Of a stretch of DNA of 64,000 nucleotides, positions 1-64,000 are shown piece after piece. The DNA comes from Acidimicrobiia bacterium (lineage in GTDB: Bacteria; Acidobacteriota; Vicinamibacteria; Vicinamibacterales; CAVVIG01). The position numbers were made by a program, and so were the translations under genes. Location of the stretch: positions 62,001 through 126,000 of the forward strand of contig VFZL01000005.1 in the NCBI GenBank assembly GCA_016871175.1. Reading direction: 5' to 3'. Numbering within the stretch: position 1 is the stretch's first letter; every line of letters starts with the position of its first letter. The notes under the pieces are model-generated. The model saw only the letters and a list, made by a program, of their open reading frames with translations. It had not been told where the DNA came from and did not search any database.

Positions 1-1
1 T

Positions 2-1507
2 GACTCCGAGGCCGACACGAATCTGGCGTCTGCGGTGGCTGAAGAGGCGAGCTACGAAGAGATCTATCCGCCCGGTCCAGGTCGTGCTGTCGCGGAGCGG
101 ACGTGCATCGTCTGTCACGGCGAGAACTTCCTCCCCTCGCGGCCGGCCTCCCGCGCCTCGTGGGAGTCGCGCATCGGGCACATGATGGGGGCCATGCTCG
201 GGACGCAGCCCGCATCCTCGTATGCGCAGGGGCTCCTGACGTACCGCTCGGGTGAGTTCGGCTTCTCGCGGGAGGACCGCGACGCCCTCCTCGAGTACAT
301 GGTCGAGCAGTTCGGACCACGCGCCAAGCCGCGGCGCGTGCGCATCACGCAAGAGATGCCGATAGACGAGGCCCAGCTCGGGAAGGCGATGTACATCGAG
401 TACTACTTGACCGAAGATCCCCCCAACCAGGGCGTGCGCGATTCCTCGTTCCTCGGCCTCAAAGGGTCGTTCTGCTGCGGCCGCCGCGTGGGCCAGGACG
501 TGCGGTTCGACGATGCGGGAAACGTCTGGCTGACGGATCGGGGCTACCCCCACCGGCTGGTGCGCCTCGATCCACGCACGGGGGATCAGAAGGACTTCTG
601 GCTGCCCGATGGCGCGCGCCTGGGCGTGCACGAAGTCGTGGTGGATCGCAACGGCATCGCCTGGGCGCCGGAGCACTCCGGTACGGATTCGTCGAGTCAG
701 AAGCGTCTGCTGGGTCTCAATCCGAAGACGGGGCAGTGGGACTACAAGATCCCGCTCGACCCGGACAACGTGATCCGGATGCCGATCAAGTGGACGCAGT
801 CGCTGGCTATCGATTCGAAGGGCACGATCTACGTCGGCTGGATCATGGGCGGCGCGCTCAGTCAGGTGGATGCGGCGACGCGCAAGGTGACGGTGTTCCC
901 CATTCCCGAGCACAACGCGATCCCCTACGGTCTGGTCGCGGATCGCAACGACAACATCTTCATCGCGCTGTGGAACTCAGGTGATATCGCGAAGTTCGAC
1001 ACGCACAACCACCAGTGGACGCTGTTCACGCCGCCGACCCACCCGAATCAGACGCGGCGATTGAGCGTGGACATGCAGAACAACATCTGGTGGGGGATCT
1101 ACTCGGCGGGCAAGAGACAGGGCAAGCTCGCCAAGTTGGATCAGACGACAGGGGTCATCACGGAAGTGACCATCCCGCGACAGAACACGCAACCGTACGA
1201 CGTCGAGACCGATCCAGACGGGAACATCTGGGCGGCGGACGGTGGCGGCAGCGTCGCGGCACTCTGGCGGTTCGATCAGAAAACGCAGCGCTTCACGCTG
1301 TATCCCAAGCCACAGGGAGCGGCCGACACACCCAAGATCCAGGTCACGAAGGAAGGCGCCGTCTGGTACTCGCCGCGTGGCAGTGCCAACGCGCCCGCCA
1401 TCGGCGTCCTGTTACCCGACATGGACAAAGTGACGACGCTCGGCGCGTACTACCCGAACGGCACGCCTGGCAACTGGTTCAGAGCCGTGGCGAATCGGTC
1501 GAACTGA
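2..1507 (+). CDS. Cytochrome c / streptogramin lyase-like beta-propeller protein (5' partial)
   Basis: The frame is open to the left edge, so the true start lies outside the window; the first possible internal start is a GTG at 35. One CxxCH haem c motif (CIVCH, nt 104-118) lies near the visible N terminus. It is followed by about 350 residues of repeated blades with signatures such as DDAGNVWLTDRG, DRNGIAWAPEHS and DPDGNIWAADGG, which are typical of the virginiamycin B lyase (Vgb)-like propeller family. The role is probably periplasmic, with a monohaem domain attached to a sensing or binding propeller. True Vgb lyase activity is not implied, because this family is mostly uncharacterised. It is convergent with the next gene, with a hairpin between them. 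Confidence 0.8.
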   Translation, partial: DSEADTNLASAVAEEASYEEIYPPGPGRAVAERTCIVCHGENFLPSRPASRASWESRIGHMMGAMLGTQPASSYAQGLLTYRSGEFGFSREDRDALLEYMVEQFGPRAKPRRVRITQEMPIDEAQLGKAMYIEYYLTEDPPNQGVRDSSFLGLKGSFCCGRRVGQDVRFDDAGNVWLTDRGYPHRLVRLDPRTGDQKDFWLPDGARLGVHEVVVDRNGIAWAPEHSGTDSSSQKRLLGLNPKTGQWDYKIPLDPDNVIRMPIKWTQSLAIDSKGTIYVGWIMGGALSQVDAATRKVTVFPIPEHNAIPYGLVADRNDNIFIALWNSGDIAKFDTHNHQWTLFTPPTHPNQTRRLSVDMQNNIWWGIYSAGKRQGKLAKLDQTTGVITEVTIPRQNTQPYDVETDPDGNIWAADGGGSVAALWRFDQKTQRFTLYPKPQGAADTPKIQVTKEGAVWYSPRGSANAPAIGVLLPDMDKVTTLGAYYPNGTPGNWFRAVANRSN

Positions 1508-1527
1508 ATTCGGGGATCCAGGGTTCG

Positions 1528-1546
1528 CGGGTTCACCCTGAACCCG
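1528..1546. terminator. Hairpin between convergent genes
   Basis: CGGGTTCA and TGAACCCG form an 8-bp perfect stem around a CCC loop, directly after the stop of the upstream gene and before the stop of the convergent gene. The right arm is repeated in tandem as TGAACCCG TGAACCCG TGAATCG. No T-tract is present, so a bidirectional terminator is an inference from position. Confidence 0.45.
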
Positions 1547-1567
1547 TGAACCCGTGAATCGACTCGC

Positions 1568-2833
1568 TCACCTGATGGCGTAGAGCTGGCGCTCGCTGCG
1601 TAGATAGATCTCGCCGTGCGCGATGGCGGGTGACGCGATGAACGATTCGCCCGCCATCGTGTTCGTGGCGAGGACTTCGAAGGTCGGGCCCATCCGCACG
1701 ACCACGACATCGTCTGTCTCGGTGGCCAGGTAGAGTTTGCCGTTCGCCCCGACAGGCGACGCCTTGAATTGATACGGCTTGGGTAGGCGTTGCTGCTGAT
1801 AGTGCGGCTTACCCGTCTTGGCATCGAAAGCCGAGAGCATCCCCGAATCGGTGAGGAGATAGAGGATGCCGTCGTGCAGGACCGGGGACGGAGTGTACGA
1901 GTTGCCGCGCGTGTTCTCCCAGATGATGGCATCGGTCCCCGTGAGGTCGCCTTTGCGTCCCAGTCGAATCGCCTGCAGGTTCGGATTGCGGTAGCCACTC
2001 ATCACGAACACGAGTCCGCCCGTGGCGATCGGTTGCGGGATGGTGTTTTGGCCGAGCCCGCGCGCCCACCAGATGCGTGCGCCCGATGTGAAGTCGTATC
2101 CGACGGACTCACGAGAGGCGGACACGATGACCTGCTTCCGCCCGCTCACAGTCGTCACGTAGGGCCCGGACCAGTTCGTGTTCCCTTCCCGCGGGGCGCG
2201 CCACCGCTCCTTGCCCGTGGTCTTGTCGAGCGCGACGAGGAACGAGTTCCCCTCATGGTCGAGCAGCACGAGAAGCGTGTCGCCCTCGAGCCATGTCCAG
2301 GCACCTTCGCCGAACGTCATGTACATCCGCAGCGGACCGAAGTCCTTCTGCCACAGGAGTTGGCCGTCCATGGTGTACGCGTACAGGCCGCGCGAGCCAA
2401 AAAACGCGAAGACGTGCGTCCCGTCCGTGACGGGCGAGTTGGAGGCAAAGCTCCCATAGGTAGGGTGATGCAGCTCGTGCGGCGTGGCGGCCTTCGCCTC
2501 CCGCTCCCACACCAGCTTTCCCGTTGGCCGGTCGTAGCACAGGACCACGAAGCGGTGCTCGACGAGCCGCGCCTTGGCGGCGTCAGCGTCGACGGGGATC
2601 GCCGTTGTCAGGAAGATGCGATCGCCCGCAACGACGGGCGACGAGAATCCCCGGCCGGGCACGTTCACTTTCCACTTGATGCCCTCGGCGTCGCTCCACC
2701 GGAGCGGCGCATCGCCAACGGCCATGCCGGTGGCCGTAGGCCCCCGCCAATACGCCCAGTCACCGACGGCGGCGTCGATGGGCCAGTTCGCCACGGCCAG
2801 CGCTACAGAACACCAGAGGATCACGTGCTTCAT
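1568..2833 (-). CDS. Secreted PQQ-binding-like (BamB-type) beta-propeller protein
   Basis: The 421-residue protein starts with a signal peptide (MKHVILWCSVALAVANW, cleavage probably after the DAA region). WAYWRGPTATG follows, the usual opening of secreted BamB-like quinoprotein-fold propellers in Acidobacteriota and Planctomycetota. Repeated blades such as GDRIFLTTA, TGKLVWERE and TGKERW are visible. It lacks the vicinal cysteines and metal-site motif of true quinoprotein dehydrogenases, so it is probably a structural or binding propeller and not an enzyme. It is divergent from the following gene, with about 190 bp between the starts. It resembles the proteins at 11815-13140 and the C-terminal part of 25268-27418. 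Confidence 0.8.
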   Translation of the reverse strand: MKHVILWCSVALAVANWPIDAAVGDWAYWRGPTATGMAVGDAPLRWSDAEGIKWKVNVPGRGFSSPVVAGDRIFLTTAIPVDADAAKARLVEHRFVVLCYDRPTGKLVWEREAKAATPHELHHPTYGSFASNSPVTDGTHVFAFFGSRGLYAYTMDGQLLWQKDFGPLRMYMTFGEGAWTWLEGDTLLVLLDHEGNSFLVALDKTTGKERWRAPREGNTNWSGPYVTTVSGRKQVIVSASRESVGYDFTSGARIWWARGLGQNTIPQPIATGGLVFVMSGYRNPNLQAIRLGRKGDLTGTDAIIWENTRGNSYTPSPVLHDGILYLLTDSGMLSAFDAKTGKPHYQQQRLPKPYQFKASPVGANGKLYLATETDDVVVVRMGPTFEVLATNTMAGESFIASPAIAHGEIYLRSERQLYAIR

Positions 2834-3020
2834 GAGTTTCCTGCCCTAAGCGAGCCCTGCGGGCGAAGCGGGGTTGGAATGCCGCGCCATGCGCGCGGCG
2901 AGTTTAATGGTACCCGATTCCGCGCGTGCCGCAGCCGCCGGCTTGACACCTGGTGGCGACCGGTGCGTACATTCGGCGCTTCAGTCCCCAATCTGCGCAC
3001 ACGATCGCGGAGGAGGTCAC

Positions 3021-4748
3021 ATGCAACGAGCGTTTCACCCAGGGCTGCGACGCCCCGTGATCGCGGTCGCCGTCATCCTCGCCGGATCGCTGACGCTCGT
3101 GCGCGGCCAGGGGCGCGATACGCGCTTCGCCAATACCAATCGCCGTATAGAGCAGTTCAAGCCCGTCACCGAAGCGGAGCTGCGAAGTCCGAGCGCAGCC
3201 GACTGGCTCCAGTGGCGCCGTACATCCGATACGTGGGGCTACAGCCCGCTCACGCAGATCACGACCGCAAACGTCCATCACCTGCAGCTGGTGTGGTCGT
3301 GGCCGATGCAGACTGGTGCCGATCAGGCCGGACCGCTGGTGCGCGACGGTGTCATGTACCTGCCCAGCCCCTCGGGTATCCAAGCGCTGGATGCGGCGAC
3401 AGGGGAGTTCATCTGGGAGCTCAAGCGGAACGGCATCGCTCGGCGCAGCTTGGCGCTCTTCGGCGAACACCTCTACGCCACGACGGCCGAGGCGCATCTC
3501 ATCGCGGTGACCGCCGCAACGGGCACCATCGTGTGGGATCGGACCGTCGCCGATTCCAAGCTCGGATTCAAGTACACCAGCGGTCCACTCATCGCCAACG
3601 GCCTCGTCGTCGCCGGCATGACCGGGTGTGAGAAGTACAAGGAGGAGGTCTGTTTTATCTCCGCGCACGATCCGGTGACCGGCGAGCAGCGGTGGCGAAC
3701 GGCCACCGTCGCACGTCCAGGCGAGCCTGGCGGGGACTCCTGGGGAGAGCTCCCAGTTCGGTTGCGCGCCGGCGCGGACGCGTGGGTCCCCGGCTCATAC
3801 GATCCGGTGTCGAACCTGATCTTCTGGGGCACGTCGCAAGCCAAGCCATGGGCGAGCGCCCAGCGCGGGACAGACGCGGCCGCGCTGTACACAAACAGCA
3901 CGCTGGCGCTGGATGCCAGCACGGGCAGGTTGGTCTGGTACTTCCAACACATTCCTGGTGAAACACACGACCTCGACGAAGTGTTCGAGCGCGTGCTGGT
4001 CGACAGTGGCGATCGCCAGTCAGTCTTCAGTATGGGGAAGGCCGGCATTCTCTGGGAGCTGGAGCGGAAGACAGGCCGGTTCCTGAACGCCTTCGACCTC
4101 GGCTACCAGAACGTGCTGAACATCGACAAGCAGTCCGGGAAGGTGACGTATCGATCGAGCACGGTCCCGAAGCTAAACACGCCGGTGGAGTACTGCCCGG
4201 GGCCGGGTGGGTTCAAGAACCTCTTTGCGATGGCGTTTCACCCTGAGACGCGCGCGTTCTACATCCCTGTGAAGCTGAGTTGCGCGACGGCCGTCTACCG
4301 CGCGATGACGTCGCCAGACTGGGCGCAGGGTGGCAACGGACCGGCCGAGCGGACGTCCCTCCCGCATCCGGCGAGCCCGAACAATCTCGCCGCGCTCGTG
4401 GCGATGGACAGTCGGACCGGTCAGAGCCTGTGGCGCCACCCGAATCCGCTCCCGTACGACACCGCGGTGCTCACGACAGCCGGCGGCCTCGTGTTCGCGG
4501 GCGACATGGACCGGTACTTCACCTCGTTCGACGCCAGGACCGGCCAGGTGCTGTGGCGAACGCGGACGGCGACACCGCCCGACGGGTTCCCGATCACGTA
4601 CGAGGTCCGCGGTCGGCAGTACGTCGCCGTGCCCACTGGACCGGGATGGTTTGTAGGCTACTGGCACATCCGCGACGTCATGCCGAACTTCCATCGTGTC
4701 GATGGCGGTCCGGTCATGATGGTGTTCGCGCTGCCGGAGCGGACGTAA
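3021..4748 (+). CDS. PQQ-dependent dehydrogenase-like quinoprotein
   Basis: The ATG at 3021 is chosen because GGAGGAGG lies at 3008-3015 and the protein then opens with a signal peptide (FHPGLRRPVIAVAVILAG...LVRGQ). The frame is open further upstream but without a signal sequence. The 575-residue product shows the quinoprotein ADH layout: DWLQWRRTSDTWGYSPLTQI at the N terminus, blades such as ALDAATGEFIWEL and ALDASTGRLVWYFQ, and an acidic ETHDLDE segment where family members place the catalytic aspartate. No CxxCH motif is present, so there is no attached cytochrome domain. The substrate is unknown. The catalytic region is divergent from classical alcohol dehydrogenases. Confidence 0.8.
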   Translation: MQRAFHPGLRRPVIAVAVILAGSLTLVRGQGRDTRFANTNRRIEQFKPVTEAELRSPSAADWLQWRRTSDTWGYSPLTQITTANVHHLQLVWSWPMQTGADQAGPLVRDGVMYLPSPSGIQALDAATGEFIWELKRNGIARRSLALFGEHLYATTAEAHLIAVTAATGTIVWDRTVADSKLGFKYTSGPLIANGLVVAGMTGCEKYKEEVCFISAHDPVTGEQRWRTATVARPGEPGGDSWGELPVRLRAGADAWVPGSYDPVSNLIFWGTSQAKPWASAQRGTDAAALYTNSTLALDASTGRLVWYFQHIPGETHDLDEVFERVLVDSGDRQSVFSMGKAGILWELERKTGRFLNAFDLGYQNVLNIDKQSGKVTYRSSTVPKLNTPVEYCPGPGGFKNLFAMAFHPETRAFYIPVKLSCATAVYRAMTSPDWAQGGNGPAERTSLPHPASPNNLAALVAMDSRTGQSLWRHPNPLPYDTAVLTTAGGLVFAGDMDRYFTSFDARTGQVLWRTRTATPPDGFPITYEVRGRQYVAVPTGPGWFVGYWHIRDVMPNFHRVDGGPVMMVFALPERT

Positions 4749-4769
4749 CCATCCGCCGTCAAGCGCGCG

Positions 4770-6113
4770 TCAGCGCGAGGCCTCTCGTGCGAGTGGTCCG
4801 AAGAACGGACGCGGCGAGCCGCTTGTCCACCAGCGCCCATCGATGGCGCGTTCGCTCGAGGTGGTCATGTGCCACTGCGCGCGCGTCGCGCGGAGGTACC
4901 GAGGTGGGCCGTCCGGGAACGGATTGCCGGCCAACAGGCCGATGACTGCCGGTGAGCCCTCCAGGAGGCGTCGACAAAAAGGCTCGAACCACACGCTCTC
5001 GTCCGCCTCGCCCAAGGCCGCGAACCACATCTGCCAGTCGAGTCTCGGTTGATGCGGCGCCACCCAGCGCGGCCGCTGGGATGGATCACTCGGTTTGTCG
5101 CGGAACACGTACGGTCGCCACGATGTGCCGTCGACCGAACCCTCTATGGTGATCTCCGATCGCCGCGGTGTCATCACCGCGAAGAGCCCATAAGCGTTGA
5201 CCGAACGCAGCGGGAGGAGCGTTTCGCGGATCCGGAGCGTCCACGACGATCCAGGCAGCTCGAGGCCGGATTGACGCGCCAGGATGTCAACGGAAACCGG
5301 CACGGTCGCCATCGCCACGACGATGGACGCTACCGACTGCCACCGGGAGACAACGCAAGACGTCGTAGGCGACGAACGTGGCGGACTTCGCCGCGCTATC
5401 CTGTGCCACGCGGCATCGTCGACTAGCGTCAGCGCGAGTGCCGCGCTCAGCAGGTTGAAGAAGGCGTAGTTCCCCGTGAGCGCGATGAGTCCCTGCAGCG
5501 CCACCAAGAGCACAGCCGCAACGCGCTTCAACCAGCCACCACCGAAGATGAGCCACGGAACGAGAAGCTCGATGACGAGCACGCCCGCGGTCGACATCCG
5601 TTGAAACCACGCCGGCAGCTGATGCGCGTACCAGCCGAGGGGCGTCGGCAGTGGCTGCGTCTCGTAGTGAACCGCCAGCGCCGTGAGCCCGTTCCACAGC
5701 GGATCGCCACTGGCGAGCTTGACCACCCCGGACGCGAACATCAGGCGGAAGAGCAGCCACCAGATCAGCCAGCGCGCGAGACGCGGCGGGTCGTGCCGGC
5801 CGGGCCGCTCAATGAGCGTCCACGGTGCGAGGACCACAGCGATCGCGCCGGTCTCGAGGAGCAGCGCATCCCATTGAAACGCGAGAAACTCGCCCGTTAC
5901 GGTCATGAGCGAGAGATAGAGCAACCACAGCAGTGGCAGTACCGCAGCGCTGGCGAGGCCGAGGAAGAGCGGCAGCGACAGCAGCATGCCCAGCCGACAC
6001 ACGCCCGTGAGCCAGGCGTTGCTCGCACCAAACCAGAACACGGTCGGCCACTGAAGAAACCGGCTCCATCCGAGCGACTCTCCGTCCGCCCACACGCGCG
6101 CATTCGCCATCAT
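4770..6113 (-). CDS. Lipase maturation factor (LMF)-family membrane protein
   Basis: A multi-pass membrane protein with strong family features: GEFLAFQWDALLLETG, SGVVKLASGDPLWNGL, a TALAVHYETQPLPTPLGWYAHQLP loop, and a C-terminal soluble domain with PRWVAPHQPRLDWQMWFAALG. In animals LMF1 helps lipases fold in the ER; the bacterial role is unknown. The ATG used here (6113) starts in the middle of the homologous region. Upstream in the same frame, between the fdhE stop (6285-6287) and 6113, lie 57 codons that include WLFLRLLGAVYLLAFWS, a typical first helix of the family, but no ATG, GTG or TTG. The real start is therefore non-canonical, or the sequence carries an error. It follows fdhE on the same strand. 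Confidence 0.8.
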   Translation of the reverse strand: MMANARVWADGESLGWSRFLQWPTVFWFGASNAWLTGVCRLGMLLSLPLFLGLASAAVLPLLWLLYLSLMTVTGEFLAFQWDALLLETGAIAVVLAPWTLIERPGRHDPPRLARWLIWWLLFRLMFASGVVKLASGDPLWNGLTALAVHYETQPLPTPLGWYAHQLPAWFQRMSTAGVLVIELLVPWLIFGGGWLKRVAAVLLVALQGLIALTGNYAFFNLLSAALALTLVDDAAWHRIARRSPPRSSPTTSCVVSRWQSVASIVVAMATVPVSVDILARQSGLELPGSSWTLRIRETLLPLRSVNAYGLFAVMTPRRSEITIEGSVDGTSWRPYVFRDKPSDPSQRPRWVAPHQPRLDWQMWFAALGEADESVWFEPFCRRLLEGSPAVIGLLAGNPFPDGPPRYLRATRAQWHMTTSSERAIDGRWWTSGSPRPFFGPLAREASR

Positions 6114-6284
6114 TTCCCGCGCCGGCGCAATCCCCTGGGAGCCGGCGAGACCGAGAATCTGAGAGTCGAGCGACCAGAACGCGAGCAGGTAGACGGCGCC
6201 CAGGAGGCGCAGGAAGAGCCAGGTCGCCAGAGCCCAGGATGCGGAAGACCGTCGGTTGGAAACAGGAGCGATTGTGACCGTAGC
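6114..6284 (-). other. Unannotated N-terminal part of the LMF-family protein, no canonical start
   Basis: The 57 codons between the fdhE stop and the first ATG of the LMF gene encode an in-frame hydrophobic helix and the family-like segment SLDSQILGLAGSQGIAPA. CTG is the only near-start codon among plausible positions. The stretch is therefore probably coding, with either an unusual start or a lost start codon. Confidence 0.55.
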
Positions 6285-7115
6285 CTACACCGACGCGCCG
6301 GTGGTTGGCGCGGCACCGTAGCCTCGTTCGGAGGCCCACAGGTCGAGCGAGATGCTGGCGAGATCGTCCACCGCCGGCACAGCCAGACCGTCCACGGTGA
6401 GGTCGATGGTCTTGAGATAGCCGTGGCACGTTTCGCAGGCTTCGACCCGGACGTGCGGGAATGCATCGGCCGTGAACACTGGGAGCGCGTCGAATCGGGC
6501 TTCCCGGCATGTGGGACACATCAGCCGCGGAAATCCCCACTCGGTGAAGCATCGACCGCATTGAAGCGTCTTCTTGGCTCCGTGCCCCTCCTCACGCAAC
6601 ACACCGGCGCGGGGCGCACCCCTACAGACAGGACAGCGACTCCACCCGGCTCCTTCTGACTGAGGTGCGAGACAGCGTTCATCGCGCCGCGCGACAGCGA
6701 CCGCTTCCGCAAACGGTTGGGTCAGCGATCGGACGACGAACAGCGCAGGTCCATCGAGCACGAGGAGGGAGGCGACGCCCCCGGGTGCGTCGCACTCCAG
6801 GGCCTCGCGCAGCCGAGTCGTCCAATCCAGTTCCAGCAACTTCTGAGCCGACGCGGCGTTCCGCAAGACATCCGGCGAGGGCGCGGAGTGAGCGAGCCAC
6901 CGCAGGAAGGCGGGCGCTGCGTCCGTCGCGAGCCGAAGCGGAAACGCGTCGGCGAACGGCACCCCACGCGCCGGCGCGTTGTCGGCGATCGCGGACGTGA
7001 AAAGGGATCGCTGGTACTGGGCGAGCGCGGCGTAGAACGTGAGGATCTGGCTCGCGGCCACCGATTGCGGCGCCAGTTCGAGGGCGCGCGCGATCCGCGC
7101 GTCCCAAGGTGTCAC
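6285..7115 (-). CDS. fdhE: Formate dehydrogenase accessory protein FdhE
   Basis: The 276-residue protein carries four CxxC motifs in its C-terminal half (CPVC, CGRC, CPTC, CETC), the rubredoxin-like metal-binding signature of FdhE. FdhE interacts with the catalytic subunit during maturation of respiratory formate dehydrogenases. The N terminus (TPWDARIARALELAP...LTFYAALAQYQRSLF) also fits. The GTG at 7115 is chosen because it overlaps the fdnI stop as GTGA, implying translational coupling. A longer reading to 7145 or beyond is open but only runs through fdnI in another frame. It is the last gene of the fdn operon, and its stop directly precedes the LMF frame. Confidence 0.9.
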   Translation of the reverse strand: MTPWDARIARALELAPQSVAASQILTFYAALAQYQRSLFTSAIADNAPARGVPFADAFPLRLATDAAPAFLRWLAHSAPSPDVLRNAASAQKLLELDWTTRLREALECDAPGGVASLLVLDGPALFVVRSLTQPFAEAVAVARRDERCLAPQSEGAGWSRCPVCRGAPRAGVLREEGHGAKKTLQCGRCFTEWGFPRLMCPTCREARFDALPVFTADAFPHVRVEACETCHGYLKTIDLTVDGLAVPAVDDLASISLDLWASERGYGAAPTTGASV

Positions 7116-7744
7116 GATCGAGGCGTCCGCAGGCGAGCGAGCCACAGTGCGTGGTGCTGTCGCGCCCACTCCTCGCTGACGCGACCGTGAATGATCGCGT
7201 GCAGCCCACCTGGTACCACCGCCACGCCCATGTAGATGTGGACGATGAACCCACCGATGGTGGCGAGTGCCGCGATCGAGTGGACGAGCGTAGCTCCGGC
7301 GCGCAGCGCGTGCCAGTCCGTCGGGATCGATGCGACGTTCCACATCACCAGACCCGAGAGGAGCAGCAGCACGCCACCACCGGCCATCAACCAATAGAGC
7401 ATCTTCTGTCCGTAGTTGAAGCGCCCGACCGGTGGGACCGCGGCATCGTCGTTGCGGGCGTAGGCGCCGATCGCACGCCTCCAGGCCCGGTCCTCATAGG
7501 TCGTGTGCATGTCGTGGCGCCACGCCGTGTGCATGCGCGCAAGCGCCAACGCGAACACGAGCCCAACCCACGGGTGCCCAAGCCGCGCGAGATAGCCGCC
7601 GCCGGCGAGCGTCGACAGCCAGAAGAGCGCGGGCGTCCAGAACGCGAGCCCGGTGATCAGGAGATACACATACGTCAAGGCGGCCACCGCGTGCGTGGCG
7701 CGCTCGCCAACGTTGTAACGCTCGATGGATTGATGGGCGTTCAT
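7112..7744 (-). CDS. fdnI: Formate dehydrogenase cytochrome b subunit (gamma)
   Basis: The 210-residue integral membrane protein has about four helices (for example THAVAALTYVYLLITGLAFW, MLYWLMAGGGVLLLLSGLVMW and LVHSIAALATIGGFIVHIYMG) and histidines in the positions expected for haem b. It passes electrons from FdnH to the quinone pool. The start ATG overlaps the fdnH stop (ATGA), and its own stop overlaps the fdhE start, which gives a tightly coupled operon. The family's usual length is about 210-220 residues, so it is complete. Confidence 0.92.
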   Translation of the reverse strand: MNAHQSIERYNVGERATHAVAALTYVYLLITGLAFWTPALFWLSTLAGGGYLARLGHPWVGLVFALALARMHTAWRHDMHTTYEDRAWRRAIGAYARNDDAAVPPVGRFNYGQKMLYWLMAGGGVLLLLSGLVMWNVASIPTDWHALRAGATLVHSIAALATIGGFIVHIYMGVAVVPGGLHAIIHGRVSEEWARQHHALWLARLRTPRS

Positions 7745-8634
7745 CGTTCTGTCCTGGTCCCGCTCGGCTCTCTGTCGTGAGGCCCCCTGGGTTCGTGATC
7801 CCCCTCGTGCTTGCGACCGAAGCGGACGAAGTGCGCTGCGGCCGCCACGATGCCGCCGACCATCGCGAGGTTGCCGAGCACCTTCAGCGGACCCTTCCAG
7901 AGCCGAACCATCAACGGAATCTCGGGATCGCGCGGCAGCCCGTAGAGCTCTGGCCGATCCCCGAACGCGAGCACCGTCACGACGCCGGTTCCTCCGACGC
8001 CTGGCGGATCGTACACAGCCGCCTCTGGAAACCCGTTCGCTTTGAGCTGCGCGACCCGCTGTTCGGCGACCTCGAGCATATGGTCCTTCGTCCCGAACTG
8101 CAGGCACCCGGTCGGGCACGCCTTGACGCACGCAGGCTGGAGTCCGACCGACACGCGATCGACGCACAACGTACACTTGTGCACCCGATTCGTCTCGCGA
8201 TTGAACTTCGGCACGTCGAACGGGCATCCCGTGATGCAGTAGCCGCACCCGATGCACTGATCCTGCTGGAAGTCGACGATGCCGTTGACGTACTGGACGA
8301 TGGCCCCTGGGGCGGGGCAGGCGGCGAGGCAGCCAGGGTCCGCGCAGTGCATGCATTGGTCCTTCCGCATCAGCCAATGCAGCGCGCCTTTCTCATCGTG
8401 CTCGTTGAACCGAATCAGATTCCAGAAATTCGCGGTCAGGCCGCCGAGCGTCTGATACGTTCCGTTCTGTGTCGTCGGCTCGGGCGGGAGATCGTTCCAC
8501 TCCTGACACGCAACCTCGCACGCCTTGCAGCCGATGCACGTGGACGTGTCCACGAGCTTGCTGACGATCGGCAGCAAGCGCACCGCGGTCGCAGGCGCAG
8601 ACGAGGCCGAGACGCGACGCAGTTCGAGTGACAC
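7741..8634 (-). CDS. fdnH: Formate dehydrogenase iron-sulfur subunit (beta)
   Basis: The 297-residue protein has four [4Fe-4S] cysteine groups: CIGCKACEVAC from Cys33, CMHCADPGCLAACP, CIGCGYCITGCP and CTLC...ACVKACPTG. A single C-terminal membrane helix (LKVLGNLAMVGGIVAAAAHF) anchors it as in FdnH/FdoH. It relays electrons from the molybdenum/tungsten catalytic subunit to the cytochrome b subunit. It starts one base after the fdnG stop codon and overlaps fdnI by four bases. Confidence 0.94.
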   Translation of the reverse strand: MSLELRRVSASSAPATAVRLLPIVSKLVDTSTCIGCKACEVACQEWNDLPPEPTTQNGTYQTLGGLTANFWNLIRFNEHDEKGALHWLMRKDQCMHCADPGCLAACPAPGAIVQYVNGIVDFQQDQCIGCGYCITGCPFDVPKFNRETNRVHKCTLCVDRVSVGLQPACVKACPTGCLQFGTKDHMLEVAEQRVAQLKANGFPEAAVYDPPGVGGTGVVTVLAFGDRPELYGLPRDPEIPLMVRLWKGPLKVLGNLAMVGGIVAAAAHFVRFGRKHEGDHEPRGPHDREPSGTRTER

Positions 8635-8635
8635 G

Positions 8636-11600
8636 TCAGACCTTCTCCAGCTTCACGAGAAACCCCTTGTACTCCGGCGCGAACGAGTTCGGATCGACCA
8701 CGGTCGGCGTCACGAGGTTGGCGAGCGAGCCGCGCTGCTCACCTTCACCAAGAAGTCCCCAGTGGATCGGGAATCCGATTTGATACACGGTCCGCCCGCT
8801 GACGCGCATCGGTTTGATGCGCCGTGTGACCATGGCGCGTCCTTCGATGGCCCCCCGCGCGGATGTGACTCGCACGCGGTCTCCGCTGGCGATCCCTTTC
8901 TCGGCGGCGAGCTGCTCCGGCATCTCGACGAAGAACTCCGGCTGCAGTTGGACGTTGTACTTGTTGTTCTTCGTCCAGTAGTGGAAGTGCTCGGTGAGCC
9001 GGTACGTCGTGCACACGATGGGGTAATCGGCAGCGTTGCCAAGCGTGTCGAACTCGGTCGTGAATGGCTGGAGCGCCGGATTCGTGCTGTGCGACGGATG
9101 GAGCGGGTTCGGCACCGGTGACTCGACCGGCTCGTAGTGCTCGGACCACGGCCCGTCCACGAACTGACCGGGGATGAAGAGGCGTGCGACTCCTTCCGGA
9201 TGCATGATGAACGCGCCCAGCGCAGCATCCGGAACGCTGTCGACCGTGTAGTCCGGCGTGTCGCCGACCCACCGTTGCCCGTTCCACGCGATGCCCACGC
9301 GAGTGGCATCCCACGGCCGGCCCTGTGCGTCGGCAGAGCATCGGTTATAGAGGATGCGTCGATTGGCGGGCCAACTGAACGTCCACTCCGGATGGCGCCC
9401 AAGACCGCTCGCGTCCGCGTACGAACGACGCTGGGTCAAGTTGCCGCCGTCCGTGTACATGCCGATGTACAGCCAGTTCCCAGACACAGTCGTCCCGTCG
9501 GCCCGTGCGTCGAGGAATCGCGAGAGCTGACTGCCGGCTCGCACCACCACGTTGCCCGCCGCATCGCGGACGTCAGCCAGCGCCCAGCCGTTCAGCTCCT
9601 TGCAGACTTCGTCGAGCGATGGGCTCACCGGATCCGTGTACCACCAATTCAACTTCAGCACCGGGTCGGGCAGACGCCCGCCGTCCCGCTGATACAGCTC
9701 GCGCACCTTCAAGAAGATCCGCGCCGCGATCTCCTGGTCCGGTTTCGCCTCGCCTGGTGGATCAACGGCTTTCCACTTCCACTGGATCCAGCGCGCGGAG
9801 TTGACGAACGACCCGTCCTTTTCGGCGAAGTTCGCCGCGGGGAGCATAAAGACCTCGGTGTCGTTCTCCTCGGGCTTCTGGCCGGCGAGCGCGAGGATCT
9901 CAGGCCTCCAGAAACTCGCGGTCTCGGTCTCGAAGTTCTCCGCGACAACGAGCCACTTCAGCTTCGCGAGCGCGCCCACCGCTTTGCGCGAGTTCGGGCC
10001 GTTGGTCACCGGGTTCATCCCGAAGCTGAAGAAGCCCTCGAGATCCCCGCGGTACATCCGATCGAAGATGTACGCCCAACTCCAGTTCTCGTACGTCCCC
10101 TCGGGCGTCTGGGGAAGCTTCGGATGCCAGTCGTACCCGAAACCGTTCTCGGGGGTGGCGGCGGCGCCGTAGTACGCCTTCATCTGGCTCACCGCGAAGC
10201 GATCCGTGTTCGACCAGAAGTTCGTGCTGTTCGGCCGCAGCGGTGCCGGCGTCGCAACCTTCAAGAACGTCGCGAGCGACGTGTGATCGGCTTTCGGGAT
10301 GGGCATGTAGCCCGGCAGGTTGTGGTATGCCATGCCGCAGTCGGTGCCGCCCTGGATGTTCGCGTGGCCGCGCAGCGCATTGAGACCTCCGCCCGGTCGT
10401 CCGATGTTGCCGAGCAGGAGCTGCAACATGGCCGCCGCGTGGATGAGTTGCACTGAGTGGCTGTGATGCGTCCAGCCGAGCGCGTACAACATCGTGCCGA
10501 CGCGATCCGGCGTGTGCGTCGATGTGATGATGTCGGCCGCAGCCACGAAGTCCTCGGCCGAGCAACCGCAGATCGACGCGACCATCTCCGGGGTGTACCG
10601 CGCGTAGAAGCGCTTCATCACTTGGAACACCGACCGCGGATGCTGGAGCGTCGGATCGACCTTGGCGAAGCCCTGCGCATCGAGCTCGTACGCCCAGCTG
10701 GATTTGTCCGCGTAGGCGTTCTTTTCCTCGTTCCAGCCCGAGAAGAGCCCAGTGGATTCGTCGAAGCGGTACTCTTCCGACACCAGGAACGACGCGTTGG
10801 TGAACAGCCGCACGTACTCATCGTGATACCGGTTTCGTGAGAGTGCGTGATGAATCAGCCCGCCGAGGAACGCGATATCGGTGCCGGCTCGAATCTGGAC
10901 GAACTTGTCGGCCACGGCCGCCGTTCGGTTGAATCGCGGATCCACGCACACGAGCGTCGCGTTGCGGGTGCGCTTGGCGTCCATCACGAAGCGGAAGCCC
11001 ACGGGGTGGTTCTCGGCCGGATTCCCACCCATGGCGAGCACGACGTCCGCGTTGCGGATGTCCGTCCACCCGTTGGTCATGGCGCCCCTACCGAACGTGG
11101 CGGCCAAACTGGCCACCGTCGGCCCGTGTCATATCCGGGACTGCTGCTCGATCGGAATCACGCCGAGGCCGGCGCGAAACGCCTTGACGAGCAGGTAGTT
11201 GACCTCGTTCGTATCGGTGCAGCCGCCGACCACCCCGACGCCGGTAAGGGCATTGATGGTTCGACCGGCGTAGTCGCGTTCAACGAGACGACGATCGCGC
11301 GCCTCCTTCAGCAGCCGGGCGATGCGGTCGATCGCGAAATCCCATGACTTCTCTTCCCAGGCCGTGCCGCGCGGCGCTCGGTAGAGCACCTTCGTCAGCC
11401 GCCGGTCGTTCACGATGTCCTGCTTGAGCGTGATCCCCTTCGGGCAGAGCGACCCGCGGTTGATGGGGTGATCGGGGTCACCCTCGACGTGGACCACGCT
11501 CGGTTTCACGTTCTGCGACCGGTCCCCGAGGGTATGAATGATGACGCCGCAGCTGACCGAGCAATACGGGCAGGTGGACCGCGTTTCGGTGGTGCGGGCG

Positions 11601-11713
11601 ATCTTCAGCTCGCGAACGGCCGCATACGCTGGCGTGAGATCGAAGCCGAGCGCCGTCGCGGCGACACCACCAATCGTTGATACCTTCAGGAACTCTCGAC
11701 GAGACGGTCGCAT
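8636..11713 (-). CDS. fdnG: Formate dehydrogenase catalytic subunit, selenocysteine-containing (alpha)
   Basis: The reading frame is interrupted by UGA at 11131-11129. The codons after it read HGPTVASLAATFGRGAMTN, which matches the segment directly after selenocysteine in E. coli FdnG. UGA is therefore Sec195 and the full protein is 1025 residues, against 1015 in E. coli. The N terminus has a twin-arginine signal (SRREFLKVSTIGGVAATALG), so the enzyme is exported and faces the periplasm. Cys48, Cys51, Cys55 and Cys90 bind a [4Fe-4S] cluster. Downstream lie bis-MGD domains, including WRPEILALAG and the C-terminal domain VTSARGAIEGRAMVTRRI. The host must encode SelA, SelB, SelC and SelD. GAGGGG precedes the ATG. 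Confidence 0.95.
11099..11131 (-). promoter_or_regulatory. Sec UGA codon with candidate bacterial SECIS hairpin
   Basis: The UGA (11131-11129) is followed after 11 nt by a perfect 7-bp stem, GGTGGCC (11117-11111) with GGCCGCC (11105-11099), closing an AGTTT loop. Bacterial SECIS elements sit immediately 3' of the UGA inside the coding region and present a short loop containing G and U to SelB. Position, loop size and loop bases fit this. The element is proposed from sequence only. Confidence 0.7.
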
Positions 11714-11814
11714 CGGCCCCTCACTGGAATCGGCACGGTTGGGCAGCGCTCACCCCGTAAGCATATCCCGATTGGCGACACCAACCGGCCGCTTCGAACG
11801 GCTGGGCCTGCGAC

Positions 11815-13140
11815 TCAATCGCCGACCGCGATCACGTGATCGTCCGTGCGAAAGAAGATCCGACTCGAGGCGATGGCTGGTGACGCGAGGAGCCGACCGG
11901 CAATCCGGTTGCGTGCAATGACGTGCGGCGCCCGGACGGCACGAAGGACGATGACCTCGCCCGATTCGCTCGCGAGGTCGATCTTGCCGTCAGCGGCAAT
12001 CGGGGAGGCGGTGTAGATGCCGCCGAGGCGCTCCCGCCAGACGGTCTGCCCTGTTGCGGCATCGAGGCACGTGATCACGCCTACGTCGCCGGCCATGTAG
12101 AGCAGACCGTCGTAGTACGCCAGCGACGAAATATAGGGCGCGCCGGTCGGCTGCCGCCAGGCCACGTGCGTCTTCGAGATGTCGCCGCGGCCTCCTGGTC
12201 GGATGGCCGCATATGGTCCGCTCCGGTACCCGCGTGACACGTAGATCATGCCGTTGTGATGCAAGGGAACCGGAATCGGAAAGCGGTTGTCTTCGTCGAA
12301 GTGCCACAGCGCCTGGCCGGACGCTGGGTCGTAGGCTTCGATGCCCTGGCTGGAGTTGACGATGAGCTCCTCGCCCTGTGGAGCTGGCACGATGATCGGC
12401 GTACTGTAGGAAATGACGCCGCGCGGCCGGTGCACTCTCCATGTCTGCGTCCCGCTCCGGGCATCCAACGCCAGGAGGTACGCCGCGGACTCGTGATAGC
12501 AGACCAGGAACAGCGTGCCCCTGTGAACGATCGGTGAGCTGCCGTGTCCCCAGTTGATGTCGAACGGACCGAACTCCTTGACGAGGTGTCGGCTCCAGAC
12601 GCGCTGGCCGCTTGCGTCGACCGCGACGACTTGTCCTGACCCGAAGATGGCGTAGACGCGCTCGCCGTCGGTGACGGGGCTCGCGCTTGCGAGATTGTGC
12701 TTGTCGTGAACGGAAGGGAGCTCGCCTTCGGCCGGCTGCTCGAAGGTCCAAAGGTGAGCGCCGGTCGCGCGATCTAGAGCCTCCACCAGAAACGTGACCC
12801 TCCGGTCTTGGCCGCCGTCGGCCAGCGAGCGCTCCGCATCCGAGGCGTTGCCCCCTTGCCCGAGCCGCGGTCCCTGCCGGCTGTCGCCCCGACCTCGTTG
12901 TGACGTCACGTAGACGCGGTCGCCCCACACGACGGGGGAGGCGATGCCGACGCCCCGCAGCTTCGTCTTCCACGCGATATTACTCGTGTCGCTCCAGGTC
13001 TCGGGCAGGCGCCTCTCTGTCGAAGCGCCGGTGCCGGAGGGCCCGCGCCACTGCGGCCAGTCGTCGGCGTTCGCCGGCACCGTGGCGAGAGCCGGCGCCA
13101 GCACCGCGATGAGCCCGATCGTCCCGCGGAAGGAATTCAT
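11815..13140 (-). CDS. Secreted PQQ-binding-like (BamB-type) beta-propeller protein
   Basis: The 441-residue protein has a signal peptide (NSFRGTIGLIAVLAPALA) and the family opening DDWPQWRGPSGTGASTE. Propeller blades include GDRVYVTSQRG, TGAHLWTFEQP, SGTQTWRVHRP and TGQTVWRERLG. ATG 13140 is preferred over ATG 13146 because GGAGG (13147-13151 on the complement) then lies six bases upstream. No metal-site or haem motif is seen, so enzymatic activity is not supported. It is one of several paralogous propellers in the window. A gap of about 100 bp separates it from the fdnG start. Confidence 0.8.
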   Translation of the reverse strand: MNSFRGTIGLIAVLAPALATVPANADDWPQWRGPSGTGASTERRLPETWSDTSNIAWKTKLRGVGIASPVVWGDRVYVTSQRGRGDSRQGPRLGQGGNASDAERSLADGGQDRRVTFLVEALDRATGAHLWTFEQPAEGELPSVHDKHNLASASPVTDGERVYAIFGSGQVVAVDASGQRVWSRHLVKEFGPFDINWGHGSSPIVHRGTLFLVCYHESAAYLLALDARSGTQTWRVHRPRGVISYSTPIIVPAPQGEELIVNSSQGIEAYDPASGQALWHFDEDNRFPIPVPLHHNGMIYVSRGYRSGPYAAIRPGGRGDISKTHVAWRQPTGAPYISSLAYYDGLLYMAGDVGVITCLDAATGQTVWRERLGGIYTASPIAADGKIDLASESGEVIVLRAVRAPHVIARNRIAGRLLASPAIASSRIFFRTDDHVIAVGD

Positions 13141-13219
13141 CAGCATCCTCCGAACTCCGATGTGTCAGCACTCGCTCTCAACGCTCACAGCGCATGACTC
13201 ACAGATGACTGCCGGTGCC

Positions 13220-13921
13220 TCACGCATCTGGCTTGCCCGTCATCGGGACGAAGCGGACTGGGAGCGTCTGGACGAGCTCGAGTCCACTCGGCGTCTTACG
13301 CAGGATGCGGAGCTCCTGTTCGAACGTCCCAACCGGAATCGCCATCAGACCGCCGATCTTCAGCTGTTCGATCAATGCAGGGGGCACCTCCGCTGGGGCG
13401 GCCGTCACCATCATGCGGTCATAAGGGGCGTGCTCTGCCCACCCCAGGTACCCGTTTCCAGCGCGGACCTCGACGTTCGCGAACCCAAGCTCCGACAGCG
13501 TCGCCTTGGCGCGTGCGGCGAGCGGCTCGACGATCTCAATCGAGTACACCGCCTTGGCGAGCGTGCTCAGCACGGCCGCCTGATAGCCGGATCCGGTGCC
13601 GATCTCGAGCACGACGTCTCCTGGACCGACGTTCAGCGCCTGCGTCATGAACGCGACGATGTACGGCTGGGAGATCGTCTGGTCGTAGCCGATCGGGAGC
13701 GGCGTGTCGTCGTAGGCGCGCGAGCGCATCTCGTCAGGCACGAACAGATGTCGCCGCACGGTGCGCATGGCCTGCAGCACCCGCACGTCCGTGATATCGC
13801 GAGCCTGCAGTTGGGTCTCGACCATGCGGCGGCGTTCGGCCTCACGGTCTCCGGTACCCGTCTGTCGGCCTGCACCTGCGCACGATGACAGGGCACTGAG
13901 GAGGGCGGCCAACATCAGCAT
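13220..13921 (-). CDS. pcm: Protein-L-isoaspartate O-methyltransferase, probable lipoprotein
   Basis: The core is a complete Pcm: RHLFVPDEMRSRAYDDTPLP, GYDQTISQPYIVAFMTQAL and the SAM-binding VLEIGTGSGYQAAVLS. The enzyme methylates isoaspartyl residues to start their repair. The first 20 residues form a hydrophobic leader ending LSALSSCAG, which reads as a lipobox with Cys14, so this copy is probably exported and lipid-anchored. Pcm in E. coli is cytosolic; exported forms raise the question of SAM supply. It lies 30 bp downstream of the AbgB-like gene on the same strand and may be co-transcribed with it. Confidence 0.88.
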   Translation of the reverse strand: MLMLAALLSALSSCAGAGRQTGTGDREAERRRMVETQLQARDITDVRVLQAMRTVRRHLFVPDEMRSRAYDDTPLPIGYDQTISQPYIVAFMTQALNVGPGDVVLEIGTGSGYQAAVLSTLAKAVYSIEIVEPLAARAKATLSELGFANVEVRAGNGYLGWAEHAPYDRMMVTAAPAEVPPALIEQLKIGGLMAIPVGTFEQELRILRKTPSGLELVQTLPVRFVPMTGKPDA

Positions 13922-13951
13922 GGGTCCGGGCGACAGATGCCACCTCGCCGC

Positions 13952-15622
13952 CTAGCGAGGCTGGCCCGCCTGTGTCGATGGCGCTGGCGGCATCGGAGGC
14001 GGGTACGCCACGCCAAGCTGCTCGAGATACGTCTTGTACTTCCTTGGCTCGTAGTAGAACGTGCGGAGCTGCGGTCTGAAGCGCTCCATCGTGTCCTTGT
14101 TCAGCCAGACTGCGGGCTTGTCGTCGGGGCGGAGCAGGGGACGATACTCCTGCTGCTTCCGCTGCACGTTGTCGAAGTAGTCACGTGAAGCCGCCACGAG
14201 CTCAGGGCGGAGCAGCACATCCAGGACTGTCATCGCGTACACTTTCGCGCCCTGCGTCGCGCCCTTGTGCGCTACGGGCGTCGCCATCGAGACCGCGCTG
14301 GTCCAGTGGTGCCCGACCGCGCCGGGGATATTCGACGGGAAGCGCAACGTGACCGTCGGCATGCTCCACATGATGTCGCCGATGTCATCCGAGGCGCCGC
14401 CGCTCCTGTCGGCCTCTGGAATCGATGCTCGCCCGCGCAGGTCTTTGGAGACCTCGGTCGGCAGGCCGCGTTCCTCGACCCCACGCGCCCGCTGGAACGC
14501 TTTGGCGAACTGCTGATCCGCTTCACTCCAGGCCGGCATACCGACGTCGAGGATGTTGCGGTGCATCGCCTCCGCGATCGGACGATTACCATGTTGCGGC
14601 CACGCCGAACCGAGCACCCGCGATTCGACGGTCGTTCCGGTCATCATCGCGGCGGCCTTGGCCATCGTATCGCCGGTTTCCCACAGCTCTTTGATGCGAT
14701 CGTACGTGGCTTCTCGGAAATAGTACCAGACCGACGCGTACGGGGGCACGACGTTGGGTTGGTCGCCGCCGCTGGTGATCACGTAGTGCGACCGTTGCGC
14801 CAGCCGCAGGTGCTCCCGCCGGAAGTTCCAGCCGATGTTCATCAGCTCCACGGCATCGAGCGCGCTCTTGCCGAGCCACGGCGCAGCGGCCGCGTGCGAG
14901 CTCTCGCCCTTGAACATGTACTCGACCGAGACCATGCCGCTGCCGGTGCCCTCGCCCCACGTGACGCTCAAATCGCTGCCGACGTGCGCAAAGAGGGCGA
15001 CGTCCGCGTTCTTGAGGATGCCCTCGCGGATGAAGTGCGCCTTCGATCCGAGTTGTTCTTCGGCCACGCCGGGCCACAGGATGATCGTGCCGGGCAGCTT
15101 CTCGCGCTCCATGATCTTCTTCACCGCGAGCGCGGCGGTGATGATGAGCGCTTGGCCGGCATTGTGGCCTTCTCCGTGGCCAGGCGCGCCCGGCACCAGC
15201 TCCTTCCGGGTCACCACACCCGGTGTCTGGTTGGTCGTCGGGAGGCCGTCGATGTCGGCTCCCAGCGCGATCACCGGTTTGCCGGATCCCCAGATGCCCA
15301 GCCACGACGTCGGGATGTTCGCCACGCCCCGCGGGACGTCGAAGCCTTCTTTGACGAGTGTGTCGGTGACGAGCCGCTGTGTCTCGGTTTCGTGGAACCC
15401 GAGCTCCGCAAAGCTAAACAGCAAGTCGACCATCTGCTGTGTGAACACACGCCGGCTCTCGATGTCCGCGATGAGATCCTTCTTGAGCGCGTCCACGCGC
15501 GGATTGGGCGGGGCGGGCGGGACGGCTTGACCCGCTTCTGTTCCGCCGCGCTGCGCGTCGACGGTGCTCACGCAAAGCGCGAAGGAGGCGACGAGGCCGA
15601 GCGCCGAACGTGAGACCCGCAT
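13952..15622 (-). CDS. Secreted M20-family amidohydrolase, AbgB-like
   Basis: The 556-residue protein has a signal peptide (RVSRSALGLVASFALCVSTVDA). The body closely follows p-aminobenzoyl-glutamate hydrolase subunit B: ALGADIDGLPTTNQTPGV, PGAPGHGEGHNAGQA and GVAEEQLGSKAHFI carry metal-binding Asp, His and Glu residues, and VAHKGATQGAK supplies a late histidine. It would hydrolyse an amide bond of an N-acyl or aminobenzoyl amino acid, but in the periplasm. ATG 15622 is chosen because GAGAGGGGAAG lies just upstream and the leader then begins at the N terminus. The ankyrin gene ends 60 bp upstream. Confidence 0.85.
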   Translation of the reverse strand: MRVSRSALGLVASFALCVSTVDAQRGGTEAGQAVPPAPPNPRVDALKKDLIADIESRRVFTQQMVDLLFSFAELGFHETETQRLVTDTLVKEGFDVPRGVANIPTSWLGIWGSGKPVIALGADIDGLPTTNQTPGVVTRKELVPGAPGHGEGHNAGQALIITAALAVKKIMEREKLPGTIILWPGVAEEQLGSKAHFIREGILKNADVALFAHVGSDLSVTWGEGTGSGMVSVEYMFKGESSHAAAAPWLGKSALDAVELMNIGWNFRREHLRLAQRSHYVITSGGDQPNVVPPYASVWYYFREATYDRIKELWETGDTMAKAAAMMTGTTVESRVLGSAWPQHGNRPIAEAMHRNILDVGMPAWSEADQQFAKAFQRARGVEERGLPTEVSKDLRGRASIPEADRSGGASDDIGDIMWSMPTVTLRFPSNIPGAVGHHWTSAVSMATPVAHKGATQGAKVYAMTVLDVLLRPELVAASRDYFDNVQRKQQEYRPLLRPDDKPAVWLNKDTMERFRPQLRTFYYEPRKYKTYLEQLGVAYPPPMPPAPSTQAGQPR

Positions 15623-15681
15623 GCGCTTCCCCTCTCTGGACCGTTGCCGGCGTGTCACGCGGGCGAGCCCGTGCGACGTCG

Positions 15682-17304
15682 CTACTGCTGTTGCTGCTGC
15701 GTCGCGGTCGGGGCCGGGACGTCGCGCAAGCGCTCCTGCACCGTGCCGGGGATGCCGAGCTGCGTGTCCGCGCCGAGCTGCTTCAGCAACTCCGCCGTCT
15801 CGGGAAAGGCCTGAAACTGGAAGGACTGCTTCGCGCCTTCAGCCAAACGATACGGCGTGCGGCCGCGGAAGTCCCGCGCGTTGATCCGTGCGCCCTTGTC
15901 GACCAGATACTGCACCACTTCGTTCAAGCCGCGCATCGACGCGCCGTGGAGTGCCGTGAAGTCCGCTTCGTTGGTCGCGTTGACGTCGGCCCCGGCTTGG
16001 ACGAGCAACGTGACCGCCTCTTCGGCGCCCGCCATGCGGAAGCCGCGCTGTTTGCCGGGCGTGAACGTGGCGCCGCCCAGACCGGCGGCCGACATGAGCG
16101 GCGTCGTGCCGTCCACGGTCGTCAGGCGGTGGTCCGCCCCGGCATCCAAGAGCGTTTTGATGATCGCCCCGTACCCGTCCGTGCGCGCAACGCCGAACGT
16201 CTCCATGATCTGCAGTTGATTACCGCTGGCGGCGTTGGCGGCAACCCACAGGGGTGTGGCCCCGAGCAGGTCGCCCGTGCCACAGGCGAACGGCTCGAAC
16301 GCACCTTTTTTCGGGTACCCGATGTACCCCATGTGCATAGCGGACGTGACGGCCCGGGCGTTGGCGTCCGCGCCGCGCGCGAGCAACGCCTTCGTCAGTT
16401 GGAGCCGGCGCGCGGTGTCGAGACGAGCGCTGCCCATCGCGGCGTAGCCGCCGCCCAGGCCGTGAGACCGGTACCAATCCGCCATCCAGAGATCGGCGCT
16501 CCCCACAGCCGTATGCAGCGCCCGGACCCCACCGATCGCGCCGTTAGGGTCGGCGCCCTGATCCAAGAGGAACAGCGCGAAGTCCGCCTGACCGCTAATG
16601 ATCGTGAAGGGCAGCACGTGTGTGCCGTCCGGCGCGACGTCGTTGACGCGCGCCCCGGCGGCGAGCAGCGTCTTGGCCATCTGAATGTTGCCGGTGCGAG
16701 CCGCGAACATCAACGGGGTGAAACCTCGTGCCGAAACCGCGCGGACATCGGCCTGACCCTCCACGAGCACGTTCGCGATGTCGTCGTGCCGCTCGGTGAT
16801 GGCCCACATCAGCGCGGTGTACTTGTCGAGCGCGGTCGCCGCGTTGACGTTGGCGCCGTTGGCCAGAAGCGCCTTGACCAGTTGGACGTTGCCGGTCTTG
16901 GCCGCAGTCATGAGCGGGGTTCGGCCACTGCTCTCCGCGAGATTGGGGTTCGCCTTCGCGTTGAGTAGTCTTTCCGTCATGGCCAGGTCGGCGTTCTCCG
17001 CCGCTCGCGCGAGCGCGGTGACGCCGTGATCGTCGCTGGCATTGACGTTCGCGCCTGCGCGAATCAGGAGGTCCACCATGTCGAGGTCGTTCCAATGCGC
17101 CGCCCAGAGCAGCGCCGTGGACCCATCCGCGCGGGTGGCGTTCACGTCGACGCGCTCTTTCAACAGGGTGCGGACCGCCGCTTTGTCCTGTTCGGCGGCG
17201 GCGTTCACCAGCCGGAGGTCGGGTCCCGCTGCGGCCAGCGCCCAGGAAGAAGGCAACATCAAGCTCGTGCAGAGTCCGACGACGCGGAGAGTGTGTGCGC
17301 TCAT
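15682..17304 (-). CDS. Secreted ankyrin-repeat protein
   Basis: The 540-residue protein starts with a signal peptide (SAHTLRVVGLCTSLMLPSSWALAAAG). A run of about ten ankyrin repeats follows, for example DGSTALLWAAHWNDLDMVD, GRTPLMTAAKTGNVQLVKAL and RGFTPLMFAARTGNIQMAK, ending in a low-complexity Gln tail. The repeats mediate protein binding; the partner is unknown. The frame is open for 150 codons further upstream, but that stretch has no signal peptide or repeats, so the ATG at 17304 is used. It is co-oriented with the AbgB-like and pcm genes and probably forms an operon with them. Confidence 0.85.
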   Translation of the reverse strand: MSAHTLRVVGLCTSLMLPSSWALAAAGPDLRLVNAAAEQDKAAVRTLLKERVDVNATRADGSTALLWAAHWNDLDMVDLLIRAGANVNASDDHGVTALARAAENADLAMTERLLNAKANPNLAESSGRTPLMTAAKTGNVQLVKALLANGANVNAATALDKYTALMWAITERHDDIANVLVEGQADVRAVSARGFTPLMFAARTGNIQMAKTLLAAGARVNDVAPDGTHVLPFTIISGQADFALFLLDQGADPNGAIGGVRALHTAVGSADLWMADWYRSHGLGGGYAAMGSARLDTARRLQLTKALLARGADANARAVTSAMHMGYIGYPKKGAFEPFACGTGDLLGATPLWVAANAASGNQLQIMETFGVARTDGYGAIIKTLLDAGADHRLTTVDGTTPLMSAAGLGGATFTPGKQRGFRMAGAEEAVTLLVQAGADVNATNEADFTALHGASMRGLNEVVQYLVDKGARINARDFRGRTPYRLAEGAKQSFQFQAFPETAELLKQLGADTQLGIPGTVQERLRDVPAPTATQQQQQ

Positions 17305-17551
17305 TTCGACTTGTTCGTCCTTCAGCCTTGACGGCGGTCGCGTGCACGTCGACCCGCCCGATGCTTTGCCCTCATATGATAGACGGTGGTACCCCCGGCG
17401 TCGAGCGCCATTCGCCTGACATTCGCAATACAACGGCCCACCAAGGCAGGGGCCCGGCGAGTCGCCAGTGGGTGGTCGACGTGCGCGTCGGGTGCCCGTG
17501 CGTTGCCCCGACGTCGCGGCGTCGTTAGACTCCACGCCGAAAGGAGACCAG

Positions 17552-19594
17552 GTGACGACACGACTCCGTGCGCTTCCTCTGCTGGCACTGCTCGCTGCGT
17601 GTCGCGCAACACCCGCCCCGCCCGCGGCTGATGCCGCGAAACCGGCCTTCGGCACGTTTGGCATCGACACGGCCAACATGGACTTCACAGTTGCGCCAGG
17701 CGACGATTTCCACGCGTACGTCAACGGCAAGTGGATCGCGACCGCCACCATCCCTCCTGACAAGGCGCGCTATGGTGTGTTCGATGCGCTGGGCGATCAG
17801 ACAGAACGAAACCTCCGACTGCTGGTGGAAGAGGCGGCTGGGGCGCCGCAGTCCCCAGGATCGGTCACACAGAAGGTCGCGGATTTCTATCGTTCCTGGA
17901 TGGACGAGCAGGCCATCGAGCAGCGCGGGCTGTCGCCGCTCGAGCCCGATCTCCGTGCGATCGCCTCGGCTGCCACGAAGGCGGACCTGCTCGCGTTGAT
18001 GGCGCGTCCCGACTTCACTGGACCGGTGAGCTTCACCATCGAGCCCGATCCCGCCGACGCCTCGAAGTACGTCGTGTTCATCGGCCAGGCCGGCTTGGGC
18101 ATGCCAAACCGCGATTACTACCTCAGAACCGGCGATCGATTCGACGCGTACAGATCGGCCTACCGCACCTATCTCGCACGGACCTTCGAGCTGATCGGCC
18201 AACCGGCGCCCGCGACGTCGGCCGACGAAGTGCTGGCGCTCGAGACGAAGCTGGCCACCGAGCATTGGTCGCCCGATCGGCAGCGGGATGTGCGGGCGAC
18301 AACCAATCCCATGGACCGTGCGGGCCTCGCCGCCTTGGCCCCGGCCATCCAGTGGCCCACGATATTAGCCGCCGCCGGGCTCGAGGCGGTGCAACGCGTC
18401 GTGGTGCGAGAAACGACCGCTGTGCGCGGCGGCGTCGCGTTGCTGTCGACCGAGTCGGTCGACGTGTGGAAGAAGTATCTCGCCTTCCATCTCGCCAACA
18501 GCTACGCCTCGTACCTGCCAAAGGCACTTGACGACGCCAGCTTCGCCTTCCACGAGAGAGCGCTCCGGGGCATCGAAGTGCCGCGCGAGCGCTGGAAACG
18601 GGGCGTGTCGCTGCTTGACCGCCAGCTGGGTGAGGGCATCGGCGAGCTTTACGTCGCGAAGCACTTTCTCCCCCCCGACCACAAAGACAAGATGGACGCG
18701 CTCGTCGCGAACCTGCGCACGGCGGTCGGCGCGCGTCTCAAGACGCTCGCCTGGATGGACGACACCACTCGCGCGGAAGCACTGAAGAAGCTCGCGACGT
18801 TCGACCCCCGCGTGGGCTATCCCGCGAAGTGGCGAGACTATCGCGCGCTCGCGATCCATCCGGGCACGCTCTTCGAGAACGTCCGCCATGCTCGCCGCTT
18901 CCACTGGGATCGGCAGGTCGCCCGTTTCCCGAAGCCCGTCGACCGCGGCGAATGGGGGATGACGCCGCAGACGGTCAACGCCTACTACGACCCGACGATG
19001 AACCAGATCACATTTCCGGCGGCCATTCTGCAGCCACCGTTCTTCGATCCGAGCGCGGATCCGGCGGTCAACTACGGCGCCATTGGCGCGGTGATCGGCC
19101 ACGAGATGGGCCATGGATTCGATGACCAAGGACGCGAGTACGACGAGACGGGCCGCATTCGCAACTGGTGGACGCCAGACACCAACGCGAGGTTTCTGGA
19201 GCAGACCAAGCGACTTGTCGCGCAGTACAACGCGTTTTGTCCGCTGCCCCCGCTGTGTGTGAACGGCCAGCTGACGCTCGGTGAGAACATCGGCGATCTC
19301 GGTGGCCTCGAGATGGCGTACACGGCGTACCGGTTATCGCTGAACGGCGGCACGGCGCCCGTGCTGGAGGGGTTCAGCGGCGACCAGCGCTTCTTCATGG
19401 CACACGCACAGTTGTGGCGCGCGATCCTGCGCGAGGACGCGCAGCGCAACCGGTTGCTGACCGATCCGCATGCGCCGCCCGAGGCACGTGGGTCGTACCC
19501 CGAGCGCAACATGGACGCGTGGTACGCTGCGTTCGGTGTCAAAGAAGGGCATCGCCTGTATCTCAAGCCCGAAGACCGCGTCAGGATCTGGTGA
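17552..19594 (+). CDS. M13-family zinc metalloendopeptidase (neprilysin/PepO type), lipoprotein
   Basis: A GTG start at 17552 with AAGGAGA at 17541-17547 gives 680 residues. The leader TTRLRALPLLALLAACRA contains a lipobox (LAAC), so the protein is probably lipid-anchored. It contains the M13 N-terminal sequence PGDDFHAYVNGKWI, the substrate-binding NAYYDPTMNQITFP, the zinc site HEMGH at residues 517-521, the third-ligand region GENIGDLGGLEMAYTAY and the conserved C-terminal PEDRVRIW. It degrades oligopeptides outside the cytoplasm. The length matches the family (about 670-690), so it is complete. Confidence 0.94.
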   Translation: MTTRLRALPLLALLAACRATPAPPAADAAKPAFGTFGIDTANMDFTVAPGDDFHAYVNGKWIATATIPPDKARYGVFDALGDQTERNLRLLVEEAAGAPQSPGSVTQKVADFYRSWMDEQAIEQRGLSPLEPDLRAIASAATKADLLALMARPDFTGPVSFTIEPDPADASKYVVFIGQAGLGMPNRDYYLRTGDRFDAYRSAYRTYLARTFELIGQPAPATSADEVLALETKLATEHWSPDRQRDVRATTNPMDRAGLAALAPAIQWPTILAAAGLEAVQRVVVRETTAVRGGVALLSTESVDVWKKYLAFHLANSYASYLPKALDDASFAFHERALRGIEVPRERWKRGVSLLDRQLGEGIGELYVAKHFLPPDHKDKMDALVANLRTAVGARLKTLAWMDDTTRAEALKKLATFDPRVGYPAKWRDYRALAIHPGTLFENVRHARRFHWDRQVARFPKPVDRGEWGMTPQTVNAYYDPTMNQITFPAAILQPPFFDPSADPAVNYGAIGAVIGHEMGHGFDDQGREYDETGRIRNWWTPDTNARFLEQTKRLVAQYNAFCPLPPLCVNGQLTLGENIGDLGGLEMAYTAYRLSLNGGTAPVLEGFSGDQRFFMAHAQLWRAILREDAQRNRLLTDPHAPPEARGSYPERNMDAWYAAFGVKEGHRLYLKPEDRVRIW

Positions 19595-19608
19595 CTGAGG
19601 AGGCTGTG

Positions 19609-21357
19609 ATGGATGCGTTGTGGAAGCACCGCGGTGTGCCCTGGGAGTTCGACCCGGTCCACCAGTTGACCGCCGGTGGGCGCGGATTTTCGCCGAGACG
19701 CCGAATTACCGCGCCATCGGCACGGCGGCCGGCGGCCACGAGCTCTTTCGGTGGCACTTCCGATGTTCTATCGTGGCCGCCTCACCGACGGTGCGGTGAG
19801 GGTGCTCGTCATCGGACAGGAAGGCGCGCAAGACGAGTCGCTGGCGCACCGGTCGTTCTCGGGTGGCACCGGCGCCCGCATGCAGCACTTCCCCCGGTCA
19901 CTTGGGCGTGACGCACTCGTATCTGTTTCTCAATACCTTCGTGTATCCCATCTTCGGCCAGTACGATGCCGATCTTCGTCCGCTCGCCCAGGGGTCGGAC
20001 TCACCGATCGTGGCCCATCGCCACGCGCTGCTGGACTACGTAGTCGAGCGCAACGACCTCCGGCTGGTGATCGCGGTTGGGACGGCGGCGAAGGAGACGG
20101 TGGTGACGTGGGTGCGATCGCGCGGTGGCACCTGCGCCGAGGGGCCCGAGGACGTCAGCCGGTGCAACACCGCGGCCATCGCCCCTCGCCTCAAAGCTGT
20201 CGGCGTCGTCCATCCGGGCTCGGCGGGTAGGGGCGGATCAGCGGCCGCTATCAAGGCGGACTTCATCCGTGCGCTGCAGAAGATCGAAACGTGGGCCGCC
20301 GCCGACCCGACATGGCTGCCGGTCGATGCCGGGGCCACGCGGGGATCGGCCGCCAGCTACATGTACACGAGCGCGCCCATCCCATTCCGGGACCTCCCCT
20401 ACGTTGTGGCATGGCGCATCGGTCGTGGAGGCACCTCGAGCAACCGCAAAGACAGCCAGCGCAGCATTCAGATGTTCTCGGCCAAGGGGAAGTACGGGTC
20501 GTCGGCGAAATACGCCACTGACGGACACGGCTCGGCCGAGGGCTACCAGGATGAGGCAGGCGACCTCCCGTACGAGCCGCCGAAGCGTACCCTTCGCCGA
20601 CTACGACCCCGGCCCGCCACCGCCCTTCGCCCAACTGCTCATGGGCGGCGATCCAGCGTTCCCGTGGCCGACGTTTCCCGACCTGGGTGTGACCGCGCAT
20701 CGATCGTTTGGCTACGGTCCCATCTATCGGGGGCGTTTCACGAGCGTTCGGCTCCTGATTCTGGCGGATCAGGAATCGCAGGATGATCTGTTTACGTTCC
20801 GCGCGCTGACCGGCGATGGCGGCCAGCGTCTCCAGGCGTGGCTGACGGCGGCTGGCCTGACGCGCAGCTATCTCATCCTGCGGTCGCTTCCCGTGGATAC
20901 CCTGGGCCTGTCGGACGCCACTCGGGAGGCGCTCATCGATCACGACTTCGTTCGTGCGCTGCACCGAGAGGCCGTGAGACGAGTCGCCTCCGCCAACCCG
21001 CTCGCCGCCATCGTCTCGGTGGGTTCGCTGTCCAAACGACTCCTACCGCACGTCGCCCCTGCCGGGCTGCCGCCTCTTGAAATGGCGGCGCCGAGCCAAC
21101 CTGGTTTCCTGGCGAGCTGGCGCGAGGCGCTCGACGCGTTTCGGTCGCTGTCGTTTCCTCGTGATGTGCCCTCGCCGAGCTTCTCCTACAGGGGCGAGCG
21201 AGGGCAGATCCCGCGATACGACCTGCCGTTCGGCACGTTGCGTTGGCAGGGGAGCTCTAGCGATCGTGGCGCACGGGCGACGCACCCCGCGTCGGCGGCG
21301 CAGCACTACTACAAGATCTACATGCCCAAGTGGGCGTTTCAACTCGATCCGCAGTAG
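19609..21357 (+). pseudogene. Tandem uracil-DNA-glycosylase-like protein, four frameshifts
   Basis: The coding sense moves through the frames near 19680, 19765, 19893 and 20575; the four shifts sum to zero and would give about 582 residues. The pieces read as one protein: MDALWKHRGVPWEF, FAETPNYRAIGTAAGGHEL, PMFYRGRLTDGAVRVLVIGQ, THSYLFLNTFVYPIFGQYD and a second copy GYGPIYRGRFTSVRLLILAD, RALTGDGGQRLQAW, LTRSYLILRSLP. Both halves share YRGR[LF], a Q-E motif in place of the UDG GQDP site, and in the first half VGVVHPGS, like the UDG HPS motif. This suggests two fused UDG-fold domains. ATG 19609 follows GAGGAGG. The next gene starts 12 bp downstream. Sequencing error or true decay cannot be told apart here. 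Confidence 0.6.
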
Positions 21358-21368
21358 GGCCAGGCGCG

Positions 21369-24300
21369 ATGAGCCCGACCCCCGTCGACACGGCTACGGG
21401 ACCCGCGTTCGTCCTTCGAGGACGCGTCGTGACCATGAACACCCATTTCGAGGTGCTGTCCGACGCGCGCTTGTGCATCGATCGGGGTGTGATCGCGCAC
21501 GTGCTGAAGCCGGGTGAGCCTGTTCCGGAGGCATTTCGTGCGGCACCGTCGGTCGACTCGACAGGCACGATCTACCCGGGCCTCATCGAGTTGCACAATC
21601 ACTTGCCCTACAACGTCCTGCCACCCTGGATCGTCCCGCAACGGTTCGGCAATCGGGGGCAGTGGCCTCGGCACGCCGACTACCGGCGGTTGATCAGTGG
21701 CCCTGTGAGCGTGATCGGTCGGACCCGCCTCCAAATCGAAGCGCTCGCGCGGTATGTCGAAGCCAAGTGCCTCGTGGGCGGCGTCACCACGTCACAAGGC
21801 ATCACCTTGTCGTCGAACAACCGTCTCCGCCGTTACTTTCGCGGTGTGGTCCGCAATGTCGAGCAGACGGGCGATCGTGCCCTGCCACAGGCGCAGACAC
21901 GCGTACCCGACGTGGCGGCCAAGGACGCGCAGCGGTTCCTCCGACAACTCGGCCGCGGATCGACCCGGTTGTTGCATCTCAGCGAAGGTGTCGACGAGCG
22001 TGCACGGTCATACTTCCTGTCGCTGCGGATCGACGGCAGGCGATGGGCGATCACCGACACGCTGGCGGCCATCCACTGCGCGGGCCTTCAGGGTGATGAC
22101 TTCAAGGTGCTGAAGAGGTTCGGCGCGTCGATGGTGTGGTCGCCGTTCAGCAATCTCCCGCTCTACGGCAACACGGTGGACATCAGGAAGGCCAAGGATG
22201 CCCGACTCACGGTGGCGCTCGGCTCGGACTGGACCCTGTCAGGATCGAAGAATCTGCTTGGCGAGCTGAAGGTCGCCCGTCTGTGGAGCGAGGCGCAGAA
22301 TGGCGTGTTCAGCGCGCGTGAGCTCGTCGCGATGGTGACGATCAACCCCGCGCGAATCCTGAAATGGCACGAGCAGCTCGGGTCGATTGGTCCGGGTCGG
22401 CGAGCCGATTTGCTGGTGATCGCCGGCACGTCGGGCGACCCCTACGATCGATTGATTGACGCCCGCGAGGACGCCGTCACGCTGGTGGTGATCGACGGCT
22501 GGCCGCGGTACGGCTCGCCTGAGGTCATGCGGCCGTTTCCCGTGACCGAGTCCAGAACTATCGCCGGCGCCCCGAGGCGTTTCAACTTCGCCCACCACGC
22601 TGCGGATCCCCTCGTGCGTGACCTGTCGTTGGCCGAGGCGGAAACCCGTCTGGAAGACGGCATGAAACGCCTGCCCGAGCTGGCCGCGCTCCTGGAGAAC
22701 CCGGTCGCGGCCACCGGTGTGTTTGGTGCCGTGGTGCCTGGTCAGGAAGGGGTATGGGTCATCGACCTCGACCACGAGGATCACGATGGCCTCGTGGCGC
22801 GGCCGCAGTTGCCCTTTGGCGGGGAGCTGACCGGGCTGTTCGCGCAAGGGAGCACGGCCGAGCCGTTGTCGCAAATCCTGCAATCCATGCGCCTCGACCC
22901 GCTGACGGTTGTCGACGACACGCGATGGGCCGACACGCTGGCGGCAAAGACCAACCTCGATCCAGAGATCAAGCGCGGCCTGGCGCTGGCCTTTGGCCGC
23001 ACGCTTCCTGCGCCGAATCGCGATCCAGGCGGTGGCGCCGCCGTCGAGGTGCAGGTCGACGGAGGCGCGAGCTCCATTCGCACGCTTCGAGAGCTGCTCA
23101 AGCTCCCCGGCGTGCTGACGCTGGCCGATCGTCGCGCCATTGTCGACCAGGCGCTCCAGCTCGTGGAAGGGGCGTACGTGCACCTGCCGTACAAGCGGTC
23201 GATGCATGCGGTCGATCCGGTCCAGCACCTGCGGTTGCTTGCCGACCGCCTGAGCCAGGCCTCGCCCGAGCTGAGGAGCTCGGAGTGGGAGTTTCATCGC
23301 GATCTCACGACCATCTTCGCGTCGCTGCGCGATCTGCACACGGCGTATCTTCTGCCGGCTCCGTATCGCCACTACACGGCGTACTTGCCGTTTCTCGTCG
23401 AGGAGTACGTCGACGAGAGAGGTGAACCGCGCTATATCGTGTCGAAAGTGGCGCGCGATCTCGATCGCCCGACCTTCAAGCCGGGTGTCGAGGTTCTGTA
23501 CTGGAACGGAAGTGCGATGCGCCGCGTGGTGGCCGCGAATGCCGCTCGGGAAGCCGGAAGCAACCCCGATGCTCGCCACGCCCGAGGCCTTGTCTCGCTC
23601 ACGTCACGACCGTTGATGCGCTCGCTGCCGCCCGATGAGGAATGGGTCACGCTGACCCATCGCGACCAGCAGGGCTTGCAACGCGAGATTCGCCGCCCGT
23701 GGCTCGTTCGCGACATACGGGCCGCGATGCTGGACCTCGACGAGTCCGATCCGAGAGCGCTCGCTCGGGCCACGCTCCTCGGTCTTGATGTCGAGACCGA
23801 CCTGGTCAACCAGACACGCCGGATGTTGTATGCACCGCCCCTCGTCGCCGGCGCGCCAGCGCGAGCGCTGACGCCGAGCGTGCGTGGCCGCGCGGTCCCG
23901 CTGTGGAAGAGGCACGTGTCGACGAGTCTGCCGGGCGTCTTCCAGGTGGCGCGCGTCCACACGCGGAAAGGGAAGTTCGCTTACGTCCGTATCTACACGT
24001 TCAACGTCCCGAGCGCCGAGGCGTTCGTGGCGGAGTTCTGTCGATTGTTGGCGGATCTGCCGGGACACGGGCTGATCGTCGACGTGCGCGGGAACGCTGG
24101 GGGGGCTCATCACCGCAGCCGAGCAACTCCTGCAGGTGCTCACGCCGAAGCGCATCGAGCCCGAGCCCGCCGAGCTCGCAACGACCGCGTTCATGCTGCG
24201 CCTCTGCCGCGCGCACGCGCCGTCAACTGCCGCGTTGGGCCTCGACCTGTCCGCTTGGATCCCTTCGATGGAGCGGGCGCTGCGCACCGGTGCGGCGTAT

Positions 24301-25062
24301 TCGGCGGGACATCCGATTACGTCGCCCGCGGCCGCCAACGCGGTGGGGCAGCGCTACACCGGGCCGGTCGTGCTCATTACCGACGGGTCGTGCTACAGCG
24401 CGACGGACATGTTCGCGGCCGGATTCCAGGACCATGGCATCGGACCGGTGCTCGGCGTTGGCGGCCGGACCGGTGCCGGTGGCGCCAATGTGTGGACGAG
24501 TCAGCTGGTGGCGGCGTTGGCCAACACGGGCCGCGCGACGCCCGCTCTGGCGAGGCTTCCGCATGGCGCCGGGTTCACGGTGGCCGTTCGACGCACGTTG
24601 CGAGTGGGTGCGAGGGCGGGCACGCCGGTCGAAGACAGCGGGGTGGAGCCGACCGTGCGCTACGAGATGACCCGGCGCGATCTTTTGGAAGGCAATCGCA
24701 ACCTCATCGAACGGGCGGCCCAGATGCTCGCAAAGCTGCCGGTTCACGGCTTCGACGTGGTCGTGGACGCGCTCCGATCGGACGCTGCAGCGTCGGGCGC
24801 AGACACGCCGACCGGCAGGCGCGCGCTGGGGACGCGGCGCATCCGTCTGCGGCTGCGAACCTCGAACATCGACCGCGTGGATGTGTTTGCGGACCAACGA
24901 CCGGTGCTCTCGATCACGATCAGCGATGGCCGGACAACTCGAGCGCTGACGGTGGCCCGAACGGTGCGGCAGCTGGCGGTGCACGGTTTCCGGCGCGACG
25001 CGCTCGTCGCGACGCGCCGCATCCCGCTTCGGCGACGCCGGCACGAGCCGGGTGCCCTGTGA
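21369..25062 (+). pseudogene. Deaminase-like amidohydrolase fused to S41 peptidase, one frameshift
   Basis: Two frames join at a run of seven G (24099-24105); with one G fewer the gene encodes 1230 residues. Residues about 15-400 form an amidohydrolase of the nucleobase/SAH-deaminase type: YPGLIELHNHLPYN (H75, H77), LLHLSEGVDE, IHCAGLQGDD with WSPFSNLPLYG, and LGSDWTLSGSKNLLGELK for the metal Asp. A linker region follows. The C-terminal part is an S41 tail-specific protease: YVRIYTFNVPSAEAF, LIVDVRGNAGG, and GPVVLITDGSCYSATDMFAA with the predicted nucleophile Ser. No signal peptide is seen, so it is cytosolic. It is co-oriented with the UDG-like gene, 11 nt after its stop. A deaminase-protease fusion is unusual. 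Confidence 0.65.
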
Positions 25063-25267
25063 AGGCGGAGCGAGCCCTCCCGTTCCGCCATCGACCTCCC
25101 GTCCCGTTAGGTTCGGCGGGGCTTACGCTCAACCCGCAAACCCTGCTAGTGTCTTCGCGTTGCGCACGGCTTTGGTTGCGCCGCGATGATCGCCAGGACG
25201 CCTCGAGGAAGAGCCCGCGCGACACGCCGTGCACGCGCGGTTCTGTCGGCGCGAAAGCAGGTCAACG

Positions 25268-27418
25268 ATGAAGCACCCGATATCCCGCGTTGCCGCTGTG
25301 TTTCTGGTCGCGCTGGTGAGCGCGTCGGTCCGCGCACAAGACTCGCCCCTGTTCACGGCAGCGGAACGAGGTGATCTGGATACCGTACACCGGCTGCTGC
25401 AGACAGGTGCCAGTCCAGTGGCGTCGGGGACGGTGCAGGTGGGCAGTCGCAGGTTCCGCGTGAGCGCCCTTGGCGTGGCAGCGCTTGCCTGGCACGCCGA
25501 TATCGCACGCCTGCTCATGGAACGGGGCGCTCCGCACCCGACCTACTTCGTCCGCAATCACAACCTCATTCCGGCGAATCGTCAAGAGCTCGACGAGCTG
25601 CGCGATTGGGAGGTGGTCAATTCGGTCCTCCGCGCGGCCGACGTCGCCGAGATCACCCGCGCGATCGTCGAACGGGACGCGACCGGCGTCTACCGCACGC
25701 ACGACGGTCGTCAATTCACGGCGACGCTCGACGCCAACGGCGTGCGGCTGACCACACTCGATGGGACCGTTCTGCCGTTCGTCCTCGTCTCCGGGCGCGC
25801 GTTCCTGCAGCGCATACCCCCGCCGCCTCAGTCCAACGCTCCGCCGCCGGCACCCGCCAGGGCGCGAACACCGCAGGATCTGGCGATGTTCTCGCGTTTC
25901 GTGGAGCCGTTGCCGCCGTCCGAACGTGACGCGTTCCTGGAGCAGTTTCGCACCCGGGGCGGCACCTGGCTCGAGTTCGTGATCGGCGAAGGCCGTGTCT
26001 TGGCGCTCGAGATCCGTGAGGGAGGGCCCGCGAGGCTCGGAGGCACACCGACGCTGTACCGGAGAGTCGGTGCACAGCCCGAGGCGTCTCCGTTGCTCGA
26101 GCGCGAGCTGGCGTCGATCCGTCCGACGCGTCCGCCGCTCAATTGGCCGTCATTCCGAGGTCCGAATGCGTCGGGTATCGCCGACGGGCAGGCCCCCCCG
26201 GTGGCATGGGACGAAGAGCGCCGGATCAACGTCCGCTGGCGTGCGGCTATCCCCGGACTCGGACATTCGTCCCCCGTCGTGTGGGGCGATCGCGTCTTCG
26301 TCACGACCGCGGTGAGCTCGCTGCCGAATCCGGAGTTCCGACCAGGAGGACTGCGTGGCGACAACGTGTCGCCGGACCGGACCGAACAGGAATGGCGAGT
26401 GCTCGCCCTCGACAAGGCCACCGGGAAGATGGTGTGGGAACGGACCGCCCACCGCGGGACGCCACGGGGCATCCGCCACCTGAAGAGCAGCTTCGCCACG
26501 GCGACGCCCGCCACCGACGGCAGGCATGTGGTGGCGATGTTTGGCTCGGAAGGGCTCTACTGCTACGACGTGAACGGGACCTTCCTCTGGAAGAAGGACC
26601 TCGGTATCGTCGGCCACAGTCAGTACGGCTTCGCGAGCTCGCCGGTCATTTTCAACGGGCTCGTGATCGTGCAGGCTGACACGAGCCAGGACGCTAGAGA
26701 CGCGACGACGCGCGCCAGTTTCATCGCTGCGTTCGAGCTGGCCGACGGTCGCGAGCGTTGGCGTGTGAGCCGCGACGAAGATGGCCGCGGGTCGTTCGGA
26801 TCGCCGATCGTCTACGAGCGGGACGGCCGCGCACAGATTGTGACCAACGGGGGCACACGCGTCCGCGCGTACGATCCGTCGAACGGCAGGGAAATCTGGT
26901 CGCTCGCGGCGCCGTCCGACATCGTGACGCCGACGCCGGTGGCCGCTGCGGATCTCATCTACGTGATGAGCGGAAACGCCGGCTATCAACCGATCTTCGC
27001 AATTCGCCCGACTGCCATCGGCGACGTCACGCCGAAACCCGGAGAGCCGAGCAACGACTTCGTCGCCTGGAGCTCGACGCGAGGGGGCGCGTTCACCCCG
27101 ACGCCGATTGTGTACGGCGGCTACCTGTACACCATGAATGTCAGCGGTCTGCTCGGGTGCTACGACGCGAAGACGGGCGCGCGCCAGTACCTCCAGCGCG
27201 TCCACCATGGCGGCTCGGGATTCAGCAGCTCGCCGGTGGCTGCCGATGGCCGCCTCTACTTTGCGAGCGAAGACGGCGAGGTGATGGTCGTGAGGGCCGG
27301 TCCGACATTCGAGGTGCTCGCGACCAACGTCATGAGCGAAGTCATCATGTCGTCACCGGCCATCTCAGGCGGTCTGATCTTCATCCGCACGCTCGGCCAC
27401 CTGGTGGCGATCGGGTGA
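25268..27418 (+). CDS. Secreted ankyrin / PQQ-binding-like propeller fusion protein
   Basis: The 716-residue protein has a signal peptide (KHPISRVAAVFLVALVSASVRA). One or two ankyrin-type repeats follow (SPLFTAAERGDLDTVHRLL and VAALAWHADIARLLMERGA), then a proline-rich linker near residue 190. The last 430 residues form a BamB-like propeller beginning LNWPSFRGPNASGIADG and including LALDKATGKMVWER and AYDPSNGREIWSL. It combines the two secreted repeat families found separately elsewhere in this window. The function is unknown; binding roles are more likely than catalysis. It is preceded by 205 bp without a recognisable gene. Confidence 0.8.
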   Translation: MKHPISRVAAVFLVALVSASVRAQDSPLFTAAERGDLDTVHRLLQTGASPVASGTVQVGSRRFRVSALGVAALAWHADIARLLMERGAPHPTYFVRNHNLIPANRQELDELRDWEVVNSVLRAADVAEITRAIVERDATGVYRTHDGRQFTATLDANGVRLTTLDGTVLPFVLVSGRAFLQRIPPPPQSNAPPPAPARARTPQDLAMFSRFVEPLPPSERDAFLEQFRTRGGTWLEFVIGEGRVLALEIREGGPARLGGTPTLYRRVGAQPEASPLLERELASIRPTRPPLNWPSFRGPNASGIADGQAPPVAWDEERRINVRWRAAIPGLGHSSPVVWGDRVFVTTAVSSLPNPEFRPGGLRGDNVSPDRTEQEWRVLALDKATGKMVWERTAHRGTPRGIRHLKSSFATATPATDGRHVVAMFGSEGLYCYDVNGTFLWKKDLGIVGHSQYGFASSPVIFNGLVIVQADTSQDARDATTRASFIAAFELADGRERWRVSRDEDGRGSFGSPIVYERDGRAQIVTNGGTRVRAYDPSNGREIWSLAAPSDIVTPTPVAAADLIYVMSGNAGYQPIFAIRPTAIGDVTPKPGEPSNDFVAWSSTRGGAFTPTPIVYGGYLYTMNVSGLLGCYDAKTGARQYLQRVHHGGSGFSSSPVAADGRLYFASEDGEVMVVRAGPTFEVLATNVMSEVIMSSPAISGGLIFIRTLGHLVAIG

Positions 27419-27433
27419 GCGTCTTGGCTGCTG

Positions 27434-27449
27434 GCGCCGCCCGCGGCGC
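27434..27449. terminator. Possible hairpin between convergent genes
   Basis: GCGCCG and CGGCGC form a 6-bp stem with a four-base loop in the 66-bp gap between two convergent genes. No T-tract is seen. In such GC-rich sequence this could be chance. Confidence 0.25.
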
Positions 27450-27484
27450 AGGCGCTCGCGTGCCACGATTCGCGCGCGAAGTGC

Positions 27485-29125
27485 TCAGCGCAGGCCGAAG
27501 ACGAACAGCGAGTGGCCTGCCGCGACGGCGACGAGTTGCTTGCCGTCGGCCATGAACGTCATGGGGCCCGCCGCCGTCTCGCCGCCCACGTTCAGCTTCC
27601 AGAGGAGCGTGCCGTTCTTGGCGTCGAGCGCGTGGAAGTACCCCTCGCGGCCGCCGACGAACAAGAGATCGGATGCGGTCGTCAGGACTCCGCTCGTCGT
27701 GACGTCGTGCATCACGTATCCCCACTTCTTGGTGGCTGTGGCGGGGTCGATGGCCATGATCACACCGTGCGCCGCGCCCTCGTGCCACGTGTTCACCGGC
27801 CCTCGTTGCATGCCCGGCATCTGCGGTGCACCAGGCGGCGGCGCGAGCCGTCCACCCGTGAAGTTTTGACCTTCGCGGAACTCAATCGGATCGCCTTGGT
27901 CGAACACCTGTCCGTAGTTCTCCCACGCAGAGAGGTAGAAGAGCCCCGTGTTCGGGCTGTACGACGGCGAATACCAGTTCGTCGCGCCCAACGGACCCGG
28001 ATAGGTCGTCTCGCCCGGTGACTGCGGCGTGAGCTGCGGTCGGCCCTTCGCATCGAGCCCGCGCGCCCAGTTGACGTTCACGTACGCCTTGCCCTGCAGG
28101 AACTCACCCGTCGCGCGATCGAGGACATAGAAGAACCCGTTGCGATTCGCGAAGTACATCAGCTTCCGGGGACTCCCTCTCCAGGTGCCGTTCACCAGCA
28201 CCGGTACTTGCGTGGAGTCGTAGTCGTACGGATCGTTGGGTGTGAACTGGAAGTGCCATTTCAACTTGCCGGTATCTGCATCCAGCGCGACGACGCTGTC
28301 GGAGTAGAGGTTGTCGCCGGGTCGCTGCGCCGCGTTGAAGTCCGGACCTGGATTCCCAATGCCCCAGTAGGTGAGGTTCAGCTCCGGATCGAAGGTGCCG
28401 GTCGTCCACACCGATCCACCACCGTGCTTCCACGCGTCGCCCTTCCACGTTTCGTGTCCCGGTTCGCCGGGCCCAGGAATCGTGAAGAAGCGCCAGGCTT
28501 CCTTCCCGTCCGTGACGTTGTACGCGGCCACGTACCCGCGAATTCCGTACTCCGCGCCCGCGACACCCACGACGACCTTGTCCTTGACGACCAGTGGTGC
28601 CAGGGTCATCCCGTACGCATTCGAGGCATCGCCGACCTGCGTCTTCCAGAGCGGCTTGCCGTTCTTCGCGTCCACCGCCACCAGATGCGCGTCGACGGTC
28701 GCCATAAAGAGCGTGTCGCCGTGGATGGCCACGCCTCGATTCACCTGACCTCGGCAGCACAGGCGTCCGGGGTTGGGGGAGTAGTGGTAGACCCAGAACA
28801 CCTTACCGGTCACCGCGTCGATGGCGACGATGTCATTCGGCGCTTGGGTCACGTACATGATGTTGTCGACTACAAGGGGCGTGGCCGAGAAGCTCTGAAG
28901 GGAGTTGGCCTGGAACACCCACTTGAGCTCGAGGCTCTTCACGTTCGTCGCATCGATCTGTTTCAGTGAACTGTGACGATGGCCGAAGTAGTTGCCCGAG
29001 TACGTGAGCCAGTTCTGCGGCTCCGACGCGGACTGGACGAGTCGGGACGACGAGACCTGCGCCTGGGTCGCGAGGGGGAGTGCCGCAGCCAGGAGTACGG
29101 GGAGGATCGCGTGTTTGATCATCAT
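27485..29125 (-). CDS. PQQ-dependent alcohol dehydrogenase, methanol/ethanol family, likely lanthanide type
   Basis: The 546-residue secreted quinoprotein (leader IKHAILPVLLAAALPLATQA) has hallmarks of a true enzyme: vicinal Cys123-Cys124 (RLCCRG), the metal-site segment YWGIGNPGPDFN, and the catalytic region TPNDPYDYDSTQ. The DYD at 301-303 places an Asp two residues after the catalytic Asp. In XoxF and related dehydrogenases this marks lanthanide use, whereas calcium enzymes have Ala, Ser or Thr there. No haem motif is present; the dihaem cytochrome gene directly upstream is the likely electron acceptor. Starts at 29131 (GTG), 29125 and 29122 (ATG) are possible; AAGGGT at 29140-29135 fits 29125 best. 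Confidence 0.88.
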   Translation of the reverse strand: MMIKHAILPVLLAAALPLATQAQVSSSRLVQSASEPQNWLTYSGNYFGHRHSSLKQIDATNVKSLELKWVFQANSLQSFSATPLVVDNIMYVTQAPNDIVAIDAVTGKVFWVYHYSPNPGRLCCRGQVNRGVAIHGDTLFMATVDAHLVAVDAKNGKPLWKTQVGDASNAYGMTLAPLVVKDKVVVGVAGAEYGIRGYVAAYNVTDGKEAWRFFTIPGPGEPGHETWKGDAWKHGGGSVWTTGTFDPELNLTYWGIGNPGPDFNAAQRPGDNLYSDSVVALDADTGKLKWHFQFTPNDPYDYDSTQVPVLVNGTWRGSPRKLMYFANRNGFFYVLDRATGEFLQGKAYVNVNWARGLDAKGRPQLTPQSPGETTYPGPLGATNWYSPSYSPNTGLFYLSAWENYGQVFDQGDPIEFREGQNFTGGRLAPPPGAPQMPGMQRGPVNTWHEGAAHGVIMAIDPATATKKWGYVMHDVTTSGVLTTASDLLFVGGREGYFHALDAKNGTLLWKLNVGGETAAGPMTFMADGKQLVAVAAGHSLFVFGLR

Positions 29126-29127
29126 GG

Positions 29128-29904
29128 TCACAGACCCTTCAGCGTCAGCAGATAGGCCAGCACGTCCGCTACTTCATCCTGGGTGAGCTTGTCCCGATAC
29201 GACGGCATGCCGGTCCGGCGGATCAAGCCGTACTCACGAAGGTTGGCTTTCGTCAGTGACACGAGCCGCTCCTTGTCGTCGATCACCTGGACTGTGTACG
29301 TGTCCTCGTTCAACCGTCGGCCGGTGATCACCGTGCCGTCGCGCGTGACGGCACGAATCGACCGATTGGCGAATCGAATCTCGGCCTCGGGATCCGTGAT
29401 GGCGCGCATAATCGCATCCGGCGTGCGGAGCGTGCCGACGTCGCTCAAGTCAGGCGCCACGCGTGGACCCTTCCCGTTCACTCGGTGGCACGTCAGACAC
29501 TGGCCTTTCCCTTCGAACACCTCGCGTCCCTTGGTGACGTCGCCAATGAGCGAGGTCTTCGCGTCGTAGGTCCGCATGTTCCGCAGGTACGCGATGATCG
29601 CGGTCAACTCGGGTTGCTCGAACTTGAACGGAGGCATGCCCGTCCCTTGCACGCCGTTTGCGATGACGGCGCGCAGATCGAAGTCCGAGGTTGCGCGCTT
29701 GAACGTGTTCGCGCGCAGGTCCACACCTGCCACAGCATCGCCGTTACCACCATGGCAGAGGGTGCACTGTTCGCCGAACAGTTTCGCGCCGTATTGAATA
29801 TCCGCTTGCGCGTAGGTTTGAGCCGCAAGCGCGGTGGCCATGCCTGTGCTCAAGATGGTGGTGAGGAGGATGATGAATCGATGCAGCCGCATTGATCGCA
29901 GCAT
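29128..29904 (-). CDS. Dihaem cytochrome c
   Basis: The 258-residue secreted protein (leader RFIILLTTILSTGMATALAA) has two c-type haem motifs, CTLCH and CLTCH, each in a class I cytochrome domain with downstream Met-containing segments (GTGMPPFKF and RTGMPSYRDKLTQDEVADVLAYL). It probably takes electrons from the quinoprotein dehydrogenase, whose start lies at its stop codon. ATG 29904 and ATG 29892 are both possible; neither has a strong ribosome-binding site. Confidence 0.88.
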   Translation of the reverse strand: MLRSMRLHRFIILLTTILSTGMATALAAQTYAQADIQYGAKLFGEQCTLCHGGNGDAVAGVDLRANTFKRATSDFDLRAVIANGVQGTGMPPFKFEQPELTAIIAYLRNMRTYDAKTSLIGDVTKGREVFEGKGQCLTCHRVNGKGPRVAPDLSDVGTLRTPDAIMRAITDPEAEIRFANRSIRAVTRDGTVITGRRLNEDTYTVQVIDDKERLVSLTKANLREYGLIRRTGMPSYRDKLTQDEVADVLAYLLTLKGL

Positions 29905-29994
29905 ACACTGGTTCGGGGATGGGCGACTGGCCAGGCACTCGCCGGCGCGGTTTCGAGCGCCCGATGCGAGGCCGTGGGGTGGATCGCGACGCGT

Positions 29995-30993
29995 CTAGCG
30001 TGGCCGGGGATAGACGAGCGACGGATGCGCCCGAGTGGCGAGCCAGTCCATGATCCGAGGGGTCACGAACTCGGGCGCTTCCACGTGCGGACCGTGTCCG
30101 GCGCCAGGCACAACCAACAGCGTCAGCTCCTGATCGACCCATTTCCAGAGGTCATTCAACCCGTTCACCACCAGCGGGACGTCCTCGCGTCCGTACACGA
30201 CCAGCGTCGGGACGTTCACCTTCGGGTAGTCGCTGATCCGACCGCCGATGGCCGGCATGTCGAGCGAGTAGGGCGCACGAGGCCAGTTGGCCTTGTAGAA
30301 GTTCATCATCGCGTCGAACGAGGATCGTTTCGCCGCGTCGAGCCGCATTCGGTGTAAGTCAGGCGTCTCGCCAGGACGCGGCGGCGCGTTCGGATCCGTC
30401 ATTCGCTTGGCCATCGTCGCGGCTGCGTCGGGCTGGGTCTGGAAGTTGCGGGAGTACTCGCCAGCCGTTTGCTGCACAGGATTGGTGGCGTACTCGCGCA
30501 CCAACGTCGCTGGATGGAACGAGCCGATCGCCACGAAGCGCTCGGTCCTTTCTGGATGGTGCATCGCGAAGTACCACCCGTGGAAGCCGCCGCTGTCGTA
30601 CGCCATGATCGTGGCCTTGTCGCGGCCGAAGTGCGTGATCAGAGCGTCGATGTCACCGGCGATCTTGGCGGCTGCGTAGTGCTCGACGCCAACGGGCTGA
30701 TCGCTCTTGTCGAAGCCACGCTGCGTCATCGCCACGACTGTGTACTTGGTCGCGAGCGTCGGCAGCTGATGCCGCCAGTCGAACCAGAAGCCGCCGATCC
30801 CGTGGATGAGAATGAGGAGCGGGCCGTCTCCAGCGGTGTGATAGTGAATCTTTACGCCGCCCGACATCACGTCGCCTTCCCGCAGACGCACGGCGGTCCC
30901 CTTCCAGTCGGTGATCTGCTCGTCCGCTCGACCCTCGAGCTCCGCCGCGAAGACGATGACGAGCACCAGTGACACGATCCGCCACGTCGTCAT
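29995..30993 (-). CDS. Secreted alpha/beta hydrolase, epoxide-hydrolase-like
   Basis: The 332-residue protein has a signal peptide (TTWRIVSLVLVIVFAAELEG). LILIHGIGGFWFDWRHQLP is the oxyanion-hole and cap-entry motif of epoxide hydrolases and haloalkane dehalogenases. IMAYDSGGFHGWYFAM aligns with the nucleophile elbow GHDWGG, so the predicted nucleophile is Asp. TLVVYGREDVPL and PGAGHGPHVEAPE supply the acid and the catalytic His. The substrate is unknown. Its start codon overlaps the stop of the preceding gene (ATGA), so they are coupled. It may belong to one transcription unit with the cytochrome and quinoprotein downstream. Confidence 0.8.
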   Translation of the reverse strand: MTTWRIVSLVLVIVFAAELEGRADEQITDWKGTAVRLREGDVMSGGVKIHYHTAGDGPLLILIHGIGGFWFDWRHQLPTLATKYTVVAMTQRGFDKSDQPVGVEHYAAAKIAGDIDALITHFGRDKATIMAYDSGGFHGWYFAMHHPERTERFVAIGSFHPATLVREYATNPVQQTAGEYSRNFQTQPDAAATMAKRMTDPNAPPRPGETPDLHRMRLDAAKRSSFDAMMNFYKANWPRAPYSLDMPAIGGRISDYPKVNVPTLVVYGREDVPLVVNGLNDLWKWVDQELTLLVVPGAGHGPHVEAPEFVTPRIMDWLATRAHPSLVYPRPR

Positions 30994-32009
30994 CGGCGTT
31001 CTCTAGCTCGCTTGTCCTCAGCCCGGGCGCCCTTGAGCATATGTTCCATCGCGTGATTCCCTTCGTGACACGCGTACTCGTAGATCAGCTCGTCCAGTTT
31101 CACCATCGGAATCTGGACCGTCCAGGGCTTCGTCCAGGTGGTTGGGTCGTTCATCGTGTACTCGTAGACGAGCGTCTTCGCGTCGCGTCGTGTGTAGCGC
31201 TCCACGAGGACGAAGGAATCGGGCCGAAGACTCCTCGGCTGTGCCTCCTTGCGGAAGTTGCGCGTCTCGATGACGAACGTGTCGCCGTCCCAGCGACCTT
31301 GGACATCGCCGTGCCACAGCGCGAGCGATTCCGGGAGGCGCGGTTGTGTCTTCACCGGGATGATGCGCGTGCTGTGCACCATCTCGTTCGTGATCGCGAT
31401 GTGGTCGCGGCTCTGCACGATCTGGATGTTGTTGTTGTACGCGCTCGGCGTGAGGGGTGGGCCGGCGTTGAAGCCGACGATGCACCGCTCCTGGACCATG
31501 CGATCCTCGGGGTTGTCCGTCCTGATCTGGAAGGGGTTTCCCGCTCTCAGCGCGAATGTCTGCCTCGCGTGATCCGTCAACGGCGGGATCTTCCCGTTGG
31601 GCGGGTCGATGATGAGGGAGGTGCGGTTGTCGGCGAGCCGATCGCCCCAGTTCCACCACTCGGCGCCGTACGCCGACTCGAGGTTGCCTTGCGCGGACTC
31701 GCAGTTGATGATGCGGCAGCCATCGGAGGGAAGCGCAGCCAAAAACGCCTTGGCTTCCGCGTCGGTCAGGACCGGCTTGCCCTCGAACTGCTTCGGGCGC
31801 TCGAGTGGGGTCGAGGTTGCAAAGCTCCAAGCGCCATCGAGACTCGGCTTGCCGTCACTCGTCCGCGGGATGGTGACGGCTGTCCGTGAGGGTTTCGACG
31901 ACGGAGCCTGCGTGGCGACTTGTGCGGGAAGCAGCGCGCCGCCGAGCGCCGCGACGCCGAGGGCCGTGACTAGACGCGTCAGACGAGACGACTGGCGTTG
32001 CGGTCTCAT
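30990..32009 (-). CDS. Secreted protein of unknown function
   Basis: The 339-residue protein has a signal peptide (LTRLVTALGVAALGGALLPAQVA). No catalytic motif is recognised. Its layout resembles the 285-residue secreted protein at 32198-33055: an N-terminal TSDGKPSLDGAW segment, conserved middle tryptophans, RWDGDTFVIETRNF and a C-terminal KPWTVQIPMVKLDELIYEYACHEG. The other protein has RWEGNALVVDVTGL and RPWKISMPLYRQ in the same places, so they are probably distant paralogues of an acidobacterial secreted family. It is divergent from that gene, with 188 bp between the starts. Confidence 0.75.
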   Translation of the reverse strand: MRPQRQSSRLTRLVTALGVAALGGALLPAQVATQAPSSKPSRTAVTIPRTSDGKPSLDGAWSFATSTPLERPKQFEGKPVLTDAEAKAFLAALPSDGCRIINCESAQGNLESAYGAEWWNWGDRLADNRTSLIIDPPNGKIPPLTDHARQTFALRAGNPFQIRTDNPEDRMVQERCIVGFNAGPPLTPSAYNNNIQIVQSRDHIAITNEMVHSTRIIPVKTQPRLPESLALWHGDVQGRWDGDTFVIETRNFRKEAQPRSLRPDSFVLVERYTRRDAKTLVYEYTMNDPTTWTKPWTVQIPMVKLDELIYEYACHEGNHAMEHMLKGARAEDKRARERR

Positions 32010-32197
32010 GCTTGTGGCTCCCCTCGCCTCTCACGGTCCGAGGACGATCGCCCGAGTGTAAACCAGGCGTCTCGCGTCCACGCGTCGATTGCGCGGACGA
32101 GCGTCCGGCGGCTGGGGGTGCGCGCGCCCGGCAATCCCCGCGCCGGTGTGGCCGGGCGCTGCTACACTCGCCTGGCGCGTTTCCTCTGGAGGCGATC

Positions 32198-33055
32198 GTG
32201 AGGTTCCTAGCGGCAACGGTGTCAGGCGTCGCGTTTACAGCCGGTGTCGCGGTGTCCTCGGTGTGGCTCTCGGGCCAGGGCGCGCCCCAGGCCCAGCGGC
32301 CATCCACGGGGCAGACTCGGCCGGACTTCAACGGCATCTGGATGGCGATGAATGGCGCCCACAACGACCTCGAGCCACATGTGGCGAAACCGGCGTATCA
32401 GGTGCGTCCGGGGCCGGCGGGCATGGTCCCGGCGCCTCCCGTCCTGGCGTTTGGCGCAGTCGGCGCGGTTCCCGGCGGCGTGGGCGTCGTCGAGGGTGGG
32501 CTGATTCCGTACAAACCCGAAGCGCTGAAGGTGCGGACCGAGAACCGCGAGAAGTGGTCCGAACGCGACCCAGAGATCAAATGCTACCTGCCTGGCATCC
32601 CACGCGCGAACTACATGCCGCAGCCGTTTCAGATCGTGCAGGGCGATAGTTCGATGATGTTCGCCTATCAGTACGCGGACGCGATGCGGCAAATCCATTT
32701 CAAAGACCCTGGGCCGGCGCCGATCGACTCGTGGATGGGGCAATCCGTGGGCCGATGGGAGGGGAACGCGCTGGTTGTCGACGTGACCGGACTCAACGAT
32801 CAGACCTGGTTCGATCGCGCCGGCAACTTCCACAGCGATCAACTGAAGGTCACGGAGCGGTTCACGAAAATCGACAAGGATCACTTGCAGTACGAGGCGA
32901 CGATCACCGATCCCCTCGTCTTCACACGGCCGTGGAAGATCAGCATGCCGCTCTATCGCCAGATCGAGCCCAACGCCCGGCTGATGGAGTTCAAGTGCGT
33001 GGAGTTCGTCGAGGAGCTCATGTTCGGCCAATGGCGGAAGGTGCCCCTGAAATAA
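32198..33055 (+). CDS. Secreted protein of unknown function, paralogue of the upstream gene
   Basis: A GTG start at 32198 with TGGAGG at 32187-32192 gives 285 residues with a signal peptide (RFLAATVSGVAFTAGVAVSS). TRPDFNGIWMAMNG opens the mature part, and VGRWEGNALVVDVTGLND and TRPWKISMPLYRQIEPNAR match the neighbouring divergent gene. Such proteins are abundant and uncharacterised in Acidobacteriota. The ORF is open farther upstream, but the signal peptide supports the chosen start. Confidence 0.78.
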   Translation: MRFLAATVSGVAFTAGVAVSSVWLSGQGAPQAQRPSTGQTRPDFNGIWMAMNGAHNDLEPHVAKPAYQVRPGPAGMVPAPPVLAFGAVGAVPGGVGVVEGGLIPYKPEALKVRTENREKWSERDPEIKCYLPGIPRANYMPQPFQIVQGDSSMMFAYQYADAMRQIHFKDPGPAPIDSWMGQSVGRWEGNALVVDVTGLNDQTWFDRAGNFHSDQLKVTERFTKIDKDHLQYEATITDPLVFTRPWKISMPLYRQIEPNARLMEFKCVEFVEELMFGQWRKVPLK

Positions 33056-33138
33056 CCAGACCGAATTGGCCTGGCGGGAGCTGGCTCGAAACGGATATGT
33101 TCGTGCGCCTGGATGGAGACTTACACAAGGGGTGCTCG

Positions 33139-33567
33139 ATGTCGACCAAGCTGATCGCGTTGGCGGCGCTCATCGCCGCCTTCTCACTCGGGTATTTCGT
33201 CCGCGGGGCCCGGCTCGGCGAGCCTGTCGCGTTCGCTCAGGGTAATCGTGTGTTCGAGCTGCGGATGTACACGGCCGCGCAGGGCAAGCTGGATCTGCTG
33301 CACGCCCGCTTCCGGAACTACACGCTGAAGTTCTTTCAGAAGCACGGTATGACGAACGTCCTGTACGGCAAGACGCTCGATGCGCCGCTGTCGCAGAACA
33401 CACTGCTGTACGTGCTCGCCTATCCGAATCGGGAGGCGGCGAAAAAGAGCTGGGACGCGTTCCGCGCGGACCCCGGTTGGACTAAGGCCCGCGAGGAATC
33501 CGGTGTCGGCGACGTGAAGGTCACGTCGGTGTACTTCGAGCCGGCCGACTACTCACCGATGAAGTGA
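33139..33567 (+). CDS. Secreted NIPSNAP-family protein
   Basis: The 142-residue protein starts with a membrane-targeting leader (STKLIALAALIAAFSLGYFV). The NIPSNAP fold signature RVFELRMYTAAQGKLDLLHARF is followed by FFQKHGMTNVLYG and LLYVLAYPNREAAKKSWDAF. NIPSNAP proteins are small ferredoxin-like-fold domains of unclear function. AAGGGG at 33128-33133 supports the start. It is convergent with the cupin gene. Confidence 0.82.
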   Translation: MSTKLIALAALIAAFSLGYFVRGARLGEPVAFAQGNRVFELRMYTAAQGKLDLLHARFRNYTLKFFQKHGMTNVLYGKTLDAPLSQNTLLYVLAYPNREAAKKSWDAFRADPGWTKAREESGVGDVKVTSVYFEPADYSPMK

Positions 33568-33663
33568 TTCGGGTGCCGAACGGGCCTTTGTTACACGTCG
33601 GTGCCCAACTCAAGGAGGCGCGGAACCGAGGGGCCGACGGGTGACTGCGTGAGCTCTCGACCC

Positions 33664-34299
33664 CTACTTGAGCTCGACCGCAATCCGATACGCATGCTGG
33701 GCTGTGGTGTTCGCCTCTTCGTGCGTCGCAGCGCCGGCCAGCCGCACATCGTCTGCCTTTGCGTTGGGGTGATCGTTCATGTACACCACGACGCGGTTCA
33801 AGATGTGCTCGTGTCTTGCACCCTTTTCATTCGGGCCATAGTGGATTCGGAGCACACGCACGTGTTCGTTCTCCAATTCGACCTTGTAGTGCTGCGGGTC
33901 GACCAACGGCGGATCGAGCTTGGTGGTGTGGGGTTTCCCCGAGGGCGGACCCTTCAGGTCCACCTCGAGGATCCGAATCGGTCGATTGCTGATGTTTTCC
34001 GCGATGTAGGCACCGCTGGCCGGACGCCAGCGCACGTCCCCGCGTTTGAACTCGATCCTCCTCGTCTGCTCGCCTTCTTTGCGGGTCATCACGCCGTCGT
34101 CCAGATAGATCAACACGCGATGGGTGGCGTGGCCGTTCTTCGCGACGGCGGGAGTCTTCGGCTGCAGCGTGGCGACGATGACGCGAGCCTGGGGCGTGTC
34201 GAGCTTCTCCGTGATGGTCGCCGGCGCGGACGGATTCTGTGCCCAGGAACTGGTGCTGGACAGGAGCCCGAGGACGAGGGTCAGTGTTGTGCTGCGCAT
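33664..34299 (-). CDS. Secreted double-cupin-like protein
   Basis: The 211-residue protein has a signal peptide (RSTTLTLVLGLLSSTSSWAQ). Two related cupin-type halves are visible: VLIYLDDGVMTRKEGEQ with FKRGDVRWRPASGAYIAENI, and VRVLRIHYGPNEKGARHEH with VVVYMNDHPNAKADD. Metal-binding histidines are clear only in the second half (HEH). ATG 34299 is chosen over upstream codons because GGAGCGA and the leader fit it. The function is unknown. Confidence 0.7.
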   Translation of the reverse strand: MRSTTLTLVLGLLSSTSSWAQNPSAPATITEKLDTPQARVIVATLQPKTPAVAKNGHATHRVLIYLDDGVMTRKEGEQTRRIEFKRGDVRWRPASGAYIAENISNRPIRILEVDLKGPPSGKPHTTKLDPPLVDPQHYKVELENEHVRVLRIHYGPNEKGARHEHILNRVVVYMNDHPNAKADDVRLAGAATHEEANTTAQHAYRIAVELK

Positions 34300-34452
34300 A
34301 ATGTCGCTCCGTGACGTTGACTTCGGACTGCGACATCCTACACGTACCAGGGAGCGGTCGTCGGTTCGCTCGCGCATATGTCGCGTCGCGCGCCATCGCG
34401 GTTGGAAGCTAGCATGCGCGCATGCCGGCGAGCCACCCGAGGGCAGGCCGGG

Positions 34453-36989
34453 TCACGGCGTGACGGTGAACACCTGGAACGGCCCCCAGTAGTACGGCCG
34501 AAAGGGGCGTCCGGGCCGCACGATCATGGCAAGCTTGGCCGCGCGCAAGGCTTCGGCCGGCGTGCGGCCAGCCTCCAGCCCGGCATAGAGGTCGTTCATC
34601 AGATCGGCCGTCGACTGGTCGTCTACGTCCAAGAGTCCTGCCACGACCCGTGTGGCGCCGGCTCGCAGGAAGGCCCACGCGAATCCCACGAGTCCTTCAC
34701 CGGAGTAAGCCCGCTCACCAGCACTGCGACAAGCGGAGACCGTGACGAGATCGGCCGAGAGTCGCCGCTCCGCCACGTCCCGCGCGTACAGCTTGTACTC
34801 GTCATCAGGACCCGAAAGAACGACCGCCGAATCGAGGGGACTCTCGAGGTTCGCGGTCGCGTGCGCGGTGAAATGGATGATCGAGAAATGGTCGAGCGGT
34901 GCCTCGCGATAGACCGCCGGCGTAGCCTGCTCGCGCCGATAGCTCGTCACCCGGTCCGTGGGGAAGTGAGCCGACACGTGCTTCACCTCGTCGGGAGCAA
35001 ACGACAGCGCCGGAAAGTCAGGCATCCGTGGCATCGCGTCGCCGATGAGCAGCAGATGCTGTGCGTCCGGACGGCGTGCGGACTTCCGCTCTGTGGTCAG
35101 GAGGGCCAGCGACGGTGCGACTTGAATCGTCGCATCCTCGATGAAGTAGTGGCGGCGCGCCCCGTCGACCGGCAGCGTCTCGAAGTTCAGACTGTTCAGC
35201 GCGCCGTCCGGCACAATCATGAGCGACGTGTCGGCCGGCAAGCGCGCGGACCCGAGGACCATCCGATACAGCCGATCGCCTGCCGTCTCCGGCGAGGCGA
35301 GCGGATCCGCAGCGGTGTTCTCTGTGATCGCCCGGTACTCGCGAACCACTCGCTCGACCTCCTCCAGGGACGGGAGGTCCACCCTTCGGAGCGAACCCCC
35401 GTCAACGATCCAGAGGTAGGAGCGCGTCGGCGCGAGCCAGAACGCGAGAATGGTCGTGCGCGCGTGCCGCGCGACCTGCTGCAGCGCCGAGACGCGAACC
35501 GGCTCGAGTGGACCGACGCGGTGACCCTCGGTCAGCACGCGGCTGCGGAACGAATCGGTGACCTCGAGCGCGTCGGCGTCGCGGCCCTGCGCGACCAGGA
35601 AGTCGACGTAGGTGCGGTAGAAATCGACTTGATCGGGGAGAAACGACAGTTTGAAGTCGATCCGATCGAGGGCCGTGCGCGCCTTCTCAATCTCGCCCAG
35701 CGCCGCTTCGAAGTGACGCGCCGCGCGGGAACGGTCGCCTGCCTCGATCGCGAGCTCGGTTAGGGCGGCTTCCGATGACCAGCGGACATCGAGGCTCGCC
35801 TCGGGCATCGCGAGGGCTTTCTGGAACAGATCGGCGGCTTCGCCGGGCTGTCCACGCTCTCGCGCGGCGTGTCCGGCCACGAGCACACGCGTCGCCTCGG
35901 CCGAGTCGCGTTCTGACCCGCGAAGCGTCGTCGCCTCACGCTCGTACTTCGCGAAGGCGTCCCAGTGCTGCAAGCGGCGAGAGACGCTGGCGAGGTTGAC
36001 GGCCGCCAGGTACGCCTCGTAACGCAGGTGTAGGCTTTGCGCCACGTCGTAGGCTTCGCGCAGCAGCGGCAACGCCAGGTCCGGCTGATCCTTCAGCTGG
36101 TAGGTGTTCCCGAGCCCGCGGAGCGCATCAGCCAGGTAGCGCGAGGATCCGAGCTTGCGTTGAAAGTCGACCGCCCGCTGCTGCAGCCCGATCGCACGGT
36201 CCAGCATCCCCAAACGGGAGTAACAGATGCCCGCGTCGCTGAGGGCCGCCGCGTATATCGTGGTGTGATCTAGCTCGTCGAGCGTCAACACGCGCTCGAA
36301 CCACGGCAGCGCTTGGTCGTACTGACGCTGCCGGTAGTGCGCCATGCCGAGATCATTGAGCGCACGCGCGAGGATGGGCCGTGTCGGGGCGCTCGTGGCT
36401 TGCGCGACCACGCCGTGCAGGCGCGTTCTCACATCCTCCCATCGCTTCAGGCGCAGCAGGATCTGGCCCTCGAGCCACTCACTCGACAGGCGTGTCTCCT
36501 CGTCGGCACCCGGCGTGCGCGCATCGCGCGCCAATGCCACCGCCCGCGCGAGCTGATCGCCGTTGCCGTCGCGCGACGCCTTCGCGCGTAAGTAGGTGGC
36601 CCGAGCCGTCACCCAAGCAGGCACGCCGCTCGCGGGCAGCGCATCGAGCGAGGCGATCGCGCGTTCGATCGCCTGTTGCTCGATCCGCAGATCCGGTTCG
36701 AGCAGCCGCATCTTCCAGGCGATGTCTGATTGGTCGCTCGCCGGTGTCGCCTCGAGTCCGCGCGACACCAGCGCCTCCGCCTTCGATAGCTCCCCACTGA
36801 GGAGGGCGGAGCTTGCCTCCACGACCAGGGCCTCCGATCGACCCTCGGTCGGAGCGGCCAGCCCTTCCAGGGTCCCGCGACGAGCCCAGCCCCCAGTCCG
36901 GCCGCGATGCCAGCACCGATCAACCAGGCCAACGGCGTCGCGAAGACTCGGCGGGTCACGGCCGTCCTAGGCATCGAGATCGAGTTCAT
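34453..36989 (-). CDS. Membrane-anchored TPR-CHAT protease-like protein, probable frameshift
   Basis: The main frame (to 36822) holds TPR repeats such as ARALNDLGMAHYRQRQYDQALP and LGNTYQLKDQPDLALPLLRE, and a C-terminal CHAT (caspase-like) domain. The predicted catalytic His lies in IIHFTAHA (about nt 34870) and the Cys in VTVSACRSAGE (about nt 34735). GEGLVGFAWAFLRAGA and YYWGPFQVFT are typical CHAT sequences. The preceding frame (from ATG 36989 or 36974) encodes a hydrophobic helix (FATPLAWLIGAGIAAGLG). It joins the main frame through a shift near 36850 with a one-base deficit, so the real protein probably has an N-terminal anchor. Without the shift it starts at GTG 36822 (789 residues). 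Confidence 0.75.
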
Positions 36990-37024
36990 TATGACCGGCC
37001 CACACACGCCTCGCTCGCTCGCAA

Positions 37025-37194
37025 AGCGGGGCGCGGGGCCCCCGCGCAGCGACGAAGCCGGGGTGTGGGGCGGAGCCCGACGTGAAGGAGAGTGGGGGCG
37101 AGCCGCACGGCGGGAACGGCGCGCACGGCGCGCCCGCGCAGGAGCGGAGCGGGGCGTGGGGCCCCCGCGCAGCGACGAAGCCGGGGTGTGGGGC
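37025..37194. repeat. Pair of 47-bp GC-rich direct repeats
   Basis: The 47-bp unit at 37025-37071 recurs at 37148-37194 with one mismatch and a period of 123 bp. Each contains the palindromic GGGGCCCC core and CGCAGCGACGAAGCC. The space between holds related GC-rich sequence. The repeats fill the intergenic space upstream of the CHAT gene. They may be a dispersed extragenic repeat family of this genome. Confidence 0.75.
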
Positions 37195-37263
37195 AGCGCC
37201 CCACCTAATCACGACCAGCTGCCTCCGTCGGCCACATCGCCGCCATCGAATCCACCGCCGGCG

Positions 37264-38037
37264 TCAGACCCCCAGGTGCGCGCGGAGCATGGTCAATCGG
37301 CGCGTGTGCGGGCTGATCAGCACGTCGCCGAGGAAGAGAGTGCCCCAGCCGGGCACGACGACGCTATTGCCGTCGATCCTGGAGTTCGGGAATGGCTCTT
37401 TGGTCCGAGCGACCTTCGTGACAATGGTGTCGTAGAGTTGACCGTCGACCGTTCGACCCTTCTCCTGTTGCCCGGATTTCGACATGAACGCGACCTGAGT
37501 GGGCGTCCTGTTCAGCCGGTTGACGTCGACCTCGACCGCGAGGGGGTACTCCTTGCGAGCCTGACGGTCCTGAAAGCTCACCTGCGAGTACCCGGTCTGC
37601 GGGTCGATGATCACAGAGGGTTCGCCATCGGTGACCTTCGACGTGGATGAAATGCCGGCAAAGTACCGTCCGACTCTCAAGCGGATCTGTGTGCCGACCT
37701 CGAGCCCATCGACGGCCGTGGTCGCCTGCGTGTTGGTGGCCAGCTCGTCAAGGTCGAGCTCGTGGCACGTGACCTTGTAGTGACCGTCGAGATCGAACTG
37801 CCCAATGACCGTGGCCTCGGCTTGTCTGAATCTCACGAAATTCCGAATCTGGCATTGCACGGCGCGCGGGCCGAAGCGCACGCGCGATCGCCCACCGACC
37901 ACACCGATCGCGGCGGCTGGCGCTTCGATGAAACCATCCGCGATCTTCTCTCCGTTGGGGCACTCGCCTAGGCGGCCGATCCGCCCTCCGAATGGAACGG
38001 CGTACCCGCGAAACACATAGCGGCGATTGGGATCCAT
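37264..38037 (-). CDS. Protein of unknown function
   Basis: A 257-residue protein with no signal peptide or membrane helix and no recognised domain. It begins DPNRRYVFRGYAVPFGGRIG and has a beta-rich composition. The segments RVRFGPRAVQCQIRNFVRF and VSFQDRQARKEYPLAVEVDV might belong to a small beta-barrel. It lies 23 nt downstream of another unknown gene on the same strand, and the pair sits upstream of the CHAT gene. Confidence 0.65.
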   Translation of the reverse strand: MDPNRRYVFRGYAVPFGGRIGRLGECPNGEKIADGFIEAPAAAIGVVGGRSRVRFGPRAVQCQIRNFVRFRQAEATVIGQFDLDGHYKVTCHELDLDELATNTQATTAVDGLEVGTQIRLRVGRYFAGISSTSKVTDGEPSVIIDPQTGYSQVSFQDRQARKEYPLAVEVDVNRLNRTPTQVAFMSKSGQQEKGRTVDGQLYDTIVTKVARTKEPFPNSRIDGNSVVVPGWGTLFLGDVLISPHTRRLTMLRAHLGV

Positions 38038-38060
38038 GTCGCAACCTCACCGCCTCGTGT

Positions 38061-38846
38061 TTACGCCGAAGCGGCTCTCAAACTGAGCAGGTACAGATCC
38101 ATGTAGTCGACAGCAAGGAAGCGTTCCAGTTTGCTGGTGGCCGGCTTGGGTCCGGCCGCGCGAGTGCCGTCCCACGCGTTCGCGTCGAAGCTCCAGGGGT
38201 TCACGTCTCGACCGAGCTCGGGTGCCCATCGTGCGCCGAGCGCTGTCTGCCTCCGGCTTTCCAGACCGAAGTAGTTGGACAGCAGGTTCCGATACTCGAG
38301 GAATCCCACGCCGCCATGAGGGTGGCGACTCATGCCGACCTGCAGATAACGACGCCAGCCGCGGTGCAGCATCGCAAACTCGTAAGCGTAGTTTGCACCG
38401 CCCTTCGAATCCCACACCGACAGGTCCGCCGTCGCCCAGGCCACTTCCAACCGCAGCGGCAGGACTGGATGCATCGCATGGTCCGGCTGTCGCAGCACAA
38501 TGTCGACTGGGGCGGGATTGTACGTCTCTGCCAGTCCGAGATTCGACTGTTCGCGCAGGTTGCTGAACTCGGCGCCTTCGAAAGCGGCACGGTCGCCGCG
38601 CACGAGCGTCGAGTCAGCGACAAGCACGCCATCGTCCATCGCGCGCTGGCCGCGCTCCCCCAATAGCCCGCGCAGGTCACCCTGTGAGTAGCTCCAGATT
38701 TCGAGCCTCAAAGGGTTTTTCCTGCGCCCGAGGCCGAATCGCGCGCTTCTGGATCTGAACGCACTGGACGGGCCACTCCGAACGTGCACATGGTAATCCG
38801 GTGCCGAGGTGGCCCGCGGGCAGAAAGTCTTGGCCGGCAAGCTCAT
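38061..38846 (-). CDS. Protein of unknown function
   Basis: The frame encodes up to 261 residues. The first 45 or so are basic and of doubtful coding character, so the start may lie downstream, for example near the MDDGVLVADS codons. The middle (LPLRLEVAWATADLSVWDS, GWRRYLQVGMSRHPHGGVGF) looks soluble and beta-rich. The C terminus is FLAVDYMDLYLLSLRAASA. No family is recognised. It is probably co-transcribed with the gene 23 nt downstream. Confidence 0.55.
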   Translation of the reverse strand: MSLPAKTFCPRATSAPDYHVHVRSGPSSAFRSRSARFGLGRRKNPLRLEIWSYSQGDLRGLLGERGQRAMDDGVLVADSTLVRGDRAAFEGAEFSNLREQSNLGLAETYNPAPVDIVLRQPDHAMHPVLPLRLEVAWATADLSVWDSKGGANYAYEFAMLHRGWRRYLQVGMSRHPHGGVGFLEYRNLLSNYFGLESRRQTALGARWAPELGRDVNPWSFDANAWDGTRAAGPKPATSKLERFLAVDYMDLYLLSLRAASA

Positions 38847-39044
38847 CCATAGCCGCTGGCACGCTCGCCAAGCTACGCGTGCGATGTCCGCCCATTCTTA
38901 CCGGGGCCAGCAGCGGCCCCCAGTCGCCGGTTCCTGCCCTCCCAGCCTCCCTGCGCCCCCCGCTCACCTGCCTCGTTTCTCACGTCCTACAATAGAACGC
39001 CCGTCGAAGCGGGCGTCGTTCATTCGGGAGGCGAAGGAACAATC

Positions 39045-39893
39045 ATGAGAACCAATCGTGCTGTGGGAGTCGTGTGCGCGGCGGCCGTGCTCGTGTGGGC
39101 GTCGAGCGCGCTCGCGCAGACGCAGGTGCGCTACGTGAAGTACGAAGTCGGCGGTCGTGCGTCGTGGGGCATTTTGGAGAACAACGACACCACCATTCGA
39201 GAGCTACAGGGATCGGTATTCGACGGCAGCGCCAAACCCACCGGGAAGACCGTGAAAGCGAGCGAGGTGAAATACCTGGCACCGGCTGAACCGAAGAAGG
39301 TCATTGCCGCGGGACTCAACTACCGGAGCCACATCGGAGAGGCATCACCGGCGAAGTACGTCGGCCTCTTCGCGAAGTTCCCGACGACGCTGACGGGCCA
39401 TGATCAGCCGATCATCTACCCGGCTGACGCAAGCGTCGTGCACTACGAGGCCGAAATCTGCGTGGTCATGGGGAAGCGCGCCCAGAACATCACCGAAGCG
39501 CAAGTCAAGGATCACATCTTTGGCGTGACCGCGTGCAACGACGTCAGCGAGCGTGGATGGCAGAAAGCGGATCTGCAGTGGTTCCGCGCCAAGGCGGCAG
39601 ATACCTTCGGGCCAATGGGGCCGGCGCTGGTCACCAACGTCGACTACAACAAGCTGCAGCTCATCGGCCGTCACAACGGGAAGGTGGTTCAGGAGACGAC
39701 AACCGACCTCCTCATCTTCTCGATCAACAACATCGTCAGCTACACGAGCCGTTACGTGACGCTGGAGCCCGGCGATGTGGTCTTCACCGGCACGCCGGGC
39801 ACGACCTACGCGATGAAACCCGGTGACACGTTCGAGGTCGAGATTCCCGGTGTGACGACGCTGAGGAATCCGATCGTCGCCGCCAAGAAATAG
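39045..39893 (+). CDS. Secreted fumarylacetoacetate hydrolase (FAH)-family protein
   Basis: The 282-residue protein is a complete FAH-fold domain: VIAAGLNYRSHIGEA, the metal-binding VHYEAEICVVMGK, GVTACNDVSERGWQ, FGPMGPALVTNVD, and YVTLEPGDVVFTGTPGTTYAMKPGD at the C terminus. Family members hydrolyse or decarboxylate acylpyruvates and related diketones. The N terminus MRTNRAVGVVCAAAVLVWASSALA is a clear signal peptide, which is unusual because FAH enzymes are normally cytosolic. A bidirectional hairpin follows its stop. Confidence 0.88.
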   Translation: MRTNRAVGVVCAAAVLVWASSALAQTQVRYVKYEVGGRASWGILENNDTTIRELQGSVFDGSAKPTGKTVKASEVKYLAPAEPKKVIAAGLNYRSHIGEASPAKYVGLFAKFPTTLTGHDQPIIYPADASVVHYEAEICVVMGKRAQNITEAQVKDHIFGVTACNDVSERGWQKADLQWFRAKAADTFGPMGPALVTNVDYNKLQLIGRHNGKVVQETTTDLLIFSINNIVSYTSRYVTLEPGDVVFTGTPGTTYAMKPGDTFEVEIPGVTTLRNPIVAAKK

Positions 39894-39900
39894 ACAGGGA

Positions 39901-39930
39901 GGTCGGGTAGGCCGGTAGGCCTACCCGGCC
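39901..39930. terminator. Strong palindromic hairpin between convergent genes
   Basis: GGGTAGGCC (39905-39913) and GGCCTACCC (39918-39926) form a 9-bp perfect stem around a GGTA loop, extended by further pairs at the base. It lies between the convergent FAH and acetyltransferase genes and overlaps the stop codon of the latter. No long T-tract is present. Confidence 0.6.
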
Positions 39931-40424
39931 TGCGGAAGAAACACCTCCATCAGCACCTCGTCGTCGAGGACACCATCGACGACGACCTGATCCTTCAGGC
40001 GACCGCACGGTCGGAACCCCAAGCGCGTGTAGAACGCCTGCGCGCGGAGGTTCGTGCCGCGCACGTAGATCACAATCTTTCGATACTCAGCCGACCGAGC
40101 GAACGTGAGCGTCGCGTTCCAGAGCTCGCGTCCGACGCCGCGTCCCCGGTATTCGGGCAAGAGGAAGGTTCCCACCTGGCCGACGTGGGCCATCGAGTCG
40201 AGGTGCGCGGACCAGCGGTCGAGCGTCTGGAGTCCAACGATGGCGCCACCGTCCTTGACCGCCACGTGGATCGCCTCACGACCTGAGAGCGATGCGAGGT
40301 ACGCGGCCTCTTGCTCGACGGTCCACGCGCTCGCGATCGCTGAGTGCACGCGTTCTCCAACGACGACAGCGAGGACCGCCGTGATACCGGCCGCGTCGCG
40401 AACGTCCGCTGGTCGGATTTGCAT
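39921..40424 (-). CDS. GNAT-family N-acetyltransferase
   Basis: The 167-residue protein has the GNAT layout. It begins MQIRPADVRDAAGITAV. The core is VGTFLLPEYRGRGVGRELW, whose RGRGVG forms the acetyl-CoA pyrophosphate loop, followed by YVRGTNLRAQAFYTRLGFRP. It transfers an acetyl group from acetyl-CoA to an amine that cannot be named. ATG 40424 is chosen because the domain begins there; the frame is open upstream without family similarity. Confidence 0.85.
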   Translation of the reverse strand: MQIRPADVRDAAGITAVLAVVVGERVHSAIASAWTVEQEAAYLASLSGREAIHVAVKDGGAIVGLQTLDRWSAHLDSMAHVGQVGTFLLPEYRGRGVGRELWNATLTFARSAEYRKIVIYVRGTNLRAQAFYTRLGFRPCGRLKDQVVVDGVLDDEVLMEVFLPQAG

Positions 40425-40531
40425 GTCTGTCGCTCGAGCAGCTCCGGGGTCTGACCCTAGCTTGCCCGCCCGCCGACAGCTGGTGCGAATCCGAGGCCCG
40501 GCAGCCGGCGACCCCATGACACACTGAGGGA

Positions 40532-42157
40532 GTGTTGCGGGCTCGGAAGCGCGGGCTGCCCTCCGTACGGTGGCTCCTGGGAGGTGAACGGCTCACCGAG
40601 CTGGGTCAGTTCGTGGCGTGCTTCTCGGTCTATCTGGTCCTCGATCGACTGATTCGCGCGGCGGCTAGGATGTCGGCCGACACGGTCAAGCATTCCGTAC
40701 TCGTGACAGGAGCGATCGCCGAGAGCCCCAGCGCCTGGCTCGTTGTGGCGGCCGCCCTCGTGGTGGGAGCCACGTGGCAACGCTCCCGACTGTGGGCAGC
40801 CTGGGACGTCTTCGATCGGGGCCCTGTCGTTCGTGGGGTCGCGGCCGTTCCCCTCGCGCTCGTGACCTGGCTCTCATCCACCTACCACTACAACTATCTG
40901 GCCGGCCAGTGGCACGCCATCGATCGTCTGCTCGTGATCGTGTTGGCGGTCGCGTCCTTCCAGCGACCGGTGTTCCTCATCCCATTCGCGCTCGAGGCAC
41001 GCGTGATTTCGGCGCAGTTCGTGGTGCCCTTCGAAACCGTCGCCGGTCCCAATATCGACGCGCTGCTCATCACACTGCTCATCGGCTTTGCGGCACTGCA
41101 CGTCGGCTACGTCCTCACGGGCTCGCCTCGGAGCGCGTCGATTGTGATGCTGCTGTCGACCGTGCTCGCCAGCCACTTCTTCGTGCCCGGATCCGGAGAG
41201 ACCGCGCTCGGGTGGTTTGGCGTCAATCGACTCTGGAATTTCCCGCTGAGCGCCTACACGGCCGGATGGCTCGGACACACGTCCGGGGACTGGGCCCGTC
41301 AGATGGCGCGACTCGTCGAGCCCCTCAACCTTCCGCTACAAGTTGTGACGTTGCTCGTCGAGCTCGGATCCGGTATCGCTGTCGCCCACCCTAAGCTGTT
41401 GCGCTGGTGGTTGGTGCTCGCCCTCGCCTTCCACACCTTCGTCTTCGCGATGGCCGGATTCTGGTTCGTGGGCTGGATGGCGATCGAGGTCACGCTTCTC
41501 GGCGTCCTGTGGGCGCCCAGCCTGCAAGCCTGGGTGAACCAGCACGCCACGCCGGCCCGTGGACTCGTGGCGGCCGGCATCGTGATGGTGGCAGGCGCAC
41601 GTCTGTATCAACCTCCGACGCTGTCGTGGTTCGACGGACCGGCCTCTTACGGGTACGAGCTGGAGGGTGTGGGTATCAGCGGCGCCTCGTACCACGTGCC
41701 GCTGGCCGTGGCGGCGCCATTCGAGCAGGAGCTCACGTTCCTGCGCTTGCGTCTTGCCCCGACGCGAGAAGCGGCGAACGCCTACGGAGCCGTCGGCACA
41801 CGCGCGGAGTTCGAAGCCCTCAACGCCCTCACGTCGTTGGAGAAGTTGCTTGCCTACGAGCGCCGGCTGCCGCCACCGGCCTCGAGCGACGTCGAAGCGG
41901 CCCAGCAGTTCGTGGCGCGCCTGCTCGAACACATCAACGGACGCGGACAGGCACCCTGGTTCTTATGGCCCCTGCCGACGCACTTCTGGACCAGTCGGCC
42001 GCCCCCGCTGTTCGCCTATCAAGAGTCGTTGGCTCGACTCGAGATCGTCAGGGTTACCGCGCTGCACCGGTCCGACGGCCAAGTCGTTCGCCGCGAATCA
42101 CTGGCGACCGTCCACGCCGCGCCAGACGGCTCGGTGCGGGTCACCGAGAGTCTCTAG
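40532..42157 (+). CDS. Multi-pass membrane protein of unknown function
   Basis: A GTG start at 40532 preceded by GAGGGA gives 541 residues. About nine hydrophobic helices span residues 20-360 (for example WLVVAAALVVGATW, LLITLLIGFAALHVGYVL, LLRWWLVLALAFHTFVFAMAG). A soluble C-terminal domain of about 180 residues contains FLRLRLAPTREAANAYGAVG. The overall plan, with membrane part, C-terminal globular domain and tryptophan-rich loops, recalls HTTM/LMF-like proteins, but no diagnostic motif is seen. Its last four bases overlap the end of the convergent TonB receptor. Confidence 0.75.
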   Translation: MLRARKRGLPSVRWLLGGERLTELGQFVACFSVYLVLDRLIRAAARMSADTVKHSVLVTGAIAESPSAWLVVAAALVVGATWQRSRLWAAWDVFDRGPVVRGVAAVPLALVTWLSSTYHYNYLAGQWHAIDRLLVIVLAVASFQRPVFLIPFALEARVISAQFVVPFETVAGPNIDALLITLLIGFAALHVGYVLTGSPRSASIVMLLSTVLASHFFVPGSGETALGWFGVNRLWNFPLSAYTAGWLGHTSGDWARQMARLVEPLNLPLQVVTLLVELGSGIAVAHPKLLRWWLVLALAFHTFVFAMAGFWFVGWMAIEVTLLGVLWAPSLQAWVNQHATPARGLVAAGIVMVAGARLYQPPTLSWFDGPASYGYELEGVGISGASYHVPLAVAAPFEQELTFLRLRLAPTREAANAYGAVGTRAEFEALNALTSLEKLLAYERRLPPPASSDVEAAQQFVARLLEHINGRGQAPWFLWPLPTHFWTSRPPPLFAYQESLARLEIVRVTALHRSDGQVVRRESLATVHAAPDGSVRVTESL

Positions 42158-44622
42158 AAAGTCACCTGGATGCCGAATCGCGCGGCCCGAGGGAGCGTCG
42201 GGTGGAAGTGGATGTCATCCACGCCGCCCTCGGGCTCGCCCGGCAGGCGTGACGTGTAGAAGGCATCGATGTCACTGCGTCTGGCGTTGAACACGTTGAA
42301 CACGTCCAGCACCGCCTTGACATTCGCACTCATCGCGTAGCCTGTTTGAATGTTCAGCAGCGTGGTGGGTTCCGATCGCACCGAATCGTCCTCGATGAGA
42401 GCGCGGGGACCGAAATGCCGGAGGCGTGCGCCGCCGAAGAACCGGCGGATCTCCTCCACATTTGCGCTGAGCGAGACGACGGTCTCGACGGATCCGGGGA
42501 CCCGATTCCCGGCGGGGTCGTTGTCCCGGAAACGGGCGCGCGACACGGAGACATCGGCTTCCAGGGTCAGCCACGATCGCGGTCGAAGGTAGTTGCTCCA
42601 CTCGATCCCGTACCGGCGGCTGGGTCGGCTCGCTTCGGTCGTGCCTGCGTCTCCGATGAAGACCAGCTCTGAATCGAGGGACAAGAACCACGCCGCGATC
42701 GTCGTTTGCACCCGTGGGATGGCGATGCTGCGAAGGCCGAACTCGGCCCCTTTCGCCCGAGCCAGCGGGGTCACCCGCGCTGCACGATCGAACGTGACGG
42801 GGTCTACTCGAATCGTCGCGCCACGGGCGTCGTTGCTGTGAAAGCCCAAGCCGGCGTTGCTGTACATCTCAGTCCCGCTCCATGGGCCGAGGACCAGGCC
42901 AGCCTTGGGGCTGACGATGCCGGCGAGATCGGTGCCGGAGTTCTCGGGGATGTGGCTGTCGACGTGGAAGCGATACAGGTCGCCCCGCACGCCGATCGTC
43001 GAGCGGAGCATCGGACTCCACTGCACCTCGTTCTGGTAGTAGAGGCTTCCGCTCGTCTGCCCGACGCGATCCTGACGCACGGTGTCGAGTCGACGCCGCG
43101 CCACCGTCTTGTAGAGGCCGACATTGCCGATGTGATCGTGCCGCACGTGCCCGCCAAACGACGACTCGCTCGATCGCCCGAGGATCGTCCCGAGCCGCCG
43201 ATGACTGAGACGGAAGCCTGACACCAACCGGTCGTCGGCCTGCTCGAACTGATCACCATCGTCGGGGTTGTCCAGCCAATACGTGAAGTTCGAGAAGAGA
43301 TGCAGACGGTAGTCGAGGAGAAAGGCCGACGCTTTGGTGACGTAGTGCTCACTGGAGCGCTGGGCCTCGGCCCCGAGGCTGTAGCGATGTGTCTTCCCAC
43401 CGGTCGTGCGGTCGAGCGTACCGAAGCGGTCGAGCAGGCCGGCATCGAGGGCGCGCCTGGGAATCTGGTCGGTGCCGTTCCATGTGGCGCGATACATCAA
43501 ACCCGTGACCGACAACCCGTTCAGTGCGTTGCCTTGGCTGTACCGCACGACGCCGTTCACGCGGCCGTAGTCATCCGGCCGCTCCCAGGGACCGTCGTTG
43601 CGATTCAGCTCGGCCGCTAGCAGGAGCGTTCCTGGCCCCAAGGCGGGCGAGGCGGCCACGAGCCCGCGGCCCCATCCCAATTGCCCGCCGCTCAGCCGCA
43701 CGATCGGGCCGTCGAGCCGATTGGCGTAGTTGATCGTGGCCGATCCCGCCGTCGAGAAGTCGCCCTGATCCGCGTAATACGGTCCCTTGGAGTACTGCGC
43801 GCCGCTGACCAGCTCCGGGATGAGGAAGTTGGCGTCCGAGTAGCCGTGTCCGTGGGCGTGGGTCGGCAGATTCACCGGAACGCCCGCCACCGTTGTCGCG
43901 AAGTCGGTGCCGTGATCGAGATTGAAGCCGCGGAGGTAGTACTGGTTGGCTTTGCCTTCGCCCGTGTGCTGACTGACGATTACACCCGGCACCGCCTCCA
44001 GCACTTCTCCCGCTCGCATGATCGGTCTCGTCGCGAGCTGGGCCGCTGTCACCGCACCTTGAGACGCCGCGCTGGCAATGCCCACCAGACTCTCCCGCGG
44101 ATTGTCGATGTCGGCCAGGTTTCGGAAGGTGAGCCGGCCGGTGACGGTGACATCGGCCCGCAGCGACAACTGCATGGTCACGTCGACGACGATGTCAGCC
44201 CCAGCGGACACGTCTACGGTGCGGGTGACGAAGGAGAAGTTGAGCAGTCGAAAGGTCAGCTCGTAGCGTCCCGGCTTGAGTCCATCGAGCACGAAGCGGC
44301 CATCGTTCTCGGTGTGCGCATGCATGGCGGCCTCCGTGGCGCCGTGCTGCGCGGTGACTGTGACGCCTGGGAGGACCTCGCTCGTCTCGTCCGTGACGCG
44401 GCCGAGGACACGCCCCGTGTGGCTCTGGCTCTGCGTGTAGGCGGTGCTCTCCCACGCCATCACGGCCACCACGATCAGGAGGGCCAGGGGGCCGAGCCGC
44501 CTCGTGACCCCGCCCGGATCTCCCGCGTGCGCGCGATGCGCGCGACCCGGTGGCCCGTCACGAGCCTCGTTTCTCGCTTTGACCCACTTGCGGTCGAAGT
44601 GCCTCATCGTCGGTTGCCTCAT
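42154..44622 (-). CDS. TonB-dependent receptor with N-terminal carboxypeptidase-regulatory domain
   Basis: The 822-residue outer-membrane receptor has an N-terminal hydrophobic leader at about residues 45-60, preceded by a long basic stretch, so the real start may be downstream. Next comes a carboxypeptidase-regulatory-like domain (GRVLGRVTDETSEVLPGVTV). The plug carries AGEVLEAVPGVIVSQHTGEG and YYLRGFNLDHGTDFATTVAG, and the barrel ends RAARFGIQVTF with the terminal aromatic typical of outer-membrane barrels. HAHGHGYSDANFLIPELV is a histidine-rich plug loop. The ATG overlaps the stop of the thioesterase-like fragment. The substrate is unknown. Confidence 0.85.
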   Translation of the reverse strand: MRQPTMRHFDRKWVKARNEARDGPPGRAHRAHAGDPGGVTRRLGPLALLIVVAVMAWESTAYTQSQSHTGRVLGRVTDETSEVLPGVTVTAQHGATEAAMHAHTENDGRFVLDGLKPGRYELTFRLLNFSFVTRTVDVSAGADIVVDVTMQLSLRADVTVTGRLTFRNLADIDNPRESLVGIASAASQGAVTAAQLATRPIMRAGEVLEAVPGVIVSQHTGEGKANQYYLRGFNLDHGTDFATTVAGVPVNLPTHAHGHGYSDANFLIPELVSGAQYSKGPYYADQGDFSTAGSATINYANRLDGPIVRLSGGQLGWGRGLVAASPALGPGTLLLAAELNRNDGPWERPDDYGRVNGVVRYSQGNALNGLSVTGLMYRATWNGTDQIPRRALDAGLLDRFGTLDRTTGGKTHRYSLGAEAQRSSEHYVTKASAFLLDYRLHLFSNFTYWLDNPDDGDQFEQADDRLVSGFRLSHRRLGTILGRSSESSFGGHVRHDHIGNVGLYKTVARRRLDTVRQDRVGQTSGSLYYQNEVQWSPMLRSTIGVRGDLYRFHVDSHIPENSGTDLAGIVSPKAGLVLGPWSGTEMYSNAGLGFHSNDARGATIRVDPVTFDRAARVTPLARAKGAEFGLRSIAIPRVQTTIAAWFLSLDSELVFIGDAGTTEASRPSRRYGIEWSNYLRPRSWLTLEADVSVSRARFRDNDPAGNRVPGSVETVVSLSANVEEIRRFFGGARLRHFGPRALIEDDSVRSEPTTLLNIQTGYAMSANVKAVLDVFNVFNARRSDIDAFYTSRLPGEPEGGVDDIHFHPTLPRAARFGIQVTF

Positions 44623-45023
44623 GTTCTGATGCCGGCCGCCCGGAGTCGCTCCGAGACCTGAATTGCGAGCGCCTCGATCTGAGGCTCGCTGAAGACACTG
44701 TGGTGATCACCAGGGATCTCTACCACCGTCAGGTTCGGGAGCGTTCCTGAATCCCATCCGAGGCTTGGACCCATATGCGTGAACACGCGGTGGATGTTCC
44801 GGGCCCGGAACAACGTGACGGGACCGTGGTAGGGGTGTAGTGAGTACTGCTGCACCAGCCTCCCGAAGTGCTGAATCAGGCGGTCCTCACGCAAGTCCGC
44901 GGGGACGCGCTCGCGGCGCCGCGTGTAGTAGCGCAGCCGCCGGCCACGTCGCAGCGTCGTCCAATGACGCAGCACGCGCGCAACGAGTCGACGCGGGATG
45001 TAGACGAGTCCCTGCTCGACCAC
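44619..45023 (-). pseudogene. C-terminal fragment of an NRPS/PKS-type thioesterase domain
   Basis: The readable 134 residues match the end of a thioesterase domain: LIQHFGRLVQQYSLHPYHGPVTLFRA and the catalytic-His region EIPGDHHSVFSEPQIEALA. The nucleophile and N-terminal half are absent. The frame runs upstream into the end of the truncated GTPase without a clear start. It looks like a domain remnant left after a deletion or rearrangement. Its stop overlaps the TonB receptor start. Confidence 0.6.
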
Positions 45024-45966
45024 GCCCGCGACGTGTTCGGCCTCGCGCCATCTCCTGGCGGTAACCGGTGAGTCCGGAACGGATCTCGCTCACCGTGCGG
45101 CCGTCCTCTTGAAGCAGGTCCAGCCGTGAGCTGACGAGCGATCGATAGCGGTCGACTATCCGCTTGCCGACACCCAGCGGATTCTGCAGCTTCAATCGGA
45201 ACCGCTCCCCGGCGGTCAGCGTTGTCAGGATGTAGCGCTCGAGAGTGAGGAAGCGCGAGGCGTCGAGGGCCTGTGTGTCGCCGGCGAGCTTGGCCTCGAC
45301 CGCCTTGCGGGCGGACACCGCAAACAGCTCCGGCGAGAACCCCAGCAGCGACCGGACCCCATCGCGGACGAAGGCGCACACGGTTTCGAGGTCCGCTGAT
45401 GTCGTCATGAGGTCGGCCTTGTTGACCGCGATGACGATCTTCTTGCCCCACTCGAGAATCTGCTGCAGGAACTGCCGCTCGCTCTCGGTCAGCGGACGAT
45501 CGGCTGAGGCCACAAACAGGATCAAGTCGGCGCGAGGGACGAAGCGACGTACCAGCACCTCGTGCTCGCGGATGATGGCGTTTGTGCCCGGCGTGTCGAC
45601 GACGTGCATGTCGAGGAGCAGGGGCGCCTCGGCGGCCAGCGAGCGGATCTCCGAGGTGCTGCCCTTTTCGGGCTGCGAGACGTGTCGGAGCACTTGGACG
45701 TGCGTGGTGGTCGGTGTGACGCCTTCGGCGAGCAGGCGCGCGCCCACAAGGGCGTTGAGCAAGGTGCTCTTCCCCGCGCTGAACTCGCCAACCGCCACGA
45801 GAAGGAAGAAGTCGTCGAGCTGGTCGAGTGACGATCGCAGCGTTTCCTCATCCTGCCGGTCCGCACCCACACGAACCAGCGCGGCTCGCAAGTCGTCGAG
45901 CGCGCCTCGTGCGCCGCATACCAGCTCGTCTTGCTCGGGCGTCAGGATGCGGGGTGACTGGTGCAT
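44887..45966 (-). pseudogene. Dynamin-like GTPase, truncated after the GTPase domain
   Basis: The N-terminal part is a clear dynamin-family GTPase: P-loop VGEFSAGKSTLLNALVG, the switch region VTPTTTHVQV, VVDTPGTNAIIREHE (G3) and IAVNKADLMT (G4). After the middle-domain segment SEIRSGLTGYRQEMARG (about nt 45055) family-like sequence stops and the frame becomes arginine-rich shadow of the overlapping thioesterase frame. Bacterial dynamin-like proteins usually continue for 200 or more residues and act in membrane remodelling, so this copy lacks its stalk. The break could be a genuine deletion or an assembly chimera. Confidence 0.65.
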
Positions 45967-45987
45967 GCCCTAATTCGCGGTCAGTGG

Positions 45988-46026
45988 GGCGTCCAACAGC
46001 GTACATCGGCGTCCAACAGTGTACAT
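45988..46026. repeat. Tandem 19-bp direct repeats in a divergent intergenic region
   Basis: GGCGTCCAACAGCGTACAT at 45988-46006 is repeated at 46008-46026 with one mismatch (C to T) and a 20-bp period, about two helical turns. They lie in the 296-bp gap between the GTPase start and the haem/copper protein start. Spacing on one DNA face suggests an operator, but no regulator is identified. Nothing else is recognised in this gap. Confidence 0.6.
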
Positions 46027-46262
46027 AAATGAGCCTCGGGTGGGCCCGCAGGGGGTCGAGATGAGCGCTCGGGAGGTACCTCGAGGCGCCCTCAACGCGC
46101 CGCCTTGTGGGCCACGCGCGGCGCTCCTCGATGCGCCGTGCCGCCTCCTCCGCCCGTCAGCGCCGTCACCCCGCGCCTGTCGCGGACGCCCTAGCCGTTT
46201 TCGCTGCCGCCGCGGTAGAATGCGCTCCTCCAGGGTGCTCGCTAGCAAAGGGAGGCTGGCTC

Positions 46263-47597
46263 ATGAAATCCGCCTTGCGACCACGGCGATGGCACGTCAT
46301 CGGATTCTCGTTGTTGGTGATGGGGACGTTTGGGACGCCGGCCGCGGCGCAGCAGGCCGCCGCACGACCGACCCCCACGTTCTCCACAGACGTGGCGCCG
46401 ATTCTGCAGCGCTCGTGCATGAGCTGTCATCGCCAGGGATCCATCGGTCCGATGGCGCTGACCTCCTACGAGGAAGCGCGCCCCTGGGCTCGCGCCGTGC
46501 GGCAGAAAGTCATGGCTCGCGAGATGCCACCCTGGTACATCGACCGGCGCGTGGGCATCACCAGGTTCAAAGACGACCCGTCGCTGACTGATGAGGAGAT
46601 CGACACGATCGTTCGGTGGGTCGACGGCGGCGTGCCGCGCGGGAATCCCGCTGACATGAAGCCGAACCCCAACTTCGCCGACCAGGGACTCTGGCACATC
46701 GGCAAGCCCGACGTCGTGGTCACGATGCCGAAGGACTTGATTGTGGCGGCTGCGGCGCCGGATCAGTGGCGCGATGTCATGGTCGATCCCGGGCTCACGG
46801 AGGATCGCTGGCTGATGGCCGTCGAGACCAAGCCCACGAAGGGCTGGCGGGTGGTCCATCATGCCGTCACCACGCTTGTCGCGCCCGACGGCACCTCTGC
46901 GACCGACCTCGGTAGCCGTTTGCTCAACGAGTACGCGCTCGGGAAGAACGAAGACGTGTTCCCCGAAGGCTCCGCCCGTCTCATCAAGGCCGGATCGAAG
47001 ATCAACTTCAACGTGCATCTGCACTCCATCGGCGAGGAGATGCCGGCCAATGTCGAGGTGGGGTTCAAGTTCTATCCCAAGGGCTATCAGCCCAAGTACG
47101 TCGCCGATATCATCCCGGTAGCCGGCAGTGAGCTGGATATCCCGCCGAACACGGACAACGTCCGGGTGGATAGCTATTTCCGCCTCAAGACGCCGGTGCG
47201 GGTGCTCTCGTTCCAGCCGCACATGCACAACCGCGGCAAGGCCATGTGCGTCGAAGCGATCCTCCCGGGCGACGGCGTGCCCAGCATCGAGCACGGCGAT
47301 CCGATCGTGCCGCTCAGCTGCGTAGACCGCTATCAGTTCGCGTGGCACATCGCGTATCACTACGCGGAGGACGTGCAGCCGCTGTTGCCCGCCGGTACCG
47401 TGCTCCACATCACTGCGTGGCACAACAACACGGCGAGCAACAAGTTCAATCCGGATCCGAACCAGCACGTGACGTTCGGCCAACGAACGGTGGACGACAT
47501 GAGCTTCGCGTGGATGAAGTTCCTCTATCTGAGCGAAGACGACTACAAGCAGCAACTGGCGGAGCGCAAGAGCCGCCAGACACAGAACCAGCAGTAG
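46263..47597 (+). CDS. Cytochrome c / copper monooxygenase-like secreted protein
   Basis: The 444-residue protein has a signal peptide (HVIGFSLLVMGTFGTPAAAQ) and GGGAGG upstream of the ATG. Residues about 35-120 form a monohaem cytochrome-like domain (DVAPILQRSCMSCHRQGSIGP). The rest resembles type II copper ascorbate-dependent monooxygenases (PHM/DBM type): WRVVHHAVTT supplies a His pair, FNVHLHSIGEE and FQPHMHNRGK supply HxH motifs, and WHIAYHY adds another His. The predicted activity is copper-dependent hydroxylation with electrons delivered through the haem. A similar protein is at 56544-58043. The next two genes are closely spaced and co-oriented. Confidence 0.75.
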   Translation: MKSALRPRRWHVIGFSLLVMGTFGTPAAAQQAAARPTPTFSTDVAPILQRSCMSCHRQGSIGPMALTSYEEARPWARAVRQKVMAREMPPWYIDRRVGITRFKDDPSLTDEEIDTIVRWVDGGVPRGNPADMKPNPNFADQGLWHIGKPDVVVTMPKDLIVAAAAPDQWRDVMVDPGLTEDRWLMAVETKPTKGWRVVHHAVTTLVAPDGTSATDLGSRLLNEYALGKNEDVFPEGSARLIKAGSKINFNVHLHSIGEEMPANVEVGFKFYPKGYQPKYVADIIPVAGSELDIPPNTDNVRVDSYFRLKTPVRVLSFQPHMHNRGKAMCVEAILPGDGVPSIEHGDPIVPLSCVDRYQFAWHIAYHYAEDVQPLLPAGTVLHITAWHNNTASNKFNPDPNQHVTFGQRTVDDMSFAWMKFLYLSEDDYKQQLAERKSRQTQNQQ

Positions 47598-47604
47598 GCG
47601 GACG

Positions 47605-48489
47605 ATGCGACTCGCGCGGTGGGGCGTCGGCGCCGTGGCCCTCGGAGTCGTCTGCGCTCTTGCGCTGACGTCACGCGTTCAGGGTCAGATTCGTTATTCG
47701 ACCGGCCAGAACGCCGCGCCCATCTTCGAGGGATGGCAGCGGAACCCCGATGGCACCATCAGCATGGTGTTCGGGTACCTCAATCGCAACTACGAAGAGG
47801 AGCTCGACGTTCCGGTCGGTGACCACAATCGCTGCGATCCCGCGCCAGTCGATTGTGGGCAGCCGACGCACTTTCTCGTGCGCCGCCAGAGGTTTGTCTT
47901 CAGAGCGACGGTACCGAAGGATTGGCCCAAGGATCGCGTGTTCTCGTGGAGCATCACCTCCAAGGGCAAGACCGACATCGCCAAGGCCACGCTGAACCCA
48001 GACTTGGAAATCGACTACGGGGTGATCGCGGAGAACAGCAACGGCGGCACGCTGGCAGAAGGCAACACACCGCCAAGGCTCGTGAAGGGCAGCCCCGCAG
48101 AGACGGTGGCGACGCTGGCGAGCCCAGCCACCATGGAGGTCACCTTCTCGGACGACGGGCTCCCGAAGCCCCGGCCGAGGCCCACGACGCCGGCGGCTTC
48201 CACGTCGTCGGTCCTGCCAGGCGACCCGCCGTCCACCGCTCTCAGCCCCGAAGAGATCGAGGCGCGGCGGGAGCGTCAGCCAGGCGTGAGGATCCGCTGG
48301 GTCCATTATCGCGGTGAAGGCGAGGTGACGTTCGATCCGCCGCGTGTGCTCCCCGTGCACGGCCAGCCGGTGACGCTGACGTCCAAGGTGACGTTCAGCA
48401 AGCCTGGCACGTATGTGCTTCGCGCCATCGCCAGCGACAACCAGCTCGAGTCTTTCCACGACACGACCGTCACGGTCCGCGCGAAGTAG
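47605..48489 (+). CDS. Secreted protein of unknown function
   Basis: The 294-residue protein starts 7 bp after the haem/copper gene and has a signal peptide (GVGAVALGVVCALALTSRVQG). NAAPIFEGWQRNPDGTISMV opens a beta-sandwich-like mature domain, and the C-terminal RVLPVHGQPVTLTSKVTFSK part looks Ig-like. It resembles the smaller secreted protein at 58187-58651, which also lies next to a haem/copper protein. The repeated pairing suggests a functional link. No enzyme motif is seen. Confidence 0.78.
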   Translation: MRLARWGVGAVALGVVCALALTSRVQGQIRYSTGQNAAPIFEGWQRNPDGTISMVFGYLNRNYEEELDVPVGDHNRCDPAPVDCGQPTHFLVRRQRFVFRATVPKDWPKDRVFSWSITSKGKTDIAKATLNPDLEIDYGVIAENSNGGTLAEGNTPPRLVKGSPAETVATLASPATMEVTFSDDGLPKPRPRPTTPAASTSSVLPGDPPSTALSPEEIEARRERQPGVRIRWVHYRGEGEVTFDPPRVLPVHGQPVTLTSKVTFSKPGTYVLRAIASDNQLESFHDTTVTVRAK

Positions 48490-48509
48490 GACCGTCGCAG
48501 GGGGAAACG

Positions 48510-50321
48510 ATGGCTTGGATCTCGGGCGGCGCAAGTCGCACGTTGACCGTGACCACGGCAGTGGCTGCCCTCGGCGCGGCGGCCCTTCTCACTCGCGGTG
48601 TCGCCGGGCAGGCGACGGACTGGACGCGGTCCGCGGGAGCGGACTTTCCGCTCGCCGGTGGTGACTACTACAGTCAGCGCTATTCCACGCTCGATCAGAT
48701 CAACACGAGCAACGTGGCGACGCTCGGTGGCGCCTGGGCCATCAGGGTCGAGGACGAGGCCCCGGTCGGTAACCTCGACGCGACTCCCATCGTCGTCAAC
48801 GGCGTGATGTACGTCAGCACGGCCCGTCAAAACGTGATCGCCGTGGACGCGGCCACCGGCGCCATCAAGTGGCGCTACAAGCCAGGACCCGAAACGCGGT
48901 CTGGTGCCAACAAGGGTGTCGTCGTCGGGGATGGCAAGGTGTTCATGGCCCGCCGCGACAACACGCTCGTCGCACTGGACCAGCAAACGGGCCAACTAAT
49001 CTGGGAGCGGAAGCTCACCAATCATCCGGCGGCGTATTCGTCCGCGGCACCCATCTATTACGACGGACGTGTCTTCGTCGGCACGGCCGGAGGCGATAAC
49101 GGCGCGCGCGGCAGCATGCAGGTCTACGACACGAAGACGGGGAATGAGCTCTGGCGCTTCTACACGATTCCCGGGCCGGGCCAGAAGTTCTCGGAGACCT
49201 GGGAAGGTGACTCCTACAAGATCGGCGGTGGCGGGGTTTGGAACCACGTCGCACTGGATCCCGAGCTGGGCCAGGTCTACATGGGCGTCGGGAACGCCGC
49301 GCCCGATGTCTGGGGTGGCTCGCGAGGTGGTGACAACCTCTTCACCGCAAGCGTGCTTGCGCTTGATTTGAAGACCGGCGCCTACAAGTGGCACTACCAG
49401 GAAGTGCACCACGACATCTGGGATCACGATGCGGCGACCCCTCCGGTGCTCGTGGACATTCGCTACCAGGGCAAGCCTCGCAAGGCGCTCGTGCACGCGT
49501 CCAAGACGGGGTGGCTCTTCATCCTCGACCGTCTCGATGGCAAGCCGATCATCGGCGTCGAGGAGCGACCAGTGCCTCAGGAAGGGCGCATGAAGACCGC
49601 GCGTACCCAGCCCCATCCGATCGGGGATCGGTTCGTGCCGATGTGCCCGGAGCAGCTCCTCGATGGGTTCGAGCGAGGGTGTCTCTTCACACCGTTCTGG
49701 GAGAAGGCCGTGCTGATCTTCCCGGGCAGCTCCGGCGGCAGCGCCTGGGCACCGCTTGCGTATAGCCCGAAGACCGGGCACGTATACGTCCCGGCCAACT
49801 ACGTGCCGACGGCGTTTCAAGCAAAGCGTCAGGTGTGGGACGACGGGAGGCAGCAGCTCGTCACGGTCGGGGATTCCATGGGCTTCTATCGGCCTGGAGG
49901 CATGGAGCGTTGGGGCACGCTCACGGCCATGGATCCGACGACGAACAAGGTGGTGTGGCAGAAGAAGACCAAGTTCCCCATGGGCGGCGGCAGCGGTGTG
50001 CTCGCGACGGCTGGTGGCTTGTTGTTCCACGGCGAGTCGGATGGGAACCTCGTCGCCTACAGCATCGCCAACGGCGAGGAGCTGTGGAAAGGGCAGACCG
50101 GAGCGGGCGCCAACGCCCCGGTGTCCACGTTCATGGTGGACGGCGTCCAGTACGTCGCGGTGTTGTCTGGCGGCAACGCGCTCTATATGTCGCAGCGCGG
50201 AGATCGCCTCACGGCGTACAAGCTCGGCGGCACGTTGCCACCGCCGCTGGCGCCGCGGGAACCCCCGCTCATCCAACCTGCGCCTGGTGTCGGACCGGCA
50301 CCGCCGGTCCAAAGGCAGTAG
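48510..50321 (+). CDS. PQQ-dependent dehydrogenase (quinoprotein)
   Basis: The 603-residue protein starts with a leader (TLTVTTAVAALGAAALLTRGVAG) and DWTRSAGADFPLAGGDYYSQ. Quinoprotein blades include AVDAATGAIKWRYKPG and ALDQQTGQLIWERK; the metal-site region is YMGVGNAAPDVWGG, and EVHHDIWDHDAATPPVLVD is like the catalytic segment of membrane glucose/quinate dehydrogenases. No vicinal Cys pair and no haem motif are present. It lies 20 bp after the preceding secreted-protein gene, in an apparent operon with the haem/copper protein. The C terminus ends in a proline-rich tail. Confidence 0.85.
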   Translation: MAWISGGASRTLTVTTAVAALGAAALLTRGVAGQATDWTRSAGADFPLAGGDYYSQRYSTLDQINTSNVATLGGAWAIRVEDEAPVGNLDATPIVVNGVMYVSTARQNVIAVDAATGAIKWRYKPGPETRSGANKGVVVGDGKVFMARRDNTLVALDQQTGQLIWERKLTNHPAAYSSAAPIYYDGRVFVGTAGGDNGARGSMQVYDTKTGNELWRFYTIPGPGQKFSETWEGDSYKIGGGGVWNHVALDPELGQVYMGVGNAAPDVWGGSRGGDNLFTASVLALDLKTGAYKWHYQEVHHDIWDHDAATPPVLVDIRYQGKPRKALVHASKTGWLFILDRLDGKPIIGVEERPVPQEGRMKTARTQPHPIGDRFVPMCPEQLLDGFERGCLFTPFWEKAVLIFPGSSGGSAWAPLAYSPKTGHVYVPANYVPTAFQAKRQVWDDGRQQLVTVGDSMGFYRPGGMERWGTLTAMDPTTNKVVWQKKTKFPMGGGSGVLATAGGLLFHGESDGNLVAYSIANGEELWKGQTGAGANAPVSTFMVDGVQYVAVLSGGNALYMSQRGDRLTAYKLGGTLPPPLAPREPPLIQPAPGVGPAPPVQRQ

Positions 50322-50437
50322 GCTCGCAGTAGGCTCGCAGCGGTTGACTCGACACGGGTCCGCCAGTAGAGTCTGACGCCTCACAGTCTTCATCGTGCGT
50401 TCAGACATCACGCTCGGATCGTCCGAGTCGAGGGCGT

Positions 50438-50899
50438 ATGAGTCAGGTAGCGATCATTGTCAACGGGAAGGCGCGCAAGGCGGACGTGGAGCCGCGGATG
50501 CTCCTCGTGCACGTTCTGCGCGAACAGTTCAATCTGACCGGCACGCACCTCGGGTGTGATACGAGTCAGTGTGGCGCCTGTACGGTTCTGGTCGATGGAC
50601 GGAGCGCGAAGTCGTGCACGATCTTCGCCGTCCAAGCCGATGGCTCGGAGGTGACCACCATCGAAGGGTTGGCAACCGACGGGCAGCTCCACCCGCTGCA
50701 GAAAGGCTTTTGGGACGCGCACGGCCTCCAATGCGGGTACTGCACGCCGGGCATGATCATGTCGGCGGTCACGCTCCTGCGGGACACGCCGGACCCGACC
50801 GAAGCGCAGATTCGTGAGGGCATTGCCGGCAATCTCTGCCGCTGCACCGGGTACCAGCACATCGTGGACGCCATCCAGCTTGCAGCGGGACGGAGGTAG
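50438..50899 (+). CDS. coxS: Molybdenum hydroxylase small [2Fe-2S] subunit (CoxS type)
   Basis: The 153-residue protein has both [2Fe-2S] sites of the family: plant-type Cys40, Cys45, Cys48 and Cys60 ([10 protein letters not shown]) and the four-helix-bundle site Cys99, Cys102, Cys134 and Cys136 ([16 protein letters not shown]). It relays electrons from the molybdenum subunit to FAD or an acceptor. It heads a compact operon (coxS, coxL, coxM, nitrile hydratase genes), with 2 bp to coxL. The gap of 116 bp upstream separates it from the quinoprotein gene. Confidence 0.93.
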
Positions 50900-50901
50900 C
50901 C

Positions 50902-53265
50902 ATGGCGACGACTCATGTGCTCCCGAAGCTGGTCGGTCAGCGCATCAAGCGCAGAGAAGACCCTCGCCTGATACAGGGCCGCGGCACGTACGTCGACGAC
51001 GTGAAGATCGTCGGGATGCAGCACATCGCGTTCAAGCGCAGCGACATCGCGCACGGCCGTATTCGGCGGCTCGACGTCAGTGTGGCGAAGGCCCTGGAGG
51101 GGGTCGAGGCGGTCTTCACCGGCGCGCAACTCGCGGAGCTGATTCGCCCTATGCCGATCGGCACCCCGTTTCCCTCGCCAACGCATCGCGCAATAGCCGT
51201 AGATGTCGTCCGCTACGTGGGTGAGGCCGTGGCTGTCGTGGTGGCGCGTGACCGCTACGTCGCACGAGACGCCGTGGACGCGATCGTCGTGGAGTACGAG
51301 CCGCTGCCCGCGGTCGTCGATCTCGAGCGAGCGATGACCGGCCAACCCGCCGTCATCCACGCTGACTTCCCGAACAATATCGCGTTGCCCCAGATCGCCA
51401 GTGGCACAGGCGTTGACGCGTCTGGCAAAGCGGATGACACGAAGATCGATCAGGCCTTCGCCGCTGCCGATGTCGTGATCTCGCAGCGCATGGTCAACCA
51501 GCGGCTCGTCCCGAATGCGATGGAGCCTCGCGGCGTCGTCGCGCACTACGAACCGGGCAAGGGCTCTCTCACCATGTGGTCGTCCACGCAGAATCCCCAT
51601 ATTCTCCGGTCGATGGTTGCCGGGATGCTCGGGTTGGGGGAGAGCCAGGTGCGGGCGATTGCACCCGAAGTCGGTGGTGGGTTCGGCGCGAAGATCAACA
51701 TCTATGCAGAGGAGTACGTCGCCGCCGCGGTTTCCAAGGCGCTGGGGTTGCCGGTCAAGTGGATCGAAGAGCGCACCGAGGCGTTCGTCGCCACCACGCA
51801 CGGCCGCGACATCCTCGGGTACGTCGATCTGGCCGCAACCAAAGATGGGAAAGTGCTCGGGCTGAAGCTCCGGCTCATCGCGGATATCGGCGCGTACAAC
51901 ATGCTGCTCACGGCGGCCATCCCCACGTTGACGATGCTGATGGCGAATGCGACCTACGACATCCCCGCCATCCGCGCCACGCTCGTCGAGGTCTTCACCA
52001 ACAAGACGCCCACGGACGCCTACCGCGGCGCCGGTCGGCCCGAGGCGACCTACTTCGTCGAGCGTGCGATGGACATGTTGGCGGCGGAGCTCAGGATCGA
52101 CCCCGCGGAGGTCCGTCGTCGCAACTTCATCCCGTCCGACAAGTTTCCGTACGCGACGCAGATGGGTGCAGTCTACGATTCCGGCGACTACGAGAAGGCG
52201 CTCGACGTTGCCCTCGCCGCCGCCGGCTGGGAGGCGCTCAAGGCCGAGAGAGACGCCGCGCGGAAGCAGGGCCGGCTCGTGGGTCTCGGTCTGTCGATGT
52301 ACGTGGAGGTGTGCGGCGTCGGGCCATCGGCCTCGCTGCCGACCGGTGGCTGGGAGCACGCGCAGGTCACGGTCGAACGAGACGGTCGAATCACCGCCGC
52401 GACCGGCGCGTCGCCACACGGCCAAGGGAACGAGACGACGTTCGCGCAGATGCTCGCCGACCAGTTCGGCGTACCGCTCGAGCACGTCACCATCCTGCAT
52501 GGCGACACGGCGGTCGTGAAGCAAGGCATCGGGACCTTCGGCAGCCGGTCGCAGGCCGTCGGGGGAACAGCACTCGTCATGGCCGGTGCCCGTGTCAAAG
52601 CGAAGATGGCGAAGTTCGCCGGGCCACTGCTAGAGGCGCATGAGGCCGACCTCGTGTTCGAGAACGGGATCATCTCGGTCAAGGGCCTGCCGACGTCCGG
52701 CAAGTCGTTCAAGGATGTTGCCTCGTATGCGTACGTCCCGGTGCCGCTGCCCGAAGGGCTCGAACCAGGTCTCAGCGAGGAAGCCTTCTTCGAGCCGAAG
52801 AACAACACCTACCCATTCGGCTGTCACATCTCGATGGTGGAGGTCGATCGTCAGACAGGAGAGCCGAGACTGTTGAAGCTCGTGGCGGTGGACGACGCCG
52901 GAACCCTCATCAATCCGCTCATCGTCGAGGGACAGATCCACGGCGGACTCGCGCAGGGCATCGGACAGGCGTTGATCGAAGAGGCCGTGTACGATGAGCA
53001 GGGTCAACTCCTGACCGGCTCGTTCATGGACTACGCGATGCCGCGCGCGACCGACTTTCCACGCTTTGAGCTCCAAGCAATGGTGACGCCCACGCCCGTG
53101 AACCCGCTCGGCGCCAAGGGCGTCGGCGAAGCCGGGACGCTCGGGTCCACGCCGTGCCTGGTGGCCGCCACCGTGGACGCGTTGCGGGAGTTCGGCGTGA
53201 AGCACATTGACATGTCGCTGCGGCCCGAGAAGCTGTGGCGTATCATCCAGGGAGGTCGTGCGTGA
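50902..53265 (+). CDS. coxL: Molybdenum hydroxylase large subunit (CoxL form II type)
   Basis: The 787-residue protein is a full-length xanthine-oxidase-family molybdenum subunit: GQRIKRREDPRLIQGRGTYVDD, VGGGFGAKINIYAEE, and near the C terminus GAKGVGEAGTLGS with the predicted catalytic Glu at about residue 744. The active-site motif is AYRGAGR (373-379), the form II signature. True form I CO dehydrogenase has AYxCSFR. CO oxidation is therefore not supported; hydroxylation of an aldehyde or N-heterocycle is more likely. It overlaps coxM by four bases. Confidence 0.92.
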   Translation: MATTHVLPKLVGQRIKRREDPRLIQGRGTYVDDVKIVGMQHIAFKRSDIAHGRIRRLDVSVAKALEGVEAVFTGAQLAELIRPMPIGTPFPSPTHRAIAVDVVRYVGEAVAVVVARDRYVARDAVDAIVVEYEPLPAVVDLERAMTGQPAVIHADFPNNIALPQIASGTGVDASGKADDTKIDQAFAAADVVISQRMVNQRLVPNAMEPRGVVAHYEPGKGSLTMWSSTQNPHILRSMVAGMLGLGESQVRAIAPEVGGGFGAKINIYAEEYVAAAVSKALGLPVKWIEERTEAFVATTHGRDILGYVDLAATKDGKVLGLKLRLIADIGAYNMLLTAAIPTLTMLMANATYDIPAIRATLVEVFTNKTPTDAYRGAGRPEATYFVERAMDMLAAELRIDPAEVRRRNFIPSDKFPYATQMGAVYDSGDYEKALDVALAAAGWEALKAERDAARKQGRLVGLGLSMYVEVCGVGPSASLPTGGWEHAQVTVERDGRITAATGASPHGQGNETTFAQMLADQFGVPLEHVTILHGDTAVVKQGIGTFGSRSQAVGGTALVMAGARVKAKMAKFAGPLLEAHEADLVFENGIISVKGLPTSGKSFKDVASYAYVPVPLPEGLEPGLSEEAFFEPKNNTYPFGCHISMVEVDRQTGEPRLLKLVAVDDAGTLINPLIVEGQIHGGLAQGIGQALIEEAVYDEQGQLLTGSFMDYAMPRATDFPRFELQAMVTPTPVNPLGAKGVGEAGTLGSTPCLVAATVDALREFGVKHIDMSLRPEKLWRIIQGGRA

Positions 53266-54122
53266 TACCCACTGGATTCGAGTACGAACGCGCCACTTCC
53301 GTCGCGGACGCGGTCGCCCGGTTACGCGCGTCCAACGGGGCCGCCAAGCTCATCGCGGGCGGACATAGTCTCGTCCCGCTGATGAAGCTCCGGCTGAGCG
53401 AGCCTGGCCGACTCATCGACATCGCACGGATCCCCGAGTTGTGCGGCATTCGTCAAGTGGGTGACGCCATCGAGATCGGCGCCGCCACCGTGCACCACGA
53501 CGTCGCGACGTCGCCGCTCATTGCCACGCGTTGTCCGATGCTCGCCGAGGCGGCTGCCGAAATCGGCGATCCCCAGGTGCGCAACCGTGGAACGCTGGGT
53601 GGCAGTTTGGCGCACGCCGATCCGTCCGCGGACTACCCGGCCGTCATCCTCGTGTTGAACGCGACGATCCACATCGTTGGCCCAGGTGGCGAGCGCGTCG
53701 TCCAGGCCGCCACGTTCTTCAAGGATTTGCTCACGGTCGATCTCGATCCACAGGAGGTCATCGTCAGCGTCCGGTTCAAGCCGGTGGTGTCAGCGGGCTA
53801 TGCGAAGTTGCACCAACGCGCGTCTCACTACGCGATCGTCGGCGTTGCCGGCGTGCTGGACATCCAGGGCGGCGTGGTGCGATCGGCGTGCGTGGCAGTG
53901 ACCGGCGCAAGCACCCACGCGATGCGTCTGTCGAACGTCGAACACGCGCTCGCAGGGCAACCGCTGAACGATGAGAGCATCCACAAGGCGGCGTCGATCG
54001 CTGGCGCGGGCGTTGCCGTGGTGAACGCCGACGTTCACGCGAGCGAGGAGTATCGCCGGGCGATGATCCCGGTGTTCACGAAGCGCGCACTCGAGAAGGC
54101 GCGTGCGCGGAGCAGCGCTTAG
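53262..54122 (+). CDS. coxM: Molybdenum hydroxylase FAD subunit (CoxM type)
   Basis: The 286-residue FAD-binding subunit has AGGHSLVPLMKLRLSEP and TLGGSLAHADPSADYPA, the two FAD-contact motifs of CoxM. GTG 53262 is chosen because it overlaps the coxL stop as GTGA. The C-terminal CoxM_C-type domain (QRASHYAIVGVAGVLD) is complete. It passes electrons from CoxS to an acceptor. The stop lies 12 bp before the nitrile hydratase alpha gene. Confidence 0.92.
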   Translation: MIPTGFEYERATSVADAVARLRASNGAAKLIAGGHSLVPLMKLRLSEPGRLIDIARIPELCGIRQVGDAIEIGAATVHHDVATSPLIATRCPMLAEAAAEIGDPQVRNRGTLGGSLAHADPSADYPAVILVLNATIHIVGPGGERVVQAATFFKDLLTVDLDPQEVIVSVRFKPVVSAGYAKLHQRASHYAIVGVAGVLDIQGGVVRSACVAVTGASTHAMRLSNVEHALAGQPLNDESIHKAASIAGAGVAVVNADVHASEEYRRAMIPVFTKRALEKARARSSA

Positions 54123-54134
54123 GGCGCATCGATC

Positions 54135-54884
54135 ATGGCGGACGACGGAAGCGTGATCGGCCGTCGGCGATTCTTGAGCGATGCGGCACTCGGTGCAGCC
54201 GGGATGATGGCCGCTCCGGATGCCGGTGGAACTGCCCCGTCTCAAGCATCTGGTCAGTCCGCGGCCGGGCACACGCACGCGGAGGAGCACCAGGCCGTCC
54301 CCTCGGACGTCGCGCTCCGCGTGAAGGCGCTCGAGTCGCTGCTCATCGAGAAAGGGATGGTCAAGGGCGATCAGCTCGACGAGATCGTCCAGACCTACCA
54401 GGCGACCATCGGTCCACGCAACGGCGCCCGCGTGGTGGCGCGCGCGTGGACCGACCCTGTCTACAAGCAGCGGCTCATGAGGGACGCGACCGCTGCGATC
54501 GCCGAGCTCGGGTACAGCGGCGCGCAAGGCGAGCACATGGTCGTCGTCGAGAACACGCCGACCGTTCACAACCTGGTGGTCTGCACGCTGTGCTCCTGCT
54601 ATCCGTGGCCGACGCTTGGCCTGCCGCCCGCCTGGTACAAGTCCGCTGGCTATCGATCCCGCGCGGTCATCGATCCACGCGGCGTGCTCCGGGAGTTCGG
54701 TGTTCACGTGGCGGATGAGGTCGAAGTGCGCGTGTGGGACAGCACGGCGGAGCTACGCTACCTCGTGTTGCCGAAACGGCCGGCAGGATCAGAGCGGCTG
54801 TCGGAAGCGGATCTTGCCGTGCTCGTCACGCGCGACTCGATGATCGGGGCAGGCGTTCTACCGCCGATCGGAGACCAGAAATGA
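54135..54884 (+). CDS. nthA: Cobalt-type nitrile hydratase alpha subunit with Tat-like signal
   Basis: The 249-residue subunit carries the metal-binding motif VCTLCSCY with Cys150, Cys153 and Cys155. CTLCSC marks the cobalt-type enzyme; iron types read CSLCSC. Flanking regions fit the family: [46 protein letters not shown] and [22 protein letters not shown]. It hydrates nitriles to amides, although thiocyanate hydrolase has a closely similar metal subunit. Unusually, residues 1-30 form a twin-arginine-like leader ([20 protein letters not shown]). Nitrile hydratases are normally cytosolic. The stop overlaps the beta-subunit start. Confidence 0.9.
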
Positions 54885-55537
54885 ACGGCATCCACGATAT
54901 GGGCGGCATGCATGGTCTGGGGCCGATTGGCCACGATCCCGACGAGCCGATCTTCCATCACGAGTGGGAAGGACGCGTGTGGGCGCTCTCGCGCGCCATC
55001 GGCCCGTACGGCCGCGGCGTGTGGCGAAACTTCCGCTACGAGCTCGAGCAGATTCCACCGGCCGACTACCTTCGGATGCCGTACTACGAACGCTGGTTCA
55101 CGGTGATCGTGAATCGCCTGTTGCGGAGCCGATTCGTCACGCCAGGGGAGCTGGCGACCGGCAAGGTCGATCCGAGCGTTCCTCGTCCGCAGGTGCCACC
55201 CGCGTCGCCGCCCGAGCCCGGCGCCATTCCAGGGGCGTCCCGTCTGAACCTTCCAGTGCGCCCGCGCTATCGCACCGGGCAGCAGGTCCGCGCGCGGAAC
55301 ATGCACCCGGAGGGGCACACGCGCCAGCCGCGCTACGTTCGGGGCAAGCGCGGAGTCGTCACCGTCGATCATGGTGTGTGGGCCCTGCAGGACACGACCG
55401 CCGCCGGCGATCGCGTGGGCGGACCGCAGCACGTCTACACGGTCCGCTTCGCCGCGCGCGAGCTGTGGGGGCCGCCCGCGTCGCCTCGGGATTCCGTATA
55501 CGTCGATCTCTGGGAAGACCATCTTGAGCGTGTTTGA
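54881..55537 (+). CDS. nthB: Nitrile hydratase beta subunit
   Basis: The 218-residue protein opens with [16 protein letters not shown], the diagnostic beta start. [11 protein letters not shown] supplies the conserved Tyr/Trp region. The C-terminal SH3-like barrel has [20 protein letters not shown] and [20 protein letters not shown] overlap with the alpha gene shows coupling. It has no signal peptide of its own, so if alpha is Tat-exported, beta would have to travel bound to it. Confidence 0.92.
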
Positions 55538-56318
55538 GAGTGTCGAGCTCGATTCGCTCCCGAGTCTGCCTCGAGTCGACGGCGAACCGGTGTTCGCCGA
55601 ACCGTGGCAAGCGCAGGCCTTCGCGCTCGCCGTCCGCCTCTCTGCCGACGGGCACTTCACCTGGAAGGAATGGACGCTCGCCCTTGGCCGCGAGCTGCGT
55701 GAGGCTGCAGAGCGGGGTCAGCCAGACGATGGATCGAGCTACTACCATCGCTGGGTCGCGGCACTCGAGGGGCTGGTGACCTCGCGCGGCCTGGCAGGTG
55801 CCTCGGCGCTGGCGGCCCGCAAGGACGCGTGGGCCGAGGCGTATCGAAGCACGCCGCACGGCATGCCGGTAGAGCTGAAGCAGACGGATCTCCGTCCGCG
55901 TTTTCGGCAGACCGTGCAACGGGCCGATGGCGAGCCGGTCGAGATCATCCAGCGACGCGCGCATCTCTCGTATTGCTACTCCGGCTGCTGCTGCGGTGAT
56001 GTCGAGCGCGGCTACGCACTTGTGCCGGTCGAAGCCTTCAAGCAGGAGTGGCTCCGACGTCGTCTTCGTCGAGTTGTGCACCTGACGAAGGGGAGATGCC
56101 TGGGGCCCTGCGAGCTCGCCAACGTCGTCAGCCTGGTGTTCGACGGCCGGTCCGTGTGGTTCCACTCGGTAAACACGCCGGATCTCGTGCGTCAGATCTA
56201 CGACTACATCGACGCCATGGTCCTTGCTGACCGCTTCGAGTCACCCCCAGCGGCGCTTGCCCCGTACGCGTTCAACTTCTACGACTGGGACGCGCGACCT
56301 GGCCGCGAGCGAGGCTGA
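55530..56318 (+). CDS. Nitrile hydratase accessory protein fused to [2Fe-2S] thioredoxin-like ferredoxin
   Basis: The 262-residue protein has two parts. Residues 1-85 match the nitrile hydratase activator (p14K) family: RVDGEPVFAEPWQAQAFALA, TWKEWTLALGRELREA and SYYHRWVAALEGLV. This protein loads cobalt into the alpha subunit. Residues 115-245 form a thioredoxin-like ferredoxin with cysteines at 149, 153-155, 190 and 194 (SGCCCGDVERGY and KGRCLGPCELANVV). The second part is unusual in this setting and may deliver electrons or thiol chemistry during cobalt insertion and cysteine oxidation. GTG 55530 overlaps the end of nthB; TTG 55524 is an alternative. Confidence 0.82.
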   Translation: MFESVELDSLPSLPRVDGEPVFAEPWQAQAFALAVRLSADGHFTWKEWTLALGRELREAAERGQPDDGSSYYHRWVAALEGLVTSRGLAGASALAARKDAWAEAYRSTPHGMPVELKQTDLRPRFRQTVQRADGEPVEIIQRRAHLSYCYSGCCCGDVERGYALVPVEAFKQEWLRRRLRRVVHLTKGRCLGPCELANVVSLVFDGRSVWFHSVNTPDLVRQIYDYIDAMVLADRFESPPAALAPYAFNFYDWDARPGRERG

Positions 56319-56501
56319 TGCCACGCGTACAGGAGAGTCTCCGTTCGGATCAGAAGAGGATCGACCGCACGGAAGACGCCCCGACTCGAGATCGAGGACG
56401 TCTACGAAGGAGTGCAGGTCAACCTCGCGAGGCTTCTCGATGTCGCGCTCGTTCAGGCGCGCGACGAGCTCGCCGTCCGAGAGGCAACGACGGCAGCGTG
56501 A
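56318..56501 (+). pseudogene. Small gene with one frameshift, end of the nitrile hydratase operon
   Basis: An ATG overlaps the preceding stop (TGATG). The first 22 codons (MPRVQESLRSDQKRIDRTED) continue in another frame as LEIEDVYEGVQVNLARLLDV and REATTAA, ending at TGA 56499-56501. Dropping one C from the CCCC run near 56382 joins them into a 60-residue acidic, helical protein. No family is recognised. Either the base is an error or the gene is broken. Confidence 0.45.
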
Positions 56502-56543
56502 TCGCGCCGAATCCGAATCTGCACGACCGACCCTCTGGTGTTG

Positions 56544-58043
56544 TCAGCGCGAGTTCGGCCGGCCAGCGCCCGTCAGCAGCCGCTGGAACAGGCCACTCTC
56601 GAAGGCCTTCTTCCGCACGTGGTCGCCAATGGCCTTCTGCAACACGGGCAGGTCGCCGTCCTGTGCCGCGACCACACGGAGCGTCATGCTGCCCATTTCG
56701 TCCGTGGACTCTTCGCCCCACGTGACACGCTTTGGCGGAGACGAGGGATTGCGACGGTTGGCTGCCGAGTTGTCGTACGTGATCGTGACGTCGAGCCGTG
56801 TGCCCTTCGGCAGATCCACGAACTGCTCGAACAGGTAGTTCTCCTGCCAGCCGAAGTCCCAGTCGTCAATCGCCAATATCGTCTTGACCGACTGATCCGG
56901 CAGCGTGGCCGTCATGCGCATGGTCTTGGCGAGGTAGTGAGCATGCCCGCCGACTCCAAACGCGCGAACGTCGATCGGCAACGTGAACGAGTCGGAGATC
57001 GAGTAGCCCGCCTCGCCAGCGGGGATGTCGATGTTGGCCATCGCGCCGAAGAGGGGCGGGAGCTGAACGCCCGCGAATGACTTCGTCGGTGGCTGCTTGG
57101 CGAAGTACAGCCCGACGGTGGACGCTTCGGCTTCCTCCTTGCCCGATGCGTGGAAGTGTGTGGCGATAATCAGGTCGGATCCCTTGGGCACGAAGAAGGC
57201 CAGGTCGTCGGGGAGGCGCCGCGCTTGTGCCCCGGGGACCCACCCACCCAAGCCGCCGATGCCGGGAGCCTCGCGGCGCACACCAGTGCTCGTTCGGTTC
57301 GCGCTGTTGCCGGGCAGAAGTCCGGCGACGAGCCCTCGACCGCCACCGCCCGAGGCTACGCCACCCATCCCGCCATCGTAGCCAGGCAGCGAGTCTTTCG
57401 CGTCACGCTCGCGCGCGTTGCCGGTGTCGTCCACGAAGAAGAGCGCGTGGTGCACCACCTTGCGTGCGGAGGGCCGGAAGTCAATCGCCTTCACCCACAC
57501 GTCCTCGGCAAGATTCAGCGGCAGCACGAAGTTGCGATACACGTCCCGACCCGAGGCCGGCACCGGGAACGGCTCCGGCATGCGGACGATGAGGTCGGGT
57601 TCGCCCAGCGGCCAGTCCTTCGGGAACGCGGGGAGCGCCGGCTGCTTCGCCGGATCTCCCTGCGGCATTCCGGCCGCGACCCACCGCTGGATCACGTCGA
57701 TCTGCTCGTCCGTCAGCCGGCGACTATTGGCCAGCGGGTACTCTGCAATCGACGCTTTCCACGGAGGCATCTGGCGCGTGCGGGTGACCGTCGCAATCTG
57801 CCGTCCCCATGGGCGCGCCTCCGCATAGCTCGTGAGCGAGAACGGCGCGGACTCGCCCGGCCTATGGCAAGCCGTGCAATGGCTGAAGAGGATGGGCGCG
57901 ACGTGTTCAGAGAACGTCGCGCGCGCCGAAGAGCCCGTCTGGCCCTTGGACTCCCCTGATTGCTGAGCCGCCGCCAGCGCGGATGCTCCAATGCTCAAGC
58001 CGACCACAAGTACCGCGGTACTTACGCGTGACGTCGCTCTCAT
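56544..58043 (-). CDS. Cytochrome c / copper monooxygenase-like secreted protein
   Basis: The 499-residue protein has a signal peptide (SRVSTAVLVVGLSIGASALAA) and one haem motif (CTACH in HVAPILFSHCTACHRPGESA). The copper-monooxygenase-like part has RKVVHHALFFVDD (His pair), LIIATHFHASGKEE (HxH) and GVGGHAHYLAKTM (HxH). It is a paralogue of 46263-47597 but has a longer glycine-rich loop (about residues 225-275). The predicted role is haem-linked, copper-dependent oxidation outside the cytoplasm. The substrate is unknown. It is divergent from the small secreted protein at 58187. Confidence 0.75.
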   Translation of the reverse strand: MRATSRVSTAVLVVGLSIGASALAAAQQSGESKGQTGSSARATFSEHVAPILFSHCTACHRPGESAPFSLTSYAEARPWGRQIATVTRTRQMPPWKASIAEYPLANSRRLTDEQIDVIQRWVAAGMPQGDPAKQPALPAFPKDWPLGEPDLIVRMPEPFPVPASGRDVYRNFVLPLNLAEDVWVKAIDFRPSARKVVHHALFFVDDTGNARERDAKDSLPGYDGGMGGVASGGGGRGLVAGLLPGNSANRTSTGVRREAPGIGGLGGWVPGAQARRLPDDLAFFVPKGSDLIIATHFHASGKEEAEASTVGLYFAKQPPTKSFAGVQLPPLFGAMANIDIPAGEAGYSISDSFTLPIDVRAFGVGGHAHYLAKTMRMTATLPDQSVKTILAIDDWDFGWQENYLFEQFVDLPKGTRLDVTITYDNSAANRRNPSSPPKRVTWGEESTDEMGSMTLRVVAAQDGDLPVLQKAIGDHVRKKAFESGLFQRLLTGAGRPNSR

Positions 58044-58186
58044 GAAAACTCCCCGCCGGGCGCGCCCATGTTGCCGCCGACGACATGGCCCAGCTTCCTC
58101 ATTGTATCGCTGCGCGGACGGCTTTCGCGGGATTCGGCACGGCGTTTTCTCTAGACAGACGAGCGCGACTCCGCTACGGTTCCCTC

Positions 58187-58651
58187 GTGAAGAATGCCGT
58201 CAAAGTCTTGGCGCTGGTGGGTCTGACGCTGGTGCAGGGGCGCGCACTGTCCGGTCAGACGGCAGGGGAGCGCCTAGTCGTGTTCGGCGATCTGGTCTAC
58301 TTCTATCCGCCCGGCCACGCGCAGAACTGCCTGATGACCAATCGGTTCAAGCCGGGCGAGCCGGTCGGTTTCCGCATGACGGCCATCAATCCGACCACCG
58401 GCACGCGCGATCGGTTGACGCAGCTCACCGTCCACGTCCAGTACGCCGGCAAGACGATCGACGTGCCGATGCGCGATCGTCAGACCGAGAAGCAGCCCGA
58501 GCGTGATTTCTGGGTCGCCAAGTGGGTCGTCCCCACCGACGCACAAACCGGTGTGGTTCGCTTCACCGTCACGGCGAAAGACTCACAAGGTCGCGTCGGC
58601 GAGTTCAAGCCGTTCGAGGTCCAGAACTCGCTCCTGACGATCGTGCGGTGA
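58187..58651 (+). CDS. Secreted protein of unknown function
   Basis: A GTG start at 58187 gives 154 residues with a leader (KNAVKVLALVGLTLVQGRALSG). The mature part (RLVVFGDLVYFYPPGHAQNC, FKPGEPVGFRMTAINP, TGVVRFTVTAKDSQGRVGEF) looks like one Ig-type beta-sandwich. An upstream ATG at 58085 is in frame but gives no signal peptide at the N terminus. It is divergent from a haem/copper protein, paralleling the 46263/47605 pair. Confidence 0.7.
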   Translation: MKNAVKVLALVGLTLVQGRALSGQTAGERLVVFGDLVYFYPPGHAQNCLMTNRFKPGEPVGFRMTAINPTTGTRDRLTQLTVHVQYAGKTIDVPMRDRQTEKQPERDFWVAKWVVPTDAQTGVVRFTVTAKDSQGRVGEFKPFEVQNSLLTIVR

Positions 58652-58666
58652 CTGGCGCGAGTCCTG

Positions 58667-58840
58667 GAAATCCAGCTGCGCCCAAAACTGGAACCGCCTC
58701 GCCTCGACGAGTGAGATCGGGTTGAACCACTGCGCGCCCCAGGTCTCGTTGCGCGTGTAGATGGTGGCATTGTTCACGAAGTTGAAGATCTCCACGAACG
58801 CACGAATCCGGCGGTTCCCTTCCAAGCGGAAATAGCGGGA
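58667..58840 (-). pseudogene. C-terminal remnant of an Oar-like TonB receptor
   Basis: About 58 residues read RYFRLEGNRRIRAFVEIFNF, NNATIYTRNETWGAQWFNP and RRFQFWAQLDF, the typical last strands of acidobacterial carboxypeptidase-regulatory TonB receptors, which normally end at QLDF. Here the frame runs on past QLDF and the rest of the receptor is missing upstream. It is a degraded remnant, convergent with and just beyond the 58187-58651 gene. Confidence 0.6.
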
Positions 58841-58862
58841 GCGATGCCGACATCGCCATCAT

Positions 58863-58964
58863 TCGAAAAAAGCTCTAGGTGCTATCACTTTTAGATTATT
58901 TTCCGTCCCATGGCGTCGGCGTACACTCCATCTTCGGTGGGCGTCGTGACGCCCGGAGGAGCGA
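58863..58964 (+). promoter_or_regulatory. AT-rich stretch upstream of the SulP gene
   Basis: The bases around 58861-58908 are markedly AT-rich against the surrounding GC-rich sequence (for example CTATCACTTTTAGATTATTT). GGAGGA at 58955-58960 precedes the ATG at 58965. This is the likely promoter and ribosome-binding region of the SulP gene. No confident -35/-10 pair is called. Confidence 0.4.
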
Positions 58965-60595
58965 ATGTCGATGCAGCATCCGGAGTCGTTCAAGGACAAT
59001 CTGAAGGCGGATGTGCCTGCGGGCCTGGTCGTCTTTTTGGTCGCGGTGCCACTCTGTCTTGGGATCGCGCTCGCATCGGGAGCGCCGCTCTTCTATGGGC
59101 TCATCGCGGGTATCGTTGGCGGCATCGTCGTCGGAGCCGTCAGCAGATCGCCACTCGGCGTCAGTGGACCGGCGGCCGGCCTCGCCGTCATCGTCCTCTC
59201 TGCGATTACCACGCTTGGATCGTTCCAGGCCTTCCTCGTGTCCGTCGTGCTCGCGGGGGTCATGCGGGGGTCATCCAGATCGCCCTTGGCTTTGCTCGCG
59301 CCGGCATCATCGGCTATTACTTTTCCTCGTCGGTCATCAAGGGCATGCTGACTGGCATCGGCCTCACCATCATCCTCAAGCAGCTCCCGCATGCAGTGGG
59401 CTACGACGCGGACCCCGAAGGCAGCTTGTCGTTCGCGGAACCCGGTGGTGACAACACCTTCTCGGCGATTGCACACATGCTCTCCTTCGTGCAGCCCGGC
59501 GCGCTGGTGGTCGCCATCGTCGCGTTGGGACTCCTCATCCTGTGGGAGCGGCCCTTGATCAAGCGGCTCAAGGTCAGCCTTTGGATCCAGGGCCCGCTGG
59601 TCGCCGTCGTGACCGGCGTGATTCTGAACGAGATTTTCACCGTTGTAGCGCCCGGCCTCACCGTCTCGGCGTCCCATCTCGTGCAGATCCCCATCGCCAA
59701 CGGCGAGAAGGGGCTGCTGTCCCTCCTGACGCTGCCGGACTTCTCGCAGTTGACCAACCCTGCTGTGTACAGCACCGCCGTGACGCTTGCGGTGGTGGCC
59801 AGTCTCGAGACGCTGCTGTGTGTCGAGGCGACCGACAAGATGGATCCCTACAAGCGCCTGACGCCAACCGACCGCGAGCTCAAAGCGCAAGGGCTTGGCA
59901 ATGTGCTGTCAGGCCTTCTCGGCGGACTGCCGGTCACGCAGGTCATCGTCCGCAGCTCCGCCAACATCCAGTCTGGAGCGAAGTCGAAGACCTCGGCGAT
60001 CGTCCACGGCGTGCTCCTACTGGTGGCCGTACTCGCCGTTCCGGCGCTGCTCAACCGAATTCCGCTCTCGGTGTTGGCGGCGATTCTCCTCGTCGTCGGG
60101 TACAAGCTGGCCAAGCCGGCGCTCTTCGCACAGATGTATCGCTTGGGGCACTCGCAGTTCGTGCCCTTTGTCGTCACGGTGCTTGGCATTCTGGTGACCG
60201 ATCTGCTCGTTGGCATTGGCTTGGGGTTGAGCGTGGCGGTCTTCTCGATTCTCCTGACGAACTTCCGGTATCCGTACTTCGTCGACGAGGACCCGAGCGA
60301 GGCGGTTCGCTTCACCCTCTCTGAGGACGTCTCGTTCCTGAATAAGGCCGCGATCATGCAGGAGCTTGGCGCGATTCCGTCGGGCACCAAGGTCCTCATC
60401 GATGCCAGCCGTTCGGTGAACGTCGATTACGACATTTACGAGATCATCCGGGGCTTCGAACAGCGCGCGAAGCTCATGGATATCGATCTGACGATTACCG
60501 GCCTCGATGCGTTGCAACGCGACCACGAGGCGATGCGGCGCATTCCCCGAGTGTTCCATCGGCCACAGGCCGAAGCCGCGCAGCGCGCCGTGTAA
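58965..60595 (+). pseudogene. SulP-family anion transporter, interrupted by an 11-bp tandem duplication
   Basis: The N-terminal frame ([40 protein letters not shown]) shifts near 59265 into the frame carrying [20 protein letters not shown] and the rest of the transporter, ending in a STAS domain (VSFLNKAAIMQELGAIPSGT...VLIDASRSVNVDYD). The bases GCGGGGGTCAT occur twice in tandem (59253-59263, 59264-59274). Removing one copy restores [11 protein letters not shown] and a 539-residue protein. SulP proteins carry sulfate, bicarbonate or other anions; the substrate here is not determinable. As given, the protein is truncated. Confidence 0.8.
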
Positions 60596-60799
60596 GTCGA
60601 GCGCGTTCGCATCCTGCACCCTAGCGACACGCACTATGCCGGTCCCGGCGTGGAGCACTGGCACGGCGCTGCGCCCGATCAGTCCGGACACTTCTTTCAG
60701 ACGTCGATTGGCGAGACGACCACGCTGTGGATGGAAGAAGTCGGCCGAGAGGACTACAGGGATACGACGTCGGCCTCGCGTCCCGAGCGGAGTTCCTGA
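60596..60799 (+). pseudogene. Truncated cupin-domain remnant
   Basis: Immediately after the SulP stop an open frame without a start codon reads PGVEHWHGAAPDQSGHFFQ and TTLWMEEVGREDY. This matches the C-terminal half of small cupin proteins, including the metal-binding HWH. The first half of the domain is absent. It is probably a deletion remnant. Beyond it, to the next gene at 60892, nothing is recognised except a short repeat. Confidence 0.55.
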
Positions 60800-60862
60800 A
60801 ATCGGGCGTGCGCAAGAAGTCAGAGGCGGCCTGTTAGTCCCGGCCGCCTGGGCTCGGAGCGG

Positions 60863-60893
60863 CCTGCGACTTGCGACGTGTGACCTGCGACTT
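60863..60893. repeat. Short direct repeat
   Basis: CCTGCGACTT occurs at 60863-60872 and 60884-60893, 21 bp apart, with related GCGACTTGCGAC between. It sits at the 3' end of the kinase-like gene. Its role is unknown. Confidence 0.4.
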
Positions 60894-61320
60894 ACAACCC
60901 TAGCTCGCGCCGGACCGTCGGTACGAGGATCTGGACGTCTTGACTGGCGTCCAATGTCACGGCTGTCTCCCCAGGGTCTTCGAGCTCGAGGAGCTGGCGG
61001 TGGAGGGCTGCCCGCGCGTCGTTCGCCTTCCCTCGTTGCTCCAGCCGCTTCTCGAGCAGTTGGCGTGGTGCCTTGAGATTCACGAATCGCACCGGGCGAA
61101 GGTCGGCGCGCAGCGCGTCGCGCTCGTCGGCCTTCAAGGCGGGATACGCGATGACGACATGCTCGCGGCGGTCCATCGCGCGCCTCATCACCGCACGCAG
61201 GTCGCCGAGACTCGCTCGACCCGCATCGCTGTCGACGAACAGCCAGCCCAGGTCAGTCGCTAGCGCCTTCCCCAGAGTTGACTTGCCTGCGCCCGGTGCG
61301 CCCATCACGATGATCACCAT
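60892..61320 (-). CDS. Small P-loop kinase, gluconokinase/shikimate-kinase-like
   Basis: The 142-residue protein starts with a Walker A motif, VIIVMGAPGAGKSTLGKALA, then LGWLFVDSDAGRASLGD and REHVVIAYPALKADERDALR. The latter matches the gluconate-kinase-type segment for substrate and adenine handling. VRFVNLKAPRQLLEKRLEQR continues that pattern. It probably phosphorylates a small sugar acid or similar metabolite, but the protein is shorter than typical gluconokinases (about 170). It is divergent from the sigma factor, with only 11 bp between the start codons. Confidence 0.75.
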   Translation of the reverse strand: MVIIVMGAPGAGKSTLGKALATDLGWLFVDSDAGRASLGDLRAVMRRAMDRREHVVIAYPALKADERDALRADLRPVRFVNLKAPRQLLEKRLEQRGKANDARAALHRQLLELEDPGETAVTLDASQDVQILVPTVRRELGL

Positions 61321-61331
61321 CGACTACAATT

Positions 61332-61877
61332 GTGACGCAGGCCGTGACCACCGCTCCGTCCAATCCGGGGGACGCGCATCACCTGGCGCCGATCGTCTAC
61401 GACGAGCTGCGGCGGCTCGCGCGCACCTACATGCGACGCGAACGACCCGGGCAGACGCTCGAGGCGACGGCCCTCGTGCACGAGGCGTTTCTTCGGCTGG
61501 CGGACGCCGGCACGCCGTGGACGGATCGGCGGCACTTCCTCGGCATCGCCGCCCGCTCGATGCGGCAAATACTCGTGGAACGCGCGCGTGCGCGCGGCGC
61601 GCAGAAGCGGTGGGCGGGCCTCGATCCGGTTTCGATGACGGCGGCTCTCGAGCGCGCTTCGGCGGGAGATGCCGCGCTTCCGGCCATTGATGAGGCGTTG
61701 ACCCGACTCGAGCAGGTCGATCCCGAGCAGGCCCGGATCGTGGAACTGCGCTATTTCATCGGTTTGAGCGTTGAAGAAAGCGCCGAGGCGCTCAACATCT
61801 CGCCCGCTACGCTCAAGCGTCGGTGGGCGCTCGCGCGGGCCTGGTTGTTTCGCGAGCTGTCCGGAGACCCCGCGTGA
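61332..61877 (+). CDS. ECF-type RNA polymerase sigma factor
   Basis: The 181-residue protein has region 2 (PIVYDELRRLARTYMRRERP, LEATALVHEAFLRLAD, RRHFLGIAARSMRQILVERA) and region 4 (QARIVELRYFIGLSVEESAE, NISPATLKRRWALARAWLF). It belongs to the ECF subgroup common in Acidobacteriota and Planctomycetota that is usually paired with a Ser/Thr kinase. GTG 61332 is used. Its stop overlaps the kinase start (GTGA), so signal and output are co-translated. Confidence 0.92.
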   Translation: MTQAVTTAPSNPGDAHHLAPIVYDELRRLARTYMRRERPGQTLEATALVHEAFLRLADAGTPWTDRRHFLGIAARSMRQILVERARARGAQKRWAGLDPVSMTAALERASAGDAALPAIDEALTRLEQVDPEQARIVELRYFIGLSVEESAEALNISPATLKRRWALARAWLFRELSGDPA

Positions 61878-63377
61878 CACCCGAGCAGTGGCGTCGTGCG
61901 CGGGAGCTGTTCGAGGCCGCCATCGATGATCCTCCGACTGATCTGCCGCGCTGTCTAGCCGATCGGTGCGACGACCACGTGGTGCGTCGCGAGGTCGCCT
62001 CCCTCATGAGGAACCACGCCCGAGCGGGGGAGTTCCTCACGCATCCGGTTGGCGACTTGGCCGAGCTCTTGGAGGAAACGCCGCCATTCGCGCCTGGACA
62101 AACAGTCGGTCCTTATCGCATCGACGCCGAGGTTGGCCGTGGCGGCATGGGACGCGTGTATCGCGCCAAGGACACGCGCCTCAACCGGACGGTGGCGATC
62201 AAGGCGCTGCCCGCCGAGCTGGCACCCGATCCGTCGCAGCGTGAGCGTCTGCGCCGCGAGGCGCGGGCGGCCGCGGCGCTGTCCCATCCCGGGATTTGCA
62301 CGGTCTACGCGCTTGACGAGGTCGACGGCGCGCTTTATATCGTCACTGGGTATATCGAGGGTCGGACGCTACACGACGAGATCGTGAACGGCGATCGTCC
62401 TAGCTACGCGCGGCTCATCGATACGGCCCGTCAGCTCGCGTCCGCCCTCGCCAGCGCGCACGCCGCCGGCATCACGCATCGTGACTTGAAGCCAGAGAAC
62501 GTCATGCGGACAGTCGACGGGCGGATCAAGATCCTGGACTTCGGCCTGGCCCGACAGCCCCGGGCGGCGCTGGCGGCGGCTGGCGCCGCGTCGATAGTGA
62601 CTCACGCCGGTGCGGTCGTTGGGACGCCCGCCTATATGGCGCCGGAGCAACTGAACGGTCAGCCGGCAGACCTACGGACCGACGTGTTCGCGTTCGGTGT
62701 GCTCATGTACGAGTACGCGACGGGGCGTCATCCCTTCGACGCCCCCACTGCGATCGCGCGAGCCGGCCGCGTCCTCACGGCGGAGCCCGAGCCGCTGGCG
62801 CGCTATCGAGCCGATCTGTCAGCGGCACTCGTCTCGGTCATCGATCGTTGTCTCGCGAAGGCGCCAGATGAACGCTTCGCGTCGGCCATCGACTTGCTGG
62901 GCGCGCTGCCGGAGGCGGAGACCGTCGGCCGTCGCGCGGTGCCGCTCGTCGGTCCATCCGGCACCACAGCCATCGCCGACACGTCGTGGTGGCGCATGCA
63001 CCAAAATCGTGATCGGGCTCTACCCCCTGGCCGTCATCGTGGCCTGGTTCGTGAAGGAAGAGCTGCGAGGTCCAACGTCGGCCGTCTTCATTGCGTTGAG
63101 CGTGCTCGGCACGGTCTTGAGCATGCTCAGAGGACATCTGGTGTTCACCGCGGCGACGCACGCCGTCGGGCTGACGGCGCAGCGCCGCTGCGTGATGCCG
63201 ATCACCCTGGTCGGAGATCTGATCATGGCGGCGATGCTCGCAGGGGACGGCCTGGGTTGGATCATGGGTGCCTCACGTGAGGTCGCGGGCGTGTTGACGA
63301 TTGCGCTCGCCGTGGGTCTCGTCGTCGCACGCCTCGTGCTGGAGCCGACGACCACCAAAGCGGCGTTCGGAGATTGA
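61874..63377 (+). pseudogene. Ser/Thr protein kinase with C-terminal membrane region, one frameshift
   Basis: The N-terminal cytoplasmic kinase domain is complete: GRGGMGRVYRAKD with VAIK (Lys110), HRDLKPEN (Asp204), DFGLA (Asp222), GTPAYMAPEQ and DVFAFGVLMYEYATGRHPFD. A short helical segment of 75 residues precedes it. The frame shifts near 63003 (ATGCACCAAAATCG). The other frame continues as KIVIGLYPLAVIVAWFVKEE and further hydrophobic helices to the stop at 63377. One surplus base there, if removed, gives a 500-residue membrane-anchored kinase. It is coupled to the sigma factor gene, which it probably controls. Confidence 0.8.
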
Positions 63378-63381
63378 TGCG

Positions 63382-64000
63382 ATGAAGGCGGTCGAGATTA
63401 CGAAGCCGGGCGGGCCCGACGTCCTGAAGCTCACGGACCGACCGCTGCCGTCGTTGGCGTCGGCCGAGATCCTGATTAAGGTCGAGGCGGCGGGCGTGAA
63501 CCGGCCCGATGTGATGCAGCGGATGGGCCACTATCCGCCGCCGCCGGGCGCGTCGGACATCCCGGGACTCGAGGTGGCGGGCACGGTCGAGCAGACCGCG
63601 CCCGACGTCACGATGTGGCGCGTGGGCGATCGCGTGTGTGCGCTCGTGTCAGGCGGTGGCTACGCCGAATATTGCGCGGCGCCGGCTGGGCAGTGTCTCC
63701 CGATTCCGAACGGCCTCACCGCCGTCGAGGCGGCAGCGCTGCCCGAGACCGTCTTCACCGTGTGGACGAATGTCTTCGAACGGGGTCGCCTCGCTGCCGG
63801 CGAGTCATTGCTCGTCCACGGCGGCTCGAGCGGCATCGGGACGACGGCGATTCAGTTGGCGAGGGCTCGCGGCGCTCGCGTGTTCGCCACGGCGGGATCG
63901 GCAGAGAAGTGTGACGCTTGTGTCCGACTGGGGGCGCAGCGAGCCTTCAACTATCGTGACCAAGATTTCGTCGCGGGCGTCAAGGACGCCACTGGCGGTC
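63382..64000 (+). CDS. NAD(P)H-quinone oxidoreductase, PIG3/zeta-crystallin type (3' partial)
   Basis: The gene begins at ATG 63382 and runs off the window. The protein opens [20 protein letters not shown], continues [20 protein letters not shown] and [16 protein letters not shown], and has the nucleotide-binding [20 protein letters not shown] followed by [20 protein letters not shown]. This is the medium-chain reductase family of single-enzyme quinone reductases. It uses NADPH and is cytosolic. It starts 5 bp after the kinase stop. Confidence 0.9.

Follow-up and report, generated by a model that had tools for sequence, protein, structure and literature searches.

A tandem UDG-fold protein encoded next to a deaminase-type amidohydrolase and S41 protease, a recurring gene pair that may process nucleobases

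Why would a protein of the uracil-DNA glycosylase (UDG) fold be encoded directly upstream of a deaminase-like enzyme that is itself fused to a protease? The established role of DNA glycosylases is repair, to which Brig1 has added defence inside the cell. The window, i.e., the whole 64,000-nucleotide stretch of DNA analysed here, carries such a pair, hereafter gene 1 and gene 2, the latter with an amidohydrolase (AMH) domain at its start. The original prediction knew of no system with this layout, and our search of the open-access literature likewise yielded no description of a module of gene 1, AMH and protease.

The gene pair and its reading frames

Gene 1, which encodes the tandem UDG-like protein, runs on the forward strand from an ATG at 19609 to a stop codon at 21355-21357, and gene 2 begins 11 bp after that stop, from an ATG at 21369 to 25062 on the same strand. 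Judged from the translations, gene 1 is interrupted in the assembly by four frame changes (near 19655, 19760, 19893 and 20588), and gene 2 by one, at or beside a run of seven G at 24099-24105, such that its VDVRGNAGG and GSCYSATD motifs sit in different frames as sequenced. All motifs quoted in the original prediction (HNH, LHLSEG, IHCAG, LGSDW, VDVRGNAGG and GSCYSATD) are present in the translations. Intact single-frame relatives were found for gene 1 (594 aa in genome G192 and 596 aa at locus L051) and for gene 2 (1180 aa at L051), and the layout of gene 1 followed by an AMH-S41 gene is seen in intact relatives. Because these one-frame relatives exist, we consider the frame changes in the window more likely to be sequencing or assembly indels than decay, with pseudogenes as the less likely alternative. 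Searches of the window for Rfam families and tRNAs returned no match.

Fold and active site of gene 1

The pieces of gene 1 in the window, taken alone, gave no UDG match in Pfam. Relatives scored above the PF03167 cut-off of 24.3 bits (38.8 for the intact relative P0002, 38.1 for L059 and 29.3 for L122), and L163 fell below it at 18.1 bits. A profile of 16 tandem relatives matched BdiUNG in the PDB around motif A of the N-terminal half (E = 1.8e-23), and the AlphaFold model of the L051 protein (pTM 0.87) matched the same structure in Foldseek (E = 1.3e-11). Specifically, the C-terminal half of the model aligned to BdiUNG with a VIA Z of 19.2 over 237 residues, and the N-terminal half aligned to family-4-type UDGs with Z of 10.7-11.4. 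In the predicted structure, both halves of gene 1 thus have the UDG fold, with BdiUNG as the closest solved structure, and membership of the UDG superfamily is supported both by profile scores in relatives and by the alpha/beta fold of the L051 model. Structure prediction therefore bears out the two UDG-fold-like halves of the original prediction, for which a first protein of some other fold would have been fatal. Overall, we show by computation that gene 1, as modelled, is a duplicated, BdiUNG-related UDG-fold protein.

BdiUNG (Blr0248, PDB 5gn2, from Bradyrhizobium diazoefficiens) shares the fold of the L051 protein but is a single 272-aa chain whose motifs are GQDPAQHE and HPT, whereas gene 1 has two tandem domains, with GQEGAQDE and HPG in the group close to the window. 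Gene 1 further differs in its degenerate-looking second domain, its linkage to an AMH and a protease, and its export-like starts in Bdellovibrionota. It falls outside the BdiUNG class when that class is defined, from its one solved member, by a single domain and a GQDP motif; the single-domain relatives L159 and L160 do carry the BdiUNG-like GQDP. Fe-S cysteines are a feature of family 4 UDGs and UdgX; the L051 protein has zero cysteines and therefore cannot bind an Fe-S cluster through them. The fold itself is common to these families and L051 (Z 10.7-12.7), but their motif A, GE(A/G)PG or GEQPG, and the KRRIH loop of UdgX, as given in PMC10359453, are absent from L051, which places gene 1 outside family 4 and UdgX by motif A as well as by its lack of cysteine.

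The two halves differ in their active-site residues. The N-terminal half (19609..20588, forward strand), read in four segments, is of catalytic type, with GQEGAQDE, NTF and HPG, as delineated by the translations, alignment with an intact relative, the L051 fold and residue conservation. We examined conservation in 55 sequences, comprising 29 close ones and 26 others (25 from a distant Bdellovibrionota group and L061, cut by a contig end). Position 74 is acidic in 54 of the 55 (E in 30, D in 24, A in one), N111 is present in all 55 and H202 in 51, so that motif A, the TN position and motif B of this half retain their acid, Asn and His, respectively. Motif A reads GQEG in all 29 close sequences and GQD in most distant ones. 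The C-terminal half (20588..21357, forward strand; placed by alignment, the L051 fold and conservation) shows, in the window, GQE replaced by ADQ and Asn by Arg, and it carries no HP motif. Among relatives, its Asn is mostly missing, the HP motif is absent, and the alignment shows no acid at the motif A position, with an invariant Asp one residue away. From sequence, the C-terminal half looks degenerate.

These losses, together with the altered motif A Pro and motif B in the N-terminal half of the close group, raise the alternative that the whole protein has lost catalysis and instead binds nucleic acid or a ligand as a scaffold for the AMH and the protease. We regard this as improbable, given that the acid, Asn and His of the N-terminal half are almost invariant across 55 diverse sequences, which exceeds what a scaffold would need.

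Amidohydrolase and protease parts of gene 2

Gene 2 is a deaminase-type AMH joined to an S41 protease, as had been proposed from its motifs: it scored 68.6 bits against Pfam Amidohydro_1 (cut-off 25), and its second frame scored 35.5 bits against Peptidase_S41 (PF03572, cut-off 24). The AMH domain occupies 21369..22568 on the forward strand, its end being approximate, and carries HxH, HLSEG, IHC and LGSDW; its placement draws on Pfam, NCBIfam, alignment and conservation. Across 22 sequences, H77, H79, H201, E204 and H234 are invariant and D285 is present in 21, the remaining one having a gap. The domain thereby holds HxH, H-x-x-E, H and D, the active-site set of subtype III deaminase-type amidohydrolases, and its metal site is intact by sequence.

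The best PDB matches of the AMH include AtzA, SAH/MTA deaminase, and 8-oxoguanine and guanine deaminases. It keeps the HxH, HxxE, H and D site of this group, but differs from it in an HLAEG/HLSEG variant and in its fusion, at six loci, with a protease. Scores against the guanine deaminase model TIGR02967 were 63.9 bits for the window and 76.9 bits for L051, well short of the cut-off of 375.4, and the AMH is far under the cut-off of every NCBI family listed. Because guanine deaminase, 8-oxoguanine deaminase, SAH/MTA deaminase and AtzA are all about equally distant from it, the AMH is no more than a candidate base deaminase. In L161 the AMH has an N-terminal extension of roughly 500 aa, which matched nothing in Pfam and gave a best E of 0.79 against the PDB.

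The remainder of gene 2 (22569..25062, forward strand) comprises a linker and a CPAF/Ctp-like S41 serine protease part, recognized by Pfam, NCBIfam and motif patterns. S41 relatives score above the Pfam cut-off, and the Ser, His and Glu motifs were all found by pattern in six of eight; in L157 the Ser pattern as written was not matched, and in the window it is the other frame that holds the Ser and Glu motifs. Compared with the S41 peptidases CPAF, CtpA and Tsp, the S41 part shares these His, Ser and Glu motifs, but carries an amidohydrolase at its N-terminus in six loci and reaches only 59.7 bits against the CPAF model (cut-off 250). An AlphaFold model of the 1180-aa fusion, built from five sequences, was of low confidence (pLDDT 41.5, pTM 0.29) and was left unused.

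Linkage, distribution and possible roles

We gathered 58 loci by gene 1 alone and called neighbours near when they lay within three genes. Outside Bdellovibrionota, an AMH was near gene 1 in all 11 evaluable loci (10 of 12 by script; the AMH of L039, missed by the simple ORF picking used for gene calling, was counted separately, and L061, cut at a contig end, was not evaluable). Within Bdellovibrionota the fraction was 12/46, and only 2/25 in the distant group. AMH matches numbered 22 among 301 near genes and zero among 420 further genes, and genomes with any gene 1 match were enriched for AMH in two classes (Fisher's exact p = 3e-5 and 1e-8, in tests that ignore shared ancestry). The pairing of gene 1 and AMH is not chance. 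Distances between UDG and AMH sequences were correlated in a Mantel-type test, both over 21 loci (r = 0.40, 0 of 5000 permutations) and over the nine outside Bdellovibrionota (r = 0.47, 70 of 5000), a correlation in which co-inheritance and shared species history are inseparable and which we do not take as proof.

The two genes stand side by side in bacteria of at least three phyla, and they stay together through gene fusion and protease change. A protease is fused or adjacent in 10 of the 58 loci, namely S41 in eight, metzincin-like in one and clostripain in one; the other 48 had no recognised protease, S41 being the only type searched in all loci. The AMH-S41 fusion occurs in six loci (the window, L051, L054, L055, L157 and L160), and S41 is a separate gene in L039 and L052. 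The single-domain UDG relatives L159 and L160 also lie beside an AMH. The functional link, originally drawn from adjacency within one stretch of DNA, is now much stronger, and a survey in which the genes were rarely adjacent, which would have spoken against it, is not what we found overall; the exception is the distant Bdellovibrionota group.

Distribution is scattered: in the phylum of the window, 3 of 396 genomes gave a match, and within its class, tandem forms were found only in G192 and the window. Four other class-level candidates were set aside: a weak match in G125 overlaps a long opposite-strand frame resembling a TonB-type receptor, one in G075 overlaps other genes, and G133 and G118 hold a single UDG frame and a single-domain UDG, respectively. 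S41 relatives in G119, G179, G186, G187, G189 and G190 stand alone, with no gene 1 or AMH match beside them.

Taken together, the reading that we tentatively prefer, while giving it somewhat less than an even chance, is a conserved base-processing module in which base excision is followed by base deamination. The N-terminal half of gene 1 would free a damaged, deaminated or modified base from nucleic acid by cutting its N-glycosidic bond, with the C-terminal half holding the substrate or a partner; the AMH would then hydrolytically deaminate the base or nucleoside so released, and a protein part of the reaction might be removed or matured by the protease. BdiUNG-like enzymes act on uracil derivatives, hypoxanthine and xanthine, according to PMC8307549. 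Against base processing, neither motif A (GQEGA) nor motif B (HPG) follows the pattern that PMC10359453 gives for active UDG families, and the module may act on a substrate that is not nucleic acid.

One such substrate would be a small natural product of nucleoside-peptide type, or another N-glycoside, dismantled or detoxified by an N-glycosidase, a deaminase and a peptidase, each acting on a different portion of it. In favour, the module combines three hydrolases that target distinct bond types, the protease type varies among S41, metzincin-like and clostripain, and cytosolic and exported versions would both be sensible. NADAR-like proteins, which lie beside gene 1 in 7/46 Bdellovibrionota loci (all within three genes, none among the 420 further genes), would also fit. 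However, the nearest structurally solved relative, BdiUNG, is described as a DNA glycosylase, and EEP nucleases, found beside gene 1 at the same frequency (7/46, all within three genes, none among the 420), point to nucleic acid; we consider this explanation unlikely.

In Bdellovibrionota, the products of both gene 1 and the AMH gene frequently begin with a signal-peptide-like stretch, and gene 1 outside this phylum has no evident export signal. The strict rule behind this statement is crude, since 223 of 544 other genes from these loci satisfy it too; it replaced a first rule (8 hydrophobic residues in 12), dropped because it accepted 375 of 556 other genes alongside 43 of 46 Bdellovibrionota gene 1 proteins. 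Within the base-processing reading, exported copies may break down foreign nucleic acid from prey or the environment. A bolder version, which we hold to be doubtful, is that an as yet undescribed cross-phylum set of tandem DNA glycosylase, base deaminase and interchangeable proteases strips and destroys the bases of foreign nucleic acid, acting in Bdellovibrionota outside the cytoplasm as exported base-excision machinery against prey DNA. A glycosylase-deaminase pair that spans at least three phyla, is joined or fused to three unrelated protease types and seems exported in relatives of predatory bacteria would extend the UDG fold to a novel role; the intact proteins of L051, L052, L064 and L166 form a ready set for substrate tests. 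A cytosolic function in repairing DNA or DNA-protein crosslinks, with a protease clearing the protein, would account for a glycosylase accompanied by several unrelated protease types, but leaves both the export-like starts and the deaminase unexplained, and seems very improbable.

Read as an anti-phage system, the conflict module suggested in the original prediction would have the UDG-like protein act on modified phage DNA in the manner of Brig1, helped or controlled by the deaminase and protease. Brig1 is a precedent for the UDG-superfamily fold outside housekeeping repair, as we propose here, and PMC11078745 describes a Brig1 homologue adjoining an ADP-ribosyl glycohydrolase gene. The same paper has Brig1 conferring immunity alone, with many homologues in defence islands, a contrast with our module drawn from the published description. 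The scattered distribution is compatible with defence, and two of ten neighbour proteins tested matched PADLOC, both in L052 (AbiEi-like and patatin/phospholipase type). In contrast, the other eight neighbours, including the four tested in the window, had no match, nor did the module proteins themselves, in a 2023 library that predates the Brig1 paper of 2024. None of three proteins matched PHROGs, plasmids gave no match, and 37 pattern matches in viral contigs yielded none that was confirmed. Defence inside the cell is also at odds with the export-like starts of the Bdellovibrionota copies. The defence part of the prediction is thus left unsupported, and we think a dedicated anti-phage role quite unlikely. 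As regards other neighbours, a permease-like protein adjoins gene 1 in L039, and no recurring one was noticed.

Organization, fold and active sites of the tandem UDG protein

The module lies at 19609-25062 of the window on the forward strand, with 11 bp between gene 1, encoding a tandem uracil-DNA glycosylase (UDG)-fold protein, and gene 2, encoding a deaminase-type amidohydrolase (AMH) fused to an S41 protease. Gene 1 falls into five reading segments, the frame shifting near 19655, 19760, 19893 and 20588. Gene 2 keeps one frame from 21369 until roughly the seven-G run at 24099-24105, beyond which another frame continues to 25062. In contrast to these five frame changes in 5.5 kb, the flanking genes are unbroken, the M13 peptidase (17468-19594) and the PQQ-type beta-propeller protein (25229-27418) each occupying a single open frame. 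The changes reflect either local assembly error or decay in this part of contig C5 (genome size 4.44 Mb).

Intact relatives are found elsewhere. In G192, a genome from the same order as the window and another family, gene 1 is one 594-aa frame followed by separate genes for an AMH (518 aa) and an S41 protease. A pattern scan of 84,980 species with two tandem proteins as queries returned 16 loci: five from Actinomycetota (L051, L052, L054, L055 and L061; Acidimicrobiia, Acidimicrobiaceae or Nitriliruptoraceae), one from a gammaproteobacterium (L053) and ten from Bdellovibrionota (Oligoflexia, Bdellovibrio, Bdellovibrionales, Bdellovibrionota, Halobacteriovoraceae or Bacteriovoracaceae). The AMH-S41 fusion recurs in L051 (1180 aa), L054 (1194 aa) and L055 (1223 aa); in L052 the two are separate genes.

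The original prediction had proposed two UDG-like halves for gene 1, and structural comparison agrees. A profile of 16 tandem proteins gave one PDB match, around motif A, to the Bradyrhizobium diazoefficiens enzyme BdiUNG (5gn2, E 1.8e-23). With the AlphaFold model of L051 gene 1 (mean pLDDT 82.6, pTM 0.87), all 10 Foldseek matches at E <=0.001 were UDGs, led by BdiUNG (E 1.3e-11). VIA-align placed the C-terminal half on BdiUNG (Z 19.2, rmsd 2.6, 237 residues) and the N-terminal half on 4zby (Z 11.4) and 2d3y (Z 10.7).

Residues were counted in 55 of 58 gene 1 matches (29 close relatives and 26 others, namely 25 distant Bdellovibrionota and the contig-ended L061); the fragmented window copy and the single-domain proteins L159 and L160 were excluded. 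The N-half carries an acid at position 74 in 54/55 (E in all 29 close sequences plus one of the others, D in 24, the exception having A), Asn N111 in 55/55 and His H202 in 51/55. At the aligned acid position, the C-half has Q in the close group and mostly P in the distant one, and its Asn position holds R in 29/29 close sequences and K (20), N (3), R (1) or S (1) in the 25 others where the position is filled. Of 60 aligned sequences, five of which have no C-half, one shows an HP pair in the C-half motif B region. Loss of the C-half acid is not certain from the alignment, as a one-residue slip would put D390, one residue ahead and present in all 54 sequences with a letter, at that position; the L051 C-half aligned to BdiUNG has Q there, consistent with loss in a weak match (E 0.0028). 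Our reading is that gene 1 joins a catalytic-type UDG domain to a degenerate one.

Distribution and linkage to the amidohydrolase

Gene 1 profile matches occurred in 31/129 and 34/143 genomes of two classes centred on Bdellovibrionota, in 6/296 genomes of the class of the acidimicrobiial G544 (two of the six single-domain) and in 3/396 genomes of the window's phylum (one a short match). No match was found on plasmids, and none was confirmed on viral contigs. Gene 1 of G192 is closer to that of L051 (66% identity) than to that of the window (55%), the nearer kin by genome, which suggests that gene 1 has moved between phyla.

Linkage was assessed in 58 loci (window, L039 from G192, L051-L066, L109-L128, L157-L176), all collected through gene 1 and none through AMH. 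Outside Bdellovibrionota (12 loci), the script placed AMH <=3 genes away in 10, and the AMH of L039, overlooked by the gene caller, was counted separately, giving 11/11 evaluable loci, as L061 ends at a contig edge. These include two UDG relatives with a single domain, L159 and L160; L160 adjoins an AMH-S41 fusion. The 46 Bdellovibrionota loci represent 45 genomes: 26/31 and 18/34 of the genomes with matches in the two classes, mostly the best-scoring, plus that of L056. AMH lay <=3 genes away in 12/46 (10/21 close, 2/25 distant), with a match or at least three genes per side available in 15/21 and 19/25, respectively. Overall, AMH matches numbered 22 among 301 genes <=3 from gene 1 vs 0 among 420 farther genes. 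Where a close gene 1 lacked an adjacent AMH, one was encoded elsewhere in G548, G550, G551 and G552, two in G549 and none matched in G553, G554 and G557. By whole genome, AMH occurred in 10/31 genomes with any gene 1 match vs 3/98 without in the class of G550, and in 15/34 vs 3/109 in that of G552, tests that take genomes as independent and so overstate the strength of association.

Amidohydrolase, proteases and predicted function

Among the 22 AMHs detected by script near gene 1, H77, H79, H201, E204 and H234 are invariant and D285 is present in 21, the remaining one having a gap. Among the best PDB matches are AtzA and the SAH/MTA, 8-oxoguanine and guanine deaminases. AMH scores far under the cut-offs of the listed NCBI families, so these do not point to one substrate. 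The AMH of L161 (2476-5823, reverse strand) is extended at its N-terminus by ~500 aa that match nothing in Pfam and nothing convincingly in the PDB.

The S41 domain of the module is CPAF/Ctp-like. A search of all 58 loci found S41 in eight (window, L039, L051, L052, L054, L055, L157 and L160); other proteases came from Pfam on single proteins, and there may be further non-S41 proteases. In L053, the gene separating gene 1 from AMH encodes a metzincin-like protease instead (Reprolysin_4, 27.1 bits, cut-off 22; motif HEIGHMLGLPH). L166 has a clostripain-family protease (Peptidase_C11, E 1.6e-21) adjoining AMH, divergent from gene 1. The protease type varies while UDG and AMH are constant, which suggests that the module may need proteolysis rather than one particular protease.

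The computed facts on the module are its UDG fold, its conserved residues, the linkage of its genes and the export-like starts. From these we infer that gene 1 would excise a base, which AMH would then deaminate, a reading helped by the activity of BdiUNG-like enzymes on U derivatives, hypoxanthine and xanthine described in PMC8307549. Alternatively, the module may serve nucleoside-type detoxification or crosslink repair, or its UDG-like protein may be a dead scaffold. It may also act in defence in a manner resembling the anti-phage DNA glycosylase Brig1, as portrayed in parts of PMC11078745, although genomic context at these loci lends this little support. All proteins of the module come from known fold families, and searches of open-access literature found no described system with this gene combination, for which excision followed by deamination is a predicted function.

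Export-like starts and other neighbours

A home-made export rule (positive start, hydrophobic 10-mer, lipobox or A-x-A-like site) passed gene 1 in 32/46 Bdellovibrionota (13 with lipobox) vs 0/12 elsewhere, and AMH in 12/12 vs 0/10, under a loose rule that also passes other genes (223/544 in Bdellovibrionota loci, 43/155 in other loci). By eye, the L053 AMH has a lipobox-like segment.

An EEP nuclease and a NADAR-like protein each occur in 7/46 Bdellovibrionota loci, always <=3 genes from gene 1 (7/7 each) and never among 420 farther genes. They pair by the tandem UDG gene, with signal-like starts on both proteins, in L058 (7900-9705), L059 (7898-9698), L062 (574-2367) and L122 (5094-6871); in L059 the nuclease matches Exo_endo_phos_3 (E 5.7e-25) and the NADAR-like copy scores under the Pfam cut-off. 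F3 and F4, two small protein families that also have signal-like starts, recur in six loci each (among L063, L064, L065, L073, L109, L110, L111 and L112), next to the tandem UDG and AMH genes or between them; the L064 copies have no Pfam match.

In all four of L043, L045, L046 and L047, an S41-protease relative (~660 aa) adjoins a ~1000-aa protein that is Ser/Thr-kinase-like by eye, possibly a separate kinase-protease pair. Elsewhere in the window, a formate-dehydrogenase-like protein (8636-11713, reverse strand; family named by eye) has an in-frame TGA between IEQQSRI and HGPTVASLAATFGRGAMTN that looks like a selenocysteine codon.
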